Part shown: positions 1-64,000 of the stretch, one piece after another | Position numbering within the stretch: the first letter of the stretch is position 1 | Layout: each line of letters opens with the position of its first letter | Assembly: GCF_023897065.1 (NCBI RefSeq) | Contig: NZ_JAMHIV010000006.1 | Coordinates: 124,001 to 188,000 of the forward strand | Origin: Crossiella sp. SN42 | Lineage (GTDB): Bacteria; Actinomycetota; Actinomycetes; Mycobacteriales; Pseudonocardiaceae | Reading direction: 5' to 3' | Length of the DNA: 64,000 bases | Program-made: the position numbers and the translations under genes | Notes under the pieces: model-generated | The model's input: only the letters and a program-made list of their open reading frames with translations | Database searches by the model: none | Told to the model about the DNA's origin: nothing

Positions 1-180
1 GGCCGCAACTACGAGCTGCTGATCGAGCCGATGGAGCGGGCGCTGCGCTACCTCAGCCCGCTGCTGCCCACCGTGGTCGGCGGGGAGCTGGGCGATGACG
101 CGGTGCTGGCCGGGGCGGTCGCGGTCGGCCTGCGCGCGGCCGAGGAAACCGTGTTCGACCGCCATGTGCACACCGGCTGA
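1..180 (+). CDS. ROK-family protein, C-terminal end (partial)
   Basis: Open frame from base 1 to a TGA at 178-180, so only the last 59 residues are present. The tail has the pattern of ROK-family sugar kinases and repressors: a helix (LLIEPMERAL), then SPLLPTVVGGELGDDAVLAG, matching the usual 'LGddA.l.GA' end of the ROK fold. Whether it is a glucokinase-like enzyme or an HTH-ROK regulator cannot be told, because the N-terminus lies outside the window. Confidence 0.7.
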   Translation, partial: GRNYELLIEPMERALRYLSPLLPTVVGGELGDDAVLAGAVAVGLRAAEETVFDRHVHTG

Positions 181-230
181 ACGCCACGCGTCAGCGAAAC
201 GTCAGCGTGGCTGCCTACTCTGAAGTATGT

Positions 231-264
231 CGAAGGCAGGCCCGCTGCGCTGCTGCCGCCTTCG
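231..264 (+). terminator. Possible terminator of the ROK gene
   Basis: CGAAGGC at 231-237 pairs with GCCTTCG at 258-264, about 50 nt after the ROK stop. No T-tract follows. It could be a GC hairpin terminator of the actinobacterial kind, or simply chance. Confidence 0.35.
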
Positions 265-321
265 GCCGTAGGCGTCAGGCTGACGGGATGTCCGCATCCC
301 GACCCACCCGGCCGGCGCTGC

Positions 322-373
322 GAGCCCTGCCTGGTCCCAGCGCTTCCCCAGGGCACTGGAGCAGGCAGGGCTC
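322..373. other. Strong inverted repeat before the TPR gene
   Basis: GAGCCCTGCCTG (322-333) is exactly complementary to CAGGCAGGGCTC (362-373). A second short stem, CCAG with CTGG, lies inside the loop. It ends about 88 nt before the ATG at 461 and could be a terminator, a 5' UTR structure or a regulatory RNA fold. There is no T-tract. Confidence 0.5.
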
Positions 374-460
374 CCCCTACTTCCGGGCCGGGAATGCCCA
401 GCCTTGACACGGTGTTGAGCCGGTGCACGAGCGCCGTTGAGTCCACTGTGGAGGGTCGAG

Positions 461-796
461 ATGCTGGAGAACTACCGCTGGGCGGAGTCGCTGCTGGCCC
501 AGGGCGACCCGCTGGGCGCGCTGCAGGTGCTGGCGCCGATGCTGGGCGAGGACGCGGAGTTCTCGGTGCGGCTGCTGGCCGCCCGCGCCTACTACCACTC
601 CGCGCAGCTGGGCCGGGCCGAGCGGCTGCTCACCGAGCTGACCGAGGCCGACCCGACCGACCACTACGTCCGGTTTCTGCTCGGCCGCACCTTGGAGCGC
701 GCGGGCAGGCGGCCGGAGTCGGTGCCGCACTTCCGGCTGGCCGCGGCGCTCTCGCCGAGCCAGGACTACGCGGAGGCGCTGGCCAGGGTGGCCTGA
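461..796 (+). CDS. Small TPR-repeat protein
   Basis: Encodes 111 residues forming about three TPR-like helical hairpins (AESLLAQGDPLGALQVLAPM, AYYHSAQLGRAERLLTELTE, GRTLERAGRRPESVPHFRLA). Such proteins are cytoplasmic protein-protein adaptors; no partner is evident here. The ATG at 461 is chosen because GGAGGG lies 7-12 nt upstream; an in-frame TTG at 437 has no good ribosome site. The palindrome TCCACTGTGGA overlaps the region just upstream of the ribosome site. A hairpin follows the stop. Confidence 0.75.
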   Translation: MLENYRWAESLLAQGDPLGALQVLAPMLGEDAEFSVRLLAARAYYHSAQLGRAERLLTELTEADPTDHYVRFLLGRTLERAGRRPESVPHFRLAAALSPSQDYAEALARVA

Positions 797-811
797 GCAG
801 GAACAGACGAA

Positions 812-844
812 CGGCCCGGTCGCGGCAGGAACGCGGCCGGGCCG
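812..844. terminator. Bidirectional terminator hairpin
   Basis: CGGCCCGG (812-819) pairs with CCGGGCCG (837-844), with CGCG/CGCG inside. It lies between the converging stops of the TPR gene (796) and the metalloprotease gene (861), so it can serve both strands. Confidence 0.65.
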
Positions 845-860
845 CTTCGCTTGTTCGAGA

Positions 861-1409
861 TCAGCCCGCGAGGGCCCACTCCCTGCCGTCGGTGCTGAAC
901 GGCTCCACGCTGCCGAAGCCGTTGGCGAAGTTGCGCTCCACCTGGGCCTTCTCCGCGGCGTTCGGGTTGACGTTCTTGCAGCTGGTGCCCGCGCTGGCGC
1001 CGGACATCAGGTCGACGCACAGGCCGGTGCGCCGGTCCGGCAGGCCGAGGATGTGCCCCAGCTCGTGCGAGGTGATCCGCGGGATGTGGTGCCCGTCGTT
1101 GACCGCGGTGCGGCCCATCCACACGGTGCCGCGGCCGAGGCCGGTCACCTGGGCGCGCGGCCAGCCGTTGTCGGCCAGGATCCGGACCTGGGCCGGCGTG
1201 CCCGGCTCGAACCGGACGTTCTTGACCGAGGCGTTCCAGACCCTGGCGCCCTCGTCCCAGGCCGCCTTGAACTCCTGCGCCTGGCTGGTGTCGTACTTGA
1301 TCACTCGGACCGCGCTGGGCTCCGCGGCCGCGGGTGAGATGACCACGAGCAGCGAGGCCGCCGCGGTGACCACCCCGACCACCAGCTGCCTGATCTTGTT
1401 CTGGAGCAC
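861..1409 (-). CDS. Secreted snapalysin-like zinc metalloprotease (M7)
   Basis: 182 residues with a signal peptide (hydrophobic residues about 8-28, ending SPAAA). The mature part carries the zinc motif HELGHILGLPD followed by RRTGLCVDLMSG and a second Cys. That is the layout of snapalysin, the small neutral protease of Streptomyces, which uses HExxHxxGxxD with Asp as third zinc ligand. Length fits an M7 enzyme without a long propeptide. The start is GTG at 1409 with AGGAGA about 7 nt upstream; an ATG four bases earlier is in another frame. It probably degrades extracellular protein. Monocistronic. Confidence 0.88.
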   Translation of the reverse strand: MLQNKIRQLVVGVVTAAASLLVVISPAAAEPSAVRVIKYDTSQAQEFKAAWDEGARVWNASVKNVRFEPGTPAQVRILADNGWPRAQVTGLGRGTVWMGRTAVNDGHHIPRITSHELGHILGLPDRRTGLCVDLMSGASAGTSCKNVNPNAAEKAQVERNFANGFGSVEPFSTDGREWALAG

Positions 1410-1602
1410 GGTTCATCTCCTAGCGATGCAGGGGGAAAAGAGCTGCCCCCAGCTAATCGCGCCGGGCCGCACACATCAACGGCCACGCATATACCAATGC
1501 CCCCCAATCCTGGGGTTATGGCGCAAAGACAGGACCGTCGGCCCGGGTGAGTAGTCGTGGCCGGTGCAGACCAATGGCGGGTTGTGGGTCAGCTGACGGC
1601 AA

Positions 1603-2403
1603 TTAGGCGAGCACGCGGTAGTGGGTTTGGTAGACGGTCCGGAATCCGGCCTTGTCGTAGAGAACCAGTGCGGCCGGGTTGTCGTCCATCACCTGGAGGT
1701 AGAGCTTTCTCGCGCCGTCGGCCCGGCCCCAGTGGGCGAGCGCGTGCAGGATCGCGCGGGCCGCGCCCCTACGCTGCGCCGAGGGCAGGGTGGCCTGGCA
1801 GTAGATGCCCAGCCAGTCCTGCTCGCGCACGCCCAAGGCGATCGCGACCGGCTCGCCGTCCAGGCGAACCGAGGCGTAGGCGGTGGGCTGTGCGATGCGG
1901 CGCAGGATCCTGGCGCGAATGTCGGCGCTCTCCGGAGTGAGCCGGTCCTCGGACTCCTCGGCGTCCGCGCTTATTCGCGGCGACTCGGATCTGCAGTAGG
2001 TGCCGAACCATTCTTCGTCGATGACCGGGGTGATCCGCACTTCCGGCGCGCCGGGGGCGGCGGTGCGGTCGAGCACCTCGTCCGCCTCGGCGGCTTGGAC
2101 CGCGGTGGGCCACTTCCGCTGGTAGCCGCGCCGGGCCAACACCTCGTCGAGTTCTCCGGGCAAAGCGGCTGGGGACAGCTGAAACGACGGTGGCAGGCCG
2201 CGTTCGCCGTAGAACTTCTCGACCTGGGTGATCCGGGTGTCCAGGTCCGCCGCGCCGCTGAGCTCGTTCGGCCACACCGCGTTGGCCCGCCGGGTGACCC
2301 CGGCGCCGTACCGGAGCCGCCAGCCGCCGAGATCCTCGACACTCAGCGCCGGCCACGCGTGGATCGCCAGCTTTTCCAGCAATCGTGCCGTCTCCAGGCT
2401 CAT
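1603..2403 (-). CDS. GNAT-family N-acetyltransferase
   Basis: About 266 residues. The C-terminal half has the acetyl-CoA site (LPSAQRRGAARAILHALAHW, Q/R-x-x-G-x-G/A type) and the final LYDKAGFRTVYQTHYR strand-helix-strand of GNAT enzymes. The N-terminal half (WPALSVEDLGGWRLRYGAGVTRRANAVWP) is the less conserved lobe common in two-lobed actinobacterial GNATs. Substrate unknown. I place the start at ATG 2403 because a palindrome fits the promoter just upstream; a TTG at 2439 would add 12 residues. It is divergent from the GT20 gene, so acetylation of the neighbouring cluster product, as tailoring or self-protection, is possible but unproven. Confidence 0.8.
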   Translation of the reverse strand: MSLETARLLEKLAIHAWPALSVEDLGGWRLRYGAGVTRRANAVWPNELSGAADLDTRITQVEKFYGERGLPPSFQLSPAALPGELDEVLARRGYQRKWPTAVQAAEADEVLDRTAAPGAPEVRITPVIDEEWFGTYCRSESPRISADAEESEDRLTPESADIRARILRRIAQPTAYASVRLDGEPVAIALGVREQDWLGIYCQATLPSAQRRGAARAILHALAHWGRADGARKLYLQVMDDNPAALVLYDKAGFRTVYQTHYRVLA

Positions 2404-2428
2404 TCCCGGAGTGTGCGTGCGGCCCGTT

Positions 2429-2453
2429 GGAGTGGTCAAACATTTGCCACTCC
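2429..2453. promoter_or_regulatory. Palindrome in the GNAT/GT20 divergent promoter
   Basis: GGAGTGG (2429-2435) pairs with CCACTCC (2447-2453). Inside, CAAA and TTTG also pair, leaving one unpaired base in the left arm. It sits between two divergent starts about 80 nt apart, a usual place for an operator. The regulator is unknown; the StrR-like gene at 12143 is one candidate. Confidence 0.5.
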
Positions 2454-2482
2454 GGCCGGTGCGCTATTCACTGTGATCGGTG

Positions 2483-3844
2483 ATGACCAGCACTGTTCTC
2501 GTCAGCAAGCGAGGGCCTGCGGAGTTTCGGCTGAATGCGCGCACCGGCGCGGTCGAGCCGCGAAATCCGCATGGCGCGGCCACCGGTGTGGTCAGCGCGA
2601 TGGCGCGGCGGCTGGGCGCCGGCGTGCCCTGGATATCGAGCGCGACCAGTGACGGTGACCGCCAGTTGGCCCGCGCGCACCCGGACGGGTTCGAGCTGGC
2701 CATCGGTGAGGGCCACACCGCCCGGGTGCACCTGCTCGAGCACCGGGCCGAGGTGTTCGCCGCGGTGCAGGACCGGACGAGCAGCGGGCTGCTGTGGCAG
2801 GCGCTGCACGGGGTGTGGGACCGCTGGTCCGAACCCACCTTCGACGAGGGCACCCGTCGGGACTGGGCGGCCATGGGCGAGTTCTGCCAGGACTACGCGG
2901 ACCGGATCGCCAGGGTCATCGGCGGCGAGCCCGGGGCGCGGGTGGTGCTGCACGACTACCAGTTCACCGGGCTGCCCGCCCGGTTGCGCGCGGCGGTGCC
3001 GGACGTGTCGATCTGCACGGTCATCCACGTGGCCTGGCCTGATCCCGGGCAGCTGCGGGTACTGCCGCGGTACATGCGAGAAGAGATGATCCGCGGCCTG
3101 CTGAGCTCGGACCTGGTCGTGGTGCTGGCCGAGCGGTGGGCGCGCAACATCCTGGACTGCGCGCGGGAGTTCGGTGGCGCGGAGCTGGGTGGCCGGGTCG
3201 TGGTCCAGCCGCTGGGCTACAGCCCGGACCTGTTGCGGCAGGCGGAGTTCCCGCCGGAGGACGCGCAATGGGCGGCGGGGCGTCCGCTGGTCGTGCACTA
3301 CGGCCGGACCGACCCGATCAAGAACGCGCCCAGGGCGATCCAGGCCTTCCGGCTGGCCCTGGACGGGGAGCCGCGGCTGCGGGAGAGCCGGTTGCTGGTG
3401 CGCGCCGCGCCGCACCACCTCGGGCACACCGCGAACCTGCGCTACCTGGAGCAGCTCGAGGCCGAGGCGGCGCTGACGAACAAGGAGCTGGGCGCGGAAA
3501 CCGTGCGGGTGGTCCAGGTCAACGACGTGGCGGCCACCTTCGGCGCCTACGCGCACGCCGACGTGCTGGTGGCCAACTCGGTGGTCGACGGCCAGAACGT
3601 CGGGCCGTTCGAGGCGGCCATGCTCAACGACCGGCTGCGGATCGTGCTCTCGGAGAACGCGGGCGCGGCCGAGGTGCTGGGCGAGCACGTGCTGGTGGTC
3701 AACCCCTTCGACGTGGCCGAGCAGGCCGAGGCGCTCCGCCGGGCGCTGCTCACCAGCCCCTCGGCGGGGCTGCGCGCGGCCGTGGCGCCGCACACCTGGG
3801 AGTCCTGGGCCGACAGCGTGCTCGCGCTGCTCGCGGAAAGGTGA
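2483..3844 (+). CDS. VldE/ValL-like GT20 pseudo-glycosyltransferase
   Basis: 453-residue glycosyltransferase of the GT20 (trehalose-6-phosphate synthase) fold. From memory it matches VldE/ValL, the validamycin pseudo-glycosyltransferase that joins GDP-valienol to validamine-7-phosphate through a C-N bond, in several blocks: QPLGYSP, VVHYGRTDPIKNAPRAI (R275, K280, the phosphate-binding pair), VDGQNVGPFEA (D369, E377, nucleotide-ribose region) and NPFDVAEQAEAL. True OtsA proteins usually read DGMNLVAKE at the third block. The start may be GTG 2480 or ATG 2483. The stop is 5 nt before the MFS gene, so they form one operon. Predicted to build a non-reducing amino-disaccharide or pseudo-disaccharide; the actual donor and acceptor are not known. 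Confidence 0.8.
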   Translation: MTSTVLVSKRGPAEFRLNARTGAVEPRNPHGAATGVVSAMARRLGAGVPWISSATSDGDRQLARAHPDGFELAIGEGHTARVHLLEHRAEVFAAVQDRTSSGLLWQALHGVWDRWSEPTFDEGTRRDWAAMGEFCQDYADRIARVIGGEPGARVVLHDYQFTGLPARLRAAVPDVSICTVIHVAWPDPGQLRVLPRYMREEMIRGLLSSDLVVVLAERWARNILDCAREFGGAELGGRVVVQPLGYSPDLLRQAEFPPEDAQWAAGRPLVVHYGRTDPIKNAPRAIQAFRLALDGEPRLRESRLLVRAAPHHLGHTANLRYLEQLEAEAALTNKELGAETVRVVQVNDVAATFGAYAHADVLVANSVVDGQNVGPFEAAMLNDRLRIVLSENAGAAEVLGEHVLVVNPFDVAEQAEALRRALLTSPSAGLRAAVAPHTWESWADSVLALLAER

Positions 3845-3849
3845 GATCC

Positions 3850-5046
3850 ATGCGACAGGACATCCGCCGCCTGGCGCCGGTGTCGGCGTTCTTCGCGCTG
3901 AGCGGCTTCACCCACGGCAGCTGGACGCCGCGGCTGCCGGGCATCGTGGAGCAGATCGGGGCCGACGTCGGCATCCTCGGCATCACGCTGACCGGCTCCA
4001 GCATCGGCATGATCATCGCGGCCTCGCTGGCCGGCAGGCTGTGCATGGCCTTCGGCGCGCGCCGGATGCTGGCGGCCAGCACGCTGCTGGTCTGCCTGAT
4101 GCTGCCGCTGCTCGGCTCGGTCACCACGGTGGTTGCCTTCGGTATCGCGCTGGTCGTGCTCGGGCTGGGCATCGGCCTGCTCGACGTGGCGATGAACGTG
4201 GCCGCGGCCGCCATGGAACAGCGGCTCGACCGGCCGGTGATGTCGATCTTCCACGCGGCCCTGCCCATCGGCGGCGTGCTCGCCTCCCTGGCCGCCGCGC
4301 TGGCCGCCGGACTGAAGATCAGTCCGCAGGCGCACCTGCTGGTGGTGGGCGTGGTCGGCCTGGCCGTCACGCTGACCGCGTTGCGGGCCATTCCCAAGGA
4401 CCTCACCGGCCAGCCGAAGCAGGACGCGGCCGGGAGCGCGGGCCGGGCGCCGTTCCGCCTGCCCGCGCTGTGGCTGCTGGCCGGGGTCGCGCTGTGCTCG
4501 GTGATCGCCGAGGGCACCGCGGGCAAGTGGTCCGCGCTGTTCCTGGTCGGCGACCGGGGTGTGTCCGAGGGCGCGGCCGCGCTGGCCTACACCGTTTTCG
4601 CCGCCTCGATGATGGTGGCCAGGCTGTTCGGCGAGCAGGTGCGCAACCGGTGGAGCGCGGCCCGGATCCTGGTCTGCACCAGCGTGATCGCCGCCTTCGG
4701 CCTGCTGGGCGCGGTGCTGGTGCCCTCGGCCCTGGCCAGCTACCTGGGCTTCGCGCTGGCCGGGGTCGGCCTGGCCTACGCCTTCCCGGTGGCGCTGGCG
4801 ATGGCGGGCAAGGCGGGCCGGGACAACGGCGGCGACGGGGCGCGCGAGATCGGGTTCGTCACCACGGTGGCCTACTGCGGCTCCTTCGCCGGATCACCGC
4901 TGGTCGGCGGCATCGCCCAGGTCAGCAGCCTGGCGGTGGCGTTCGTGGTGGTGGGACTGCTGGCCGCGCTGATCGGCCCGCTCGGGGCGTCGGCCCAGGC
5001 CGTGCTCGGGAAGAAGAAGCAGCCTGAGCCGACCGCCCGGCAGTGA
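3850..5046 (+). CDS. MFS transporter, probable product exporter
   Basis: 398 residues with about 12 hydrophobic segments in two six-helix halves. The first is preceded by GFTHGSWTPRLPGI and resembles the YbjJ-like branch of the major facilitator superfamily. It starts 5 nt after the GT20 stop and is clearly co-transcribed. Its stop (TGA 5044-5046) is one base from the stop of the converging dehydrogenase gene, with no terminator between. Co-transcription with a glycosyltransferase suggests export of the cluster product; uptake of a sugar precursor is the alternative. Confidence 0.8.
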   Translation: MRQDIRRLAPVSAFFALSGFTHGSWTPRLPGIVEQIGADVGILGITLTGSSIGMIIAASLAGRLCMAFGARRMLAASTLLVCLMLPLLGSVTTVVAFGIALVVLGLGIGLLDVAMNVAAAAMEQRLDRPVMSIFHAALPIGGVLASLAAALAAGLKISPQAHLLVVGVVGLAVTLTALRAIPKDLTGQPKQDAAGSAGRAPFRLPALWLLAGVALCSVIAEGTAGKWSALFLVGDRGVSEGAAALAYTVFAASMMVARLFGEQVRNRWSAARILVCTSVIAAFGLLGAVLVPSALASYLGFALAGVGLAYAFPVALAMAGKAGRDNGGDGAREIGFVTTVAYCGSFAGSPLVGGIAQVSSLAVAFVVVGLLAALIGPLGASAQAVLGKKKQPEPTARQ

Positions 5047-5047
5047 G

Positions 5048-6043
5048 CTAGGGAGCGAAGGCGAGCTTGCCCGCGCCGTAACCGCTGCCGGGTCCGAGGG
5101 CGAGCAGTTCGAAGGCCGACTTGGACTCGGTGAGCGGGAAGACGTCGGTGACCAGCTCCTCGCAGGGCAGGCCGCGGATCAGCTCGATCGCCGCCGGGAA
5201 CACCTGCGCGTGGTAGTCGCAGCTGCCGATCAGGCTGACGCAGCGGCCGGTCAGGTCGAAGGGCCGGATCGTCGCGGTGGCCGCGGTGTCGCAGCCCAGC
5301 AACAGCACCCGGCCACCGTCCTGCACCGTGCGCAGACCCAGTTCCAGGAGCGAGCCGGTGGTGTCCACCACGACCGTCGGCGGCGGGGACGCCGACTCGT
5401 CGAGCCCGGCCAGCGGGGTCAGGCCGGTGACCGCCGCGGCCAGCTCGCGCCGGTACGGGTCGGGCTCGACCAGGCTGACCCGCGCCGCCCAGCGGGCCGC
5501 GAGCAGGGCGGAGAGCACGCCCATCGGGCCGCCGCCCAGCACGACCACCCGGTCCGCCGGGCCGACCGCGGCCGCGCGCAGCCCGGTCAGCACGCAGGCC
5601 AGCGGTTCGATCAGCACGCCGCGCCGGTCCGGCACGTCGGCAGGCAACGGGTAGAGCGCCTGCTCCTCGACGGTGAGCAGCTGGGCGAAGGCGCCGTCCC
5701 GGCCGACGCCGATCTCCAGCGCCGACTTGTTCGCGCAGTGGCTGCTCTCCGCGCGCAGGCACCGGTCGCAGCGGCCGCAGGACTGGGTCGGGTCCAGCAC
5801 CACCCGATCACCGGGCCGCAGTCTGTTCACCCCCTCGCCGACCTCGGTCACCACGCCGACCGCCTCGTGCCCGAGCACCCTGGGCGGCTCGCAGTGGTAG
5901 CGGCCGAGGTAGATCGCCCGGTCGGTGCCGCAGACCCCGGCCAGGGTGGGCCGGAAGGTCACCTGACCCGGTCCGGGCGCGGGCGGGGCGGCCCGCTGTT
6001 CCAGCGCCAGCTCACCGGGTCCGCGGAACTGAAGGACATGCAT
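5048..6043 (-). CDS. Zinc-dependent medium-chain alcohol/cyclitol dehydrogenase
   Basis: 331-residue MDR dehydrogenase. Catalytic zinc ligands are C38 (CGTD), H59 and E60 (GHE). The structural zinc lobe is complete with C89, C92, C95 and C103. The Rossmann motif is VVVLGGGPMG. The family oxidises secondary alcohols of sugars, polyols and cyclitols with NAD(P); examples are sorbitol, threonine and 2-deoxy-scyllo-inosamine dehydrogenases. It follows the aminotransferase by 14 nt, so a natural reading is oxidation of a sugar or cyclitol hydroxyl to the ketone that the aminotransferase then aminates. Last gene of the minus operon. Confidence 0.82.
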   Translation of the reverse strand: MHVLQFRGPGELALEQRAAPPAPGPGQVTFRPTLAGVCGTDRAIYLGRYHCEPPRVLGHEAVGVVTEVGEGVNRLRPGDRVVLDPTQSCGRCDRCLRAESSHCANKSALEIGVGRDGAFAQLLTVEEQALYPLPADVPDRRGVLIEPLACVLTGLRAAAVGPADRVVVLGGGPMGVLSALLAARWAARVSLVEPDPYRRELAAAVTGLTPLAGLDESASPPPTVVVDTTGSLLELGLRTVQDGGRVLLLGCDTAATATIRPFDLTGRCVSLIGSCDYHAQVFPAAIELIRGLPCEELVTDVFPLTESKSAFELLALGPGSGYGAGKLAFAP

Positions 6044-6057
6044 GTTGTCCGTGCCTT

Positions 6058-7323
6058 TCAGAGAGAGGTGAGGACGCGGTCCAGCCGGTCGCAGATGAGG
6101 TCCGCCTCCTCGTGGGTCAGGATCAGCGGCGGACGGATCTTCACCACGTTGCCGAGGCCGTACCGCGAGGAACGCAACAGCAGGCCGTGCTCCCGGCCTT
6201 TCCGGACGATCTCGTTGGTCAGCGCGGGCGAAGGCGTGCCGTCCTGGTCGACCACTTCAAAGCCGATCATCAGGCCGACGCCGCGAATGTCGTCGACGCA
6301 CCGGTGCCGTTTCCGGAGTTCGGTCAGCCTGCCCAAAATATGTGCGCCTACCTCGCGCACATTCGCCAGGAAAGCCTCGTCGTCCACCACGCTCAGCACG
6401 GCGTTGGCCGCCGCGGCGGCCAGCACGTTCGCGCCGGAGGTGAAGGAGAGGTATTCGGTCTCCAATGGCCCCAGTTTGGGATCGGAGAGCATCGCGGCCA
6501 CCTGCGCGCCGCCGCCGAGACCCTTGCCAATGGTGAGGACATCCGGTTGCACGCCGAAGTGCTCGGCGGCGAACATCCGGCCGGTCCGGCCGATTCCGGT
6601 TTGGATCTCGTCGAAGATGAGCACGATGCCGCGTTCGTCGCAGAACTCGCGCAGCCGGGCCAGATAACCCTCCGGCGCGACCACGTTGCCGCCGTTGCCG
6701 GTGATCGGTTCGACGATGACCGCGGCGACACTGCCGGAGCTGGCGAACTCGATGAAGTCGTCGATCCGGTTCACGCACATCAGGCCGCAGGTCTCCCGCC
6801 GCTGCCCATAGAAACAGCGGTGGCAGTACGGGTCCGGCACGATCAGCCTGCTGATCCCCACCTCCGGGAAGGGCGCGCGGCGGAAGGCGTTCCCGGAGAT
6901 CGCGGTGGTGGCCATGGTCTGGCCGTGGTGGCCGCGGAACAGGCTGATGACGTCCCGGCGGCCGGTGGCCCGCTGGGCGAGTTTGATCGCGCCCTCATTG
7001 GCATCCGATCCGCTGGCCACTTTCAGGTGCACGCGCTGGATGTTCTCCGGGGACACCGCGACGAGTTTGCGCACCAGCTCGTTCACCGGGTGGTTCTGGA
7101 ACGACGAGGACGCGTGCACCAGCAGCTCGGCCTGTTGCTGAATCGCCTTGACCAGTGCGGGATGGCGATAACCGATGCTCAGGTTGAAAGTGCCAGCGGC
7201 GCAGTCGAGATATTTGTTCCCCTCGGCGTCGCAGGCGTAAACACCCTCCCCGTCGACGATGGTGACCGTTCCGACGCTGTAGGAGTACAACTCCCTGACG
7301 TCGCCCACCAGATTGGTAGCCAT
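6058..7323 (-). CDS. Class III PLP aminotransferase with four-cysteine insert
   Basis: 421 residues, fold type I, class III (ornithine/GABA aminotransferase group). D238 (FDEIQTGIGRTG) holds the PLP pyridine nitrogen and K267 (TIGKGLGGG) forms the Schiff base. An insert carries C167, C170, C179 and C183 (C-x2-C-x8-C-x3-C), seen in some class III aminotransferases and possibly a small metal site. Strong AGGAGG ribosome site and ATG start. It lies between a HAD phosphatase and a sugar or alcohol dehydrogenase, which suggests amination of a keto-sugar or keto-cyclitol. The 66-nt gap upstream is the longest inside this operon. Confidence 0.85.
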   Translation of the reverse strand: MATNLVGDVRELYSYSVGTVTIVDGEGVYACDAEGNKYLDCAAGTFNLSIGYRHPALVKAIQQQAELLVHASSSFQNHPVNELVRKLVAVSPENIQRVHLKVASGSDANEGAIKLAQRATGRRDVISLFRGHHGQTMATTAISGNAFRRAPFPEVGISRLIVPDPYCHRCFYGQRRETCGLMCVNRIDDFIEFASSGSVAAVIVEPITGNGGNVVAPEGYLARLREFCDERGIVLIFDEIQTGIGRTGRMFAAEHFGVQPDVLTIGKGLGGGAQVAAMLSDPKLGPLETEYLSFTSGANVLAAAAANAVLSVVDDEAFLANVREVGAHILGRLTELRKRHRCVDDIRGVGLMIGFEVVDQDGTPSPALTNEIVRKGREHGLLLRSSRYGLGNVVKIRPPLILTHEEADLICDRLDRVLTSL

Positions 7324-7389
7324 CGAACCTCCTCTTGGCTGACAGAGGAAATTCTATGGACGGGTAAGAGTGGTTGCGAATAAAGGAAT

Positions 7390-8049
7390 TCAGCGCAAAC
7401 CGAGCAGTCGCGGCAGCTCGCGCATGTCCTCGAACTCAATGGTGCGCTCGCCGGTGAGCGCGCCCGGCGGCACCAGTTCGGTGCGGTAGCCGAGCACCGT
7501 CATGCCGGCCGCCCGCCCGGCGGCGACGCCTGCCGGGCTGTCCTCCACCACGGCGCAGCGGTCCGGCGGCACGCCCATCTTCCTGGCGGCGTGCAGGAAG
7601 AGGTCGGGCGCCGGTTTGCCGTGCTCGACCTCCACCGCGCTGAAGATCCGGCCGTCGAACCGGTCGGCCAGCCCGGTGATGCCCAGCGTGGTGGCCATCT
7701 TCTCCGGGGTGCCGCTGGAGGCCACGCAGGTCGGCACCCCCGCGGCGGCGATCGCGTCCAGCGCCGCCACCACGCCGGGCACCGCGGTGAGGTCGCGGCG
7801 GAACCGGTCCCGGTAGCGCTCGTGCAGCCCGGCCAGCCAGTCCGCGCCCAGCGCCCGGCCCACCTGGCGCTCGATCTCGGCCAGCATGTGCTCATCCGAC
7901 TTGCCGAGGAACCGGCCCGCCACCTCCGCCGGCGTCAGCGGCCACCCGGTCTGGGTGATCAGCTCCGCCTCGACCTGGACGCAGAGCCGCTCGCTGTCCA
8001 CCAGCACGCCGTCGCAGTCGAAGATCACCAGGTCGAAGTGGCCGTTCAC
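7390..8049 (-). CDS. HAD-superfamily phosphatase / beta-phosphoglucomutase-like
   Basis: 219 residues, HAD subfamily IA. Motif I is FDCDGVLVDSE (nucleophile D11, acid D13); motif II is in ASSGTPEKM; motif III is the K in EHGKPAPDLF; motif IV is VEDSPAGV. It has the alpha-helical cap of beta-phosphoglucomutases and small sugar phosphatases. The start is GTG at 8049, overlapping the transketolase stop as GTGA, so translation is coupled. In the neighbourhood it could remove phosphate from an amino-sugar phosphate, as NtdB does in kanosamine formation, or from the coupled product, as in validamycin assembly. Confidence 0.85.
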   Translation of the reverse strand: MNGHFDLVIFDCDGVLVDSERLCVQVEAELITQTGWPLTPAEVAGRFLGKSDEHMLAEIERQVGRALGADWLAGLHERYRDRFRRDLTAVPGVVAALDAIAAAGVPTCVASSGTPEKMATTLGITGLADRFDGRIFSAVEVEHGKPAPDLFLHAARKMGVPPDRCAVVEDSPAGVAAGRAAGMTVLGYRTELVPPGALTGERTIEFEDMRELPRLLGLR

Positions 8050-9917
8050 CGGTCCAGGTCACCGCCTCGAAGTAGGTCGCGGGCCGCGGCCGCGATGTGC
8101 CCGGCCGAGATCCCGGCCAGGTCGAGCTGTTCGGCGGGCGAGGCGGAACCGGGCATGGTCCGCACCGCCAGGTGCCGGGCACGATACGTGATCTCCTGCT
8201 CCGCCAGGCCCTCGAACACCGCCGCACCGAGACCGCCCTCGGGCCGGTGGTCCTCGGCGACCACCAGCCGTCCGCCGGTGGCGGCCAGCGCCCGCCGGAC
8301 CGCGGCCGTGTCACAGGGCTTCACCGAGTAGAGGTCCAGCACCCTGGCGTGGATCCCTTGTGCGGCAAGGGTATCCGCCGCGTCGAGCGCCTCGTGCACG
8401 GTCACCCCGGCGGCCGCGAGCACCACCGAGTCCCGCTCGTCCGAGCGCAGCGTCTTGGACCCGCCCACCGGGAACTGCTCGTCGCTGCCGTAGAGCACCA
8501 GCCGGGCGTTCCGGGTGATCCGCAGGTAGCAGATGCCCTCGGTGTCCAGCGCGGCCTTGGTCAGCGCCCCCGCGGAGACCGCCTCGCTGGGGTAGAGCAC
8601 CACCGAGCCGTGGATCGCGCGCAGCGCGGCCAGGTCCTCCAGCGCCATCTGGCTGGGGCCGTCCCGGCCGATCTCCACCCCGCCGTGCGAACCGGCCAGC
8701 ACCAGGTGCGACCGCGAGATCGCGGCCATCCGGACGAAGTCGTAGGCCCGGCTCAGGAACGCGCCGTAGGTGGAGACCACCGGGGTGAAACCGCGCGCGG
8801 ACAGGCCGACCGCGGTGCCCAGCATCTGCTGCTCGGCGATGTAGGTCTCGATGAACCGGCCGGGGTGCCGGGCGGCGAACCGGTCGGTGCGCATGGACAC
8901 CGTCACGTCGCCGTCGATCACCACCACCTCCGGGCGCTCGCCCAGCTCGGCCAGCGCGTCCCCGAAGGCGTCCCGGATGGCGACCAGGTCGCCGACGGCG
9001 TAGCGGGGGAGCCGGACCTCGGTCCGGGCGGGCGGCGGTGGGACCGGCCCGCGCGGCGGCGGCGGTCCGGTCAGCCGCACCCGCTCCGGCGGTTCGATCA
9101 GGGCCAGCGCGCGGCGGGCGGTGGCCTCGTCCAGGGCCGCGCCGTGCATCTCCGCGCGGTGGGTGATCTCCTCGAAGCCCTGGCCCTTCACCGTGCGCGC
9201 GACGATGGCCAGCGGCTCGGCGTTGGCGCCGGCCTGGGCGAGCGCGGCGTCCACCTGGTCGAGGTCGTGGCCGTCCACCTCGGCGACCTGCCAGCCGAAG
9301 GCGCGCAGCCGGGCCGCGTAGGTCTCGGCCGGACTCCGGTGCGGCACCGGCCCGGACTGGCCGTAGCCGTTCACGTCGATGATCGCGGTCAGGTTGGCCA
9401 GCCCGTGGATCGCGGCCTTGTCGAAGGCCTCCCACATCGAGCCCTCGGCCAGCTCGCCGTCCCCGCACAGCACCCACACCCGGTACGGGCGGCTGGCCAG
9501 CCGCGCGGCCAGCGCCATGCCGACCCCGATCGGCAGTCCCTGGCCGAGCGAGCCGGTGGCCACGTCCACCCAGGGCAGGTCGGGCGTCGGGTGGCCCTGC
9601 AACCGGGAACCGCGCTGGCGGTAGGTGGACAGCTCCTCGACCTCGATCGCGCCCGCCGCGGCCAGCACCGAGTACCAGAGCCCGGAGACGTGCCCCTTGG
9701 ACAGGACCAGCCGGTCGTTGTCCGGGTGCGCGGGATCGGCCCAGTCGTAGCGGAAGTGGCGGCTCATCAGCGTGGCGACCACATCGGCGCAGGACATCGC
9801 CGAGGTCGGATGCCCCGATCCGGCCGCGGTGCTGGTGCGGATGGCGTCCGCGCGGAGCTGGTCGGCGAGCCGGCGCAGCTGAGTCCTGGTCACTTCGCTA
9901 CCTGCGAGCTCGGTCAT
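8046..9917 (-). CDS. Transketolase, short (animal-type) form
   Basis: 623 residues with all three transketolase domains: ThDP-binding ([46 protein letters not shown]), pyrimidine-binding ([20 protein letters not shown]) and C-terminal ([17 protein letters not shown]). The length and motifs are closer to the roughly 620-residue animal enzyme than to the roughly 690-residue form typical of actinobacterial primary metabolism. It moves two-carbon ketol units between ketose and aldose phosphates. ATG at 9917 overlaps the kinase stop (ATGA); an upstream frame to 9959 is probably not translated. Its place in this operon suggests a dedicated C5/C7 or modified sugar-phosphate supply rather than housekeeping use. 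Confidence 0.87.
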
Positions 9918-10849
9918 CTCGGGTCTCCTCCCTCGGCCAGGCCGAGCAGCGGCCCGCACCGCCTCGCGATCTCCGGTCCCGGCGCGCGCGGGCCGACGTG
10001 CTCACAGGTGGCCGCGCCCGCGACCGCACCCACCACGGCGGCCTTCGCCGGGGCGAGTCCGGCGATCCGGGCGGCCACGTAGGCGCCGTGGAAGGCATCG
10101 CCCGCGCCGGTGGAGTCGACCACCGTGGCCGGGGCCGCAGGCACCTGCTCGACCCGGCCGTCCGCGTCGGCGACCACCGAGCCGCGCGCGCCGAGGGTCA
10201 CCACCACGACCTCGGGGCCGTCGGCCAGCAGCTTGCGCGCGGCGTCCTCGATCACCTCGGTGCCGGCGAACCGGACGGCCACGTGCTCGGGCACGATCAG
10301 CTCGTCGATGTCGGCCAGCGCGGCGCCGAGCCAGTCGGCGTCCTCGGCGTCGGCGAAGGTGCGCACCCCAAGTCCCTTGGCGGCCGCCAGCCCGTACCGG
10401 CTGAACTCGGCTTCCCTGCCGTCGGAGAAGAAGGCGTGGCAGCGGCGCAGCAGGCTTGGCGGCAGCTGGGTGTTGTCCGGGGTCAGCGCCGGGTTCTTCT
10501 GGGTCACGATGGTCCGTTCGCCATTTCCGTCCACCACCACCGCGGCGAAATGGTGGTCGGCGCCCGGCACCAGAATCGAGCCTTCGACCGCGCAGCCGTG
10601 GTCGAGCAGGAAACGGCGGTGCTGTTCGCCGTCGGGATCGGCGCCAAAACGGCCGACGAAGTTGGTGCGCAGGCCGAGTGCGCTCATCACCAGGCAGGCG
10701 TTGGTCGCCTCCCCGCCGACCGCCCTGGCCAGCTCGTGCGCCACCTGCTTGTGGCCGGGGTGGAGCGCCGCGCCGATGCGCAGGGTGTAGTCGATCGTGG
10801 CATTTCCGACGACCACCACGTCGTAGCGCGTTTCCGGTGGACTCGTCAT
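9914..10849 (-). CDS. PfkB-family (ribokinase-like) sugar or nucleoside kinase
   Basis: 311 residues. The N-terminal signature VGGEATNACLVMSALGLRTNFVGRFGADPDG is the PfkB motif 1, and DSTGAGDAFHGAY is motif 2 with the catalytic Asp and anion hole. The family phosphorylates ribose, fructose, adenosine, tagatose-6-phosphate and similar substrates; the substrate here is unknown. First gene of the minus-strand operon; coupled to transketolase by an ATGA overlap. A kinase feeding a phosphorylated sugar to a transketolase is a coherent step. The ATG at 10849 is preferred to a GTG at 10858. Confidence 0.83.
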   Translation of the reverse strand: MTSPPETRYDVVVVGNATIDYTLRIGAALHPGHKQVAHELARAVGGEATNACLVMSALGLRTNFVGRFGADPDGEQHRRFLLDHGCAVEGSILVPGADHHFAAVVVDGNGERTIVTQKNPALTPDNTQLPPSLLRRCHAFFSDGREAEFSRYGLAAAKGLGVRTFADAEDADWLGAALADIDELIVPEHVAVRFAGTEVIEDAARKLLADGPEVVVVTLGARGSVVADADGRVEQVPAAPATVVDSTGAGDAFHGAYVAARIAGLAPAKAAVVGAVAGAATCEHVGPRAPGPEIARRCGPLLGLAEGGDPR

Positions 10850-10914
10850 GGAAAGCACCCTGCCGGAGCGGGCGGAGAGCGCGCAAACACGTCGATTCGC
10901 CTTACGCTCGCCGG

Positions 10915-11373
10915 GTGCGCGTCCTCCATTGCCCTGATCCCGTCGAGTCGGTCACCAGCGGTCCGCGCCTATTCCTGGCCGGTCCTTCACCGCGGAACTC
11001 CACCGCGTCCTGGCGCGATGAGGCCTGCGCCCATCTGCGGAAGGTCCAGTTCGCCGGAGTGGTGCTGCACCCGCAGTCCCGGCCGGGCGAACCGGCCGTT
11101 CCGGTCGAGGTGCAGTTGCGCTGGGACTGGCAGGCCGGCGCGCACGCCGACGCGATCGTGTTCTGGATTCCCCGGGTTTTGCCGGAACTGCCCGGCCTGA
11201 CCTCCAATTTCGAGTTCGGCCTCTGGGCCCGTTCCGGCAAGGCCGTGCTGGGCGCGCCGCCGGAAGCCGCCGAGATGGCCTATCTCCGCGGCACCGCCGA
11301 GCTGTTCGGCGTGCCCCAGGCCGAGACCCTGCCGGACGCACTCGACCAGGCGCTCCTGGTGCTGGCCGCCTAA
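10915..11373 (+). CDS. Nucleoside 2-deoxyribosyltransferase-like protein
   Basis: 152 residues with the compact Rossmann-like fold of the Nuc_deoxyrib_tr2 family. PRLFLAGPSP is the first strand and loop, ADAIVFWIPR the second, and SNFEFGLWARSGKAVLGAP supplies the conserved glutamate region. GTG start at 10915, found by frame from the stop; no strong ribosome site. It is divergent from the kinase operon, and its stop overlaps the APH stop. These proteins cleave or exchange N-glycosidic bonds of nucleosides or related molecules; a role in the neighbouring pathway is speculation. Confidence 0.7.
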   Translation: MRVLHCPDPVESVTSGPRLFLAGPSPRNSTASWRDEACAHLRKVQFAGVVLHPQSRPGEPAVPVEVQLRWDWQAGAHADAIVFWIPRVLPELPGLTSNFEFGLWARSGKAVLGAPPEAAEMAYLRGTAELFGVPQAETLPDALDQALLVLAA

Positions 11374-12137
11374 TCCGCGAGCCGGTTCGCTTCCAGATAG
11401 GCGATATCCCGTTCGTAGAGCAGGTGGTGGCCGAGCTCGAGCACCCGCTGCTGCGCCGGATCGCCATTCCCGGCCCGGGTCACGATGAACTCGACCATTT
11501 CCCGAAGCCGCAGGACGGCCGTCGCGGCCACCTGGCCAGGGGTGATCTCGTCCATTCCGTAGGCCGCCACGAACAACGTCAGCCGCCTGCGCTGTTCGGC
11601 GAGACCCGGATAGGGCACATCGTGATTATCCGGGTCGGTCAGCGGCACGAACCGGTAGGCCGTGTACGCCAGATCCCACACCCTAGGACCGGGGGAGACC
11701 GTGTCGAAGTCGATGACCCCGGAAAGCCGATCTCCCTCGAACATCAGGTTGTACGGGGCGAAATCGTTGTGGCACAGCACTTCCACCGGTTCGTGCGCGG
11801 GCAGCTGCCAGACCGCGTCGTCCGGTGGCCGGAAGTCGGCGGTGGCCTCGTGGTAGTCGCGCAGCAGCTCCGCGACCGCGATGAGGGTGCGGTCGCTGAG
11901 CACGTGCGCGGGCAGCGGGTAGTGCGCCGCCGCGCCCGGCAGCAGGCTGATCACCTCCCGGCCCTGCTCATCCAGGCCCAGCGCTTCCGGTGCGCGGTCG
12001 AACCCGCGCCGCCGCAGGTGGTCGAGCAGCGCGTGCACCGAGGGGGTCCACGGCCCGGCGGCCCGCCGGACCGTGTCACCCACTTTCACCACGCTGGTCA
12101 TGTTGCCGCCGGTGAGGATTTCTTCCACGAGCGCCAC
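11370..12137 (-). CDS. Aminoglycoside phosphotransferase (APH)-family kinase
   Basis: 255 residues. The kinase loop HNDFAPYNL (catalytic Asp, Mg-binding Asn) and IDFDTVSPG (DFG equivalent) are intact. The N-terminal part, EEILTGGN then VVKVGDTVRRAAGPWTPSVHALL, is conserved in a large actinobacterial APH subfamily, which favours the GTG start at 12137 over ATG 12101. It starts 6 nt past the StrR-like regulator stop, so they are probably co-transcribed. Members act on aminoglycosides, homoserine, choline or unknown small molecules. Next to an amino-sugar type cluster it is a good self-resistance candidate, but many genomes carry such kinases in ordinary places. Confidence 0.8.
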   Translation of the reverse strand: MALVEEILTGGNMTSVVKVGDTVRRAAGPWTPSVHALLDHLRRRGFDRAPEALGLDEQGREVISLLPGAAAHYPLPAHVLSDRTLIAVAELLRDYHEATADFRPPDDAVWQLPAHEPVEVLCHNDFAPYNLMFEGDRLSGVIDFDTVSPGPRVWDLAYTAYRFVPLTDPDNHDVPYPGLAEQRRRLTLFVAAYGMDEITPGQVAATAVLRLREMVEFIVTRAGNGDPAQQRVLELGHHLLYERDIAYLEANRLAD

Positions 12138-12142
12138 CCTAA

Positions 12143-13117
12143 CTATTCTTCCGGCGGGGTCTCCAGCCGACGGTTGATCTCCTTCCACGCTTCCGCGTAG
12201 TACTGGGCGAGTTTGGCCACCGGATCGGAACAATGCGCGGGCAGGCCGTCGATCGCGCTGTACAGGCTGTGCAGCGCACCGGCTTGCAGGTGAATCCAGC
12301 GCAGCAGCGTCCGGCCCGAACTGGTCAGCCGCAAACTCGGATCGCTGTTCATGCTCTGCACGATCGCGCCGATCCGCGCCAGCCGCGAAGAATCCTCCTC
12401 CGCCGCCGCGACCGCCGGTCCGGCGGGCTTGCGCCGGGCGACCGGATCCTCACCCCGGTTCAGCCGCATCCGCACATCGCGCGCGGTGGACAGCGAAATC
12501 CCGGCCTCCTTGGCGATCTGCCGCAACGAGGCGTCCGGGTTGTCCCGGACAAACCGGGAGGCGCGAATCCGGCCAGCCGCCGGACTGATCGGCCGGACCC
12601 GGCCGTCCGCGCCGATCCGGGTGTTCGACTGCGCAATTCCGGGATTCGAACGGGCCCGGATCGTGGCCACCGTGCGCGGCGACAGTCCGGTGGTGCCGCC
12701 GACCACCCGATCCGACCATTCCGGGGTGGCCGCGATGATCCGCTCCGCCGCGGCCCGCCGATCCGCCAGGGTCAGCGGCAGGCCGTGCATGGTGTTGAGC
12801 CGCACGGCCAGCACAAATGCTTCGGCTTCACTGCCTTCGAAGAATTCCGCCTCGATCTCGGTCCGCCGCAGCAGGATCGCGGCCCGCACCCGGTGCACGC
12901 CGTCGATCACCCGCAGGGACGGCCAGTGCACCAGAATCGGCGGCAGCGCACCCGCCGAACCGGCCAGTTTCGCCACGTGCTCGGCATCGGCCCCGGCCGA
13001 CCGCGGCGAATCCCGCAAGCTCAGACTGCTGATCGGCACGATCCGAGTGCGGCCGCCAGCCCGGACCGGACTCGTCAAATGTTCCGCTCGCTCCAGTTGC
13101 CCGACGTCGTCCTGCAC
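12143..13117 (-). CDS. StrR-family ParB-like cluster regulator
   Basis: 324 residues. The N-terminal ParB/Srx-like domain reads VPISSLSLRDSPRSAGAD, LPPILVHWPSLRVIDGVHRVRAA, AEAFVLAVRLNTMHGLPLTLADRRAAAERII, the pattern of pathway activators StrR (streptomycin), Bbr/Tei15* (glycopeptides) and NovG. Two helix-turn-helix stretches follow (GLSPRTVATIRARS; ASLRQIAKEAGISLSTARDV). These proteins almost always sit in antibiotic clusters and bind inverted repeats near target operons. GTG start with a good GGGGAGG site. It strongly supports reading the block to its left as a secondary-metabolite locus. No classical StrR box was seen by eye. Confidence 0.85.
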   Translation of the reverse strand: MQDDVGQLERAEHLTSPVRAGGRTRIVPISSLSLRDSPRSAGADAEHVAKLAGSAGALPPILVHWPSLRVIDGVHRVRAAILLRRTEIEAEFFEGSEAEAFVLAVRLNTMHGLPLTLADRRAAAERIIAATPEWSDRVVGGTTGLSPRTVATIRARSNPGIAQSNTRIGADGRVRPISPAAGRIRASRFVRDNPDASLRQIAKEAGISLSTARDVRMRLNRGEDPVARRKPAGPAVAAAEEDSSRLARIGAIVQSMNSDPSLRLTSSGRTLLRWIHLQAGALHSLYSAIDGLPAHCSDPVAKLAQYYAEAWKEINRRLETPPEE

Positions 13118-13395
13118 GTAGACCGCCTCCCCAGCGCCGTCTCGTGTGGCCTAACCGCTAGCAGAAAGAACGTTTGCGCGACAGCCCCAAGTGCATCCCC
13201 AGTTCTGATCTCCCCAACGGAGCCGGTCCGAAACCGAACCGTGATAAGAACCAGACGTAACCTACCCGCCAGGCCACTGTCAAGACTGGTTACGGTGATC
13301 GGGTTTGGCCGAGATCAGCAACGAATGGCCGGTATCCAGCGGGTTTCGCGTGTGCGTGAATTTAGTCCGGCACCGGCATTCGCGACACCGGACAA
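13118..13395. promoter_or_regulatory. Intergenic upstream region of the StrR-like gene
   Basis: 278 nt without a convincing gene. On the minus strand a consensus -35 hexamer TTGACA lies at 13284-13279. A weak GTAACC/GGTTAC inverted pair (13257-13262 and 13288-13293) surrounds it and could be an autoregulatory site. The rest is rather AT-richer than its surroundings but shows nothing else I can name. Confidence 0.35.
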
Positions 13396-14169
13396 CTAAG
13401 CCGCACCCCGGATGACCTCCACCAAGCTCGCGAAGCTGGCCGAGCCGAAACCAGCCGCGACACCCCGCGCGGTCAGCGACTCCACCAGCCGCGGCAACGC
13501 CGGGTCCAGCCCGCGCTCCTCGCTGGCCCGCACCAGGTTCGCCATCAGCGGCCAGTCCAGCTCCAGCCACTCCTGCTCGCCCGGATACGCACCGTGATCC
13601 ACCTGTTCTGCGTAGTCGGCGACAACTTCGGAGACGGTGCCGCGCAGCCACCGGGTGAGCATCGGCGTGACCTCGCTCGCCCGCACCCCGTCCGCGGTGA
13701 GCAGCGCGGCGGTGTGCAGGTAGCCGATGAGCGTGGCCCAGGCGAAGTTGAGCAGCGCGATGTCGTAGAGGGCCGCCGTGCCCGGATCCGCGCCGAGATA
13801 GGTCGCGTTACCCAGCCGCTCCAACACTGCTCGGTGCTTCTCGAACACCGCCGCGTCCCCGCTGTAGACCAGCTCCGTCTCCGGCCTGCCCACGTGCTCG
13901 GGATGGGCCATCAGCGCCCCGTCGAGGTACCGCCCACCCCTGGCCGCCACCCGCGAGGCGGTCTCCCGCGCCTGCCCGCTGGTGCCTGAGGTGAGGTTGA
14001 CCAGGTCCCGCCCACCAAGATCCCGCGCCAGCAACGCCCACAGCTCCTCGTGGTCCGCCGCACACAACACCACCAACCCCGCGTCGAACGAGTCGCCGGC
14101 CACCACCCCCAGTGCCCCGGCCAACCCAGTCCCACGGGCATTGACCCCCACCACCGCAACCTGCTCCAC
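13396..14169 (-). CDS. Imine-reductase-like oxidoreductase lacking part of its Rossmann fold
   Basis: 257 residues. From LVVLC onward it follows the NADPH imine reductase / 6-phosphogluconate-dehydrogenase-like family: LVNLTSGTSGQARE, YLDGALMAHPEHVG, TYLGADPGTAALYDIALL and the C-terminal helical domain. The N-terminus runs from VAVVGVNARGTGLAGALG directly to GDSFDAGLVVLC. The second strand with the usual cofactor-selecting NR(S/T) motif, about 30 residues, is missing, so cofactor binding may be lost or altered. GTG start with GGAGGAC just upstream. Divergent from a TetR gene with an operator in the shared promoter, so probably repressed by it. Confidence 0.78.
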   Translation of the reverse strand: MEQVAVVGVNARGTGLAGALGVVAGDSFDAGLVVLCAADHEELWALLARDLGGRDLVNLTSGTSGQARETASRVAARGGRYLDGALMAHPEHVGRPETELVYSGDAAVFEKHRAVLERLGNATYLGADPGTAALYDIALLNFAWATLIGYLHTAALLTADGVRASEVTPMLTRWLRGTVSEVVADYAEQVDHGAYPGEQEWLELDWPLMANLVRASEERGLDPALPRLVESLTARGVAAGFGSASFASLVEVIRGAA

Positions 14170-14180
14170 ATGTCCTCCAA

Positions 14181-14209
14181 CCTACAAAACGTAACCTACG
14201 TTCTGTAGG
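14181..14209. promoter_or_regulatory. TetR operator in the divergent promoter
   Basis: CCTACAAAACGTA (14181-14193), spacer ACC, then TACGTTCTGTAGG (14197-14209): a near-perfect 29-bp palindrome with one mismatch. It covers the promoters of both the TetR gene and the reductase gene. A -10 like TAGGAT (14206-14211) places the TetR start site at about the ATG at 14218, which implies a leaderless mRNA. Confidence 0.8.
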
Positions 14210-14217
14210 ATAAGCGC

Positions 14218-14907
14218 ATGGCAGACCAACGCCTCAACCGCCAGGACCGCCGCAGGCAGCTCCTGGACACCGCCACCGAGATCATCGCCACCGAGGGCGC
14301 CGCCGCCCTGACCCTGGTCCGCCTCGCCGAACGCGCCCGCGTCTCCCGCCCCGTCGCCTACGACCACTTCACCACCAGAGAGGGCCTGCTCCTGGCCCTG
14401 TACCGGGACTACGACGAGCAGCTGAGCGAGGCCATGCGCGCAGCGCGGACCCGGGCAGGCTCACTCCACCAGGTGGCCACCGCGGTCGTCACGGCCTACG
14501 TGGACGGCCTGCTCGCCGCGGGCCCCGAATGCGCGGAGATCAAAGCGGCCCTCTCCGGCCACCCGGAAACCCGCCACTTCCGCCACCAGTCGGAGCAGCT
14601 GTACCGGGACGAGCTCCGCGCGGCCTTCCGCCCCTTCGCCCCAGCCACCCCACCGATCGTCACCGGCCTGTTCCACGCCCTGGACGGCCTGGCCACCGCG
14701 GCGGCCGAGGGCAGGACAACCCGGGCCAAGGCGGTGACGGCGGCGGTCACCATCGTGCTCAGCACACTGGGCTCGGCGGATCAGGGCGGCGGCGGCAGTT
14801 CCACCAGAACCTCCGCCACGCCATCGAGCAGTTCGGGCTCGGGCCGCCCGGACAGCGGCTCCACCTCGGCGACGACCACCAGCTTCCCGTCCCGCCGCGA
14901 GTCGTAG
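14218..14907 (+). CDS. TetR-family repressor with a low-complexity tail
   Basis: 229 residues. The N-terminal HTH (LDTATEIIATEGAAALTLVRLAERARVSRPVAYDHFTTREGLLLALY) is typical TetR/AcrR; the ligand-binding helices run to about residue 190 (AVTIVLSTLGSADQ). The last 40 residues (GGGGSS..., Ser/Thr/Pro-rich) are unlike TetR proteins and lie antisense to a coding-like remnant on the minus strand, so the natural stop may have been lost. There is no ribosome site before ATG 14218. Expected to bind the palindrome at 14181 and repress itself and the reductase. Confidence 0.82.
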   Translation: MADQRLNRQDRRRQLLDTATEIIATEGAAALTLVRLAERARVSRPVAYDHFTTREGLLLALYRDYDEQLSEAMRAARTRAGSLHQVATAVVTAYVDGLLAAGPECAEIKAALSGHPETRHFRHQSEQLYRDELRAAFRPFAPATPPIVTGLFHALDGLATAAAEGRTTRAKAVTAAVTIVLSTLGSADQGGGGSSTRTSATPSSSSGSGRPDSGSTSATTTSFPSRRES

Positions 14908-14985
14908 TACCGCCGCACCGGCAATGTGTCGCGATTGGCGGCGAGGCTGGTGAGGGCGGCGAGCGTGTGTCGGTCATCGCCATCG
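14781..14985 (-). pseudogene. Decayed gene fragment antisense to the TetR tail
   Basis: A minus-strand frame ends at TGA 14781-14783 and reads as plausible protein for about 65 codons (...RRYYDSRRDGKLVVVAEVEP...LLDGVAEVLVELPPPP). It has no ATG or GTG at its head and a stop just upstream; the first usable GTG is at 14918. I do not recognise the family. It looks like the 3' remnant of a lost gene. Confidence 0.4.
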
Positions 14986-15343
14986 CGCCCACGCCACCGA
15001 CACGATCATGGTGTCGCCCCGCCCGCCATCGAGACGGCCAAGGCAGGGCGACTCGCGCGAGGCAGCCACTTCCCGGACTGGTCGCGCGGTAGTGCGCCAG
15101 AACAACCGGAAAGACGCCAACCGGTCCGGAACAACACAAAACCGCAGGTAGGAAACCCAGGTAAACCACGAGGAGCGAAAGATCAAGACGAGCGGAGAAC
15201 CACGGCGACACCCCCGCGAAGCGACCGGGGGTCCGGGGGCAGAGCCCGCCGGGCGGGGTCCGGGGGTCGCACCCCCGGTGTGATGAATCGAGTCGCCCCG
15301 GCGAAGCGCGCAGCGCGAGCAGGGGCGACCCAGGCGACGGAAT
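14986..15343. other. Non-coding hairpin-rich stretch beside the tRNA
   Basis: No convincing gene. It holds two copies of GGGGTCCGGGGG, an 8-bp hairpin CCGGGGGT-CGC-ACCCCCGG (15260-15278), and an inverted repeat GTCGCCCC (15292-15299) / GGGGCGAC (15322-15329). Some of these could terminate the tRNA transcript on the minus strand; the rest resembles intergenic repeat sequence. Confidence 0.4.
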
Positions 15344-15416
15344 GGGGCCGGTGGGAGTCGAACCCACACTGGCACGGACCTAAACCGTGTGCCTCTGCCA
15401 ATTGGGCTACGGCCCC
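15344..15416 (-). tRNA. tRNA-Leu-like, anticodon UAG, short variable arm
   Basis: A 73-nt cloverleaf reads cleanly on the minus strand: 7-bp acceptor GGGGCCG/CGGCCCC; 3-bp D stem GCC/GGC with the GG of the D loop; anticodon stem CACGG/CCGTG around loop TTTAGGT; 5-nt variable region CCAGT; T stem GTGGG/CCCAC with TTCGACT. The discriminator is A and CCA is not encoded. Anticodon UAG and the 3-bp D stem suggest leucine, but normal bacterial tRNA-Leu has a long variable arm, which is missing here. Confidence 0.85.
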
Positions 15417-15534
15417 GTCGGCGTACAGCCTAACCGGCGACACCTGCCGGGTGGAGGCGGACTGGGTGACGCGGCGTGGCGGGTTGGGGCTACCGTGATC
15501 CCGCGTCAGACATTCGTCCTGCGAGGAGGGACCT

Positions 15535-15756
15535 GTGGCTCGGGATCCGGAGAGCATTCAGCGTGACATCGAGCAGGCGCGGGACTCGCTGGCCGCGACC
15601 TTGGACGAGCTGGCGGTGCGGGCGAATCCGAAGAAGTTCGTGGATGAGTCCAAGGCCGCGGTGAAGTCCAAGCTGGACGACCCGCGGATCAAGTACTCCT
15701 TGATCGCCTTTGGCGTGCTGGTGGTGCTCGCGCTGGTGCGCAAGATCTTCCGCTGA
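15535..15756 (+). CDS. DUF3618 small membrane protein
   Basis: 73 residues. The N-terminal block RDPESIQRDIEQARDSLAATLDELAVRANP is the DUF3618 signature found across actinobacteria. One transmembrane helix follows near the C-terminus (YSLIAFGVLVVLALV), then a basic tail. Function unknown; probably membrane-anchored with an amphipathic cytoplasmic helix. GTG start at 15535 with a strong GAGGAGGG site 6 nt upstream. Monocistronic. Confidence 0.88.
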   Translation: MARDPESIQRDIEQARDSLAATLDELAVRANPKKFVDESKAAVKSKLDDPRIKYSLIAFGVLVVLALVRKIFR

Positions 15757-15782
15757 GTGGGGCCGGGCCTGCTGCCGCGGGG

Positions 15783-16415
15783 TCAGTTGAGCAGCGGTAG
15801 CAGGGCCTGCTCCAGCAGCTTGTCGACGAACGCCTCGTCGATGGGCTCGCCGGTGAGCATCAGGCGGTAGGTCAGGGTGGCGCCCGCCAGCTCGTTCACC
15901 ATGCCCAGCGGTGCGTGCCGGTTGATCTCGCCGCGTTCGGCCCCGCGTTCCAGGATGCGGCGCAGCATGCCGCGCTGGCCGGTGAGGAAGCTGTCGCGGA
16001 AGGCGGTGGCCAGTTCGGGTTCGTGCGGGAGCTCGCCGACCAGGGCCTGGGCCGCTTTGCCGGAGGGGCCGGTCAGGAAGTCGACGTAGCCCAGCAGGAA
16101 CTCGCGCAGGTCGCCGGCGACCGAACCGGTGTCGGGTTCCGGGACGCTGCGGCTGACCAGCTCGTTGCAGGTGTCGATGACCAGTTCGAGCTTGGACTCC
16201 CAGCGGCGGTAGATGGTGGCCTTGCCCGCCTTGGCCCTGGCCGCGACCGCGTCCATGGTCAGCGCGCGGTAGCCGACCTCGGCCATCACTTCCAGGGTGG
16301 CCTTGCGCAGGGCGTCGTCGCGGGTCGCGTCGCGCGGTCTGCCCCGGGGCGCTCCACCTGCTTCCTTGGCTCGGCTGCTGCCGTGCAACTCCTCAGTGCC
16401 TGGCGCAGTCGCCAA
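15783..16415 (-). CDS. TetR/AcrR-family transcriptional regulator
   Basis: 210 residues. HTH near residues 30-75 (ATLEVMAEVGYRALTMDAVAARAKAGKATIYRRWESKLELV). The C-terminal domain (FLLGYVDFLTGPSGKAAQALVGE, FLTGQRGMLRRILERGAERGEI) is of the TetR_C_16-like type that often controls efflux genes. The best start is TTG at 16415 behind AGGGGGCAGG; a second TTG at 16385 sits after GAGGAG. No transporter is adjacent on either side, so the target is unknown. Confidence 0.82.
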   Translation of the reverse strand: MATAPGTEELHGSSRAKEAGGAPRGRPRDATRDDALRKATLEVMAEVGYRALTMDAVAARAKAGKATIYRRWESKLELVIDTCNELVSRSVPEPDTGSVAGDLREFLLGYVDFLTGPSGKAAQALVGELPHEPELATAFRDSFLTGQRGMLRRILERGAERGEINRHAPLGMVNELAGATLTYRLMLTGEPIDEAFVDKLLEQALLPLLN

Positions 16416-16530
16416 ACCTGCCCCCTCTCACCGCCGCCGGCGCCCGTGTCGGCGACGTGACCGCCCGTGTCCTGCCATCCTAGGGGCGCGGTGCGGCCTG
16501 GGGTGTCAACCGGTCGTCCGAAGTGGAAGG

Positions 16531-16860
16531 TCAGCCGGTGTTGGTGGTGGCCTGCGCGCCTTGTTCTTCCGCTTCTTCCACTTCCTCGCCGTCGGGCTGG
16601 GTGGGCGCATCGGCCACCGGGGTCAGGCCGTGCCGCGCGTGCAGGTAGGCCGTGGTGAAGGCGAAGGCGTCGCCGTCGAGCAGGTGCACCGCCCGGCTGG
16701 GGATGCCGGGGGCGATCCGCTCCAGGATCTGGTCCGCCTGGTCGCGGGCGGCGATCAGGCCTGGCGCGGTGGCCGCCTCCTCCAGCTGGCCGTACCGGAC
16801 CGTGACGGTCCAGTCCTCGCCTTCGGGCATGTAGTCGACGGTGATCGGTGTGTGGTCCAT
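16531..16860 (-). CDS. Small acidic protein, HicB-like fold suspected
   Basis: 109 residues. The first half, ITVDYMPEGEDWTVTVRYGQLEEAATAPGLIAARDQADQILERIA, has the strand-strand-strand-helix rhythm of HicB-type partially RNase H-like domains. The C-terminal 25 residues are a glutamate-rich, disordered tail. No HicA toxin neighbour is present, so a toxin-antitoxin role is not supported. ATG with GGGAGG upstream. Confidence 0.6.
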   Translation of the reverse strand: MDHTPITVDYMPEGEDWTVTVRYGQLEEAATAPGLIAARDQADQILERIAPGIPSRAVHLLDGDAFAFTTAYLHARHGLTPVADAPTQPDGEEVEEAEEQGAQATTNTG

Positions 16861-17132
16861 TGACGCCTCCCGCTCGGCCTCGTCCCATGGTGAGAGACCC
16901 GGCGGGGACGCGCATGACGGGTTGGCGGCTGACATCCCCCGGACGGCCGTACTCACTCGTCCGAGTGGACCTGTCTTGCCTGTGTAACCCGAGCAGGGGC
17001 CGGACAGATATCCCGGGCAACGGCGCGGTCCGGTCGAGGTCCCGCCATGGTCGAGCAGGGGCAGCGCGACCGTGGCGGGGCTGATCGCCGCCTGCTGCCG
17101 GACTTCCCGTGTCGAAGGGGCATGCGGGAGGT
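16861..17132. other. Intergenic region, no gene seen
   Basis: About 270 nt between the MFS terminator and the small acidic gene. It should contain the promoter of the latter on the minus strand. Codon statistics do not favour any open frame here, and I see no RNA structure worth naming. Confidence 0.4.
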
Positions 17133-17173
17133 GCGGGCGGCTCCCGGTCGACGCGGAATCGGGAGCCACCCGC
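17133..17173 (-). terminator. Terminator of the PLP-synthase/MFS operon
   Basis: GCGGG-c-GGCTCCCG (17133-17146) pairs with CGGGAGCC-a-CCCGC (17160-17173), 13 bp with one internal mismatch, 6 nt beyond the MFS stop. No T-tract follows. Confidence 0.75.
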
Positions 17174-17178
17174 AACAC

Positions 17179-18426
17179 TCACACCGGCACCGGGGTGAGC
17201 CGTCCGGAACGGTCCATCCGGTGCACGGCGAACGTGCCGAGCAGGCCCAGCACCAGCAGCGTCAGCCACGGGATCGCCGGTACCCCTGCCGATCCGGCCA
17301 GGTCGAGCGCGCGGCCGGCGACCAGGTTGCCGATGGTGATGCCGATGCCGGACAGGGTGCTGTACAGGCCGTAGTGCGTGGCGACCAGCCTGCCGCCGGA
17401 GAGCGCGGCGATGGTGTCCATCTCGAACGGATAGGTCACCACCGTGCCCACCGTGAGCAGCAGCGTGGTCAGCAGCAGCACCGGCAGCCACAGGCCGGGG
17501 CCGCCCTGCTGCTGGGGGTCCAGCAGGCCGGTCAGCAGCGGTGGCAGGAACGCGCCGGTCATCAGCGCCAGCCCGAGCGTGATGCACCGGGCCGGGCCGT
17601 AGCGCGCCCGGCACCAGGCGGTGATCCGCAGCTGGCCGAGTACCGCGACCAGCCCGGACACCGCGAACAGCGCGCCGACGCCGATGGTGGCGGCCAGTTC
17701 GCTGCCCGCGATCGCCCTGACCTGCAACGGCAGGGTCAGGTAGATCTGGAAGGACAGCACGTACGAGCCGATCATGGCCACCGAGAACAACAGGAACGGC
17801 CGGTTGCGCACCGCCTCGCCGACCCCGCCGAGCACACTGCCGCCGCCACCGGGGGCCGACCGCGCGGGCAGCTCTTTGACCTGCAGGACGGTCAGCACGG
17901 CGAAGACCACCGCGGCGACCAGGCAGGTCAGTGAGAAGGCCACCCCGGTCAGCAGCAGCCCGATCAGCGGCCCGATCAGGATGCCCACCTGGTAGAAGAC
18001 GTTGAACAGCGCGAACGCCTCCACCCGCCGCTCACCCGACTCCGCGGTCAGGTAGGCCCTGGAAGCCGGGTTGAACAGCGCCCCGGCCAGTCCGGTGGCG
18101 GCCGAGGCGGCGATCAGCGCGGGCAGGCTGTCCACAAAACCGAGCAGCCCGAAACCGACCGTGCGCAGCGACAGTCCCGCGATGATCATCGGCTTGTAGC
18201 CGAACCGGTCGGCCAGCGCGCCGCCGAAGAGGAACATGCCCTGCTGGGACAGGTTCCGCACGCCGAGCACCAGCCCGACCAGCCAGGCGGCCAGGCCGAG
18301 ACCGCCGGAGAGGTGCGCGGCCAGGTAGGGCATCAGCATGTAGAAGCCCAGGTTGATGGTCAGCTGGTTGACCAGCAGCAGGCGGACCGGCCTGGGGAAG
18401 GACCGGTACTGGGTGAGGACCTGCAT
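17179..18426 (-). CDS. MFS transporter paired with a PLP synthase
   Basis: 415 residues, about 12 transmembrane helices, with a conserved loop-2 type motif (GALADRFGYKPMII). ATG 18426 shares its A with the TGA of the upstream PLP gene (TGATG), so the two are translationally coupled. It is likely an exporter of the PLP enzyme's product or a related amino-acid-like compound, as SbnD is for staphyloferrin B beside SbnA. That analogy is an inference from gene order. Confidence 0.82.
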   Translation of the reverse strand: MQVLTQYRSFPRPVRLLLVNQLTINLGFYMLMPYLAAHLSGGLGLAAWLVGLVLGVRNLSQQGMFLFGGALADRFGYKPMIIAGLSLRTVGFGLLGFVDSLPALIAASAATGLAGALFNPASRAYLTAESGERRVEAFALFNVFYQVGILIGPLIGLLLTGVAFSLTCLVAAVVFAVLTVLQVKELPARSAPGGGGSVLGGVGEAVRNRPFLLFSVAMIGSYVLSFQIYLTLPLQVRAIAGSELAATIGVGALFAVSGLVAVLGQLRITAWCRARYGPARCITLGLALMTGAFLPPLLTGLLDPQQQGGPGLWLPVLLLTTLLLTVGTVVTYPFEMDTIAALSGGRLVATHYGLYSTLSGIGITIGNLVAGRALDLAGSAGVPAIPWLTLLVLGLLGTFAVHRMDRSGRLTPVPV

Positions 18427-19532
18427 CACGGCGCTCCGGGGGCGGGGTCGAGCACGGTGCGGCAGCGCGTCCACGAGGTCACCTCGGCCTCGCCGGGGTG
18501 CGCGATCTCGGCCGGGCCGGTGGGCGGCGGGCCGTCCAGCAGGCCGTGCGCGTTGCAGTAGTCGTCGTTGAACACCGTGGTGTAGTAGCGCTGCGGGCCG
18601 TCCGGGAAGATCGCCGCGATCCGGGTGTCCGGTTCGGCGTTGCGGGCCAGCCAGCCCGCGACCAGCGCCACCGCGCCCACGCTCCAGCCGCCGGTGGCGA
18701 AGCTGGTCCGCGCCAGCGCCCTGCTGGCCCACACCGACTCGCCCGGCGCGACCCAGTGCACCTCGTCGAAGGCGGCGTAGGCCACGTTGCGCGGGTAGAT
18801 GCTGGAACCCAGGCCGCGCATCAGCCTGCGGCGGGCCGGCTGGCCGAAGATGGTGGAGCCGACGGTGTCCACCCCGACCAGGCGCAGGTCCGGGCAGAAC
18901 TCGCGCAGCACCCGGGACACCCCGGCGGAGTGGCCGCCGGTGCCCACCGAGCACACCAGCACGTCCACCCGGCCGAGCTGGGCCACCAGTTCCAGCGCCA
19001 GCGCCGAGTAGGCGGCCACGTTGTCCGGGTTGTGGTACTGGTCGGGGCAGTACGCGCCGGGGTTGACGGCCAGCACCTCGGCCACCCGCTGCCGCCTGGC
19101 CTCCTGCCAGCCGCCGGTCGGGTGTGCCTCGCTGACCAGCTCGATCCGCGCGCCGTAGGCGGTGAGCAGCCGGTGCAGGATCGGTTCCATGCCGGGGTCG
19201 GTGACCAGGGTGACCGGGTGCCCGTAGGCGATCCCGGCCAGCGCCAGGCCGAGGCCGAGGGTGCCGCTGGTGGACTCGACGATCATCGCGCCGGGCGCCA
19301 GCTCACCGCGGCGGCGGGCGCACTCGACCATGTGCAGGGCGGGGCGGTCCTTCATGCCGCCGGGGTTGGCGCCTTCGAGCTTGGCCCAGAAACCGTTGCC
19401 GGGCTTGGCGAAGGGCTCGTCGATCCACAACACCGGGGTGTTGCCGACCGCGGCGCGCAGGTTCTGGCAGCGCGGCGCGCTGGTGAGCAGCTGGGCCGGG
19501 GACGTGCGGGCAGGAGGCAGCAGCAGATCCAT
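18426..19532 (-). CDS. PLP-dependent cysteine-synthase-family enzyme
   Basis: 368 residues, fold type II. K61 in GGMKDRPA is the PLP lysine; [14 protein letters not shown] binds the substrate carboxylate, and GTGGHSAG binds the PLP phosphate. The layout fits O-acetylserine sulfhydrylase, cystathionine beta-synthase and SbnA-like diaminopropionate precursor enzymes, but it is about 50 residues longer than OASS because of a C-terminal extension. Coupled to an MFS gene, which favours a specialised beta-replacement product over cysteine for growth. ATG with GAGGAAG upstream. Confidence 0.82.
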
Positions 19533-19588
19533 GACGTGGTTCTTCCTCGGGAAAGAGGTACGGGTGAAGGCGGGTTACCGGCTGCTGC

Positions 19589-19951
19589 TCAGGTCCGGAA
19601 CACGCAGTTGACCAGCTGGATCGACTGTCTACTGTGGACAGATATGGGGACGGGACACCAGGTGGGCGCGGACAACGCTTGCGGGGCAAGGGAAATCGGC
19701 GCGGTGACGGCCAGGTCCGGCAGGACCGGGACGTTGGTCAGCTGGTCGCCGCGGGGCAGCGCGAGGCAGAGCTCGTCGGTGCCGTCGTGGTGGTCGCCGT
19801 CGCAGTCGTGCTGGCCGTGATCGGCGGTGGAACTGTTGTGTGCATGGGAATGCACGTCAGCGGCGTGCGCCACGAAGCACTCGCCACCGAGGTGGAGAGT
19901 GAGGTAGAGGACCCCGAGCAGCAGTGCCACCAAGGGACGGGCGCGACGCAC
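19589..19951 (-). CDS. Small His/Asp-rich exported or membrane protein
   Basis: 120 residues with an N-terminal hydrophobic helix (PLVALLLGVLYLTLHLGG). A His/Asp-rich stretch follows (HSHAHNSS..., HGQHDCDGDHHDGTD), suggesting metal binding. The C-terminal part has scattered Cys. GTG start at 19951 with a weak ribosome site. It is 57 nt upstream of the PLP gene on the same strand, so may be the first gene of that operon. Function unknown. Confidence 0.55.
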   Translation of the reverse strand: MRRARPLVALLLGVLYLTLHLGGECFVAHAADVHSHAHNSSTADHGQHDCDGDHHDGTDELCLALPRGDQLTNVPVLPDLAVTAPISLAPQALSAPTWCPVPISVHSRQSIQLVNCVFRT

Positions 19952-19992
19952 ACCGCCAACGTACCGGACCGGCCGGCCGGGTCACGGGCCGG

Positions 19993-21675
19993 TCACGACG
20001 AAGGTTGTAGGCCTTCCGGGTTGTCTTCGGCGGCGAGCTCGTCCAGCGCCCTGGTGACCTCGGCCATCGGGTAGCCGGAGCGGAAGGCGCGGGCGCCGGT
20101 TCCGCCGCGCTGCCAAGGCTTCGGGTCCCCCAGCGGCCGGTACTCCACGCCCGCGGCGTCCAATCTGGACAGCTGCGCGCGCACCCGCTCCGGCTCCTCC
20201 GGCCAGGTCGACGGGGCACCCGTCCAGGCCACCTCGGCCAGCGCGCACACCCGGGGGAAGGCGCGGTAGTCCAGCAGCCGGGCGTGCGGCAGGTACTCGC
20301 TCCACAGCTGCGCCTGCACGCCGATCACGTTGGCGTTCTCCGCCTCGGTGAAGGCGGCGGGACGCGGGTCCAGCGCGGCCACGTCGGCCAGCCGCACCGG
20401 GCCGCCGATGGCCAGCGGCTCCCTCGGGTCGTCGTCGCTGTAGTAGTCGAGGTAGGTGGGGAACACCGGGGTGCGCACCACCTGGAACCCGGCGGCCGCG
20501 GCCTTGCGGGCCACCTCGTCGCCGCGCCAGGCCATCACGATCGAGTCCGGCCGCAGCCCGCCGCTGCCGAAGGCCTCGTCCCAGAACACCGCGCGCACGC
20601 CCCGGCCGGCCAGCCGGTCGGCCAGCCGCCGCAGGAAGTCGCCGTGCAGCGCGGCCATGTTCGGCAGGCCACGGGACTCGCGGTAGGCCTGGATCTCCGG
20701 GTTGTCCTCCCACTGGCCGAGCGGGCACTCATCGCCGCCGAGGTGGACGAACGGGCTGGGCAGCACCTCCAGCAGCTCGCCGAGCAGCTCGTCCACCACC
20801 TGCTCCACCGCCGGCAGCGGGGACAGCAGGTTCGGGAAGACGCCCCAGGTGGTCTGCACCTCGTACTTGCCGCCGGGCACCGAGCCCAGCTCGGGCAGCG
20901 CGGCCAGCAGCGCGGAGGCGTGGCCGGGCACGTCCAGCTCGGGCACCACGGTGACCGCCCGCTCCTGCGCGTAGGCGCCGATCTCGGCCAGGTCCGCGCG
21001 GGTGTAGTAGCCGCCGTGCGGGGTGCCGTCGTGGCCGCTGTGCTCGGCGCCGTGGCCGAGCGCGGTGTGCGGCCGGTGGCTGGCCAGCTCGGTCAGCTGG
21101 GGATAGCGGGCGCTCTCGATCCGCCAGCCCTGGTCGTCGGCCAGGTGCAGGTGCAGCCGGTTCAGCTTGTGCATGGCCAGCAGGTCGATCATCCGCAGCA
21201 CTTCGCGCTTGGGCAGGAAGTGCCGGGACACATCGAGCATCACCCCGCGCCAGTCGGTGGCCGGGGCGTCGGTGACCTCGCAGCAGGCCAGCTCCCACAC
21301 CGTGCCCCTGGCCGCGGCGGCCCGCCAGGCCACCTCCGGCAGCAGCTGGCGCAGGGTGGACACGGCGTAGGTCGCGCCCGCGGTGGAACCGGCCACGATG
21401 TCCAGCCGGTCCGGCCGGACCAGCAGCTGGTAGCCCTCCGGGCCGTGCGCGGCCGGGTCCAGGGTGACCACCACCGACCCCAGCTCGGGCGTGCCGCGCT
21501 GGGGCAGCGGCAGGCGCAGGAAGGACAGCGCGCGGCGCACCAGGTCGGTGCTGCCGTCAGCGCCAGGACCAGCGACGATGCTGGTGCGCTCGGTGAAGGT
21601 GAAGGTGCCGGTGAGCCCACGCGCGCTCCGGGGGCGGGGCAACAGGGTGGCGAGTCGATCGGTCACAGGACACAT
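19993..21675 (-). CDS. Beta-N-acetylhexosaminidase, GH20
   Basis: 560 residues. An N-terminal GH20b-like domain (about 1-135) precedes the TIM barrel: WRGVMLDVSRHFLPKREVLRMIDLLAMHKLN and HLHLADDQGWRIE. The catalytic pair D315-E316 lies in HLGGDECP; the Asp orients the acetamido group and the Glu is the acid. WDEAFGSGGL and QAQLWSEYL complete the active site. It hydrolyses terminal beta-GlcNAc/GalNAc from chitin or glycan fragments. No signal peptide is visible, so it is probably cytoplasmic and acts on imported oligosaccharides. Confidence 0.92.
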   Translation of the reverse strand: MCPVTDRLATLLPRPRSARGLTGTFTFTERTSIVAGPGADGSTDLVRRALSFLRLPLPQRGTPELGSVVVTLDPAAHGPEGYQLLVRPDRLDIVAGSTAGATYAVSTLRQLLPEVAWRAAAARGTVWELACCEVTDAPATDWRGVMLDVSRHFLPKREVLRMIDLLAMHKLNRLHLHLADDQGWRIESARYPQLTELASHRPHTALGHGAEHSGHDGTPHGGYYTRADLAEIGAYAQERAVTVVPELDVPGHASALLAALPELGSVPGGKYEVQTTWGVFPNLLSPLPAVEQVVDELLGELLEVLPSPFVHLGGDECPLGQWEDNPEIQAYRESRGLPNMAALHGDFLRRLADRLAGRGVRAVFWDEAFGSGGLRPDSIVMAWRGDEVARKAAAAGFQVVRTPVFPTYLDYYSDDDPREPLAIGGPVRLADVAALDPRPAAFTEAENANVIGVQAQLWSEYLPHARLLDYRAFPRVCALAEVAWTGAPSTWPEEPERVRAQLSRLDAAGVEYRPLGDPKPWQRGGTGARAFRSGYPMAEVTRALDELAAEDNPEGLQPSS

Positions 21676-21770
21676 ACTTCACCAATTCCGGGGACACGAA
21701 CCGCTCCAATCGGTGAACCGACAGGTTGTCGCGTTGTGTCGCCAGGTGGCGCGCACCCAGGGTGTTGCGC

Positions 21771-23078
21771 ATGGCGAGCCTGCTCGATTGGTCCCTGATC
21801 GACGGGGCGGTTCCGGCCGTGCTGACCTTCGCCGGTGGCGCCGCCTTCGCCGTGCTGCTGGCCGATGGCCGCCGGGTGTGGTGGCGGCGGATCGTGCCGC
21901 TGGCGCTGCTCGGCATGGTGCTGCTCGGCCTGCTGGTCGAGCTGGTGGTCAACCAGCTGTGGCGGCCGTTCGCCGACCGGCTGCCGACCAACGTGACGCT
22001 GTGGATCACCGTGCTCGCCGGTGGCCTGGCGCTCGGCGTGTTCCGCGCGTTGCCGCTGCGCTGGCCGGCCCGGATCGGCATCGCGCTGGCGGTGGTGGTG
22101 CTCGCGGTGTGCGGGGCGGCCGATGTGAACCGGTTCTTCGGCCAGTTCCCGACCGTCGGCGCGGCGCTGGGCGGCGGGCAGGGCAAGACCGCGGACCTGT
22201 CCGAGGCGGCCAAACCCGCCGCGAGCACCGTGCTGGTGCCGCCGGGCAAGGCGCTCAGCGAGGTGTGGCAGCCCCCGGCCGACCTGCCCGCGCAGGGCAC
22301 GGTCTCGGAGGTGGCCATCCCGTCCTCGGCTGGGTTCGGCGCCCGCACCGGCCGGGTCTACCTGCCCCCGGCCTACCAGGCCAGCCCCCGGCCCAAGCTG
22401 CCGGTGCTGGTCCTGCTGTCCGGGCAGCCGGGTTCGCCAACCGACTGGCTGGTCGGCGGCCAGCTGAGCACGACCATGGACAACTACGCCGCGGAGAACA
22501 AGGGCCTCGCGCCGGTGGTGGTGCTGCCGGACCACCTGGGCAGCGAGCTGGCCAACCCGCTGTGCCTGGACTCCAAGCTCGGCAACGCCGAGACCTACCT
22601 GGCCAAGGACGTGCCGAACTGGGTCCGGCAGCACCTCCAGGTGGCGACCGAGCCGCAGGCCTGGACCATCGGCGGGTTCTCCCAGGGCGGCACCTGCGCG
22701 CTGCAACTGGCGGTGCGCGCGCCCGAGGTCTACCGCAACTTCATCGACCTCTCCGGGCAGCGCGAGCCCTCGCTGGGCAACCGCAAGGACACCGTGAACG
22801 CGGCCTTCGGCGGGGACGAGGCCGCGTTCAAGAAGGTCAACCCGCTGGACATCATGGCCACCGCGAAGTTCCCCAAGACCGCGGGCCTGATCGCCTCCGG
22901 CAACAAGGACGGCGAGTTCCGGCCGCAGCAGCAGGACGTGCTCAAGGCCTGCCGCCGGGCCGGCATGCAGGTGGACTGGCTGGAGCTGCCCGGCGCGCAC
23001 AACTGGGTGGTGTGGCGGCCCGCGCTGGCGCAGTCGCTGCCGTGGCTGGCCCAGCACACCGGACTGACCCCGCGATGA
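21771..23078 (+). CDS. Membrane-anchored esterase (putative esterase / mycolyltransferase-like fold)
   Basis: About 435 residues. The first 120 contain four hydrophobic helices; the rest is an alpha/beta hydrolase exposed outside the membrane. The nucleophile elbow is GGFSQGG, with a His near the C-terminus in GAHNW. It precedes an aminoacyl-lipid synthase-like gene by 12 nt. From memory, a similar esterase-synthase pair in Corynebacterium forms and removes alanyl groups on membrane lipids, so a lipid deacylase role is a reasonable guess. ATG 21771 is preferred to an upstream in-frame codon at 21726. Confidence 0.78.
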   Translation: MASLLDWSLIDGAVPAVLTFAGGAAFAVLLADGRRVWWRRIVPLALLGMVLLGLLVELVVNQLWRPFADRLPTNVTLWITVLAGGLALGVFRALPLRWPARIGIALAVVVLAVCGAADVNRFFGQFPTVGAALGGGQGKTADLSEAAKPAASTVLVPPGKALSEVWQPPADLPAQGTVSEVAIPSSAGFGARTGRVYLPPAYQASPRPKLPVLVLLSGQPGSPTDWLVGGQLSTTMDNYAAENKGLAPVVVLPDHLGSELANPLCLDSKLGNAETYLAKDVPNWVRQHLQVATEPQAWTIGGFSQGGTCALQLAVRAPEVYRNFIDLSGQREPSLGNRKDTVNAAFGGDEAAFKKVNPLDIMATAKFPKTAGLIASGNKDGEFRPQQQDVLKACRRAGMQVDWLELPGAHNWVVWRPALAQSLPWLAQHTGLTPR

Positions 23079-23090
23079 TCGGAGCCACAA

Positions 23091-25655
23091 GTGTCCACTG
23101 AGGACAGTCACGCGGATAGTCCGCCCGCGCCGCGCCGAGGAGCCCCGGTCCGGTTGGCGCACCAGGGCATGGCCGCGCTGCGCGCACTGCTCGGGCTGTT
23201 CGCGCACGCGCCGCTGACGCTGGTGTTCCTGGTCGCGCTGTGGACCGTGGGCGCGCTGACCGGCAGCCTGCTGGACGGGCCGTCGGAGGAGCTGCTCCAG
23301 CAGGTCGGCATCGGCACCGGCTCGCTGGCCCATGGCCACTGGTGGGCGCCGCTCAGCAGCGCGCTGTGGTGCCTGGACCTGACCGGCTACCTGGCCAGTT
23401 CGGTGCTGCTGCTGGGTTTTGGCGCGGCGGGGGAGCGGCTGCTGGGCGCGGGGCGGACCGCGGTGCTGTTCCTGGCCGCCCAGGCCGGCGGCACCCTGCT
23501 GGGCATCGGGGTGGTCAAGCTCGGCTCGCTGGCCGGCTGGCTGTGGCTGAACTTCCTGGACGATCCGGCGGAGCTGGCGCTGAGCCCGTCCACCGGCGCG
23601 GTCGGGCTCGGACTGGCGCTGAGCTCGCGGCTGCCCGCGTTGTGGCGCAGGCGGTTGCGGCTGGTGCTGATCGTCGCGCTGGTGACGCTGGCGCTGTTCT
23701 CCGGTTACGCCCAGGACGTGGTGCGGCTGTGCGGCGGGCTGGTCGGCCTGCTCGCCGGGGTGGCCATGTTCGGGCGGGTCGGCAAGACGCTGGGCGCGCC
23801 GTCCCGGTCCGAGACCAGGGTGCTGGTCGCGCTGCTGCTCGCGGCCTGCGCGCTGGGGCCGGTGTTCATGCTGCTCAACCCCTACAGCGCCGGGCCGCTG
23901 GTGGCGCTGGGCGATGTGCTGACCGCGCCCACCCCCAGCGCCGAGGAGGTGGCGGCGGTCTGTGCGGATCCGGAGCTGGTCGAGCAGTGCCGCGAGCACC
24001 GGGCCAGGGCCAGTTTCGACGGGCTGCCCAGCGCGATCCTCTCCGTGCTGCCCGCGCTGTTCCTGCTGGTGCTGGCCGAGGGGCTGCGGCGGGGGCGGGT
24101 GCTGGCCTGGTGGTCGGCCACCGTGGCCAACCTGGCGCTGCTGGTCTGGTTCGTGCAGTCGGTGGTGGACCTGGCGCTGACCCCGGCCGAGGACATCGTC
24201 GGCCTGCCCCCGCACACCAAGGCGCAGCTGGTGTTCGACTCCTCGATGCCGCTGCTGCTGTCGGTGGCCATGCTGGCCGGGCTGGTCATCACCCGCAGGC
24301 AGTTCACCGTGACCGGGCCGCGCCGGTCCCGGCGGCGGCTGCTGGCCTTCGTGCTGACCGCGTTCCTGTCCCTCGGCGCGCTGTACGTGCTCGGCGGGTA
24401 CCTGTGGCGGGACCAGTTCGACCCCCGGCCCAGCTTCGGCGACCTGCTGGCGGACGCGCCCTCGCGGTTCCTGCCGCCGGGCTACCTCGACCTGTTCCCG
24501 GTGCGGTTCATCGCCACCGGCGGCGCGGCCGAGGTGCTGTGCGAGTACCTGGGCGTGGTGTTCTGGCTGCTGGTGCTCGGCGGGTTCCTGGTCACCTTCT
24601 GGCGGGCCGCGCCGCCGACCGACGCGACCGCGGCCGCCCGCGCCCGCGAGCTGGCGGCGAAGTTCGGCGGCTCCACGCTGGCGCACATGACCACCTGGCC
24701 CGGCAACAACTACTGGTTCACCCAGGACGAGCGGGCCGCGGTGGCCTACCGGGTGGTCGCCACCATCGCGATCACCACCGGCGACCCGGTCGGCGAGCCT
24801 GCCGCGCGGACCGAGGCGGTGCGCGGGTTCGCCGACTTCTGCGCCCGCAACGGCTGGACGCCCTGCTTCTACAGCGTCACCGAGCAGGTCAAGCAGGCCA
24901 CCGGCGAGTTCGGCTGGAGCGCGGTGCAGGTGGCCGAGGACACCCTGGTGCCGCTGCCCGAGCTGGCCTTCACCGGCAAGAAGTGGCAGGACGTGCGGAC
25001 CGCGCTGAACAAGGCGGGCAAGGCCGGGATCACCGCGGAGTGGTGGAGCTACCCCCAGGCGCCGCTGGCCATCACCGACCAGGTGCGCTCGATCTCCGAG
25101 GAGTGGGTGGCGGACAAGGGCCTGCCCGAGATGGGCTTCACCCTGGGCGGCCTGGACGAGCTGAACGACCCCGAGGTTCGCTGCCTGGTCGCGGTGGACG
25201 CCGACCGGACCGTGCACGGCATCACCAGCTGGCTGCCGGTGCACCGGGACGGGCAGGTGGTGGGCTGGACGCTGGACTTCATGCGGCGGCGGGCCACCGG
25301 CTTCCGCGGCGTGATGGAGTTCCTGATCGCCTCGGCCGCGCTGAGCTTCAAGGAGGAGGGCGCGGAGTTCCTCAGCCTCTCCGGCGCCCCGCTGGCCAGG
25401 CTGGACCGCGGTCAGCAGCCCGGCGCGCTGCAACGGCTGCTGGACTTCGCCGGGCGGGCGCTGGAGCCGGTGTACGGGTTCCGGTCGCTGTTCGCGTTCA
25501 AGGCCAAGTTCCAGCCGACCTACCAGCCGCTCTACATGGCCTACCCGGATCCGGCCGCGCTGCCGCGCATCGCGAACGCGATCAGCCGGGCATATCTGCC
25601 GAATATGGGGCCTCGGCAGGGGCTACGCCTGGTGCGAAGGGTGTTGAGCCGTTAG
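23091..25655 (+). CDS. DUF2156 aminoacyl-phospholipid synthase-like membrane protein
   Basis: 854 residues. Residues about 30-560 hold many transmembrane helices. The first group (HWWAPLSSALWCLDLTGY..., LSPSTGAVGLGLALSS) resembles a rhomboid fold with Thr in place of the usual catalytic Ser. The C-terminal 300 residues are a DUF2156/MprF-type GNAT-like transferase (FGGSTLAHMTTWPGNNYWFT, AVAYRVVATIAITTGDPVG, VGWTLDFMRRR, FLSLSGAPLAR). Such enzymes transfer amino acids from aminoacyl-tRNA to phosphatidylglycerol or diacylglycerol. GTG start behind GGAG. The preceding esterase may reverse the reaction. Confidence 0.82.
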   Translation: MSTEDSHADSPPAPRRGAPVRLAHQGMAALRALLGLFAHAPLTLVFLVALWTVGALTGSLLDGPSEELLQQVGIGTGSLAHGHWWAPLSSALWCLDLTGYLASSVLLLGFGAAGERLLGAGRTAVLFLAAQAGGTLLGIGVVKLGSLAGWLWLNFLDDPAELALSPSTGAVGLGLALSSRLPALWRRRLRLVLIVALVTLALFSGYAQDVVRLCGGLVGLLAGVAMFGRVGKTLGAPSRSETRVLVALLLAACALGPVFMLLNPYSAGPLVALGDVLTAPTPSAEEVAAVCADPELVEQCREHRARASFDGLPSAILSVLPALFLLVLAEGLRRGRVLAWWSATVANLALLVWFVQSVVDLALTPAEDIVGLPPHTKAQLVFDSSMPLLLSVAMLAGLVITRRQFTVTGPRRSRRRLLAFVLTAFLSLGALYVLGGYLWRDQFDPRPSFGDLLADAPSRFLPPGYLDLFPVRFIATGGAAEVLCEYLGVVFWLLVLGGFLVTFWRAAPPTDATAAARARELAAKFGGSTLAHMTTWPGNNYWFTQDERAAVAYRVVATIAITTGDPVGEPAARTEAVRGFADFCARNGWTPCFYSVTEQVKQATGEFGWSAVQVAEDTLVPLPELAFTGKKWQDVRTALNKAGKAGITAEWWSYPQAPLAITDQVRSISEEWVADKGLPEMGFTLGGLDELNDPEVRCLVAVDADRTVHGITSWLPVHRDGQVVGWTLDFMRRRATGFRGVMEFLIASAALSFKEEGAEFLSLSGAPLARLDRGQQPGALQRLLDFAGRALEPVYGFRSLFAFKAKFQPTYQPLYMAYPDPAALPRIANAISRAYLPNMGPRQGLRLVRRVLSR

Positions 25656-25691
25656 TTTGCCCGGGTAACGAAACCGGCGAAAGGCGGCGAC

Positions 25692-27515
25692 GTGCGATCC
25701 CTACGACCCTTGCGCGCGGCAACGGTGCTGTGCGCCACGGCTGCGGTAGCCCTCTCCGGTGCGCCGGTCGCGCTGGCCGCCGATGCTGGTCAGAGCGGCA
25801 AGCAGCCGACGCAGACCGGGTACGGCGGTGCGGTGTCCACCGTGGACGAGGACGCCACCAAGGCCGGGATCGAGGTGTTGCGCCGGGGCGGCAACGCGGT
25901 CGACGCGGCGGTGGCCGCGGCCGCGGCGCTGGGCGTGACCGAACCGTTCTCCGCCGGGATCGGCGGCGGCGGGTTCTTCGTCTACTACGAGGCGCGCACC
26001 GGGAAGGTGCACACCATCGACGGCCGGGAGACCGCGCCGCAGGCGATGAAGAAGGACTCCTTCGTCGAGAACGGCAAGGCCATCCCGTTCGAGGAGGCGG
26101 TCACCTCCGGGCTGTCCGTCGGCGTGCCCGGCACCCCGCTGACCTGGCAGCGCGCCCTGGACAAGTGGGGGCGCAAGAGCCTGGCCGAGACGCTGCGCCC
26201 GGCGATCAGGCTGGCCCGCGACGGGTTCACCGTGGACAAGGAGTACCGGGACCACACCTGGCAGAACGAGGACCGCTTCCGGGCCATCGCGCCCACCGCC
26301 AAGCTGTTCCTGCCCGGCGGCAAGCTGCCCGAGGTGGGCAGCACCTTCCGCAACCCGGAGCTGGCCGAGACCTACCGGGGCCTGGCGGAGAAGGGGCTGG
26401 ACTGGCTCTACCGCGGTGAGCTGGGCCGGGAGATCGTGCACACGGTGAACCAGCCGCCGGTGGCCGAGGGCGCCACCATCAAGGTGCGGCCCGGCCTGAT
26501 GGTGACCGAGGACCTGGCGCGCTACCGGGCCGAGGACCGCGCGCCGACGAAGATCGGCTACCGCGGGCTGGACGTCTACGGCATGGCCCCGCCCTCCTCC
26601 GGCGGCTCCACGGTCGGCGAGGCGCTCAACATCATGGAGCGGTTCCCGTTGTCCGGCAAGGACGTCAACGGGGCCACGCACACCTACCTGGAGGCCAGCA
26701 GGCTGGCCTACGCGGACCGGAACAAGTGGCTCGGCGATCCGTCCTTTGTGGACGTTCCGCTGAAACCGCTGCTGTCGGACAAGTTTGCCAAGGACCGGGC
26801 CTGCCTGATCGACCCGAGGAAGGCCATGCCGCACCCGGCCCCGGCGGGCGACCCGCTCAAGCCCGGCGGCTGCAAGACCGCCGCGCCCGGCCCCGACCGC
26901 TACGAGGGCACCTCCACCACGCACCTGAGCACGGCCGACGCCTGGGGCAACGTGGTGGCCTACACGCTGACCATCGAGCAGACCGGCGGCAGCGCGATCA
27001 CCGTGCCGCACCGCGGTTTCCTGCTCAACAACGAGCTGACCGACTTCGACTTCGCGCCCCCGGCCGCCGGTCAGCCGTGGCCGGCCAACGCGCCCGATGG
27101 CGGCAAGCGGCCGCGCAGCAGCATGTCGCCGACCATCGTGCTCAAGCACGGCAAACCGTTGCTGGCCCTGGGTTCCCCCGGTGGCTCGACCATCATCACC
27201 ACCGTGCTGCAGACCCTGGTCAACCGGCTGGACCTGGGCATGACGCTGCCGCAGGCGGTGGCCGCGCCCCGGCTCTCCCAGCGCAACCGGGCCAAGACCG
27301 AGGCCGAGCCCGCCTTCTTCAACTCGCCCAAGCGCGCCGAGCTGGAGGCCTACGGGCACCAGTTCGAGCTGCCGTCCACCACCTTCACCCCGAACCCGGA
27401 GATCGGCACCGTGGCGGCGCTGGAGTTCCTGGGCTGGGGCCGGATCCAGGCGGTGGCCGAACCCGTGCGCCGCGGCGGCGGCAGCGCGAAGGTGCTGTTC
27501 CCGGTGGGACACTGA
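25692..27515 (+). CDS. ggt: Gamma-glutamyltransferase (secreted)
   Basis: 607 residues with a signal peptide (LCATAAVALSGAPVALAA). Family landmarks: GGNAVDAAVAAAAALGVTEP, GIGGGGFF, DGRETAP, GVPG, the autoprocessing site at the Thr of GTSTTHLS, then MSPTIV and GSPGGSTIITTV, which bind the substrate. It cleaves or transfers the gamma-glutamyl group of glutathione-like peptides; actinomycetes often use it outside the cell for scavenging. Length is normal and the catalytic Thr is present. GTG start at 25692. Confidence 0.92.
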   Translation: MRSLRPLRAATVLCATAAVALSGAPVALAADAGQSGKQPTQTGYGGAVSTVDEDATKAGIEVLRRGGNAVDAAVAAAAALGVTEPFSAGIGGGGFFVYYEARTGKVHTIDGRETAPQAMKKDSFVENGKAIPFEEAVTSGLSVGVPGTPLTWQRALDKWGRKSLAETLRPAIRLARDGFTVDKEYRDHTWQNEDRFRAIAPTAKLFLPGGKLPEVGSTFRNPELAETYRGLAEKGLDWLYRGELGREIVHTVNQPPVAEGATIKVRPGLMVTEDLARYRAEDRAPTKIGYRGLDVYGMAPPSSGGSTVGEALNIMERFPLSGKDVNGATHTYLEASRLAYADRNKWLGDPSFVDVPLKPLLSDKFAKDRACLIDPRKAMPHPAPAGDPLKPGGCKTAAPGPDRYEGTSTTHLSTADAWGNVVAYTLTIEQTGGSAITVPHRGFLLNNELTDFDFAPPAAGQPWPANAPDGGKRPRSSMSPTIVLKHGKPLLALGSPGGSTIITTVLQTLVNRLDLGMTLPQAVAAPRLSQRNRAKTEAEPAFFNSPKRAELEAYGHQFELPSTTFTPNPEIGTVAALEFLGWGRIQAVAEPVRRGGGSAKVLFPVGH

Positions 27516-27531
27516 TCGCTAGGGTCGGAGC

Positions 27532-28131
27532 ATGGGCTTCTTCGACGACGAGCCGGATGTCGCTCCTGCCCCCGCGGCCGAGCCGCCCCGTCCCGCGCGG
27601 GCGGTGTGGCTCGGCCCGCCGGAGGACGTGCCGGGGGTGCTGGTGCCGCTGGACGCGGTGGTGACCAGGACGCCGAACGCGGTGGTCTTCCTGGTCGGGG
27701 CGCGGGCCTATCCGAATGGCTGCCAGGTCGAGGTGCGGGTGGCGGCGCGGCGGGACGGGCTGGCCGAGGACGCCTGGTGGGAGCTGCACGACGGGTTGTT
27801 CGGCGCGCACCGGCGGCGCTGGAACCGGGATCCGTCCACCGAGTCGGCCCCGCACTTCAGCGTGCGGCTGACTGACGGGACCGAGGTCGCCGCGGTCGGG
27901 TCGGCTCCGGAGGAACAGCCCGCCGGGCCGTTGCTGGTGTGCAGCCCGGACGGTGGCACCGCGGACAGCGGCACGGTGGACTCGCACTTCCAGCTGTGGC
28001 TGCACCCGTTGCCGGACACCGGGTTCGAGCTGCGGGTGGAGTGGGCGAGCGCCGCGGTCGACACCACGGCGAGGGTGGACGGCGCGGCGATCGCGGCCGC
28101 GGCGGAGCGGGCGCAGCCCTACTGGCCCTGA
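27532..28131 (+). CDS. Hypothetical protein of the actinobacterial type
   Basis: 199 residues, soluble, no signal. Proline/alanine-rich N-terminus, then mixed strands (VWLGPPEDVPGVLVPLDAVV, NAVVFLVGARAYPNGCQVEVRVAARR, FQLWLHPLPDTGFELRVEWASAAVDT). The last block resembles a small beta-domain with conserved W-L-H-P-L-P seen in uncharacterised actinobacterial proteins. I do not recognise a function. It overlaps the converging membrane gene by 13 nt. Confidence 0.7.
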   Translation: MGFFDDEPDVAPAPAAEPPRPARAVWLGPPEDVPGVLVPLDAVVTRTPNAVVFLVGARAYPNGCQVEVRVAARRDGLAEDAWWELHDGLFGAHRRRWNRDPSTESAPHFSVRLTDGTEVAAVGSAPEEQPAGPLLVCSPDGGTADSGTVDSHFQLWLHPLPDTGFELRVEWASAAVDTTARVDGAAIAAAAERAQPYWP

Positions 28132-28628
28132 AAGTCCTCGGGATCGTCGTCCGGCAGCGTCCAGGCCAGCAGCACCGTGGGCGCGGAGGCGATCACCACG
28201 AAGGCGACCGCGAGCAGCACGGCTCCGGTCGCGCCGACCGCCGGGGAGCGCATGTTGAGCAGCAGGTAGGCCAGCACGGGGAGCAGCGTGAGCAGCCCGA
28301 CGTGGTATCCGAGGAAGATCGCGCGATCCCTGAGCTGGCGCTGCCGCTCGTCCAGGGCGGCCGACATCGTCTCGGTGAGCGCCGCGGTCAGCACCCGCAG
28401 CAGGCCCCACACCGACAGCCAGCCCAGGTAGACCCCCAGCCACAGCGGCAGGAACCAGCCGGTGCCACGCAGGTCCACCAGCAGGATCGCGATCAGCGCG
28501 AGCGGGAACAGCGTCCACAGCACGGCCAGCCGCCGCCGGTGCCGCCTGGTGCGCCAGTCCGGGAACTGGCGGCTGAACTTCGCCGTCCGGCGGCGCTCGA
28601 ACTCGGTGTACCGCTCCCGCAGGCTCAT
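28119..28628 (-). CDS. Small four-helix membrane protein
   Basis: 169 residues with about four hydrophobic helices and a basic N-terminal 35 residues (RERYTEFERRRTAKFSRQ). No catalytic motif. ATG 28628 overlaps the stop of the XRE gene (ATGA); such XRE plus membrane-protein pairs (DUF2178-like in some annotations) are common, the membrane protein perhaps tuning the regulator. Function unknown. Confidence 0.7.
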   Translation of the reverse strand: MSLRERYTEFERRRTAKFSRQFPDWRTRRHRRRLAVLWTLFPLALIAILLVDLRGTGWFLPLWLGVYLGWLSVWGLLRVLTAALTETMSAALDERQRQLRDRAIFLGYHVGLLTLLPVLAYLLLNMRSPAVGATGAVLLAVAFVVIASAPTVLLAWTLPDDDPEDFQGQ

Positions 28629-28894
28629 GCCCCGCCCCCTCGATAGACCTGCTCCGACAGCGGAGTGAACGGCTGCCGGCTGAACACCGCCTCCACCGGC
28701 AGCCCGAACACCTCGCAGATCCGGAAGGCCAGGTCCAGGCTCGGGTAGTGGTCGCCGCGTTCCAGCGCGCCGATGGTCTGCGGGTTGACCTCCACCGCTT
28801 CGGCCAGTGCGACCCGGGACAGGCCCCTTTCGGCGCGCAGCACCGGGAGCCGGTTGTAGATCGGCAGGTCCTTGCCCCGTCGCACTGGGCTCAC
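28625..28894 (-). CDS. Small XRE-family HTH regulator
   Basis: About 89 residues, nearly all helix-turn-helix (IYNRLPVLRAERGLSRVALAEAVEVNPQTIGALERGDHYPSLDLAFRICEVFGLPVEAVF), like the YozG/Cro-like class. GTG 28894 is chosen because the domain begins right after it. It is coupled to the membrane gene downstream and divergent from the ABC operon, so may control that operon. Confidence 0.82.
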   Translation of the reverse strand: MSPVRRGKDLPIYNRLPVLRAERGLSRVALAEAVEVNPQTIGALERGDHYPSLDLAFRICEVFGLPVEAVFSRQPFTPLSEQVYRGGGA

Positions 28895-28930
28895 GGGGCT
28901 AAGTCTGGCACAACCGGCTAGTTGGACAAC

Positions 28931-28959
28931 TTGACAGCTTGTTGGGTTTTTACAACACT
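28931..28959 (+). promoter_or_regulatory. Promoter of the ABC operon, possibly leaderless
   Basis: TTGACA at 28931-28936, then 17 nt, then AACACT (28954-28959). This places the transcript start at or next to the ATG at 28967, which has no ribosome site. The AT-rich stretch also holds repeated GTTG/CAAC halves that could be the XRE operator. Confidence 0.5.
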
Positions 28960-28966
28960 TCGCCAC

Positions 28967-29899
28967 ATGAACGCATCAGTGACGGTGGGAGTGGATCTCG
29001 GCCTGGAGGTGGATCGGCTCGGCAAGCGCTACGGCCAGCGGCGGGCTCTGGACGGGATGAGCTTCCTGGTGCGGCCCGGTGAGCTGTTCGGCTTCGTGGG
29101 CGGCAACGGCGCGGGCAAGACCACGACCATGCGGATCGTGCTCGGCGTGCTCACCGCCGACGAGGGCGAGGTGCGCTGGGACGGCGCGCCGCTGGGTTTT
29201 GCCGGGCGTCGCCGGATCGGTTACATGCCGGAGGAGCGCGGGCTCTACCCGAAGATGAAGGTCGGCGAGCAGCTGACCTACCTGGCCCGCCTGCACGGCT
29301 TCACCCCGAAGGCGGCCCGCCGGGAGACCGAGGAGTGGCTGGCCCGCCTCGGCGTGGCCGAGCGGCGGGACGAGGAGGTGCAGAAGCTCAGCCTGGGCAA
29401 CCAGCAACGGGTGCAGCTGGCCGCCGCGCTGGTGTACCGGCCGATGCTGCTGGTGCTGGACGAGCCGTTCTCCGGCCTGGACCCGGTGGCGGTGGACGTG
29501 CTCAGCGAGGTGCTGCGCGAGCAGTGCGCGCGCGGGGTGCCGGTGCTGTTCTCCAGTCACCAGCTCGACCTGGTGGAGCGGCTGTGCGACCGGGTCGGCA
29601 TCGTCCGGCAGGGCCGGATGGTGGCCTGTGGCACCGTTTCCGACCTCCAGCGCGCGGGATCGGCGCGGCTGGTGGTGGACGCGCCCTCGGCCGCGCCGGG
29701 CTGGGCCGACCAGATCCCCGGTGTGCACACCGTGTCCACAGTGGACGGACAGACGGTGCTGGAGCTGGCCGAGGGCGCGGACGACCAGCTGGTGCTGGCC
29801 GCGGCGCTGCGCACCGGGCCGGTGCGCGGGTTCGGGCGCAGGCAACCGACCTTGACTGAGACCTACCGGCACATCGTCACCGAGGAGGCGGGCGCGTGA
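28967..29899 (+). CDS. ABC exporter ATPase (NatA-like)
   Basis: 310 residues. Walker A GGNGAGKTT, Q-loop region YMPEERGLYPKMKVGEQL, signature LSLGNQQRVQLAAAL, Walker B LLVLDEPFSGLD, H-loop SSHQ. The C-terminal 80 residues are the DUF4162 domain typical of NatA/drug-export ATPases. GTGA overlap with the permease gene shows coupling. It exports an unknown ion, lipid or drug with its partner. Start at ATG 28967; an upstream frame to 28922 lies inside the promoter. Confidence 0.9.
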   Translation: MNASVTVGVDLGLEVDRLGKRYGQRRALDGMSFLVRPGELFGFVGGNGAGKTTTMRIVLGVLTADEGEVRWDGAPLGFAGRRRIGYMPEERGLYPKMKVGEQLTYLARLHGFTPKAARRETEEWLARLGVAERRDEEVQKLSLGNQQRVQLAAALVYRPMLLVLDEPFSGLDPVAVDVLSEVLREQCARGVPVLFSSHQLDLVERLCDRVGIVRQGRMVACGTVSDLQRAGSARLVVDAPSAAPGWADQIPGVHTVSTVDGQTVLELAEGADDQLVLAAALRTGPVRGFGRRQPTLTETYRHIVTEEAGA

Positions 29900-31044
29900 A
29901 CACCCAGCTTGGACCGGCCCGGGGCGTCTGGCTGGTGGCCGGCCGCGAGATCAGCACCCGGATGCGCGGCAAGTCCTTCGTGCTCGGCACTTTGCTGATG
30001 CTGGCCATCGTCGGTGGCCTGGTCGGCTTCTCCGCGCTCGGTGGCACCAACGAGCGCACTGCCGCGGTCACCGCGCAGAGCGCCCAGACCGGGGAGGCGC
30101 TGCGGGCCCAGCTCCAGGCCACCGGCGGGAAACTGGCCCTGCGCCCGGTGGCCGATGCCGCTGAGGGCGAGCGCCTGGTCCGCGAGGGCGAGGTGGATGT
30201 GTTCCTGGCCAACGGTTCCGGGGTGTCCGCGGTGGTGGACCGGGACACCGACCGGGAGCTGCGCGGCGCGCTGGACGTGCTCGCGGTCAAGGCCGTGCTG
30301 GACCAGGCCGGGCGGGCGCCGGAACCGGCCCAGGTGCGCGCGCTGACCCCGGCCGACCCGGATCGCGGGTCCCGGCTGATGCTGGCCTTCGCCACCGCGA
30401 TGCTGCTGTACTTCGCGCTGGTCGGCTACGGGGTGACGGTGGCCCAGGGCGTGGTGGAGGAGAAGAGCAGCCGGGTGGTCGAGCTGCTGCTGGCCGCGGT
30501 CCGGCCCTGGCAGCTGCTAGCAGGCAAGGTGATCGGCATCGGCCTGGTCGGGCTGACCCAGCTCGCGCTGGTCGCCGGGGCCGGACTGGCCGCCGCTTCC
30601 GCCTCGGGGGTGGTGACGCTGCCCGGGGGCACGGTGGGCACGGTGGCCGGGATGATCGGCTGGTACCTGCTCGGGTTCACCCTCTACGCCACGCTGTTCG
30701 CCGCCACCGGTGCGCTGGTCTCCCGGCAGGAGGACATGCAGTCGGTGATCACCCCGGTGATGATGCTGCTCATCCTGCCGTTCGCGGCCGGGCTGCCGCT
30801 GCTGCTGCGCAACCCGGCCGACCGGTTGGTCGAGTGGGCCTCGCTGCTGCCGCCGTTCGCGCCGATGCTGATGCCGATCAGGGCCGCCCTCGGCGCGGCC
30901 CCGCTGTGGCAGCAGCTGCTCGCCGCCGGGCTGATGCTGCCCGCGATCGGCCTGCTGCTCTGGCTCGGCGGCCGCGTCTACGCGAACACCGTGCTGCGGG
31001 TGGGGTCCCGCACCAAACTCGCGGAAGCCTTGAGCCGCAACTGA
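29896..31044 (+). CDS. ABC-2 permease (NatB-like)
   Basis: 382 residues. One N-terminal helix (FVLGTLLMLAIVGGLVGF), an extracytoplasmic domain of about 120 residues with alternating DxD/E segments, then five or six helices with VVEEKSSRVVELLLAAVRPWQLLAGKV, the hallmark of NatB/YhaP permeases. GTG start overlaps the ATPase stop. It forms a Na+- or drug-type exporter with the preceding ATPase. A 13-bp terminator follows 6 nt after the stop. Confidence 0.9.
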   Translation: MNTQLGPARGVWLVAGREISTRMRGKSFVLGTLLMLAIVGGLVGFSALGGTNERTAAVTAQSAQTGEALRAQLQATGGKLALRPVADAAEGERLVREGEVDVFLANGSGVSAVVDRDTDRELRGALDVLAVKAVLDQAGRAPEPAQVRALTPADPDRGSRLMLAFATAMLLYFALVGYGVTVAQGVVEEKSSRVVELLLAAVRPWQLLAGKVIGIGLVGLTQLALVAGAGLAAASASGVVTLPGGTVGTVAGMIGWYLLGFTLYATLFAATGALVSRQEDMQSVITPVMMLLILPFAAGLPLLLRNPADRLVEWASLLPPFAPMLMPIRAALGAAPLWQQLLAAGLMLPAIGLLLWLGGRVYANTVLRVGSRTKLAEALSRN

Positions 31045-31049
31045 AACCC

Positions 31050-31080
31050 GGCGCCCCCGGCCAGCTCGGCCGGGGGCGCC
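31050..31080. terminator. Perfect 13-bp bidirectional terminator
   Basis: GGCGCCCCCGGCC (31050-31062), loop AGCTC, GGCCGGGGGCGCC (31068-31080). It sits between the converging ABC operon and HD-hydrolase gene, 6 and 5 nt from the two stops. Confidence 0.9.
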
Positions 31081-31084
31081 GCGG

Positions 31085-31657
31085 TCAGCGCCCGCGCCAG
31101 GCCATGGTGGACACGCTCAGCGCGGCCTCGGCCACCCGGCGGGCCGCCTCGGTGTGCAGCGCCTTGCGCGAGGAGTCGATCCAGCCCTGCACGCCCCGGT
31201 ACCCGCTTTCCCGGTACTCCACCGCTTGCAGCAGGCATTCCAGCTTGTCCGCGTCCTTGGCGCAGCGCGCCTCCGCGGTGCCCGCCGACTCGTACTCGTG
31301 CACCACCTCCTGCACCGTCTTGCGCGCGGTGTCCGGCAGCGCGGCGGTCTGGTCCGCGGTGATCCGCTCGTTGGAGGCGGCCTGCAGGTAGTCGCGGGCG
31401 GTGTGCGTGAGGTCGCCGATCCTGGTCTCCTGGGAGTCGTGCCAGAGCGCGAGTAACGCGGCGCGGGCGGGGTCGGCGCCCTCCATGGCGGCGAGCATGG
31501 TGGCGAGCTGGGCGACCCGCAGGCTGTGCTCGGCGACCGACTCGGGGTCGCGGACGCCGACGTGCCACCAACCAGCCCGGCGGGTGCGCTTGAGCACCCC
31601 CAGCTCGAAGGCGAACTCGGCGACCGCGGCCGCTTCGCGGTCGTGCTTGTCGTTCAC
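31085..31657 (-). CDS. HD-domain hydrolase (YfbR/HDDC2-like)
   Basis: 190 residues. HD-domain metal residues: H in VAEHSLRVAQL, H-D in LWHDSQETRIGD, and a distal D in AKDADKLE. The layout matches the YfbR/HDDC2 family of 5'-deoxynucleotidases; nucleotide monophosphate hydrolysis is likely. GTG start behind AGGAGAGAGG. Confidence 0.82.
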   Translation of the reverse strand: MNDKHDREAAAVAEFAFELGVLKRTRRAGWWHVGVRDPESVAEHSLRVAQLATMLAAMEGADPARAALLALWHDSQETRIGDLTHTARDYLQAASNERITADQTAALPDTARKTVQEVVHEYESAGTAEARCAKDADKLECLLQAVEYRESGYRGVQGWIDSSRKALHTEAARRVAEAALSVSTMAWRGR

Positions 31658-31708
31658 TGGCTGACCTCTCTCCTAGGTAGTCACGTACCTGGAGCCATCC
31701 CGGCCCGC

Positions 31709-32836
31709 TCAGCGCGCGGCCAGGCGGATGGCGTAGTCAAGTCCGGTCAGTTCGCGATGGGCCTGCTTGGCCAGCTCCCGGTCCGCGCTCATGCCGTCCA
31801 CCCGCTCCCTGGCCAGGCGGCGCAAGCCGGGGTTGGCGTCCAGCAGCGCGGGACGGGCCAGCACCAGCGACCACAGGCTGTGGATGTTCAGCTCGGCGTG
31901 GTCGCCGCCGGGCTGCAGCCGGACCAGCAGGTGCCGCAACAGGTCCTCGCCGGTCCAGGACCGCACGCCCAGCTCGGTCATGAAACCGTCGTCGATCTGC
32001 ACGTCGGCGACCTCGCCCACCCAGTAGGCCCAGTAGTTCAGGTTGGCGATCTCCTGCGCCTCGTTGGTCAGCGCGGTCTGCACGAAGGCGCGCAACGGGT
32101 CCCGGTCACCGGAACGGCTCAACGCGATCGCCGAGGAGCGCACCTCCACCCAGGACGGCACGTGGTCGGTGCGGCCCGCGCTGCGCAGCGCCCTGCGCTG
32201 TTCGGTGGCCAGCCACTCCGCGGTGGCGCCCCGGCCGTCGAAGCCGAGCAGGTACACCGCCTGCCTGCGCAGCAGCGCCTGGTCCTCGGCGGCCTCGGCG
32301 TCCGCGGTGACCAGCAGGTGGTCGAAGAACCGGTCCGTCTCGGCGGCGCCCAGGGCAGGCCGGTCCGGCACCGGGCCGCGGCGCTGGTGGCTCTGCCGGT
32401 CCAGGTCACGCAGGTTCGGCGGCACCAGGCCGGTGAACGGCCAGGTGATCATGTTGGTCAGGTTGCGCCGGTGCACGCACTGCGCCAGTGGGTGGTCGCC
32501 CGCCCTGGCCGGGCGGTCGCCGGTCTCCACCGCGTGCCCGATCAGCAGGTCCGCCTCCAGCGCGTCCTCAAGGGCGGCGAACACCTTCGGCGGCACGCCC
32601 AGCCGGATCAGCTTGGCGCGCAGGCGGATCAGGTCGGCGGTGCGGATCGCGGTCAGCGGCCTGCGCCCGCTTTCCCATCCCTGCACCGTGGTCAGGTCAA
32701 CGCCCAGGTGCTCGGCCAGCACCGACTGGCTCAACGGGACGGACTCCCTGGCCAGCTTGAGCACATAGCCGGAGACGATTCCGACACAGCGCGGAGAACG
32801 TTGACCCGTTCGCAGTCTTCCGGACCGATCGGCCAC
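31709..32836 (-). CDS. XRE-family regulator with helical C-terminal domain
   Basis: 375 residues. An N-terminal HTH (LKLARESVPLSQSVLAEHLGVDLTTVQGWESGRRPLTAI) is followed by about 280 mostly helical residues with spaced W/L repeats (WVEVRSSAIALSRSGDRDPLRAFVQTAL). That pattern fits the large actinobacterial class of XRE proteins with TPR-like tails. The GTG at 32836 follows GGGAGGGCGAG; the longer frame to 32860 is less likely. Target unknown. Confidence 0.8.
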   Translation of the reverse strand: MADRSGRLRTGQRSPRCVGIVSGYVLKLARESVPLSQSVLAEHLGVDLTTVQGWESGRRPLTAIRTADLIRLRAKLIRLGVPPKVFAALEDALEADLLIGHAVETGDRPARAGDHPLAQCVHRRNLTNMITWPFTGLVPPNLRDLDRQSHQRRGPVPDRPALGAAETDRFFDHLLVTADAEAAEDQALLRRQAVYLLGFDGRGATAEWLATEQRRALRSAGRTDHVPSWVEVRSSAIALSRSGDRDPLRAFVQTALTNEAQEIANLNYWAYWVGEVADVQIDDGFMTELGVRSWTGEDLLRHLLVRLQPGGDHAELNIHSLWSLVLARPALLDANPGLRRLARERVDGMSADRELAKQAHRELTGLDYAIRLAAR

Positions 32837-33064
32837 GCCGCTCGCCCTCCCGCCGAGCACCGGCCGGAGCGAGCCAACCCGTACTTCCGGTCAGTCCTCT
32901 TGTCGCGTCAGGTTCCCTAACGTTGTACAGACAGTGGTTGATCCACTGCCATCGGTAAGCAGGTTACCGGGGACAACCGCTGGGTCGGACCCCTCCGATC
33001 AGCCGGTTGTGTCGGAGGGGAGAGGTCGTGTGCCACTACTACGCGCCGCGGGACGGTGGTGCGG

Positions 33065-33289
33065 ATGGCGGCCAATGACGATCTGGCCTGGTGGCGGAGC
33101 TGGCGGGACAAGCAGGTGCACGGGTTCAGGGTGGCCACCCTGCGCCCGGAGACGCCGCCGGATGATCTCACCGCCTTGTGCGGACATGTGGCTCCACTAG
33201 CCGTGATCGAACCGACCAGCTCCGGGATGCCCTGTGTCCTGTGCGTGGCGCGGATCCCGATGCCGCACCAGCACGAGATCGACCGGTGA
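33065..33289 (+). CDS. Small cysteine/histidine protein, unknown
   Basis: About 74 residues: AANDDLAWWRSWRDKQVHGFRVATLR, then CGH and CVLC pairs that could bind zinc. No family recognised. ATG 33065 or GTG 33056. It is divergent from the XRE regulator 228 nt away, and a strong hairpin follows its stop. Confidence 0.6.
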   Translation: MAANDDLAWWRSWRDKQVHGFRVATLRPETPPDDLTALCGHVAPLAVIEPTSSGMPCVLCVARIPMPHQHEIDR

Positions 33290-33300
33290 CATCCCTCCCA

Positions 33301-33350
33301 GGCTCGTGTCCCCCGTGCCTCTCCCTGGTCGCGGGCGGGGGGCACGAGCC
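33301..33350 (+). terminator. Long terminator hairpin
   Basis: GGCTCGTGTCCCCCG (33301-33315) pairs with CGGGGGGCACGAGCC (33336-33350), 15 bp including one G-T pair, 12 nt after the small gene's stop. Confidence 0.8.
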
Positions 33351-33510
33351 CGTTCGGGCTAGCTCCCACTGGTGAGTTCTGTCCACAATGGACAAACGAT
33401 GCCGACGGTTCACCCGAACGCGAGGTTTAGACCACCTTTGTAGGTGCCTCCGGCGCATCGCCTGCCGCTAGCTTCGGGCTCCGATATCGCCTGGTGGTAG
33501 GAGGGGCACC

Positions 33511-36500
33511 TTGTCGAGACATCGGAAAGTCGTCGCCAGTCTGGCGGCATTGGGCCTGGTGGCAAGCGGTGTGGCCGGGGGAGCAGGCACCGCGGCACCG
33601 CAGCCCAGACCTGGCCAGGACGTGCCGGTCCGGTCCACCGAACTGACCCTGGTCACCGGGGACACCGTGGCCCTTGACCACTACGCCGACGGCCGCCAAG
33701 CCGCGCGGGTCCGCGGCTCCGAGCAGTACCGCACGTACACCGTGGACAAGCAGGCCCACGTCATCCCGTTCGCCGCCGAGCCCTACCTCGCGGCCGGGCT
33801 GCTGGACGAGCGGCTGTTCAACGTCACCAAGCTGGTCGAGCAGGGTTTCGACCGGCAGGACTCGCTGCCGCTGATCCTCACCTACGACCGGCCGCAGCTG
33901 TCGGTCACCGCGACCCCGCCCGCCGGTAGCCGCCGCCAGGCCGTGCTGGCCAGCGCCAGCGCGCAGGCGGTGCGCGCGGACCGGGGCAAGCTCGGCGAGT
34001 TCTGGGCCGCGCTGACCAACCCCGGGGCCAAGGCGCTGAACAACGGCGTGGCCAAGGTCTGGCTGGACGGCCAGGTGAAGTCCACTTTGGACACCAGTGT
34101 GCCGCAGATCGGCGCGCCCGCGGCCTGGCAGGCCGGGTTCGACGGCAGTGGCGGCACGGTCGCGGTGCTGGACACCGGGATCGACGACACGCATCCCGAC
34201 CTGGCCGGGAAAGTGGTGGAGCACAAGAACTTCAGCACCGCGCCGGACGCCACCGACAAGCACGGCCACGGCACCCACGTCGCCTCCACCGTCGCCGGTT
34301 CCGGCGCGGCGGCCGGCGGTGCCAAGAAGGGTGTCGCGCCAGGCGCGAAGTTGTTGAACGGCAAGGTGTTGAACGACGGCGGCTCCGGCTCCGAGTCCGG
34401 CATCATCGCCGGGATGGAGTGGGCCGCGAGCAAGGCCAAGGTGGTCAGCATGAGCCTCGGTGGCGGGCCCACCGACGGCACCGACCCGATGAGCGTGGCG
34501 GTCAACCGGATCTCCGCGGACACCGGCGCGCTGTTCGTGATCGCGGCGGGCAACTCCGGGCGCGGTGGCACGGAGACGGTGTCCTCGCCCGGCGCGGCCG
34601 ACTCGGCGCTGACCGTGGCCGCGGTGGACAAGCAGGACCGGCTGGCCGACTTCTCCAGCAAGGGACCGCGTTACGGCGACAACGCGCTCAAGCCGGACAT
34701 CGCCGCACCCGGTGTGGCGATCAGCGCGGCCAGGGCGAACTCCGCGGGCGGCGACCGGTACATGTCCGCTGACGGCACCTCGATGGCCACCCCGCACGTG
34801 GCAGGCGCGGCCGCGATCCTGGCCCAGCGCAACCCGAAGTGGACCGCCGCGCAGCTCAAGGCCGCGCTGATGCAGACCGCCAAGCCGCTGGACGGCATCA
34901 GCGCCTACGACCAGGGCGCCGGCCGGGTGGCGGCCGGGGTGGCCGCGACCGCGCAGCAGCAGCTGCGGGCCGACGCGGGCTCGCTGAGCCTGGGCCGCTT
35001 CCTCGGCCCCTACGGCTCAGTCGAGCCGGTGACCCGCAAGGTGACCTACACCAACGATTCCGCCGCCGAGGCGCGGCTCGACCTCGCCGTCGCGGCCAAG
35101 TCCGCCACCGGCGTGAGCGCACCGGCGGAGCTGCTCTCGGTGAGCCCGGCCACCGTGTCCATCCCGGCCGGTGGCTCGGCCACGGCGACCGTCACGGTCA
35201 ACCCGAACGCCGGTGAGCTCGGCCTGTACGCCGGCGCGCTCACCGCGAGCCAGCACGGCGGCGGCGCGGTGCTGCGGACCGTGCTGGGCTTCCACAAGGA
35301 CCTCCAGCACAAGGTCTCGATCAGCGCGATCGGCCGCGACGGCAAGGCCCCCGGCTACGCCGCGATCTCGGCGTGGAACCTGGACAACGCGCGCTACCAC
35401 CGGGTCAGCGTGGACGCCACCGGCTCCGGCACCCTGCTGCTGCCGCCCGGGAAGTACTTCCTCGGCGGCTTCCTCTCCACCGCCGACCCCAGCCGCAACG
35501 ACACCGAGTACACCGTGGTGACCAAGGACGAGCTGGAGGTCAACGGCCCCGCCTCGATCACCCTGGATGCCCGCGGCGGCAAGGAGGTCCAGGCCCGCAC
35601 GCCGGAGCGGACCGAACCGGTCACCCTGTCCCAGACCTGGACCAGGGCTGCCGGCAACAACCGGTTCACCAGCGGGTTCTTCTACGGCCGCACCGTGGAC
35701 CGGATCTACGCCGTGCCCGCCGAGCCGGTCAAACGCGGGGAGTTCGAGCTGGCCAACCGGATGTGGCTGGAAGCGCCGAAGCTCACCGCCAAGGTGGTCG
35801 CGCCGGAGACCGTGCTCCGGCCCGACTACCTCGGCACCGGCCAGGAGCTCGGCAAGCGGATCGACGGCACGCACCGGCTGCCGGTGGTCTACGTGGGCAC
35901 CGGCACCCCGGCCGAGTTCGCCGGGCGGGACGTGCGCGGCAAGATCGCGCTGATCCAGCAGTCCAAGGACATCACGCCGAACGACCAGGTGCGCAACGCG
36001 GCCAACGCCAAGGCAGGAGTGGCCGCGGTGTTCGGTTCGGGACCGGGCCGCTTCGCCGACTACACCACCCGCAACCCGGCCATCCCCGGCCTCGAACTGT
36101 CCAATGTGGAGGGTAAGCGGCTGCTGGAGCTGCTGGCCAGGGGACCGGTCACGGTGGAGCTCAAGGGCACCGCGCACAGCCCGGTGCAGTACCACCTGGT
36201 GCAGCCCTTCGCGCAGCGCATCCCCTCGGACCTGTCCTTCGACGTCAGCCCGGTGACGGTGGCCACCGAGCGGACCAGGTTGCACGCGGTGCGGCCGGAC
36301 CAGGTCGGCTCGCAGGGCATGTTCAGCTTCCGGCCGTACGACTTCATCGCGATCGCCGCCGGCTTCGAGCGGCGCGTGCCCAGTGACCACCTGCGCTACT
36401 TCTCCGCCAACGGCACCCGGTACCAGCCGCTGTTCTACGGCTCGGGTGGCGCGGACGGCATGGCGGGCAACGGCAGCGCGCCGCCGCCGGTGGCGGGCAG

Positions 36501-37197
36501 CAGCCGCACCGTGTCCTGGTACCAGGGGCCGTTCCAACCCGGCGTGTCCAGGGCGCTGCTGCCGGTGAGCCGCACCGATGACAAGCTGCGGCTCAACTTC
36601 GCCGAGTTCCTGGACAGCGACCCCGACCACTACCTGCGCGACCTCGGCGCGAGCACGGTGGCCAGGGTGTACCGGGACGGCGAGCAGGTGGCCGAACAGC
36701 CGCACGCGCTCGGTGAGGTGGCCGTCGGCGTGGCGGAGAAGGCCAACTACCGGGTGGAGCTGGACGTCAACCAGGGCCGGCCGGGCTGGTCGATCGGCAC
36801 CGAGTCGTTCTCCTCGTGGAGCTTCAGCTCCGCGCGGGGCGAGGCGGGCAAGACGGTGCCGCTGCCGGTGTTGCAGGCCCGGTGGAACCTGGACCTCGAC
36901 CTGGACAACGCGGCCCCGGCGGACCGGGTGTTCGCGCTGAACCTGACCGCGGCCACCCAGCCGGGCGCGCCCCCGGTCAAGGTCGCCGAGGCCAGGGCTG
37001 AGGTCTCCTTCAACGACGGCGGCACCTGGGAACCGGTCAAGCTCCGCGCGATCGGCGCTGACGGCGGCTACAGCGGGACAGTCCAGCACCCGCGCAAGGC
37101 CGACAGCAGCGGGTTCGTCTCGCTGAAGGTGCACGCCACCGACGTCGACGGCAACGCGGTGGAGCAGACCCTGATCAGGGCTTATGCGCTGAAGTAA
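33511..37197 (+). CDS. Large secreted subtilisin-like serine protease (S8)
   Basis: 1228 residues. Signal peptide (VVASLAALGLVASGVAGGAGTAA), then a propeptide of about 170 residues. The S8 domain has D221 (VAVLDTGID), H253 (GHGTH), the oxyanion Asn (AAGNSG) and S424 (GTSMATPHVAGAA). Beyond 480 it has about 750 residues of beta-rich modules, one with a PA-like look (VRGKIALIQQSKDITPNDQ). The start is TTG at 33511 behind TAGGAGGGG. Likely digests extracellular protein. A perfect hairpin terminates it. Confidence 0.92.
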   Translation: MSRHRKVVASLAALGLVASGVAGGAGTAAPQPRPGQDVPVRSTELTLVTGDTVALDHYADGRQAARVRGSEQYRTYTVDKQAHVIPFAAEPYLAAGLLDERLFNVTKLVEQGFDRQDSLPLILTYDRPQLSVTATPPAGSRRQAVLASASAQAVRADRGKLGEFWAALTNPGAKALNNGVAKVWLDGQVKSTLDTSVPQIGAPAAWQAGFDGSGGTVAVLDTGIDDTHPDLAGKVVEHKNFSTAPDATDKHGHGTHVASTVAGSGAAAGGAKKGVAPGAKLLNGKVLNDGGSGSESGIIAGMEWAASKAKVVSMSLGGGPTDGTDPMSVAVNRISADTGALFVIAAGNSGRGGTETVSSPGAADSALTVAAVDKQDRLADFSSKGPRYGDNALKPDIAAPGVAISAARANSAGGDRYMSADGTSMATPHVAGAAAILAQRNPKWTAAQLKAALMQTAKPLDGISAYDQGAGRVAAGVAATAQQQLRADAGSLSLGRFLGPYGSVEPVTRKVTYTNDSAAEARLDLAVAAKSATGVSAPAELLSVSPATVSIPAGGSATATVTVNPNAGELGLYAGALTASQHGGGAVLRTVLGFHKDLQHKVSISAIGRDGKAPGYAAISAWNLDNARYHRVSVDATGSGTLLLPPGKYFLGGFLSTADPSRNDTEYTVVTKDELEVNGPASITLDARGGKEVQARTPERTEPVTLSQTWTRAAGNNRFTSGFFYGRTVDRIYAVPAEPVKRGEFELANRMWLEAPKLTAKVVAPETVLRPDYLGTGQELGKRIDGTHRLPVVYVGTGTPAEFAGRDVRGKIALIQQSKDITPNDQVRNAANAKAGVAAVFGSGPGRFADYTTRNPAIPGLELSNVEGKRLLELLARGPVTVELKGTAHSPVQYHLVQPFAQRIPSDLSFDVSPVTVATERTRLHAVRPDQVGSQGMFSFRPYDFIAIAAGFERRVPSDHLRYFSANGTRYQPLFYGSGGADGMAGNGSAPPPVAGSSRTVSWYQGPFQPGVSRALLPVSRTDDKLRLNFAEFLDSDPDHYLRDLGASTVARVYRDGEQVAEQPHALGEVAVGVAEKANYRVELDVNQGRPGWSIGTESFSSWSFSSARGEAGKTVPLPVLQARWNLDLDLDNAAPADRVFALNLTAATQPGAPPVKVAEARAEVSFNDGGTWEPVKLRAIGADGGYSGTVQHPRKADSSGFVSLKVHATDVDGNAVEQTLIRAYALK

Positions 37198-37223
37198 CCC
37201 TGCGCTCAAGTAACACTGCGGGT

Positions 37224-37261
37224 GAGAAGGGGGCGGACCCAGGCGGGTTCGCCCCCTTCTC
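37224..37261. terminator. Perfect 12-bp bidirectional terminator
   Basis: GAGAAGGGGGCG (37224-37235) pairs with CGCCCCCTTCTC (37250-37261), with ACCC/GGGT extending the stem. It lies between the protease stop and the converging anti-sigma stop. Confidence 0.9.
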
Positions 37262-37271
37262 GTCGCACGGC

Positions 37272-37937
37272 TCAGGCAGGCACGCTGACCAGCACCTTCT
37301 TGTCCAGCGTGCGCACCTCGAACTTGGCGATGTCGCCGGGCTTCATCGCCGCGCCGCCGCGCATCATCAGCGGCTGCGGCCAGCCGGGCACGCCGTAGCC
37401 CCAGGAGGGCACCAGCCAGCTGTTCACGGTGGCCTCCTGCCCGTTCTTGCCCACCGCGATCAGCTCGCACTTCTCCGGACCGCGCACGCCCTTGAGCGAG
37501 AGCACCACGTCCGAGCCCCAGCCCTTCTCCTGCACGGTCAGCTCGATCGAGGCGCCGGTCGGCCCGGAGCCGGTCAGCTTGGGCACCCCGTCCGGGAAGG
37601 CGACCACGTTCGGGTCGGTCCTGGTCAGCGCCGCGGTCACGATCGGACCGGCGATGATCGCGATGGTCGCGGCGGCCGCGGCCACCCAGGTGACGATCTT
37701 GCGCCTGCGGCGGCGCGCGGCCACCTCGTCCAGCAGCCTGGGCATCTCCACCGCGACCGGGGCCGAGGTCGGCTCACGCAGCTCGTCGAGCAGGTCGGGC
37801 AGCGCGGACAGCGACTTCAGCTCCGCCTGGCAGAGCTCGCAGCCGAGCAGGTGCGCCTCGAACGCCTCGGCCTCGTGCGCGTCCAGCACGCCGAGGACGT
37901 AGGCGCCCACGTCCGTGTGGTCGATCGGCGGCGTCAT
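37272..37937 (-). CDS. Zinc-binding (ZAS-type) anti-sigma factor
   Basis: 221 residues. The N-terminal zinc motif is H29-x3-C33-x2-C36 (HLLGCELC) of the anti-sigma domain. One transmembrane helix (IVTWVAAAAATIAIIAGPIV), then an extracytoplasmic RskA-like beta domain (ASIELTVQEKGWGSDVVLSLKGV). It holds the ECF sigma factor at the membrane and releases it on a signal, probably redox or cell-envelope. ATG 37937 overlaps the sigma stop (ATGA). Confidence 0.9.
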   Translation of the reverse strand: MTPPIDHTDVGAYVLGVLDAHEAEAFEAHLLGCELCQAELKSLSALPDLLDELREPTSAPVAVEMPRLLDEVAARRRRRKIVTWVAAAAATIAIIAGPIVTAALTRTDPNVVAFPDGVPKLTGSGPTGASIELTVQEKGWGSDVVLSLKGVRGPEKCELIAVGKNGQEATVNSWLVPSWGYGVPGWPQPLMMRGGAAMKPGDIAKFEVRTLDKKVLVSVPA

Positions 37938-38536
37938 GGCGTGACTCCCTGTTCTTCCAAAGTCCGGCGCAGTGCCCGCAGCGCGTAGAACACCCGCGAC
38001 TTCACTGTGCCAGGCGGAACGCCCAGCACGGCGGCGGCCTCGGTCACCGAGCGGTCCCGCAGGTAGGTCTGCTCGACCGCCTCCCGGTGCTCGGCGCTGA
38101 GACTGTCCAGCGCTGTTTTGATCACGATCCGGGAGAGCGCCTCGTCGGTGCGCGCGGGCTCCGGCATCACCTCCAGCGGCGCCGGGTCCACCTCCTGCGG
38201 CCGGATTCCCTTGCTGCGGCGGGCATCGATGACGATCCGGCGGGCCACGGTGAACAACCAGGCGCGCAACAGGTCCGGATCGCGGTCCAGCTTCTCCGCG
38301 TGCCGCCAGGCCCGCAGCAGCGTCTCCTGCACCACGTCCTCGGCCCAGTACTTGTCGTTGCCGGTGAGGCGCATCGCGTGCCGCATCAGCACCTGGCCGT
38401 ACTGGCGGTAGAGCAGAGCGATGAGCTGGCGCTCCGCTTCGTCCTCGCGCTTCTCCGGCTTGCCGAAGCGCCGTACGTTCACCGCGCTGCCTTTCGTCGC
38501 CGACTCATCTCCGCCTCGCTCCTTCGCGCTGCTCAC
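37934..38536 (-). CDS. ECF sigma factor (SigL/SigK-like)
   Basis: About 200 residues. Region 2 reads LIALLYRQYGQVLMRHAMRLTGNDKYWAEDVVQETLLRAWRHAEKL and region 4 reads DSLSAEHREAVEQTYLRDRSVTEAAAVLGVPPGTVKSRVFYALRALRRTL. GTG 38536 with GGAAGGA is preferred; GTG 38482 is an alternative. Upstream is a TGAACC-N16-CGTATC promoter matching the Mycobacterium SigL recognition type, suggesting autoregulation. Coupled to its anti-sigma. Confidence 0.9.
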   Translation of the reverse strand: MSSAKERGGDESATKGSAVNVRRFGKPEKREDEAERQLIALLYRQYGQVLMRHAMRLTGNDKYWAEDVVQETLLRAWRHAEKLDRDPDLLRAWLFTVARRIVIDARRSKGIRPQEVDPAPLEVMPEPARTDEALSRIVIKTALDSLSAEHREAVEQTYLRDRSVTEAAAVLGVPPGTVKSRVFYALRALRRTLEEQGVTP

Positions 38537-38554
38537 AGGGCGTCCTTCCCGTGG

Positions 38555-38582
38555 GATACGAGGAGTCCGCGGTTCCGGTTCA
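38555..38582 (-). promoter_or_regulatory. ECF promoter of the sigma/anti-sigma operon
   Basis: On the minus strand TGAACC (38582-38577) is followed after 16 nt by CGTATC (38560-38555), just ahead of the sigma GTG at 38536. It matches the SigL-type TGAACC/CGT pattern. Confidence 0.7.
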
Positions 38583-38628
38583 GGAAGCTGGGTTGTTCTA
38601 GGACATTCGGCCGTTTCTGCCGTTGAAC

Positions 38629-38657
38629 TGAACCCGCGCGGCCGATGGGCTCGTATT
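38629..38657 (+). promoter_or_regulatory. ECF promoter of the lipoprotein gene
   Basis: TGAACC (38629-38634), 17 nt, CGTATT (38652-38657); the lipoprotein GTG is 55 nt downstream. It is the same promoter type as the divergent sigma operon, so both respond to this sigma factor. Confidence 0.7.
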
Positions 38658-38711
38658 CCACGACGTCCGCCTGCTGGGCGAAACACCGAAGACTTCGTGG
38701 AGGGATGAGCC

Positions 38712-39653
38712 GTGCAGACTCGACGCGTGCGCACCATGATCATGGCAGTTTCCGCTGTGTCCGCCGTGCTGCTGGCCGGCGCGTGTGGGTCCGGAGTGGA
38801 CGGTGCCGCACCCCAGCCCCAGCCGCCCGCACCGTCACAGCAACCCACCAGCAGCCAGGCCCCGGAGCCGGAGCCGGCCACGCTGAACGTCTCGACCATG
38901 GCGCAGCTGGGCGAGGTCGTCACCGACGCCAACGGGAAGACCCTGTACCGCTTCGACAAGGACACCGCCAAGCCGCCGAAGTCCAACTGCGCGGACAAGT
39001 GCCTGGAGGCCTGGCCCCCGGCGCTGGTCGACGGGCAGCCTACGGTGCAGGGCGTGGACTCCGCGCTGGTGGGGTCGCTCAAGCGGGCCGACGGCACCGA
39101 GCAGCTGACCCTGGCCGGCTGGCCGCTCTACACCTTCGCCAAGGACACCGCGCCGGGCGAGGCCAAGGGCCAGGGCGTGCAGGGCACCTGGTTCGCGGCC
39201 ACCCCCGAGGGCAAGAAGGCCAAGGCGAGCAACGGCGGCGGCCAGAACGCCGCGGCCACCCTGAACGCGGTGGCCTCCAGCGAGCTGGGCAACATCGTCA
39301 CCGACGTCAACGGCCTGACCCTGTACCGCTTCGACAAGGACACCGCCAAGCCGTCCAAGTCCAACTGCGCCGGCAAGTGCCTGGAGGCCTGGCCGCCGGT
39401 GCTGGTCAACGGCAACGTCACCGTGCAGGGCGTGGACCAGGCGCTGGTCGGCTCGGTCAAGCGGCCCGACGGCTCCGAGCAGGTGACCCTCGGCGGCTGG
39501 CCGCTGTACCGCTTCACCCAGGACGCCAAGGCCGGTGACACCAAGGGCCAGGCCGTGCAGGGCACCTGGTTCGTCGCGGCCCCCGACGGCAAGAAGGCCA
39601 AGGGCGCGGCCGGTGGCAGCGCCAAGGGCGGCGGCGCGACCGGCGGCTACTGA
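38712..39653 (+). CDS. Lipoprotein with two tandem COG4315 repeats
   Basis: 313 residues. Lipobox LAGAC with C25 as the lipidation site, then a Pro/Gln/Ser linker. Two copies of the 'secreted repeat of unknown function' (Lipoprotein_15) follow: LGEVVTDANGKTLYRFDKDT... and LGNIVTDVNGLTLYRFDKDT..., 126 residues apart. The DNA repeats almost exactly in the same register (a 37-bp identical stretch), which indicates recent duplication. Driven by an ECF-type promoter next to its own sigma factor, so it is the likely main regulon member. GTG start behind GAGGGATGAG. Function of the repeat unknown. Confidence 0.88.
   Translation: MQTRRVRTMIMAVSAVSAVLLAGACGSGVDGAAPQPQPPAPSQQPTSSQAPEPEPATLNVSTMAQLGEVVTDANGKTLYRFDKDTAKPPKSNCADKCLEAWPPALVDGQPTVQGVDSALVGSLKRADGTEQLTLAGWPLYTFAKDTAPGEAKGQGVQGTWFAATPEGKKAKASNGGGQNAAATLNAVASSELGNIVTDVNGLTLYRFDKDTAKPSKSNCAGKCLEAWPPVLVNGNVTVQGVDQALVGSVKRPDGSEQVTLGGWPLYRFTQDAKAGDTKGQAVQGTWFVAAPDGKKAKGAAGGSAKGGGATGGY
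38939..38975 (+). repeat. Copy 1 of the 37-bp repeat
   Basis: Identical to 39317-39353, period 378 nt (126 codons), inside the lipoprotein gene. Encodes the TLYRFDKDTAKP segment. Confidence 0.9.
39317..39353 (+). repeat. Copy 2 of the 37-bp repeat
   Basis: Identical to 38939-38975. Both copies are in frame, so the protein kept two intact domains. Confidence 0.9.
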
Positions 39654-39665
39654 GCCACCGGGACG

Positions 39666-39696
39666 GCCGCCCGTGTCCACAGTGGACACGGGCGGC
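39666..39696. terminator. 31-nt perfect palindrome between converging genes
   Basis: Two 15-nt arms around a central A at 39681; the core is GTCCACAGTGGAC (39675-39687). It sits 13 nt past the lipoprotein stop and 8 nt from the converging AKR stop, so acts as a bidirectional terminator or a cruciform/protein site built on the window's recurring 13-mer. Confidence 0.8.
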
Positions 39697-39703
39697 GGCG
39701 TGC

Positions 39704-40564
39704 CTAGACCTGGTCCAGGTGCGCGATCTCCTCCGCGCTGAGCTCCAGGTGCACCGCGGCGACCGAGTCCAGCACCGAGGCGGTCCGGCTGGCGCCCGGG
39801 ATCGGGATGACCACCTCGGACTTGGCCAGCATCCAGGCCAGGCAGACCTGCTGCGGGCTCACCCCACGGCCGGCCGCGACCTCGCCGAAGGCGGCGAACC
39901 CGCTGCCCAGCTCGGCCGCCTTGGCGATGCCGCCCAGCGGGCTCCAGGGCAGGAACGCGATGCCCAGCTCGGCGCACAGGGCCAGCTCCGGCTCGCTGGA
40001 GCGGAAGGCGGGGGAGAACTGGTTCTGCACCGAGACCAGCCTGCCGCCGAGGATCTCGTTGGCCTCCCTGATCTCGGCCGGGTTGAAGTTGGACACCCCG
40101 GCGTAGCGGATCTTCCCGGCGTCCAGCAGGTCACGCAGCGCGCTCACCGAGTCACCGATCGGCACCCTCGGGTCCGGCCGGTGGAACTGGTAGAGGCCGA
40201 TCACGTCCACGCCGAGCCGCTTCAGCGAGGCCTCGCAGGCCTGCTTCAGGTAGCCGGGGTCGCCGTTGAGGCCCCAGGCCCCCTGCTCGTCGCGGGTGTG
40301 CCCGCCCTTGGTGGCCACCAGCACCGCGCTGGTGTCGCCGGGGTAGGCGGCCAGCGCCTCGGCCACGAAGCGCTCGTTGTCCCCGAAGTCGGCGCTGTTG
40401 GTGCAGTAGGCGTCCGCGGTGTCGATGAGCGTGACCCCGGCGTCCAGCGCGGCGTGCACGGTGGTCAGCGACGCCTGCCGGTCCTTGCCGAACTCCGATG
40501 CCATGGGCATCGCGCCCAGGCCGATCGCGCTCACCTCGACGTCGCCGATCCGGCGAGTCCTCAT
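39704..40564 (-). CDS. Aldo/keto reductase
   Basis: 286 residues, (beta/alpha)8 barrel. DTADAYCTNSADFGDNERFVAEAL carries the catalytic Asp/Tyr; LVATKGG carries the Lys; YQFHRPDP the His; YAGVSNF and PIPGASR bind NADP. NADPH-dependent carbonyl reduction with unknown substrate. ATG 40564 with AGGAGC. Divergent from a LysR gene, its probable regulator. Confidence 0.9.
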   Translation of the reverse strand: MRTRRIGDVEVSAIGLGAMPMASEFGKDRQASLTTVHAALDAGVTLIDTADAYCTNSADFGDNERFVAEALAAYPGDTSAVLVATKGGHTRDEQGAWGLNGDPGYLKQACEASLKRLGVDVIGLYQFHRPDPRVPIGDSVSALRDLLDAGKIRYAGVSNFNPAEIREANEILGGRLVSVQNQFSPAFRSSEPELALCAELGIAFLPWSPLGGIAKAAELGSGFAAFGEVAAGRGVSPQQVCLAWMLAKSEVVIPIPGASRTASVLDSVAAVHLELSAEEIAHLDQV

Positions 40565-40669
40565 ACTTGCTCCTGTCCTCAGCTGTGGGCGTTTCTCCAG
40601 CTTGCGGTGTGGTCTCGGTTGAGTCCAACAGCAGAACCTGCTGGCACTCATCGGCTAACGTGCACAGTC

Positions 40670-41563
40670 GTGGAGCTTCGGCACCTGGAGTACTTCGTCG
40701 CGGTAGCGGAAGAACGGCACTTCACGCGAGCCGCCGAGCGGGTGCGGGTCGCGCAGTCCGGTCTCTCCGCCTCGATCAAAGCACTGGAACGCGAACTCGG
40801 CGCGCCGTTGTTCGTGCGCAGCACCCGACGGGTGGAACTCACCGAGGCGGGACGCGCGCTGCTGGTGGAGGCCAGGCGCACGCTGGTCAGCGTGGCCGCG
40901 GCCAAGGACGCGGTGGCCGCGGTGCAGGGCGTGCTGCGCGGCACCCTGTCGGTGGGCATGGTGCAGTGCCTCGGCGTGATCGACGCCCCCGCGCTGCTGG
41001 CCCGCTTCCACGCCGCGCACCCCGGCGTCGAGGTCCGGCTGACCCAGTCCGGCGGCGCCAAGCTCATCGAAGGGGTGAAAGCGGGCCGGCTGGACCTGGC
41101 CCTGGTCGACCAGCCCCGTCCGGCCCCCGACGGCGTCAGCCTGGCCCACCTGGCCACCGAGCCGATGCTGCTGGTCTGCGGCCGCGAGCACCGCTTCGCC
41201 CGGCGCGACCGGGTGGAGTGGGCCGAGCTGACCGATGAGGTGTTCGTGGACTTCCAGAGCGACTGGGGCGCCCGCCAGCTCACCGACCGGGTCTTCGCCG
41301 CCCAGGGCATGACCCGCAGGGTGGCCCTGGAGCTCAACGACGTGCACAGCCTGCTGGAGCTGGTCGGGCACGGCCTCGGCGTCGCGGTGGTGCCCCGGCC
41401 GATGGCCTACAAGAAGGGCTTCCCGGTCTGCGTCGCCGAGCTCAACCCGGCCGCGCCGAACTGGGAGGCCAGCATCGCGCTGCGCTCCGGCGAGCACGTC
41501 AGCCCGTCCGCCCAGGCCTTCCTGCGCCTGGTCCTGGGCAGCGACGCGCTCCCGGTCAACTGA
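40670..41563 (+). CDS. LysR-family regulator, divergent from the AKR gene
   Basis: 297 residues. HTH at the N-terminus (LRHLEYFVAVAEERHFTRAAERVRVAQSGLSASIKALERELGAPLFVR) and a periplasmic-binding-like effector domain (LSVGMVQCLGVIDAPALLARFHAAHPGVEV). Classical LysR arrangement; it probably activates the AKR gene across the 105-nt gap. GTG start at 40670 with a weak ribosome site. Confidence 0.9.
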   Translation: MELRHLEYFVAVAEERHFTRAAERVRVAQSGLSASIKALERELGAPLFVRSTRRVELTEAGRALLVEARRTLVSVAAAKDAVAAVQGVLRGTLSVGMVQCLGVIDAPALLARFHAAHPGVEVRLTQSGGAKLIEGVKAGRLDLALVDQPRPAPDGVSLAHLATEPMLLVCGREHRFARRDRVEWAELTDEVFVDFQSDWGARQLTDRVFAAQGMTRRVALELNDVHSLLELVGHGLGVAVVPRPMAYKKGFPVCVAELNPAAPNWEASIALRSGEHVSPSAQAFLRLVLGSDALPVN

Positions 41564-41566
41564 GGA

Positions 41567-42667
41567 TCACCCGCGGCAGAAGACCGCCACCGCCATGGGC
41601 AGCACCGCGGTGGTGGACGGGTCCTGCCGGTACGGGTTCAGCGACAGCACCAGCGACCTGCCCCGCCCGTCGGCGAGTGCGACGGTGAGGTAGCCGATCA
41701 GCTGCCCGGTGTGCCCCCACACCGGCTTCGGGCCGTCTGCGCAGGGCAGCGTGAACTCCTGCAACCCGAGGCCGTAGCGGAACAGCGGGTCGGCAGCCCG
41801 CATGCGCCGCAGCTCCGCCAGACCGGCCTGGCTGGTCAGCCTGCCGTCGAGCAGCGCCGTGACGAAGGTGGCCAGGTCGTGCGAGGTGGAGATCATCTCG
41901 CCGGCGGCCCAGTCCAGCGACGGGTCCATCCGGGTGGCGTCCACGAACGTCGGCGGAGTCGTGGGCAGCGGTTCGTACCCGTGGGCGTGCGGGGCGGGCA
42001 GGGACGGGTGGTTGCCGGGCAGGCTGGTGTGGCTGAGCTTGAGCGGGCGCAGGATCCGGCGCGCCACCTCATCGCCGTAGCGGTGGCCGGTCAGCTTCTC
42101 GATCAGCAGCCCGGCCACGACGTAGTTGGTGTTGGAGTAGCGCCAGGACTCGCCGGGCCCGAAGGGCGGCTTGGTCGCGAACGCCACCCGCAACAACTGG
42201 GCGGGCGAGTAGTCGTCGAAGCGGGCCTCGCCGCGCCAGCGGTTGGTCGAGTAGCCCGGTTCGCTCATGTAGTCGGGCAGGCCGCTGGTGTGCTGCAGGA
42301 CGTGCCGCACGGTGATGCGCTCGCCGCCGGGCACCACGCCCGGCAGGTGCCGCGCGATCGGGTCGTCCAGGGTCAGCCGTCGCTCGTCGGCCAGTTGCAG
42401 GAGCACCGTGGCCACGAAGGTCTTGGTGACACTGCCGATCCGGAAGTGGCCGTGGGCCTGGGCAGGCGCCCCCGACGCCAGGTCCCGCACGCCCACCGCG
42501 TCCGACCACCGGGTGGCGCCGTCCTGGACGTGCACCAGCCCGGCGGTGATGTCGCCCTTGGCGGCCAGGCTGGTCAGCCGGTCGCGCAGCTCGGCCACCG
42601 GGATCTCCGGCGGCGGGCCGGCCGGGCCTGCGGCCAGGGCGAGGGACAAGATCACTTTGAGCATCAT
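41567..42667 (-). CDS. Class C beta-lactamase-family serine hydrolase
   Basis: 366 residues with a short N-terminal hydrophobic leader. Active-site S-x-x-K is SVTK; the second motif is YSNTN (Y-x-N); the third is HTG in WGHTGQLIG. It belongs with D-Ala-D-Ala carboxypeptidases and esterases of the AmpC fold rather than true lactamases. Converges with the LysR gene with only 3 nt between stops. Confidence 0.9.
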   Translation of the reverse strand: MMLKVILSLALAAGPAGPPPEIPVAELRDRLTSLAAKGDITAGLVHVQDGATRWSDAVGVRDLASGAPAQAHGHFRIGSVTKTFVATVLLQLADERRLTLDDPIARHLPGVVPGGERITVRHVLQHTSGLPDYMSEPGYSTNRWRGEARFDDYSPAQLLRVAFATKPPFGPGESWRYSNTNYVVAGLLIEKLTGHRYGDEVARRILRPLKLSHTSLPGNHPSLPAPHAHGYEPLPTTPPTFVDATRMDPSLDWAAGEMISTSHDLATFVTALLDGRLTSQAGLAELRRMRAADPLFRYGLGLQEFTLPCADGPKPVWGHTGQLIGYLTVALADGRGRSLVLSLNPYRQDPSTTAVLPMAVAVFCRG

Positions 42668-42756
42668 GGGCGTGACGGTATGCGGGGCCGGCGGGGTGAA
42701 CCATGCGGTCGACCGGACAGTGCTGCTGTGGAAAACCGCACCCCGCCGGGAAAAGG

Positions 42757-42789
42757 ACCGGGGACCGTCCGAAGTGGACAGTCCCCGGT
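42757..42789 (-). terminator. Terminator of the cellulase gene
   Basis: ACCGGGGAC (42757-42765) pairs with GTCCCCGGT (42781-42789), continued by GTCC/GGAC inside; about 20 nt beyond the cellulase stop. Confidence 0.8.
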
Positions 42790-42809
42790 GTTCTCCTGTG
42801 GAGGAGGGC

Positions 42810-43901
42810 TCAGAACTCGTCCGGGGTGCGCATGCGCTCCCGGATCCAGGCGCCGGCCGGCTTCAGCACGCCGGTGCCGCTGAAGTTGTTGCCGGCACAG
42901 GTGCCCGGCTTGAAGACCGCGCCGGAGCGGTTGTCATCGGAGAAGTTCCAGTTGGTCCAGCTGATCTTCTTCTGCTTCATGAAGTCGAGGTACTTCTGGG
43001 ACCAGGTGAAGTCGTTGCCGCCGTCACCGCTGGCGGTCTGGGTGCCGAACTCGGTCACGAACAGCGGCAGCTTGGCGGCCGCGCGGGTGAACGCGTCCAG
43101 GTACTGCTGCTTGTGCGAGGCCGCGTAGAAGTGGAACGTGTACATGATGTTCGGGATGTTGATCTGGTTGTTGATGATGTCCTGCTCGTTGCGGCCGTCG
43201 GAGATCCCGAGCGAGCCCCAGCCGTGCGTGCCGACCAGGATCAGGCTGTCCGGGTCCTCCGCGCGGATGGTCGGCATGACGGCCTCGGCGTAGGTCTTGA
43301 TCCGGGACCAGGAGACACCGTTGGGCTCGTTGGCGATGTCGTAGATGATGTTGGTCTTGTCCTTGTGCCGCTGGGCGATCTCCTTGAAGAAGGTCTTGGC
43401 CCGCGCGGTGTTGTGGTTCGGGTCGCCCGGCGTGAGCTGGTGCCAGTCGATCAGCGCGTAGAGGCCGCGCTTGGTGGCCTCCTCGATGTACCCGTGCACC
43501 ATGTCGGTGAACTTCCGGGGGTTGGTCTCATAACCACCCTCCTGGATGTACATCGCGATGCGCAGCACGTCGCCGCCCCAGTCCTTGGCCAGCGCGTCCA
43601 GCGAAGCGGTCTTCAGGCACTGGCTGTACCACTGGATGCCGTGCGTGCTCATGCCGCGCAGCTGGATCGGCTTGCCGTTCTTGTTGCACAGTTGCAGGCC
43701 ACAGACCTTGAGCTGGCCGTTGATCGCCGCGGGGGTGCCGGGTGGCAGGGCGGCCGGCCCCAGCGGCGCGGTGGCGGCGTTGGCCACCGCCGGTTCGGGG
43801 GTAGGAGAGCCCTGTGCGCTGGTGGCAAGCACACCGGTTGTGGCCAGTGCGGCGGCGGCGATGATGCCGAGTGCACGCCTGACTACGTTGAGCCGTCCCA
43901 T
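42810..43901 (-). CDS. Secreted GH5 endoglucanase (cellulase)
   Basis: 363 residues. Signal peptide (ALGIIAAAALATTGVLATSAQG). The GH5_2-like barrel has LRGMSTHGIQW, ALIDWHQL, acid/base E192 (IANEPNG), TFHFYA and nucleophile E284 (VTEFGT), then WTNWNFSD. Endo-beta-1,4-glucan hydrolysis. No carbohydrate-binding module is left on this copy. ATG 43901 behind GAGAGGAG. An inverted repeat lies about 125 nt upstream. Confidence 0.93.
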   Translation of the reverse strand: MGRLNVVRRALGIIAAAALATTGVLATSAQGSPTPEPAVANAATAPLGPAALPPGTPAAINGQLKVCGLQLCNKNGKPIQLRGMSTHGIQWYSQCLKTASLDALAKDWGGDVLRIAMYIQEGGYETNPRKFTDMVHGYIEEATKRGLYALIDWHQLTPGDPNHNTARAKTFFKEIAQRHKDKTNIIYDIANEPNGVSWSRIKTYAEAVMPTIRAEDPDSLILVGTHGWGSLGISDGRNEQDIINNQINIPNIMYTFHFYAASHKQQYLDAFTRAAAKLPLFVTEFGTQTASGDGGNDFTWSQKYLDFMKQKKISWTNWNFSDDNRSGAVFKPGTCAGNNFSGTGVLKPAGAWIRERMRTPDEF

Positions 43902-44025
43902 CGTTTGCGCTCCTCTCGTCCGGAGCCCCAGGGCAGGGTGGGGCCGCCGAGCTGTGCGAGTTTGCGGCGGTGCGTGGCGGCGGCGGTTCGGTGGAGCAGA
44001 AGCAGGGTTCGTACCAGGGAACATT

Positions 44026-44044
44026 GTTAGGTTAGTTTCCTAAC
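44026..44044 (-). promoter_or_regulatory. Inverted repeat upstream of the cellulase
   Basis: GTTAGG (44026-44031), 7 nt, CCTAAC (44039-44044). It is the type of AT-rich palindrome often seen ahead of secreted glycoside-hydrolase genes in actinomycetes; likely an operator or activator site. Confidence 0.45.
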
Positions 44045-44271
44045 AGTGGGACGGATGTTAGTGACCCCGCTCACCCATCGTCAAGGGCCGCGGCACCCGG
44101 CCCGCAGGCGCGATGATCTTGGCGGTAGCGGCCAACCGGTCAAAAATCAACGGAAACAGACACAAGCACGCGCGGTGCGACGAGAGTGCATCGAGCTGTC
44201 AATACGGTCTGGCCCAGGTTGGTCAGCATGGAGTAGCGTCCGGATGACAACGTATTCATCCGCGCCACTTC

Positions 44272-44301
44272 TTGACGAACCGCAGGTCCAAGGCTTACTG
44301 T
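44272..44301 (+). promoter_or_regulatory. Promoter of the putative small RNA
   Basis: TTGACG (44272-44277), 18 nt, TACTGT (44296-44301). No protein gene of any size lies downstream on this strand before the terminator at 44355. Confidence 0.5.
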
Positions 44302-44314
44302 CTGATCAGTCAGT
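44297..44314. promoter_or_regulatory. TetR-type palindrome over the -10
   Basis: ACTGTCTGATCAGTCAGT, an 18-bp palindrome with one mismatched pair, overlapping the -10 and start site of the putative small-RNA promoter. No TetR gene is adjacent. Confidence 0.6.
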
Positions 44315-44402
44315 CAGTACGGCTCCCCGGATGGCTACCGCCGATCCAGGGTAGGGGTGAACGCACCGAGTGGCGGCTCGGTGCGTTCACCCTGTTTCTT
44401 TT
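44308..44402 (+). ncRNA. Putative small RNA of about 95 nt
   Basis: Bounded by the promoter at 44272-44301 and a classical intrinsic terminator. It contains only a seven-codon frame (ATG 44331 to TAG 44354, MATADPG) whose stop abuts the terminator stem. It ends just short of the converging ATPase stop at 44422. Could be a regulatory RNA, a leader-peptide relic, or an antisense tail to the ATPase message. Confidence 0.35.
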
Positions 44403-44408
44403 TGTTGT
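44355..44408 (+). terminator. Intrinsic terminator with T-tract
   Basis: 16-bp perfect stem GGGTGAACGCACCGAG (44355-44370) / CTCGGTGCGTTCACCC (44377-44392), loop TGGCGG, then TGTTTCTTTTTGTTGT. It is oriented for the plus strand. The only T-tailed terminator noticed in the window. Confidence 0.9.
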
Positions 44409-44421
44409 ACTTTCGGCCAGG

Positions 44422-46806
44422 TCAGGCGGTCTCGGCCAGGCGTTCCTTCTCCTGGCGCAGCCAGCCGTCCAGCCACCAGCTCAGCTCGATCAGCAGCATG
44501 CCGACCCCGGCCACCAGGAAGGCCAGCAGCAGGGTTGGCGAGTGGTTCGGGTCGATCTTGAAGAACTCCTGGCCGAACGGGATCAGGGTGGCGAAGGCGA
44601 AGCCGCCCGCCATCACCAGCAGCAGCGCGACCTTCCACCAGGCGTACGGGCGGGCGATCACCGCGAGCACCCAGAAGGCCACCAGGAACAGCGTCACCAC
44701 CGCGGCCGTGCTCTGCTGGTCCTGGGTCGCGGTGGAGTCGTTGAGCGCGAGCAGGTAGCTGGTGAAGGTGGCCACCGCGGCGATCGCGCCCGCGGGCACG
44801 GCCAGCCGCATCACCCTGGCCACGAAGCCGCTGCGGGCGCGTTCGGTGTTGGGCGCCAGTGCCAGGAAGAAGGCCGGGATGCCGATGGTGAAGGCGTTGA
44901 GCAGGGTGGAATGCCTGGGGTAGAACGGGTACGGCACCTGGGCGATGATCACCAGCACCGCCAGCAGCACCGAGTACACCGTCTTGGTGAGGAACAGGTT
45001 GGCCACCCGCTCGATGTTGCCGATCACCCGGCGGCCCTCGGCCACCACGTACGGCAGGGTGGCGAACTTGTTGTCCAGCAACACGATCTGCGCCACCGCC
45101 CGGGTGGCCGGGCTGCCCGCGCCCATGGCCACGCCGATGTCGGCGTCCTTGAGCGCGAGCACGTCGTTCACGCCGTCGCCGGTCATCGCCACGGTGTGCC
45201 CGCGGGACTGGAGCGCGCCGACCATGTCCCGCTTCTGCGCCGGGGTGACCCGGCCGAAGACCACGCCGTCGTTGACCGGCCCGGCCAGGTTCTCCTTGCC
45301 CTCCGGCAGGGTGCGCGCGTCCACCGGCCGGTCCGCGCCGGGCAGGGACAGCGAGGCGGCCACCGCGCCGACCGAGACCGCGTTGTCGCCGGAGATCACC
45401 TTCACCGCGACGTCCTGTGCGGCGAAGAAGTCCAGTGTCTCCTTGGCGTCCGGGCGGACCTTCTGCTCCAGCACCACCAGCGCCACCGGGGTGACCACGC
45501 CGGGCGCGGCGCCGTCGTCCACCGCACAGCTGGCCCGGCCCAGCAGCAGCACCCGCAGGCCCTGCGAGCCGGTCTGCTCGGCCTCGGCGCGCACCGGGGA
45601 GTCGTTGTCCAGCAACACATCCGGCGCGCCGAGCACCCAGTCGCCGTCGCCCTGGAAGCTGGCCCCGCTCCACTTGCGGGCCGAGGAGAACGGCGCGATC
45701 GCGCTGACCGTCCAGTCCGCGCCGCCGGGGTGCGCCTCGGCGATGGCCTGCAGGCTGGCGTTCGGGCGTGGATCCACTGTGGACAGTGCGGCCAGCGCGG
45801 TGCCGATCTCGGCGGTGTCGTGGCCGTCCAGCGGGCGGACCTCGGCCAGCCGCATGCCGTTCTCGGTCAGCGTGCCGGTCTTGTCCGCGCACACCACGTT
45901 CACCCGCGCCAGGCCCTCGATCGCCGGCAGCTCCTGCACCAGGCACTGCCGCCGCCCCAGCCGGACCACGCCGACGGCGAAGGCGATGCTGGTCAGCAGC
46001 ACCAGGCCCTCGGGCACCATGGGCACCAGCGCGGCCACCATGCGGCGGATCGCGTCCGGCACATCGGAGTTGTCGGCGAGCTGGCTGTAGATGGTGAGCG
46101 CGCCGATCGGCACGATCATCCAGGTGATGATGCGCAGGATCTTGTCGATGCCGGAGCGCAGCTCGGAGGAGACCAGGGTGAACTTGCTGGCCTCCTCGGC
46201 CAGCCGGGCCGCGTAGGCCTGCCGCCCGACCTTGGTGGCCTGGTAGGCCCCGGTGCCCGCGACCACGAAGCTGCCGGACATCACCTCCTCGCCCGGCTGC
46301 TTGACCACCGGGTCGGACTCGCCGGTGAGCAGCGACTCGTCGACCTCCATGGCCTCGGCGGCGAGCACCTGCCCGTCCACCACGATCTTGTCGCCGGGCC
46401 CGATCTCGATCACGTCGTCCAGCACGACCTCGTGCGGGGAGACCTCCACCGCCTGCCCGTCGCGGCGCACCGTCGGCTTGGCCTCGCCGACGATGGCCAG
46501 CCGCTCCAGGGTGCGCTTGGCGCGCACCTCCTGCACGATGCCGATCAGCGTGTTGATCACGATGATGACGCCGAAGAGGCCGTCCTGGATCGGCCCGATG
46601 ACCAGGATGATCGCGAAGAGCACCCCGATGATCGCGTTGAACCGGGTGAACACGTTGGCCCGGATGATCTCGCCGACGCTGCGGCTGGCCCTGGCCGGCA
46701 CGTCGTTGGACTGGCCGGCCGCGACGCGCTGCCGTACCTGCTCTGCGGTCAGGCCACGGGCGGGGTCAACCCCGGCGAGCGCGACCGGTTCTTCCGTCGT
46801 CGACAC
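44422..46806 (-). CDS. P-type ATPase, CtpE-like
   Basis: 794 residues. TGES actuator (LLTGESDPV), phosphorylation site [18 protein letters not shown] in the transmembrane metal path, and hinge [20 protein letters not shown]. The PEG in helix 4 and the order of domains resemble mycobacterial CtpE, a calcium-linked exporter. GTG 46806 ([11 protein letters not shown]) is preferred over a longer frame to 46860. It probably moves Ca2+ or another divalent cation; selectivity is not shown. Confidence 0.87.
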
Positions 46807-46889
46807 TGCGCGAGGGTACGCGCCGGGGGTGGCCGGGAAGTGGACCGCGCGCAGGTCCACTCCGGCGGGCTACCGGGGGAGGGACAGAG

Positions 46890-48173
46890 CTAGCTCCGCT
46901 GGGTGACCTGGGCGAGCTTGGTCCATCCTTCGGGGGACTGCGGCCCGTCGACCTCCAGCAACCGGAGGTAGCACTCCCTGGCCAGCAGCACCTTTTGCAG
47001 CTCCTCCAGGATCTCCTCGAAGAACTGCTCCCGGTAGCCGGCGTCGTTGACCGCGTAGACCGCGAAGTACAGCGCGGAGAAGGCGGCCATCACGATGGAG
47101 ACCTGGATCAGCTCGTTGCTGACCCCCTCGATCGGGATCGGGATGGTGAAGAAGGTGCCCTCGGTGAGCGGGTGGCCCACCCAGGCCTCGGCCACCGAGT
47201 CCTTGATCGCGATCGCGCCGAAGGTGACGAAGAACAGGAACACCAGCAGGCCGAGCAGGGCGATCTGCAGGCCCTGGCTGACGAAGGCGATGAGCAGCAC
47301 GTTGAGCCGCTCGCCCAGCTTCATCGGGTGCCGGTCGAAGTTCAGGTCCTCATCCGGCAGTTGCTCGGCCAGCCTGCCCAGCTCGGTGCCGGCGCAGGCC
47401 GCGCGCACCGAGTCCGGGGTGATCTCCACCCGCAGCTTCTTCAGCTCCTCGGGCAGCCGCACGCACAGGAACAGCGCGATGATCACGATGAAGAACCAGG
47501 CGATGCCCCACAGCCTCGGCCGGTCCAGGTTGCCGGACATCTGCCAGTTCTCGGTGTTGATGAACAGGAAGGTGACCAGGAGCAGCAGCAGCGGCACCGC
47601 CCTGGTGACCAGCCTGCCCAGGTTGCCCAGGTGTGGCACCAGGTGCCAGCAGGCCCAGTGCACCAGCGAGCCGATGCCCGCCCTGGTGAAGGCGTAGACC
47701 ACCAGGATCAGCGCGGCGCCGATGACCAGGTCCTCCCGCGCGCCGGCCAGGTTCCAGCTGGTCAGCACCTCCAGCAGCGGGGGCAGCAGCAGGGTGATCA
47801 CGGCGCCGGTGATGCCCGCGGTGCGGCTGCGCAGGTAGCGGCGGCCGGTGCGCGACCAGAGGAACAGCAGGGCGAAGCCGACCGCTGTGACAGTGGCCAC
47901 ACCCAAACCGGTGAGCGAGTAGGCGTCGGAGTCGGCCATCGCCGCGTCCGCCTCGGCGTTGGGCAGGTGGCGGTAGGGCGGGCTCCAGCGCCAGGCCACG
48001 GTCACCGCGGTGTAGCCGAGCACGCCACCCAGGAAGAACATCAGCGCTGGAAGGGACCGGGCGAGCACCGGGTGCTTGCGCATGTTCCGGACCACAAAAG
48101 GCATGCCCTCGCGCAGGAACCAGCGCTCGACTTCCTTGATCGGCAGGGCGTTCCGCTGCTTCTCACTCGCCAC
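46890..48173 (-). CDS. Polytopic membrane protein, unknown
   Basis: 427 residues, about eight transmembrane helices, with a hydrophilic middle (about 225-270, LPEELKKLRVEITPDSVRAAC) and a C-terminal cytoplasmic helix (FFEEILEELQKVLLARECYLRLL). No family motif recognised. GTG start at 48173. It lies 84 nt upstream of the P-type ATPase on the same strand and may be co-transcribed with it. Confidence 0.75.
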   Translation of the reverse strand: MASEKQRNALPIKEVERWFLREGMPFVVRNMRKHPVLARSLPALMFFLGGVLGYTAVTVAWRWSPPYRHLPNAEADAAMADSDAYSLTGLGVATVTAVGFALLFLWSRTGRRYLRSRTAGITGAVITLLLPPLLEVLTSWNLAGAREDLVIGAALILVVYAFTRAGIGSLVHWACWHLVPHLGNLGRLVTRAVPLLLLLVTFLFINTENWQMSGNLDRPRLWGIAWFFIVIIALFLCVRLPEELKKLRVEITPDSVRAACAGTELGRLAEQLPDEDLNFDRHPMKLGERLNVLLIAFVSQGLQIALLGLLVFLFFVTFGAIAIKDSVAEAWVGHPLTEGTFFTIPIPIEGVSNELIQVSIVMAAFSALYFAVYAVNDAGYREQFFEEILEELQKVLLARECYLRLLEVDGPQSPEGWTKLAQVTQRS

Positions 48174-48272
48174 CCGGCTGAGGCTATCCGCGTCCGCTCG
48201 ATCGGGTGCGGTCGGTCGAGCCGGGTGGGAACCCAGCGGTCAAGAATGAGACATCGGTGTATCGTTTGATGC

Positions 48273-49550
48273 GTGGACGTCCAATCGGACCAGGGGGCCG
48301 CGCGCCCCTCCCGGGTACCTGTCTGGGGCCTGCTCGGCTCGACGGCGCTGTCCGTCACCGGCAACGCGATCGTGGCGGTCGCGATGCCGATCCTGGTGTT
48401 GCAGCGCACGGGTAGCGCCGTGCTCGCGGGTGTGGTCGCGGCCGCGGCCGCCGCTCCGCTGGTGCTCTCCGCGCTGTTCGGCGGGGCGCTGGTGGACCGG
48501 TTCGGCCGGCGGCGCTCCAGCGTGGCCGCCGACCTGCTCAGCGCGGCCGCGGTGGCCGCGCTGCCGCTGCTGGACATGACCGTGGGCCTGGGCATCCCGG
48601 TGATCCTGGCCCTGGTCGCGCTCGGCGCGGTCTTCGACGGCCCCGGCATGGCCGCGCGCGAGTCGCTGCGGCCGGATGTGGCGGCCCGCGCGAAGCTACC
48701 CCTTGAGAAGATCAACTCCTGGGGTGAGGCGGTGGACGGGATCGGCGGCGTGGCCGGTCCCGGACTCGCCGGTGTGCTGATCGCGGTGATCGGGCCGATG
48801 AACACCTTGTGGGCCACCGTGATCATGTTCTTCCTGGCTTCGGTGCTCACCTTCGCCGTGGTGCCCTCCACCGAGGTCAGGGGCAAGGACCGGCCGCCTG
48901 CCGAGCCGTACTGGCAGTCGGTGTGGCAGGGCCTGAAGTTCGTCTGGACCGAGGGCGCACTGCGCGCCACCGCGCTCACCGGCATGCTGATCGTGCTGTT
49001 CCTGGCCCCGATCACCTCGGTGATCATGCCCGCGATGATGTTCCAGGCCGGGCGGCCCGAGCAGACCGGTTTTGTGCTCGCGCTCTTCGCCGTCGGCGGC
49101 ATCATCGGCGCCATCGGCTACGGCGTGATCGCCAGGTGGGCCTCCCGCCGCGCCTCGCTGCTGGGCGCGCTGCTGCTGACCTCGGTGGCCTTCTGCGGCT
49201 TCGCGCTGAGCACCGAGTTCGGCTGGCTGCTCACCCTGGCGCTGATCACCGGTGTGGTCTCCGGCCCGATCAACCCGGTCACCGCGGTGGTCATGCAGGA
49301 GCGCACGCCGGAGCACATGCGCGGCCGGGTGATCGGCACGGTCGCCTCGCTGTCCCTGGCGGCCAGCCCGCTGGGCGCGGTGGTCGCCGGTCCCATCGTC
49401 GAATTCTCCGGTCCCGCAACGGCTTTCGTCATCATCGGCGCCGGCTGTCTGCTGGCCACCGCCTACGCCGCCCTCACCCCGGGGCTGCGCCGGATCGAAC
49501 CTTCGCAGGCGCCGTTCGCTCCGGCGCCGGAGAAGGCGAACACTCGATGA
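48273..49550 (+). CDS. MFS transporter in an operon with a P450
   Basis: 425 residues, 12 helices, with GGALVDRFGRRRSS (MFS motif A between helices 2 and 3). It resembles the MFS_3/enterobactin-exporter-like branch. GTG at 48273; 10 nt before the P450 start, with GAGGACACC between as the next ribosome site. Perhaps exports the product or substrate of the P450. Confidence 0.85.
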   Translation: MDVQSDQGAARPSRVPVWGLLGSTALSVTGNAIVAVAMPILVLQRTGSAVLAGVVAAAAAAPLVLSALFGGALVDRFGRRRSSVAADLLSAAAVAALPLLDMTVGLGIPVILALVALGAVFDGPGMAARESLRPDVAARAKLPLEKINSWGEAVDGIGGVAGPGLAGVLIAVIGPMNTLWATVIMFFLASVLTFAVVPSTEVRGKDRPPAEPYWQSVWQGLKFVWTEGALRATALTGMLIVLFLAPITSVIMPAMMFQAGRPEQTGFVLALFAVGGIIGAIGYGVIARWASRRASLLGALLLTSVAFCGFALSTEFGWLLTLALITGVVSGPINPVTAVVMQERTPEHMRGRVIGTVASLSLAASPLGAVVAGPIVEFSGPATAFVIIGAGCLLATAYAALTPGLRRIEPSQAPFAPAPEKANTR

Positions 49551-49560
49551 GAGGACACCG

Positions 49561-50853
<1,293 letters not shown>

Positions 50854-50862
50854 CCGCCTGAC

Positions 50863-50900
50863 CCCGTGTCGCCCCGCTCCGCCCGGCGGGGCGCCACGGG
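50863..50900 (+). terminator. Terminator of the MFS-P450 operon
   Basis: CCCGTG-tc-GCCCCG (50863-50876) pairs with CGGGGC-gc-CACGGG (50887-50900), 10 nt after the P450 stop. Confidence 0.85.
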
Positions 50901-51013
50901 CCGGTCGGCCACCCGGTCGTGAGCGTGTCCCGGGCCACCTTCACCAGGGCTTTTGCCCATTCGCGCATTAGCATGCGGGGCGTCACAGGTCGTCGGTGCG
51001 AGGGAGCAAGTTC

Positions 51014-51955
51014 GTGCGGGACATCGCGGTCTTCAGTGGCAGTGCGCACCCCGAGTTGGCCGCGGAGATCTGCGCCCACCTGGAAGTGCCGCTGCGGCCG
51101 GTGCGGACCCAGCGCTTCGCCAACGACTGCATCGAGGTGCAGCTGCAGGCCAACTGCCGGCAGCGGGACGTGTTCCTGATCCAGCCGCTGGTGACGCCGG
51201 TGCAGGAGAACCTGGTCGAGCTGCTGCTGATGCTGGACGCGGCGCGCGGGGCCTCGGCGGCGCGGACCACCGTGGTGATGCCGCACTACGCCTACGCGCG
51301 CTCGGACAAGAAGGACGCGCCGCGGATCTCCATCGGCGGGCGGCTGGTGGCCGACCTGCTGGTGGCCGCGGGGGCCAACCGGGTGCTGGCGATGACGCTG
51401 CACTCGCCGCAGGTGCACGGGTTCTTCAGCGTGCCGGTGGACCACCTGCACGCGCTGCGCGAGCTGGCCGGGCACTTCCGGCAGTACGACCTGGGCAACA
51501 CCACCGTGGTCTCGCCGGACCTGGGCAACGCCAAGGAGGCCTCGCACTTCGCCCGGCTGCTCGGCGTGCCGGTGGCGGCCGGGGCCAAGCAGCGCTTCGC
51601 CGACGACAAGGTGACCATCAGCTCGGTGATCGGCGAGGTGGCCGGGCGGGACATCATCGTGCTGGACGACGAGATCGCCAAGGGCAGCACCGTGCTGGAG
51701 CTGCTGGACCGGCTGCGCGAGCTGGGCGCGCGCACCATCAGGGTGGCCTGCACGCACGGGCTGTTCTCCTCGGGCGCGCTCAAGCGGATCGGCGACCAGC
51801 CGGACGTGCTGGAGATCGTGTGCACCAACACGGTGCCGATCCCGGCCGGTGAGCGGGTGCCCAAGCTGAAGATCCTCTCCATCGCGCCCGCGCTGGCCGA
51901 GGCGATGCGGCGCATCCACAACGGCGAGTCGGTCAGCGCGCTGTTCGACGCTTAG
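51014..51955 (+). CDS. PRPP-synthetase-like protein with atypical PRPP loop
   Basis: 313 residues of the ribose-phosphate pyrophosphokinase fold: FSGSAHPELA, VFLIQPL, LLLMLDAARGASAARTTVVMPHYAYARSDKKD (ATP flexible loop, normally RQD(R/K)K), HSPQVHGFF and the PRPP loop VLDDEIAKGSTVLE. The loop normally reads DD.(I/V)DTGGT; here the D-T-G-G core is A-K-G-S. It may be a second, specialised PRPP synthetase or a non-catalytic homologue. GTG 51014 behind GAGGGAG; GTG 50996 is less likely. It overlaps the next gene's stop by 4 nt. Confidence 0.82.
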   Translation: MRDIAVFSGSAHPELAAEICAHLEVPLRPVRTQRFANDCIEVQLQANCRQRDVFLIQPLVTPVQENLVELLLMLDAARGASAARTTVVMPHYAYARSDKKDAPRISIGGRLVADLLVAAGANRVLAMTLHSPQVHGFFSVPVDHLHALRELAGHFRQYDLGNTTVVSPDLGNAKEASHFARLLGVPVAAGAKQRFADDKVTISSVIGEVAGRDIIVLDDEIAKGSTVLELLDRLRELGARTIRVACTHGLFSSGALKRIGDQPDVLEIVCTNTVPIPAGERVPKLKILSIAPALAEAMRRIHNGESVSALFDA

Positions 51956-52761
51956 GCCGGGAACAGCTGCTCGGCGACCTGGCGGCAGACCGAGGCGCCG
52001 TGCGACTGGCCGAGCTTGGCCGGGTAGCTGGCCAGCACGGCGAGCACCTTGTCCTCCCACACCGCGAGGCAGTTCACCGCCCAGTTGCCGGTGGCCCCGT
52101 GCTCGGTCCAGCCGTTCTTGATCGCGAGCGGCTTGCCGGCCAGGCCCGGGGCCTGCGCGATGCCAAAAGCGTTGCTGGGGTCCACGTTCCGCATCTCCTC
52201 GCGCAGCCATTTGGTCCACTGTGGACTGAGGTGGCGGCCGTCGAAGAGGCACTGGCCCATCCTGGTCGCGTCGTCGGCGGTCATCCTGGTCTTGGACCAC
52301 CAGCCGGTCTTGATCGTGGTGCCGGTCAGGCCGCAGGTGCGGATCAGCCGCAGGATCACCTGGTCCGAGCCGCGCTGGCGGTAGAGCCGTTGCGCGGCCT
52401 GGTCATCGGAGACGTGGATCATGCGGTGCAGGTTGGTCAGGTCGGCCGGGCTGGGCTTGGCCTGGCCGAGCCCGTTGAGGAAGTCGAAGGCGATCCAGGC
52501 CTTGACCATCGACTCCACCGTGTTGGCGAAGCGGTCCTGGTTGGCCGAGCCGCGCACCGCGCCGGTCTTGGTCTCGCGCAGCGACCAGGAGTACTGGCCT
52601 GGCGTGTCCACCCTGACCTCGGGGCTGACCACGCGCTGCTGCGCGTCCGGGGTCTGTGGCTGGGCGCCGAACCCGGCCACGGTGGGTTCCGGCGCTCGCT
52701 GGCAGCCGGCCACGGCCACGGTGAGCAGGACGAACAGGGCGGCTGTCCACTTGCGACTCAT
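51952..52761 (-). CDS. Class A beta-lactamase-like lipoprotein
   Basis: 269 residues. Lipobox VAGC with C20. Active site S84-M-V-K87, then SDDQ (SDN-like) and IKNGWT (KTG-like). The set is that of class A beta-lactamase/transpeptidase-like hydrolases, but the third motif is weak, so it may be a cell-wall binding or esterase variant. Divergent from a two-component system with direct-repeat boxes between, suggesting control by it. Confidence 0.8.
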   Translation of the reverse strand: MSRKWTAALFVLLTVAVAGCQRAPEPTVAGFGAQPQTPDAQQRVVSPEVRVDTPGQYSWSLRETKTGAVRGSANQDRFANTVESMVKAWIAFDFLNGLGQAKPSPADLTNLHRMIHVSDDQAAQRLYRQRGSDQVILRLIRTCGLTGTTIKTGWWSKTRMTADDATRMGQCLFDGRHLSPQWTKWLREEMRNVDPSNAFGIAQAPGLAGKPLAIKNGWTEHGATGNWAVNCLAVWEDKVLAVLASYPAKLGQSHGASVCRQVAEQLFPA

Positions 52762-52786
52762 GGCCGCGAAGCTAGGAACGGCGTGA

Positions 52787-52804
52787 TGAAGAACTGACGA
52801 AGAA
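52787..52804 (+). promoter_or_regulatory. OmpR-type direct repeat, site 1
   Basis: TGAAGAA-N4-CGAAGAA with an 11-bp period, the spacing OmpR-class regulators recognise. Adjacent to the lipoprotein start at 52761. Confidence 0.55.
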
Positions 52805-52862
52805 GCCGTGCGGGGGCGGTGCGATCAGGCGCGGGCGGGTGATTTCACGGCAACCGCGGCCG

Positions 52863-52880
52863 CCCTTCATCATTTCTTCA
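52863..52880 (-). promoter_or_regulatory. OmpR-type direct repeat, site 2
   Basis: On the minus strand TGAAGAA-N4-TGAAGGG, 11-bp period, inverted relative to site 1 and about 35 nt before the response-regulator start. Confidence 0.55.
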
Positions 52881-52914
52881 CGGCGCCGGGCGGGACGGCT
52901 GCGACACTGGGCCG

Positions 52915-53601
52915 GTGAGCGCGCGCATCCTCCTCGCCGAGGACGACCAGAAGCAGGCGCACCTGATCCGCGTCTACCTGGAACGCGCCGGGCACAGCGT
53001 GCTCGCCTGCGCGGACGGGCGGACCGCGCTGGAACTGGCCCGCAGCAGGCGGCCGGACCTGATCGTGCTGGACGTGATGATGCCCGAGGTGGACGGCCTC
53101 GACGTGTGCCGCATCCTGCGCGCGGAGTCCAGGGTGCCGATCCTGATGCTCACCGCCCGCTCCACCGAGTCGGACCTGCTGCTGGGACTGGACCTGGGCG
53201 CGGACGACTACATGGTCAAACCGTTCAGCCCGGCCGAGCTGACCGCCAGGGTGCGCGCCCTGCTGCGCCGCGCCGCCGGCCGGACCGCGCCGGAGCTGAT
53301 CACGGTGGGGGAGCTGGAGATCGACCCGACCCGGTTCACCGTGCGGCTGCGCGGCGAGCTGGTGGAGCTGACCGCCAAGGAGTTCGACATCCTGCACGCG
53401 CTGGCCCAGCAGCCAGGCGTGCCGCTGACCCGCACCCAGATCCTGGAGCGCGCCTTCGGTTTCGACAACCACGTGCTGGAGCGCACGGTGGACGCGCACG
53501 TGAAGAACCTGCGCCGCAAGGTGGAGGACGATCCGGCCCGGCCGCGCTACCTGCTCACGGTGAGCGGGCGCGGGTACAAGCTGGCCGAGGACGCCGGATG
53601 A
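52915..53601 (+). CDS. OmpR-family response regulator
   Basis: 228 residues. Receiver domain with phosphoacceptor D53 (LIVLDVMMPEVDG), Thr in MLTARS and Lys in VKPF. The C-terminal winged helix reads ELTAKEFDILHALAQQPGVPLTRTQILERAFG...VDAHVKNLRRKVEDD. GTG start; stop overlaps the kinase ATG (ATGA). Likely binds the boxes at 52787 and 52863. Confidence 0.93.
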   Translation: MSARILLAEDDQKQAHLIRVYLERAGHSVLACADGRTALELARSRRPDLIVLDVMMPEVDGLDVCRILRAESRVPILMLTARSTESDLLLGLDLGADDYMVKPFSPAELTARVRALLRRAAGRTAPELITVGELEIDPTRFTVRLRGELVELTAKEFDILHALAQQPGVPLTRTQILERAFGFDNHVLERTVDAHVKNLRRKVEDDPARPRYLLTVSGRGYKLAEDAG

Positions 53602-55430
53602 GTCCGCGCTGGCACGGCAGCCTGCGGTTCCGGCTGCTGATGCTGACCGCGGTGGTCGCGGTGCTGGCCGCCGGGCTGACCGCGTGGCTGACCGTGTACC
53701 AGGCCAGTCAGCAGGTGTCCTCGGACGTGGCCGCCGAGGAGGCGGTGTCCAAGTCCATTGTGGACGAACTGGTCGGCTACGGCGCGCTGCGCGGCAAGTG
53801 GGACGGCGTCGCGGGCACCGTGCGCACGCTCAGGGACCGCACCGGGCAACGGATCCGGCTCACCACCATGGCCGGTGAGGTGGTGGTGGACAGCGACACC
53901 CTGGACGGCGGCGCCGCGCGGCCGCTGGGCAACCGGACGCCGTTGCTGATCGATCCGGTGCCCACCCCGGTCCTGCCGCCGGATGCCTTCGCCACCTCGA
54001 TCCCGCTGACCACCGTCACCATCTTCAGGACCCAGCCCCCGGCCAGCACCCAGTCCGTCCCGGTCACCACGGAGACGACCTCGCCGCAGGGCTACACCAC
54101 CACCCCGGCGCAGACCTGGCTGTCCCGGTTGCTCAACTACGGCAAGGACGTCGAGCTCGCCAACTGCCTGATCGACAAGGGCTACCCGGTGGAGCAGCAG
54201 TCGAAGCCGGACGGGATCCCGGTGGTGGACCTGACCGGGCCCGGACCGGACCAGGGCCGCAAGCAGGCGCTGGGTGACTGTGCGGGCAAGATCCGCGCCG
54301 CGGAGCTGGTCAGGGTGGCGGGCGTGGCCTTCGACACGTGCAAGGTCAAACCGGACGGGAGCACCCAGCAGTGCGTGCTCAGCAGGTTCCGCAGCAAGAT
54401 CGAGGAGATCATGCCGCCGCCGCTGCTGCTGTCCATGGGCGCGGGCGAGTCGCCGGCCACCCGGACCGTGCCGCTGCTGCCCGCGCTGCTGGCGGCCGCG
54501 GGGGTGGCGCTGGTGGCGATCCTGGGCATGTGGCTGGTCAGCCGCCGGGTGCTGCGGCCGGTGGGCGCGCTGATGACCGCCTCCACCCGGCTCGGCGCGG
54601 GTGACCTGGCCGAGCGGGTGCCGGTGCGCGGCAACGACGAGATCGCCGACCTGGCCGGAGCGTTCAACCGGATGGCGGACTCCTTGCAGCGCAGCGAGGA
54701 ACGGCAGCGGCGGATGATCGCCGACATCGCGCACGAGCTGCGCACCCCGCTGGCCAACATCCGCGGCTACCTGGAGGCGCTCAAGGACGGCGTGCTGCCA
54801 CCGGATCCGGACCTGTTCGACTCGCTGCACGAGGAAGCCCTGTGGCAGCAGCGGCTGATCGAGGACATCCAGCTGCTCGCCCTCGCCGACGCCGGATCGC
54901 TGTCCTACCAGCACGAACCGGTGGACCTCGGCGAGGTGGTGGCGGCCACCCGCACCGGCTTCCAGGCGGTGGCCACCGCGGCCGGGGTGGCACTCGTGTC
55001 CACTGTGGACGATCCAGCGCCGGTGGTGACCGGGGACCCGAACCGGCTGCGGCAGGTGCTGGGCAACCTGGTGAGCAACGCGATCAGGGCCACCCCGGCC
55101 GGTGGCCTGGTCGAGCTGGCCGCGCGGGCCGAGAGCGGGATGGCGGTGCTCACCGTGACCGACACCGGGCGCGGCATCCGGGCGGCGGACCTGCCGCACG
55201 TGTTCGACCGGTTCTGGCGGGCCGACGACGCGCGCGCCAGGGCCACCGGTGGGAGCGGGCTGGGGCTGTCCATCGCGCGGGAGATCGTCACCGCGCACGG
55301 GGGCACGATCACGGCGGAGAGTCCGGTGCGGGCTGCGGGCTCCCGGTTCAGCGTGCGGCTGCCGCTGCTCACCGGCACGGCGGGCGGTACGGGTAGTCAG
55401 GGAACCGCGCCGACCACTCCTCCGCGGTGA
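53598..55430 (+). CDS. Sensor histidine kinase with long extracellular domain
   Basis: 610 residues. Helix at about 12-32, then an external domain of about 270 residues containing a Thr/Pro-rich linker (TTTPAQTW region) and several Cys, then a second helix (LLAAAGVALVAILGMWLV), HAMP, HisKA with H379 (DIAHELRTPLANIRG) and HATPase (GLGLSIAREI). The sensed signal is unknown; the disulfide-capable domain suggests an envelope cue. Its 3' end overlaps the converging gene by 62 nt. Confidence 0.92.
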   Translation: MSPRWHGSLRFRLLMLTAVVAVLAAGLTAWLTVYQASQQVSSDVAAEEAVSKSIVDELVGYGALRGKWDGVAGTVRTLRDRTGQRIRLTTMAGEVVVDSDTLDGGAARPLGNRTPLLIDPVPTPVLPPDAFATSIPLTTVTIFRTQPPASTQSVPVTTETTSPQGYTTTPAQTWLSRLLNYGKDVELANCLIDKGYPVEQQSKPDGIPVVDLTGPGPDQGRKQALGDCAGKIRAAELVRVAGVAFDTCKVKPDGSTQQCVLSRFRSKIEEIMPPPLLLSMGAGESPATRTVPLLPALLAAAGVALVAILGMWLVSRRVLRPVGALMTASTRLGAGDLAERVPVRGNDEIADLAGAFNRMADSLQRSEERQRRMIADIAHELRTPLANIRGYLEALKDGVLPPDPDLFDSLHEEALWQQRLIEDIQLLALADAGSLSYQHEPVDLGEVVAATRTGFQAVATAAGVALVSTVDDPAPVVTGDPNRLRQVLGNLVSNAIRATPAGGLVELAARAESGMAVLTVTDTGRGIRAADLPHVFDRFWRADDARARATGGSGLGLSIAREIVTAHGGTITAESPVRAAGSRFSVRLPLLTGTAGGTGSQGTAPTTPPR

Positions 55431-58400
55431 TCGGCGTCCCGGCCAGCGCGCACAGCCGGTTCACCGCGGCGTCCGGATCGGTGTCCCAGAACCGCAGGGT
55501 GTGCCCGCTCGCGGCCAGCGCGATCCGCCTGCCGCCGGTGTGGAAGACCGCGGTGACCGGGGCGTCCGGGCTGGTCAGCGGCGCGTGGAGCTGGGGGTTC
55601 GCCGGGTCGGCCAGGTCCCACAGCCGGGCGGCGCCCTCGCCGCCGGTGGTCACCAGGGTGCGGCCGTCCGGGCTGAACGTGGCGGTGTGCACCGGGCCGC
55701 GGTGACCGCTGATCACGGCCAGCGGCACCGGCCGGGCCGGCTCGCCGACCCGCCACAGCCGGGCGCTCTGGTCCAGGCTCGCCCCGGCCAGGAGCTGCCC
55801 GTCCGGGCTGAACGACACCCCGGTGACCGCCTCCCGGAAACCGGTGATCTTGGCTTCCTGACGCGGGTTTCCCGGCTCGCGCAGGTCCCACAGCCGGATC
55901 GAGCGGTCGGTGTTGCCGGAGGCCAGGTGGCGGCTGTCCGGGCTGAAGGCCACCGCGTTCACGGTGCGGAAGTCATCGGCCAGGATGGCCAGCCGCTTCG
56001 GCGCGCGCGGATCGGAGATGTTCCACAGCACCAGGTCCCCGGCGTCGTCGCCACTGGCCAGCAGGCTGCCATCGGGGCTGAGCGCGACCCGGCCCACGGT
56101 CTCCCGGTAACCGTCCATAGTGGACAGACGGGCCGGGTGGTCAGGATCGGCCAGGTCCCACAGCCGGACGGTGCGGTCCCTGCCCGCGGTGGCCAGGCGG
56201 CGACCGTCGGCGCTGAACGCGGTGTGCTGCACCGCGTCGGCGTGCCCGGTCAGCGTGCCCAGCGGGAGCAGGCCGGACCAGTCGGTGCGCCACAGCCGGA
56301 CCTCCGGCGCGCGCACCGCGGTGGTGGCCAGCAGGCTGCTCTCCTGGTGCGCGAACACCCCGTCGATCTCGTGCTGCCCGCCCGCCGGGTTGGCCAGCGG
56401 GTCGTGCCACAGGTAGGAGCGGCCGCCGCTGCTGGCGGAGGCGAGCAGCCGCCCGGCCCGGTCGAAGGCGATGGCGCGCACCCGGTTCGGCTGCCGCAGC
56501 CGCTGGATCTCCCGGCCGGAGACCAGGTCCAGCACCCGCAGCACCCCGTCGTTGGCGCCCAGCACCACCCGGTCGGCGTCCGGGCCGAAGGCCAGGCCGC
56601 GCACCAGCACATCCGGCGCGGGCACGGTGCGCGCAGCGCCGCGCTCGGCCAGCCACAGCGCGTGCGTCTCGTCGGCGACCACCAGGCGGCGGCCGTCCTG
56701 GCTGTAGGTGATCGCGCTGACCGGCCCGCGCGCGGTCAGGATGTGTTGCGGCGCACCGGGATTGGCCGGATCGGTCAGCTGCCAGCCGAGCACCACGCCG
56801 TCCTGCCCGGCGGTGGCCAGGGTCGGGCCGTCCGGGCTGAAGGCCAGTCCGAACACCTCGCCGGTGTGTCCGGGTAGCACCGAGACCTGTTGCGGGGCAG
56901 TGGGATCGCGCAGGGACCAGAGCCGGGTCACCGCGTCCGCCGAGCCCGCGGTGGCCAGCAGCGTGCCGTCCGGGCTGAACTCCAGCTGGTTCACCTTGGT
57001 CCGGGGCAGCAGCGCGGCCAGCTGCCTGGCTCGCACCGGCACGCCAACGTCCCACAGCGCCACCCCGCCCGCGCCGGAGAGCGCGAGCCAGTGCCCGTCC
57101 GGGCTGAACTCCAGGCCGGTGACCCGCCCGGTGTTGGGCAGCGTGCGCAGCGGCTCACTGCGCCGGCCGTCGGTGGCGTCCCACAGCTGCACCAGCCCGT
57201 CCTGGCCGCCGGTGGCCAGCAGCCCGCCGTCCGGCCGGAGCGCGACCACGTCCACCTGCTCGCCGCCGCCGTGCAGCCGGGTCGGGTAGGCGGTGGCGAA
57301 GGCGGAGAGCACCGCGCCACGCGCGGCCGGGGTGCCGGCCAGCTGGTAGGCGGCCAGCCCGAGCTGCCCGGCCAGCGAGGGGTCGCTGCCGAGCAGACCG
57401 GCCGCCTGCTCGCCGACCTGGCGCGAGGTGGCCTCATCCCGCGAGGTGAGCGCCTCCCGCCGCTGCACCAGGGCGATCCCGCCGGTGAGCGCCGCGATCA
57501 GCACGAACACGGTGAGCGCGGCGACCAGCGTGCGCAGCCGCCGCACTCCGCGCTGCTCCTCGTGCTGCCCGGCCCGCAGGAACTCCCGCTCCAGCGGCGT
57601 GACCTCGGCCGGGTGGGCGGCCTCCCACGCGGTCGCGGTGGCCAGCGCGACACCCCGGTAGGTCAGCGCGGGCACCCGGCCGTTGCCCACCCAGAGGTCG
57701 GCGGCCTCGCTGATGTGCTGCCGGGCGCGCAGCGCGACCCGGTCGGTGTCGATCCACTCGCGCAGCCGCGGCCAGGCCCTGACCAGCGCCTCGTGCGTGA
57801 TCTCGACCGCGTCCCGGTCCAGCACCAGCAGCCGGGCCGCGGCGAATGCCTCCAGCGCGACCAGCGCCGGGTCCTGCCGGTCGCCCGCGCTGAGCTGGGC
57901 CAGCGGCACCCGCCGCCGGGTGTCCTCGCCGTCGGGGCCCAGGCGCACCAGCCGCAGCAGCAACCGCCGCGCCGCCTGCCGGGCGTCCTCGTCCAGCTGG
58001 GTGTAGACCTGCTCGGCCGCGGCCGCCACCGCGCCGCGGATCCCGCCGGTGGCCCGGTACCCGGCCACGGTGAGCCGGTCCTGCTCGCGGTGCTCCCAGG
58101 TGCCCAGCAGCGCATAGGACAGCAGCGGCAGCGAACCGGGCTCATAACCGCGCTCCCCGGCGCCAAGCTCGCTGAGCAGCAGCTCGACCAGCCCCGGTTC
58201 CACGGTCAGCTTGGCCGCCGCGGCCGGACCGGTGATCGCCTCGGTGAGCTCGGCCCGGGACATCGCGCCGACCGCGAACTGGTTGTGCCGCACCACTTCC
58301 AGCAGTTCGGGCTGGGCGAGGCACTGCGGGAAGAAGTCGGCCCGCACCGCCAGCACCACCCCGTCAGCGCCCCGGCGGCAGACCTCGGCGATGAACTCCG

Positions 58401-58928
58401 AGCGCTCCGCCGCCGACTCGCAGAGGGTGAAGACCTCCTCGAACTGGTCCACCACCAGCGCCGCCCCCCGGCTCCGGCAGCCCACCGCCCGGCGTGACCA
58501 CCCGCACCGCGCCCAGCCGGGGCGCCAGCCCAGCCCGCAGCAGCGAGGACTTCCCGGCCCCCCGAGGCCCCGAACACCACCAGCGGCCTGCCCCGCCCGC
58601 GCGCCGCCTCGAAGGCCGCCACCAGCTCCGCGGTGAGCCGCTCCCGCCCGAAGAACCACCGCCGGTCCGCCGCCTCGAACGCGGCCAGCCCCCGGTACGG
58701 GCACACCGGCTCGGCCGCCGCGGCCGCCAGCTCGATGAGCAGACCCCGCCCGTCGAGCACCTCGTCCAGCCGCCGCGCCAGGTCCGGCGTCGGCGGTTTG
58801 CGCTCGTGCTCCAGGTTGCTGAGATAGCCCTTGCTGTAGTGCGTGCGCGCCGACAACGCGGCCAGCGACAGCCCCCGCTCCCGCCGCAACCGCCGCAGCC
58901 CAGCGGCGAACGCGGTGCCGCCGCCCAT
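55369..58928 (-). pseudogene. HTH-nSTAND-WD40 protein, broken by two single-base shifts
   Basis: From ATG 58928: XRE helix-turn-helix (LSAALSARTHYSKGYLSNLE-like), PYRGLAAFEAADRRWFFGRE, then the P-loop (GAGKSSLLRAGLAPRL) in another frame, VVDQFEEVFTL (Walker B) in a third, a helix (LVAALTVFVLIAALTGGIAL), then 12 or so WD40 repeats to 55369. Both shifts lie at runs of six C (58558-58563 and 58464-58469, G6 in the gene). Removing one base at each gives one frame of 1185 codons (3558 nt = 3 x 1186). This could be a true pseudogene, phase variation or sequencing error. The segment between P-loop and Walker B is also short. nSTAND-WD40 proteins are thought to act in signalling or conflict. Confidence 0.8.
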
Positions 58929-59153
58929 GTCATTCCCCCTGGTCAGAGCCTGTAATCCGGTGTCCCCTGGCAGAGGATACGGAAAGCGTCAGACCAGCCT
59001 GGCCCGCCGTCGCGGACGCGCGGCGGCTCGCTATCCAGCAGGGGCACACCCGTTGGCCAGCAGGTTCGCCCCTGGCCCTGCCGCCGCCCGGGCAACGCCC
59101 GCCGAGTCGGACGCCCTTTGGGGCAGTGATCTCCGCATCCTCACCGGACCGGA
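58929..59153. other. Intergenic region, no gene seen
   Basis: 225 nt between the nSTAND start and the oxidoreductase stop. A plus-strand frame to 59157 has no family look and no ribosome site. The minus strand gives AGGGGGAATGAC just before the nSTAND ATG. Confidence 0.4.
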
Positions 59154-60206
59154 CTAACCGGGGAACAGCACGATCTTGCCGACGTGCCGCCGTTGCAGGA
59201 ACTGGCGTTGCGCGGCATGCACTTCCGCCAGGGGGAAGGTGGCCGCGACCGGTGGTCGCACGGCGCCCGTCCTGGCGGCGGCGACCAGTTTGGCGAAGTG
59301 CGGGCGGGTGTGCATGGACGAGCCGATCAGGCCGATGTTGTGCAGGTACAGCCGCCGCAGGTCGAAGTGGATGGTGGGGCCGGCCACCGCGCCCGCGATC
59401 ACCCAGCGGCCGTCGTCGCGCAGCAGTGGCAGCAGGTCGTTGACCGCGGCCCCGCCCGCGATGTCGGCCACCGCGTCCAGGCCGTCCGGGGCCTGGGCGC
59501 GGATCTGCTCGGCCAGGTCGCCCGCGTCCCTGGTGACCACGCCGGTGGCGCCGAGGGCGCGGACGTCGGTTTCCTTGGCCGCGGTGGTCATCGCGATCGG
59601 GCGCGCGCCGCGGGCGGCCAGCAGCTGCACCAGTGCCGCGCCCACGCCGCCGGAGGCGCCGGTGACCAGCACGGTCTCGCCCGCGCCGATGCCGCCGCGT
59701 TCCAGCATGCCCATCGCGGTGCCGTAGGCCACCGGCAGGCAGGCCAGCTGGGCGTCGGTCAGCGGGGAGCCGCCCACCTCGTGCGCCCGTTCGGCGCGCA
59801 CCAGCACGTAGTCGGCGAAGCCGCCGTCGGCCTCGCTGCCGAGCAGGCCAACCGGCGGGGCGTGCTCGCCCTCGTCCCGGTACAGCGCGGAGTCCACCAG
59901 CACCCGCTGCCCGGTCCGCTCAGCGGGCACGTCCGGCCCGGTGGCCTCGATGACGCCGGCGATGTCGCCGCCCTGCACCCTGGGGAAGTCGATCGGGCCG
60001 CGCCAGCCGCTGCGCGCGTCCGGATCACCCGGCCGCCCGTAGGCGCCCTCCCTGGTCCAGACGTCGGTGTTGTTCAGCGCCGCGGCGGTGACCCGCACCA
60101 GCACCTCGCCGGGGCCGGGTGCCGGCACCGGGTGGTCGCGGCGCAGTTCCAGGGCGTCCGGGCCGCCGTGCCGGGTGAGGACCGCGGCCGTCATGACCTT
60201 GTCCAT
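59154..60206 (-). CDS. Zinc-independent MDR (quinone-oxidoreductase-like)
   Basis: 350 residues. No catalytic Cys/His/Glu set; instead ALNNTDVW and VTGASGGVGAALVQLLAARG bind NADPH as in QOR/ETR-type members. YVLVRAERAHEVG and NIGLIGSSMHTRPHF are typical. Reduces quinones or enones; substrate unknown. Start ATG 60206 (ATG 60194 possible). Confidence 0.87.
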   Translation of the reverse strand: MDKVMTAAVLTRHGGPDALELRRDHPVPAPGPGEVLVRVTAAALNNTDVWTREGAYGRPGDPDARSGWRGPIDFPRVQGGDIAGVIEATGPDVPAERTGQRVLVDSALYRDEGEHAPPVGLLGSEADGGFADYVLVRAERAHEVGGSPLTDAQLACLPVAYGTAMGMLERGGIGAGETVLVTGASGGVGAALVQLLAARGARPIAMTTAAKETDVRALGATGVVTRDAGDLAEQIRAQAPDGLDAVADIAGGAAVNDLLPLLRDDGRWVIAGAVAGPTIHFDLRRLYLHNIGLIGSSMHTRPHFAKLVAAARTGAVRPPVAATFPLAEVHAAQRQFLQRRHVGKIVLFPG

Positions 60207-60230
60207 GTCCCCACCCTGGCACGGCCACGC

Positions 60231-60406
60231 TCACCCCGCAGACCTGAAGGCCCACTTGCTCTCGTTGCCGGAGCCGTGCACAGCTTGTTGTGCTCCATGA
60301 ACGCGCCGTGGAAGCTGAAGCGCTGCGCGGTGGAACCGTTGCAGGCGGCCACCTTCAGCGCGGTGCCCGGCATGGTGCTGTCACCGGGGTTCTCCAGGCA
60401 CTCTGC
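60231..60406 (-). pseudogene. Decayed ricin-B lectin tail of the GH92 gene
   Basis: Directly after the GH92 stop and in the same frame the DNA reads AECLENPGDSTMPGTALKVA then ACNGSTAQRFSFHG, a clear QxW-type ricin-B repeat. It then shifts frame to end as SKWAFRSAG and TGA at 60231-60233. This is the remnant of a C-terminal carbohydrate-binding domain cut off by the TGA at 60407 and further eroded. Confidence 0.65.
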
Positions 60407-63400
60407 TCAGGCCGTGGCCAGCGCGAAGACGTGCAACCCGCTGTTGCGCGGGAAGGTGATGCTCGCGATCAGCTTGCCTTCCGGCGCGGCGAACGGCTTG
60501 GTGGCCAGGATGTGCGTGGGCACCTCCTGCTTGCCGCCGATCCCGTTGCGGTACGGGGTCTTGGCCACGATCACGTTCTCGTACATCAGGCTGCCGCCAC
60601 CGCCACCCAGGGTCCAGTCGCTGAAGCCCAGGTCGTAGGTGCCGGTGCTGCCGTCGGTGTAGGTGACCGTGCCCGGCGCGGTGCGGCTGCCGTTGATCGC
60701 ACTGCCCACAAAGGACAGTCGGCTGACCGGGGTGGTCAGGTTGACGGTCTGGCCGTTGGCGGCGATGTTGTCCGGGCGGCCGAACGGCTCGTCCGGCCAG
60801 CGGAAGCCCAGTCCGTGCACCGTGCCGGGCTGACCGGCCACCAGGCCTGCGGCGGCCAGCGCCTGCTTGGAGTAGCTGTAGCCGCCGCCGTCGAAGTTGG
60901 CCTCCTCGTGCGTGCCGGGGTCGTCGGAGACCCCGGTGTTGTCCAGCGCGGCGAACCAGGTGCCCGGCGCGGCCACCTTCACGATGAGCTGACGGGTGAT
61001 GGTCTTGCCGCCGCTGACCGTGACCGTGGCGGTGACCGGGTGGTAGCCCTGACCGGCGGACTCGGCGGTGATCGCGAACTCGGCCTTGCCCACCCCGTCC
61101 TTGATCGGCACCGGGCCGGCGCTGGGTTCGATCTTCAGCCCGGCCGCCGGTGCGATCGAGTAGCGGACCTCCGGCTGCGCGCCGGAGAGGTGGTAGACGC
61201 TCACCTCGGCCTTGACCGTGCCGCCCGGCGTGGTCACCAGGTGGTCCGGGCCGACGCCGATCTGGTACGGCTGCTCACCCTCGCGCCAGGACGGCGGCGC
61301 GTCCGAAGGCGCGGCGCCCCAGGCGGTGTTCGGCTTGGTGTCCATTGTGTACTCGAGGAAACCGCCGCGCTGCACGAAGGACTCGGGCAGCCAGGGCTTG
61401 GTGCTGCGCTGCCCGTTCACCCGCAGCTGCTGGATGTAGGGCGCGTCCGGCGCGGCGCCCTTGGCCACGATGGTGATGTCCTTGCCGCGGTCCCGGTTGA
61501 TCCGGGCGATCGGGAACAGCGGGCTGGACAGCACCAGCTCGGCGCGCGAGGGCACCTGCGGGTACATGCCGAGGGTGGCGAAGACGTACCAGGAGGACAT
61601 CGCGCCGAGGTCGTCGTTGCCGGGGATGCCGCCGGGGGCGGTGGTCCACAGCGTGTTCACCACCTCGCGGATGGTCTGCTGCGCCTTGTGCGGCGCGCCG
61701 GTGTAGTTGTAGAGGTAGGGCACGTTGACCGAGGGCTCATTGTCCATTTCGGACTTCTCGTCGCCGGACTTGCTCAGTGCCCAGCTGCCGTCGGCGTGGT
61801 GGAAGAAGTCGTCCAGCCGCTGGTTCACCTTGGCCGCGCCGCCCATGGCCTGGGTCAGCCCGGCCACGTTGTGCTGCACCATCCAGGTGTACTGCGCGCT
61901 GCTGCCCTCCACGAACCCGTCACCGGTGCCGGGGGTGAAGTTCGGCGTCCAGCCGCCGTCGGCGTGCCGGTTGCGGATGTAGCCGCCGGTGGCGTGCGCG
62001 GCCGGGTCGAAGTTGTTCTGCCACCACTGTGCCCGCTCGGTGAAGGTCCTCGCGGTTGCCTTGTCCCCCAACCGGTCCGCGAGCTGGGCCAGGGCGAAGT
62101 CGGCGGTGGAGATCTCCAGCGTCTCGGCCGCGCCGCCCCAGGCGTTGGACACCGAGGGCATGTAGTTGTGCTTGAGGTACTTGTCCAGCGAGGGCCGCTG
62201 GCCGACCGACATCACGTTCCAGCCGTCCCGCTTGAGGTCCAGCGCGGTGGGCACGGTGGCCGCCTTGACCAGTGACCGCAACGAGGTCCGCGCGTCGAAG
62301 TCGGTGCCGCCGAAGGCGTGGATGCCCGCGATGGCAGGCGCGGCCGGGTCGCCGTTCATCACGTGCGTGCCGCCGTTGTTGTGCGTCCAGCGGTCCCAGA
62401 TGCCGCCGTTCTGCTGGGCCTGGTTGAGCAGCGACTGCGCGATGTCCGAGCCGATCTTGGGTTCCAGCAACGTGAGCAGCTGGACCTGGGAGCGGTAGAC
62501 GTCCCAGCCGGAGAAGGTGCCGTACTGCGCGTGCTGACCGGGCGCCGGCCGGTGCACCTTGCCGTCCATGCCCGCGTACTCGCCGTTGACATCGCTGAAG
62601 ACGTTGGGGTGCAACAGGGAGTGGTAGAGCGCGGTGTAGAACTTCCGCCGGTCCGCCTCGTTGCCGCCACCGACCTGGATCTTCCGCAGCTGCCGGGTCC
62701 AGGCCTCCCGCGCGGCCGCCGCGACCTCCTCCACCGCGGCCCGGCGCGGGTTCTCCGCGCGCAGGTTGGCCTTGGCGTTGTCCAGGCTGACGTAGGAGAT
62801 GCCGACCCGGACGTTGGTGCTGGTGCTCTTGGCGGTGTCGAAGCCGAGGTAGGCGCCGGATCCCTTGCCCACCACCGGCCAGCCGTTGGCGCCGTAGGTG
62901 GTGCCGCCGGTGGCGGTGGTCGCGCCGGGGTTCAGCTTGTCGTCCTGCCAGGTGCCCACCGAGCTGAACGGCTGGTCGAACTCGGCGACGAAGTGCAGCT
63001 TGTAGTAGGAGCGGCGGCCCTCCTTGTCCAGGTAGCCGCAGAAGTTCCCGCTGGTCACCGACCCGGTGACGGTCCGGGCAGCCGGGTCAACCGACACACT
63101 CGCGTCCGAGGACCCGACCTGGGAGTTGGCCGTGCGCACCAGCAACGCGGCGGGCTTGCCCGCCGGGAAGGTGAACCGCCCCGCACCGGTGCGCAGGGTC
63201 GCGGACAGGTCGGCTTTCGCGCCGGAGTCCAGGGTGACCGAGTAGCGCCCGGCCTTGGCGGACTCGTTGGCGTGGCTGAAGGTGCTCGCGTACACCTCGT
63301 CCTTGCCGTCCAGCGCCGGCGAGCTGTTCACCTCACCCACGTGCGGGAAGAACGGGATGTCCCCCGACCCACCGGCACACCCGGTGCCGGACATGTGGGT

Positions 63401-63697
63401 CAGGCTGAACCCGCGGATCTTGGTCGCGTCGTAGTGGTAGCCACCGGGCGCGGCGGTGCGGGTGGCGTTGCCCTTGGTGTTCTCCGGGCTCCAGGACAGC
63501 ATGCCGAAGGGCAGCACCGCACCGGGGAAGACGTTGCCCAGGTTCTTGGTCCCGATCAGCGGATCGACGTAGGCCGCCGGATCGCCTGCCAGCCGGTACC
63601 CGCTCCCGTCGAGCGGATCAGCCGAGGCCGTCCCGCCGACCGTTCCCAGCACCAGCACGGCGGTCACCGCACCAGCCAGAGCCCGTGTCCTTCTCAC
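60407..63697 (-). CDS. Secreted GH92 alpha-mannosidase
   Basis: About 1096 residues. Signal peptide (ALAGAVTAVLVLGTVGGTASA). GH92 N-domain: YVDPLIGTKNLGNVFPGAVLPFGMLSWSPENT, FSLTHMSGTGCAGGSGDIPFFP. Catalytic (alpha/alpha)6 barrel: YHSLLHPNVFSDVNGEYAGMDG, FSGWDVYRSQ, GIPGNDDLGAMSSWYVFATLGMYP. Beyond about 800 it carries an NEW3-like domain (GLKIEPSAGPVPIKDGVG) and an NPCBM-like domain (WFAALDNTGVSDDPGTHEEANF). It removes alpha-mannose from glycans. GTG 63697 or 63715 may start it; a longer frame to 63832 is unlikely. Confidence 0.9.
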   Translation of the reverse strand: MRRTRALAGAVTAVLVLGTVGGTASADPLDGSGYRLAGDPAAYVDPLIGTKNLGNVFPGAVLPFGMLSWSPENTKGNATRTAAPGGYHYDATKIRGFSLTHMSGTGCAGGSGDIPFFPHVGEVNSSPALDGKDEVYASTFSHANESAKAGRYSVTLDSGAKADLSATLRTGAGRFTFPAGKPAALLVRTANSQVGSSDASVSVDPAARTVTGSVTSGNFCGYLDKEGRRSYYKLHFVAEFDQPFSSVGTWQDDKLNPGATTATGGTTYGANGWPVVGKGSGAYLGFDTAKSTSTNVRVGISYVSLDNAKANLRAENPRRAAVEEVAAAAREAWTRQLRKIQVGGGNEADRRKFYTALYHSLLHPNVFSDVNGEYAGMDGKVHRPAPGQHAQYGTFSGWDVYRSQVQLLTLLEPKIGSDIAQSLLNQAQQNGGIWDRWTHNNGGTHVMNGDPAAPAIAGIHAFGGTDFDARTSLRSLVKAATVPTALDLKRDGWNVMSVGQRPSLDKYLKHNYMPSVSNAWGGAAETLEISTADFALAQLADRLGDKATARTFTERAQWWQNNFDPAAHATGGYIRNRHADGGWTPNFTPGTGDGFVEGSSAQYTWMVQHNVAGLTQAMGGAAKVNQRLDDFFHHADGSWALSKSGDEKSEMDNEPSVNVPYLYNYTGAPHKAQQTIREVVNTLWTTAPGGIPGNDDLGAMSSWYVFATLGMYPQVPSRAELVLSSPLFPIARINRDRGKDITIVAKGAAPDAPYIQQLRVNGQRSTKPWLPESFVQRGGFLEYTMDTKPNTAWGAAPSDAPPSWREGEQPYQIGVGPDHLVTTPGGTVKAEVSVYHLSGAQPEVRYSIAPAAGLKIEPSAGPVPIKDGVGKAEFAITAESAGQGYHPVTATVTVSGGKTITRQLIVKVAAPGTWFAALDNTGVSDDPGTHEEANFDGGGYSYSKQALAAAGLVAGQPGTVHGLGFRWPDEPFGRPDNIAANGQTVNLTTPVSRLSFVGSAINGSRTAPGTVTYTDGSTGTYDLGFSDWTLGGGGGSLMYENVIVAKTPYRNGIGGKQEVPTHILATKPFAAPEGKLIASITFPRNSGLHVFALATA

Positions 63698-63727
63698 CTG
63701 TCCGACCCCATTCACCAGACGTGCGCA

Positions 63728-63742
63728 GACAACGTTGACAAG
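63728..63742. promoter_or_regulatory. LacI-type operator candidate
   Basis: GACAACGTTGACAAG with the CAACGTTG core (63730-63737) common to actinobacterial LacI operators, about 30 nt upstream of the GH92 start. Confidence 0.4.
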
Positions 63743-63847
63743 CGATCGTGCTTGGCGGCGCGTCAGAACGTACGTACAGGTGAGAGGCGTGTGAAGAGAA
63801 GAGAACGGAAACTGTCCGATTCTGGCCGACAACCTTGACCAGGCGTC

Positions 63848-64000
63848 CTACGAACGGACTACCACACCCGGCGACCGGACTGGACCACGCAGCACAAGCC
63901 GCAGCAACGCCACCCCCAGCACCAGCCACAGCGGCGCCCACAACCCCAGATCCCACCCCGCGTACCACCGGGCCTCAGCCGAAGCCGTCCCGAACAAGGT
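63848..64000 (-). CDS. Membrane protein, C-terminal end (partial)
   Basis: 50 codons from the window edge to TAG (63848-63850). Reads LFGTASAEARWYAGWDLGLW, then a hydrophobic helix (APLWLVLGVALLRLVL) and a basic tail. It resembles the end of a small actinobacterial membrane protein (DUF3995-like is possible). The rest lies outside the window. Confidence 0.5.
   Translation of the reverse strand, partial: TLFGTASAEARWYAGWDLGLWAPLWLVLGVALLRLVLRGPVRSPGVVVRS

What the first reader, a model, noticed from the sequence alone, without database searches (positions are those of the whole stretch)
2404..13117. Candidate biosynthetic cluster for an amino-sugar or aminocyclitol pseudo-disaccharide
Seen: a VldE-like GT20 enzyme with an exporter on one strand; kinase, transketolase, HAD phosphatase, aminotransferase and zinc dehydrogenase, almost all coupled, on the other; then an APH kinase and a StrR-type regulator. 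Known: dehydrogenase + aminotransferase + HAD make kanosamine from glucose-6-phosphate (NtdC, NtdA, NtdB), GT20-like pseudo-glycosyltransferases make validamycin-type C-N pseudo-disaccharides, and StrR-family regulators mark such clusters. Inferred: this set makes an aminated sugar phosphate or cyclitol and couples it to a second unit, giving a trehalosamine-like or validoxylamine-like product. The combination with kinase plus transketolase is not one I recognise.
Basis: partly seen in the sequence, partly recalled or inferred. Interest (0 to 1): 0.85.

Follow-up and report, generated by a model that had tools for sequence, protein, structure and literature searches.

The report
Azasugar cluster with sugar-coupling enzyme
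A soil-type actinomycete carries a 12-kb gene island that probably makes a nitrogen-ring sugar mimic and joins it to a second sugar, combining two inhibitor-making pathways that the related genomes examined keep apart.

Summary
The genes are there as described. The GT20 protein belongs to the VldE pseudo-glycosyltransferase clade, not OtsA. The genome's only DHQ-synthase-family gene is aroB, whereas 37 of 38 named GT20 loci have a cyclase candidate nearby or a second such gene in the genome. Aminotransferase, zinc dehydrogenase and HAD phosphatase instead resemble the azasugar set GabT1/GutB1/phosphatase: motif SGxx[FW]R in 2/2 window-type and 11/11 azasugar-type rows, 0/42 ValM-type rows; trees. 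An AU test does not reject a ValM-side placement (p 0.12). Kinase and transketolase probably supply the ketose phosphate. Alone among the rows examined, this GT20 has lost the acceptor-phosphate arginine (R326 to His) that 56 of 57 others keep, so it probably takes a non-phosphorylated acceptor, as an azasugar route would give. The set is one island, absent from the same site in two genus-mates. Best reading: a cluster for a glycosylated azasugar (pseudo-disaccharide) under a StrR-type activator, a hybrid of two known kinds seen in one species. The product is inferred.

The parts
1603..2439 (-). GNAT acetyltransferase (ATG start 2403 or TTG 2439), inside the island; role unknown (self-protection or tailoring)
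   Evidence: PF00583 52 bits, PF24553 84 bits; absent with the rest of the island in G108 and G086
2483..3844 (+). VldE-clade GT20 coupling enzyme with altered acceptor site (N325H, R326H, N323A in VldE numbering)
   Evidence: phmmer VldE 5.9e-89, E. coli OtsA 2.3e-8; tree 100/100 with VldE clade; residues; AF2 pLDDT 89.5; Foldseek top 18 all VldE/ValL
3850..5046 (+). MFS transporter, probable exporter (direction not shown)
   Evidence: PF07690, 103 bits
5048..6043 (-). zinc-dependent MDR dehydrogenase, GutB1-like (aminopolyol dehydrogenase)
   Evidence: PF08240; tree with azasugar MDRs 94/91, with GutB1 of P. polymyxa 93/85; 33% to that GutB1
6058..7323 (-). class III aminotransferase, GabT1-like, motif SGNAFR...VPDPYCHRC
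   Evidence: PF00202 320 bits; 58-63% to the nearest azasugar-type ATs, 46-55% to intact ValM-type; motif and trees
7390..8049 (-). HAD phosphatase
   Evidence: PF00702/PF13419; 37% over 209 aa to the HAD of the P. polymyxa azasugar locus
8046..9917 (-). transketolase of the 620-640 aa (human-like) type
   Evidence: NF004559 835 bits, cut-off 488; human TK 3.4e-150; other family genomes 50-57% apart from G055
9914..10849 (-). PfkB/ribokinase-family sugar kinase
   Evidence: PF00294 124 bits; ribokinase TIGR02152 99 bits, below its cut-off of 300
10915..11373 (+). nucleoside 2-deoxyribosyltransferase-like small protein, role unknown
   Evidence: PF15891 46 bits; 97% in G055
11370..12101 (-). 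APH-family kinase, possible self-protection
   Evidence: PF01636 66 bits
12143..13117 (-). StrR-type regulator (putative)
   Evidence: no family over cut-off, weak HTH; 45% to a homologue in L038
12623..12651 (+). StrR-box-like palindrome inside the regulator gene
   Evidence: 2 mismatches to GTTCGACTG-N11-CAGTCGAAC; 0 matches in 100 shuffles at up to 3 mismatches; present in G055

Best explanation
A biosynthetic island for a glycosylated azasugar (pseudo-disaccharide). The PfkB kinase and transketolase make a ketose phosphate (C5 to C7, size open). The GabT1-like aminotransferase aminates its C2 ketone; the HAD enzyme removes the phosphate; the GutB1-like zinc dehydrogenase oxidises the freed hydroxyl, and the amine closes the ring to an azasugar. 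The VldE-like GT20 then joins a hexosyl unit from a (probably GDP-) sugar nucleotide, with retention, to this non-phosphorylated acceptor through its nitrogen or a hydroxyl, giving a trehalose- or validoxylamine-like inhibitor. MFS exports it, APH and/or GNAT may protect the producer, and the StrR-type protein activates the genes. Shown here: gene content, family placement, residue changes, island structure, absence of a cyclase gene. Inferred: every substrate, the order of steps, the bond formed, the direction of transport and the target.
For: AT + phosphatase + MDR is the published azasugar signature, HAD being one of its two phosphatase types, and an MFS gene is commonly associated (PMC8382821). 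A named example, P. polymyxa plasmid CP097774, has MFS-AT-GutB1-HAD; window AT 50%, MDR 33%, HAD 37% identical. AT motif SGxx[FW]R: window 2/2, azasugar-type 11/11, ValM-type 0/25 tree rows and 0/42 of all rows with a readable motif. AT trees: with azasugar rows 97/93 or 95/88; MDR tree 94/91. GT20: VldE clade 100/100; D158, Y159, H182, R290, K295, D383, E391 and guanine-side R321, N361, T366 kept, but N323, N325 and R326 changed. In VldE, Arg326 contacts the acceptor phosphate and Asn325 the phosphorylated cyclitol (PMC3441724). No EEVS-type gene found in the genome. Island present or absent as one block. In 31 of 38 named GT20 loci a paralogous AT lies near, in 22 an MFS gene, so GT20, AT and MFS belong together elsewhere too. 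Same-genus genomes without GT20 or AT (3 of 3) have no transketolase match at 1e-100, so this TK looks like an extra one.
Against: AU test does not reject window AT + ValM as one side (p 0.122); the AT is on a long branch of its own. MDR support is moderate, under the 95 mark. The GT20-MFS pair is convergent to the other operon, so joint function rests on the island and on the association seen in VldE-type loci. S388, a donor-phosphate contact of VldE, is Gly here. No nucleotidyltransferase gene in the island. Weak PfkB homologues (27-34%) also lie in 5 of 38 named VldE-type loci, so the kinase might act on the acceptor rather than feed the transketolase. No gene for C1 reduction or epimerisation, although these are unclustered in DNJ producers too (PMC8382821). 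Histidines could still bind a phosphate. The block was found in one species only (2 of 249 family genomes).
Confidence: 0.6

Rival explanations
1. Two neighbouring functions: the five-gene operon makes a simple azasugar, while GT20-MFS makes or moves something else (for example a trehalose analogue).
For: The two operons are convergent with 1 base between stops. The two azasugar-type loci read in the same family show no GT20 hit (L129, L130). No independent recombination of the block is known to link them.
Against: Both are present or absent with the same ~12-kb island. In 31 of 38 named GT20 loci a paralogous AT lies near, in 22 an MFS gene. The loss of the phosphate arginine fits a non-phosphorylated acceptor.
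Confidence: 0.2
2. A validamycin-like aminocyclitol or trehazolin-like aminocyclopentitol pseudo-disaccharide, with ring formation by a non-EEVS route.
For: GT20 is of the VldE clade. ValM is a relative of the azasugar ATs (PMC8382821), and the AU test leaves that side open. Weak PfkB homologues occur in 5 of 38 VldE-type loci. Trehazolin comes from related actinomycetes (recalled).
Against: No DHQ-synthase paralogue in the genome; no radical SAM or other known ring-forming family among the eleven island genes; MDR tree and AT motif are of azasugar type.
Confidence: 0.13
3. A sugar or amino-sugar catabolic operon (kinase, transketolase, phosphatase, aminotransferase, polyol dehydrogenase), with the MFS protein as importer.
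For: Each enzyme family also occurs in catabolism; the MDR resembles sorbitol- and threonine-type dehydrogenases; MFS proteins can import.
Against: No ABC or PTS uptake genes and no glycosidase family among the island genes; a VldE-clade GT20, an APH and a StrR-type regulator are in the same island; nearest AT and MDR kin lie in azasugar-type loci.
Confidence: 0.05

Closest known systems
Azasugar three-gene cluster (GabT1 - phosphatase - GutB1; DNJ of Bacillus, DAB-1 of Chitinophaga, P. polymyxa type)
   Same: Class III AT with SGNxFR...VPxPYCxRC, HAD phosphatase, GutB1-like MDR, MFS
   Different: Adds PfkB kinase, transketolase, VldE-clade GT20, APH, GNAT, StrR-type regulator; gene order kinase-TK-HAD-AT-MDR
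Validamycin-type C7N aminocyclitol clusters (VldE/ValL, ValM, EEVS)
   Same: VldE-clade GT20 near a class III AT and an MFS gene; catalytic and most donor residues kept
   Different: No EEVS-type gene found in the genome; AT motif and MDR not of ValM/ValN type; acceptor residues Arg326 and Asn325 replaced by His
GDP-glucose-dependent OtsA (S. venezuelae, 5LQD)
   Same: GT20 fold, query TM-score 0.84-0.86; purine donor
   Different: 29-30% identity, below VldE (37-38%); forms trehalose 6-phosphate (PMC5247666, passages); 5LQD itself was not in my tree
Streptomyces VldE-clade loci L092, L094, L096
   Same: GT20 followed directly by MFS; His at the N325 position
   Different: Keep R326; OtsB-like HAD, nucleotidyltransferase and NagA-like genes nearby (my reading); a second DHQ-synthase-family gene in the genome; no AT hit in the loci

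Membership tests
Azasugar three-gene cluster | Class III aminotransferase with the published consensus SGNXFRXXXFPN...LXVPXPYCXRC | tested here: met
   SGNAFRRAPFPEVGISRLIVPDPYCHRC: fixed letters met except E for N; spacer two shorter than printed, as in the Streptomyces-type rows such as L053
Azasugar three-gene cluster | GutB1-like zinc dehydrogenase adjacent | tested here: met
   adjacent gene; tree 94/91 and 93/85 with azasugar MDRs, moderate support
Azasugar three-gene cluster | Adjacent phosphatase, IMPase or HAD | tested here: met
   HAD 7390-8049, PF13419; 37% to the P. polymyxa HAD
Azasugar three-gene cluster | Aminotransferase groups with azasugar ATs rather than ValM | tested here: inconclusive
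   trees 97/93 and 95/88 for it; AU test of the ValM side p 0.122
Azasugar three-gene cluster | Makes an azasugar | not testable with these tools
   needs chemistry
Validamycin-type aminocyclitol cluster | 2-epi-5-epi-valiolone synthase | tested here: not met
   one DHQ-synthase-family match in the genome, between shikimate kinase and dehydroquinase genes; the same-species G055 also has one
Validamycin-type aminocyclitol cluster | VldE/ValL-clade GT20 | tested here: met
Validamycin-type aminocyclitol cluster | Acceptor residues Arg326/Asn325 in the GT20 | tested here: not met
   His-His in both strains; R326 in 56 of 57 other rows, the exception being a truncated ORF, L095
Kanosamine NtdABC pathway | DegT-type aminotransferase and Gfo/Idh-type dehydrogenase (recalled) | tested here: not met
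   PF00202 and PF08240 instead
OtsA trehalose-6-phosphate synthase | Groups with OtsA | tested here: not met
   107 bits or less against OtsA-type models with cut-offs of 564 to 759; tree
StrR-type regulators | Sequence family and StrR DNA site | tested here: inconclusive
   no family model over cut-off; one near-consensus site

The most novel reading that the evidence does not exclude
The GT20 is a pseudo-glycosyltransferase recruited from the aminocyclitol pathway to form a C-N bond between a GDP-activated hexose and the nitrogen of a free, non-phosphorylated azasugar or aminopolyol, giving a new scaffold: an aza-analogue of validoxylamine or trehalose made without any sugar-phosphate cyclase.
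Probability: 0.3. Interest if true: 0.85.

Novelty: new variant of a known kind. Interest (0 to 1): 0.62.

Why it matters
Azasugars and validamycin-type pseudo-sugars are two well-known natural sources of glycosidase and trehalase inhibitors. A cluster that joins the azasugar module to a VldE-type coupling enzyme predicts an unexplored inhibitor scaffold. It would also give a natural test of what decides acceptor choice in GT20 enzymes: the phosphate arginine kept by 56 of the 57 other rows examined, OtsA-type rows included, is changed here. It further suggests how phospho-ketose supply (kinase + transketolase) can be built into an azasugar pathway, which would make azasugar size predictable.

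Tried and rejected
Rejected: EEVS elsewhere in the genome (only aroB). Rejected: OtsA assignment. Rejected: kanosamine route. Rejected: my own note that L092, L094 and L096 lack a cyclase; one search showed a second DHQ-synthase-family gene in each genome, and for L094 I read it about 1.3-1.5 kb past the locus end, so I corrected it in the notebook. Searched without finding the same block elsewhere: GT20 in 249 family genomes (19 matches, only G000 and G055 with this block); GT20 in genome contigs by two peptide patterns (38 loci, best segment at most 49% identical, which may leave out the window's own or very near genomes); AT in 394 class genomes (8 matches at 1e-90) and 249 family genomes (17 matches at 1e-100). 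No transketolase hit appeared in the 38 named loci, in L024-L040, L052-L060 or L129-L130; those stretches were at most about 21 kb and some contigs much shorter. PDB kin of PfkB and MDR were too generic to give a substrate. Plasmid collection: one distant GT20 (31%) and two P. polymyxa ATs. Repeat scan of intergenic stretches gave nothing clear. Paper searches (listings only) showed no title or abstract start on a VldE-type enzyme with an azasugar set or on a trehazolin gene cluster; the library holds open papers only.

Rows chosen: the AT trees used 25 ValM-type rows picked by me out of 43 with an AT hit; one search then read the motif in all 43 (42 readable, L097 broken; some genomes occur twice, as G-handle and named loci). 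The GT20 tree used 33 of 59 rows. L059, an AT on a 3.2-kb contig (57%), was left out and has no readable motif. Weak points: L055 was labelled azasugar although no MDR hit lies near it. L053 and L057 also carry a glycosidase-like gene (my reading).
Full report
What is there. The window is part of a 9.72-Mb actinomycete genome (G000). One small gene (10915-11373, PF15891) was missed, and a GNAT gene (1603-2439) belongs to the same unit.

One island. In two of three same-genus genomes the flanking genes are conserved (window 461-1409 on the left, 13396 onward on the right), while everything between them, about 12 kb, is missing. A gene I read as a PLP-fold enzyme (G108), or that gene plus an Lrp-like regulator (G086), stands there instead. 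The third genome (G016) has no close copy of the flanking gene tested (best 37%). The same-species genome G055 has the whole block at 92-100% protein identity. So GNAT, GT20, MFS, MDR, AT, HAD, TK, PfkB, the PF15891 gene, APH and the regulator came or went together. The data do not say whether this was a gain or a loss.

GT20. Against the PDB the protein matches VldE at 5.9e-89, GDP-glucose OtsA (5LQD) at 5.6e-42 and E. coli OtsA at 2.3e-8. An AlphaFold2 model (mean pLDDT 89.5) has its 18 best Foldseek matches all in VldE/ValL entries (query TM-score 0.88-0.91, 37-38% identity); the first OtsA is rank 19. In a 33-row tree (of 59 rows at hand) it joins the VldE clade against OtsA-type rows with 100/100. 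Inside the clade it is a long branch of its own, whose relation to the validamycin-type group and to L092/L094/L096 is not resolved. In 59 aligned rows the window keeps R12, D158, Y159, H182, R290, K295, D383 and E391. Of the guanine contacts R321, N361 and T366 are kept and N323 is Ala; S388, a phosphate contact, is Gly. The two acceptor residues N325 and R326 are both His. In VldE, Arg326 contacts the acceptor phosphate and Asn325 the phosphorylated cyclitol (PMC3441724; parts 1-2 of 6 and passages read). R326 is Arg in 56 of the 57 rows other than the window and G055; the exception, L095, is a truncated ORF. N325 is less strict: L092, L094 and L096 also have His, and OtsA-type rows have Ser or Pro. 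The enzyme therefore looks like a VldE-type transferase with a largely GDP-type donor site and a rebuilt acceptor site. ValL has been reported to form C-O as well as C-N bonds (PMC12041759; listing and passages), so the bond here is open.

No cyclase. G000 has one DHQ-synthase-family match, lying between shikimate kinase and dehydroquinase genes by my reading, so it is aroB. G055 also has one. The other 17 GT20-positive family genomes all have two or more matches; in two of them (G039, G073) the second is weak and below the cut-off, and those two, with G100 and G230, carry only OtsA-like GT20s of 29-34% identity. Of 38 named GT20 loci, 29 show a cyclase-like gene within the locus. L070, a 2.4-Mb draft, has one and stays undecided.

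The other half is azasugar-like. PMC8382821 (parts 1-3 of 5 of the full text read) defines the azasugar three-gene cluster: a class III aminotransferase with consensus SGNXFRXXXFPNXXXXXXXLXVPXPYCXRC, a phosphatase (IMPase or HAD) and a GutB1-like dehydrogenase, with an MFS gene commonly associated. It notes that ValM is a relative whose neighbourhood lacks the phosphatase. The window AT reads SGNAFRRAPFPEVGISRLIVPDPYCHRC. SGxx[FW]R is found in 2 of 2 window-type and 11 of 11 azasugar-type rows, in 0 of 25 ValM-type tree rows, and in 0 of 42 readable ValM-type rows out of 43. Identity is 58-63% to azasugar-type rows L052-L058, L129 and L130 and 46-55% to intact ValM-type rows (the broken L097 is 34%). 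Two azasugar-labelled rows, L060 (47%) and P. polymyxa (50%), fall in the ValM range. Trees put the window AT with azasugar ATs (97/93; 95/88). Against this, an AU test does not reject window + ValM as one side (p 0.122). The MDR groups with azasugar MDRs (94/91) and with GutB1 of P. polymyxa (93/85), away from ValN-type rows; this support is moderate. An annotated P. polymyxa plasmid carries MFS, AT, gutB1 and HAD in a row; window AT, MDR and HAD are 50, 33 and 37% identical to its proteins. PMC8466323 (passages) reports 114 gabT1-yktC1-gutB1 clusters in 110 of 2062 Streptomyces genomes, some interleaved with APH-domain and other genes; those passages mention no GT20 or transketolase.

Kinase and transketolase. 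The TK is of the human-like length class. The four phosphate-contacting residues of human TK (R318, S345, H416, R474; numbering recalled) align with identical residues (read by eye). 83 of 249 family genomes have a TK at 1e-100 or better, 50-57% identical apart from G055; three of three same-genus genomes without GT20 and AT have none at that level. So the TK is probably dedicated to this pathway. The gene order kinase-TK-HAD-AT-MDR fits supply of a ketose phosphate followed by amination, dephosphorylation and oxidation; this is inference. Weak PfkB homologues (27-34%) also occur in 5 of 38 named GT20 loci, so the kinase may have another role.

Mechanism proposed. Sugar, then sugar phosphate (PfkB), ketose phosphate (TK), 2-amino-alditol phosphate (AT), free aminoalditol (HAD), amino-aldehyde and ring closure (MDR), then hexosyl transfer from a GDP-sugar (GT20) and export (MFS). 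An azasugar oxidised at the former phosphate-bearing carbon cannot carry that phosphate, which agrees with the lost phosphate arginine. Two independent lines, pathway logic and residue change, thus point the same way; neither is proof.

Regulation. A 29-bp palindrome at 12623-12651, inside the regulator gene, differs at two positions from GTTCGACTG-N11-CAGTCGAAC; 100 shuffles gave none at up to three mismatches, and no other site in the window has fewer than four (spacers 10-12). The consensus is quoted in PMC8306873 (passages). G055 shares the site, but that copy is too close to count as independent.

Verdict. A real, compact hybrid of two known inhibitor pathways, seen in one species. Family placement is solid for GT20, moderate for MDR, and fair to good for AT. 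The product is a prediction.

Noticed in passing
L092, L094, L096, L131: Streptomyces zingiberis, cyaneochromogenes and physcomitrii carry a VldE-clade GT20 with MFS, OtsB-like HAD, nucleotidyltransferase and NagA-like genes (my reading) and a second DHQ-synthase-family gene in the genome; reminiscent of salbostatin-type trehalase inhibitors (recalled)
   Followed up: partly
L038 (G100:C4:9500-29400): A Pseudonocardiaceae locus with an OtsA-like GT20, an MDR, an APH homologue, a 45% homologue of the window's regulator and a DHQ-synthase-family gene nearby; its MDR and HAD resemble those of L131 by eye
   Followed up: partly
L053, L057: Streptomyces azasugar-type loci with a nearby 618-622 aa glycosidase-like gene, perhaps a target or a resistance copy
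   Followed up: no
L062, L065, L069, L071: Noviherbaspirillum and Burkholderiaceae symbiont genomes carry VldE-type loci with a cyclase-like gene and a ValM-type AT
   Followed up: no
window 10915-11373: A nucleoside 2-deoxyribosyltransferase-like gene on the opposite strand inside the island, with no obvious role
   Followed up: no
L137 10512-12963, L138 9819-12672: The island's site in two genus-mates holds a PLP-fold enzyme gene, plus an Lrp-like gene in one, suggesting an exchange site
   Followed up: partly
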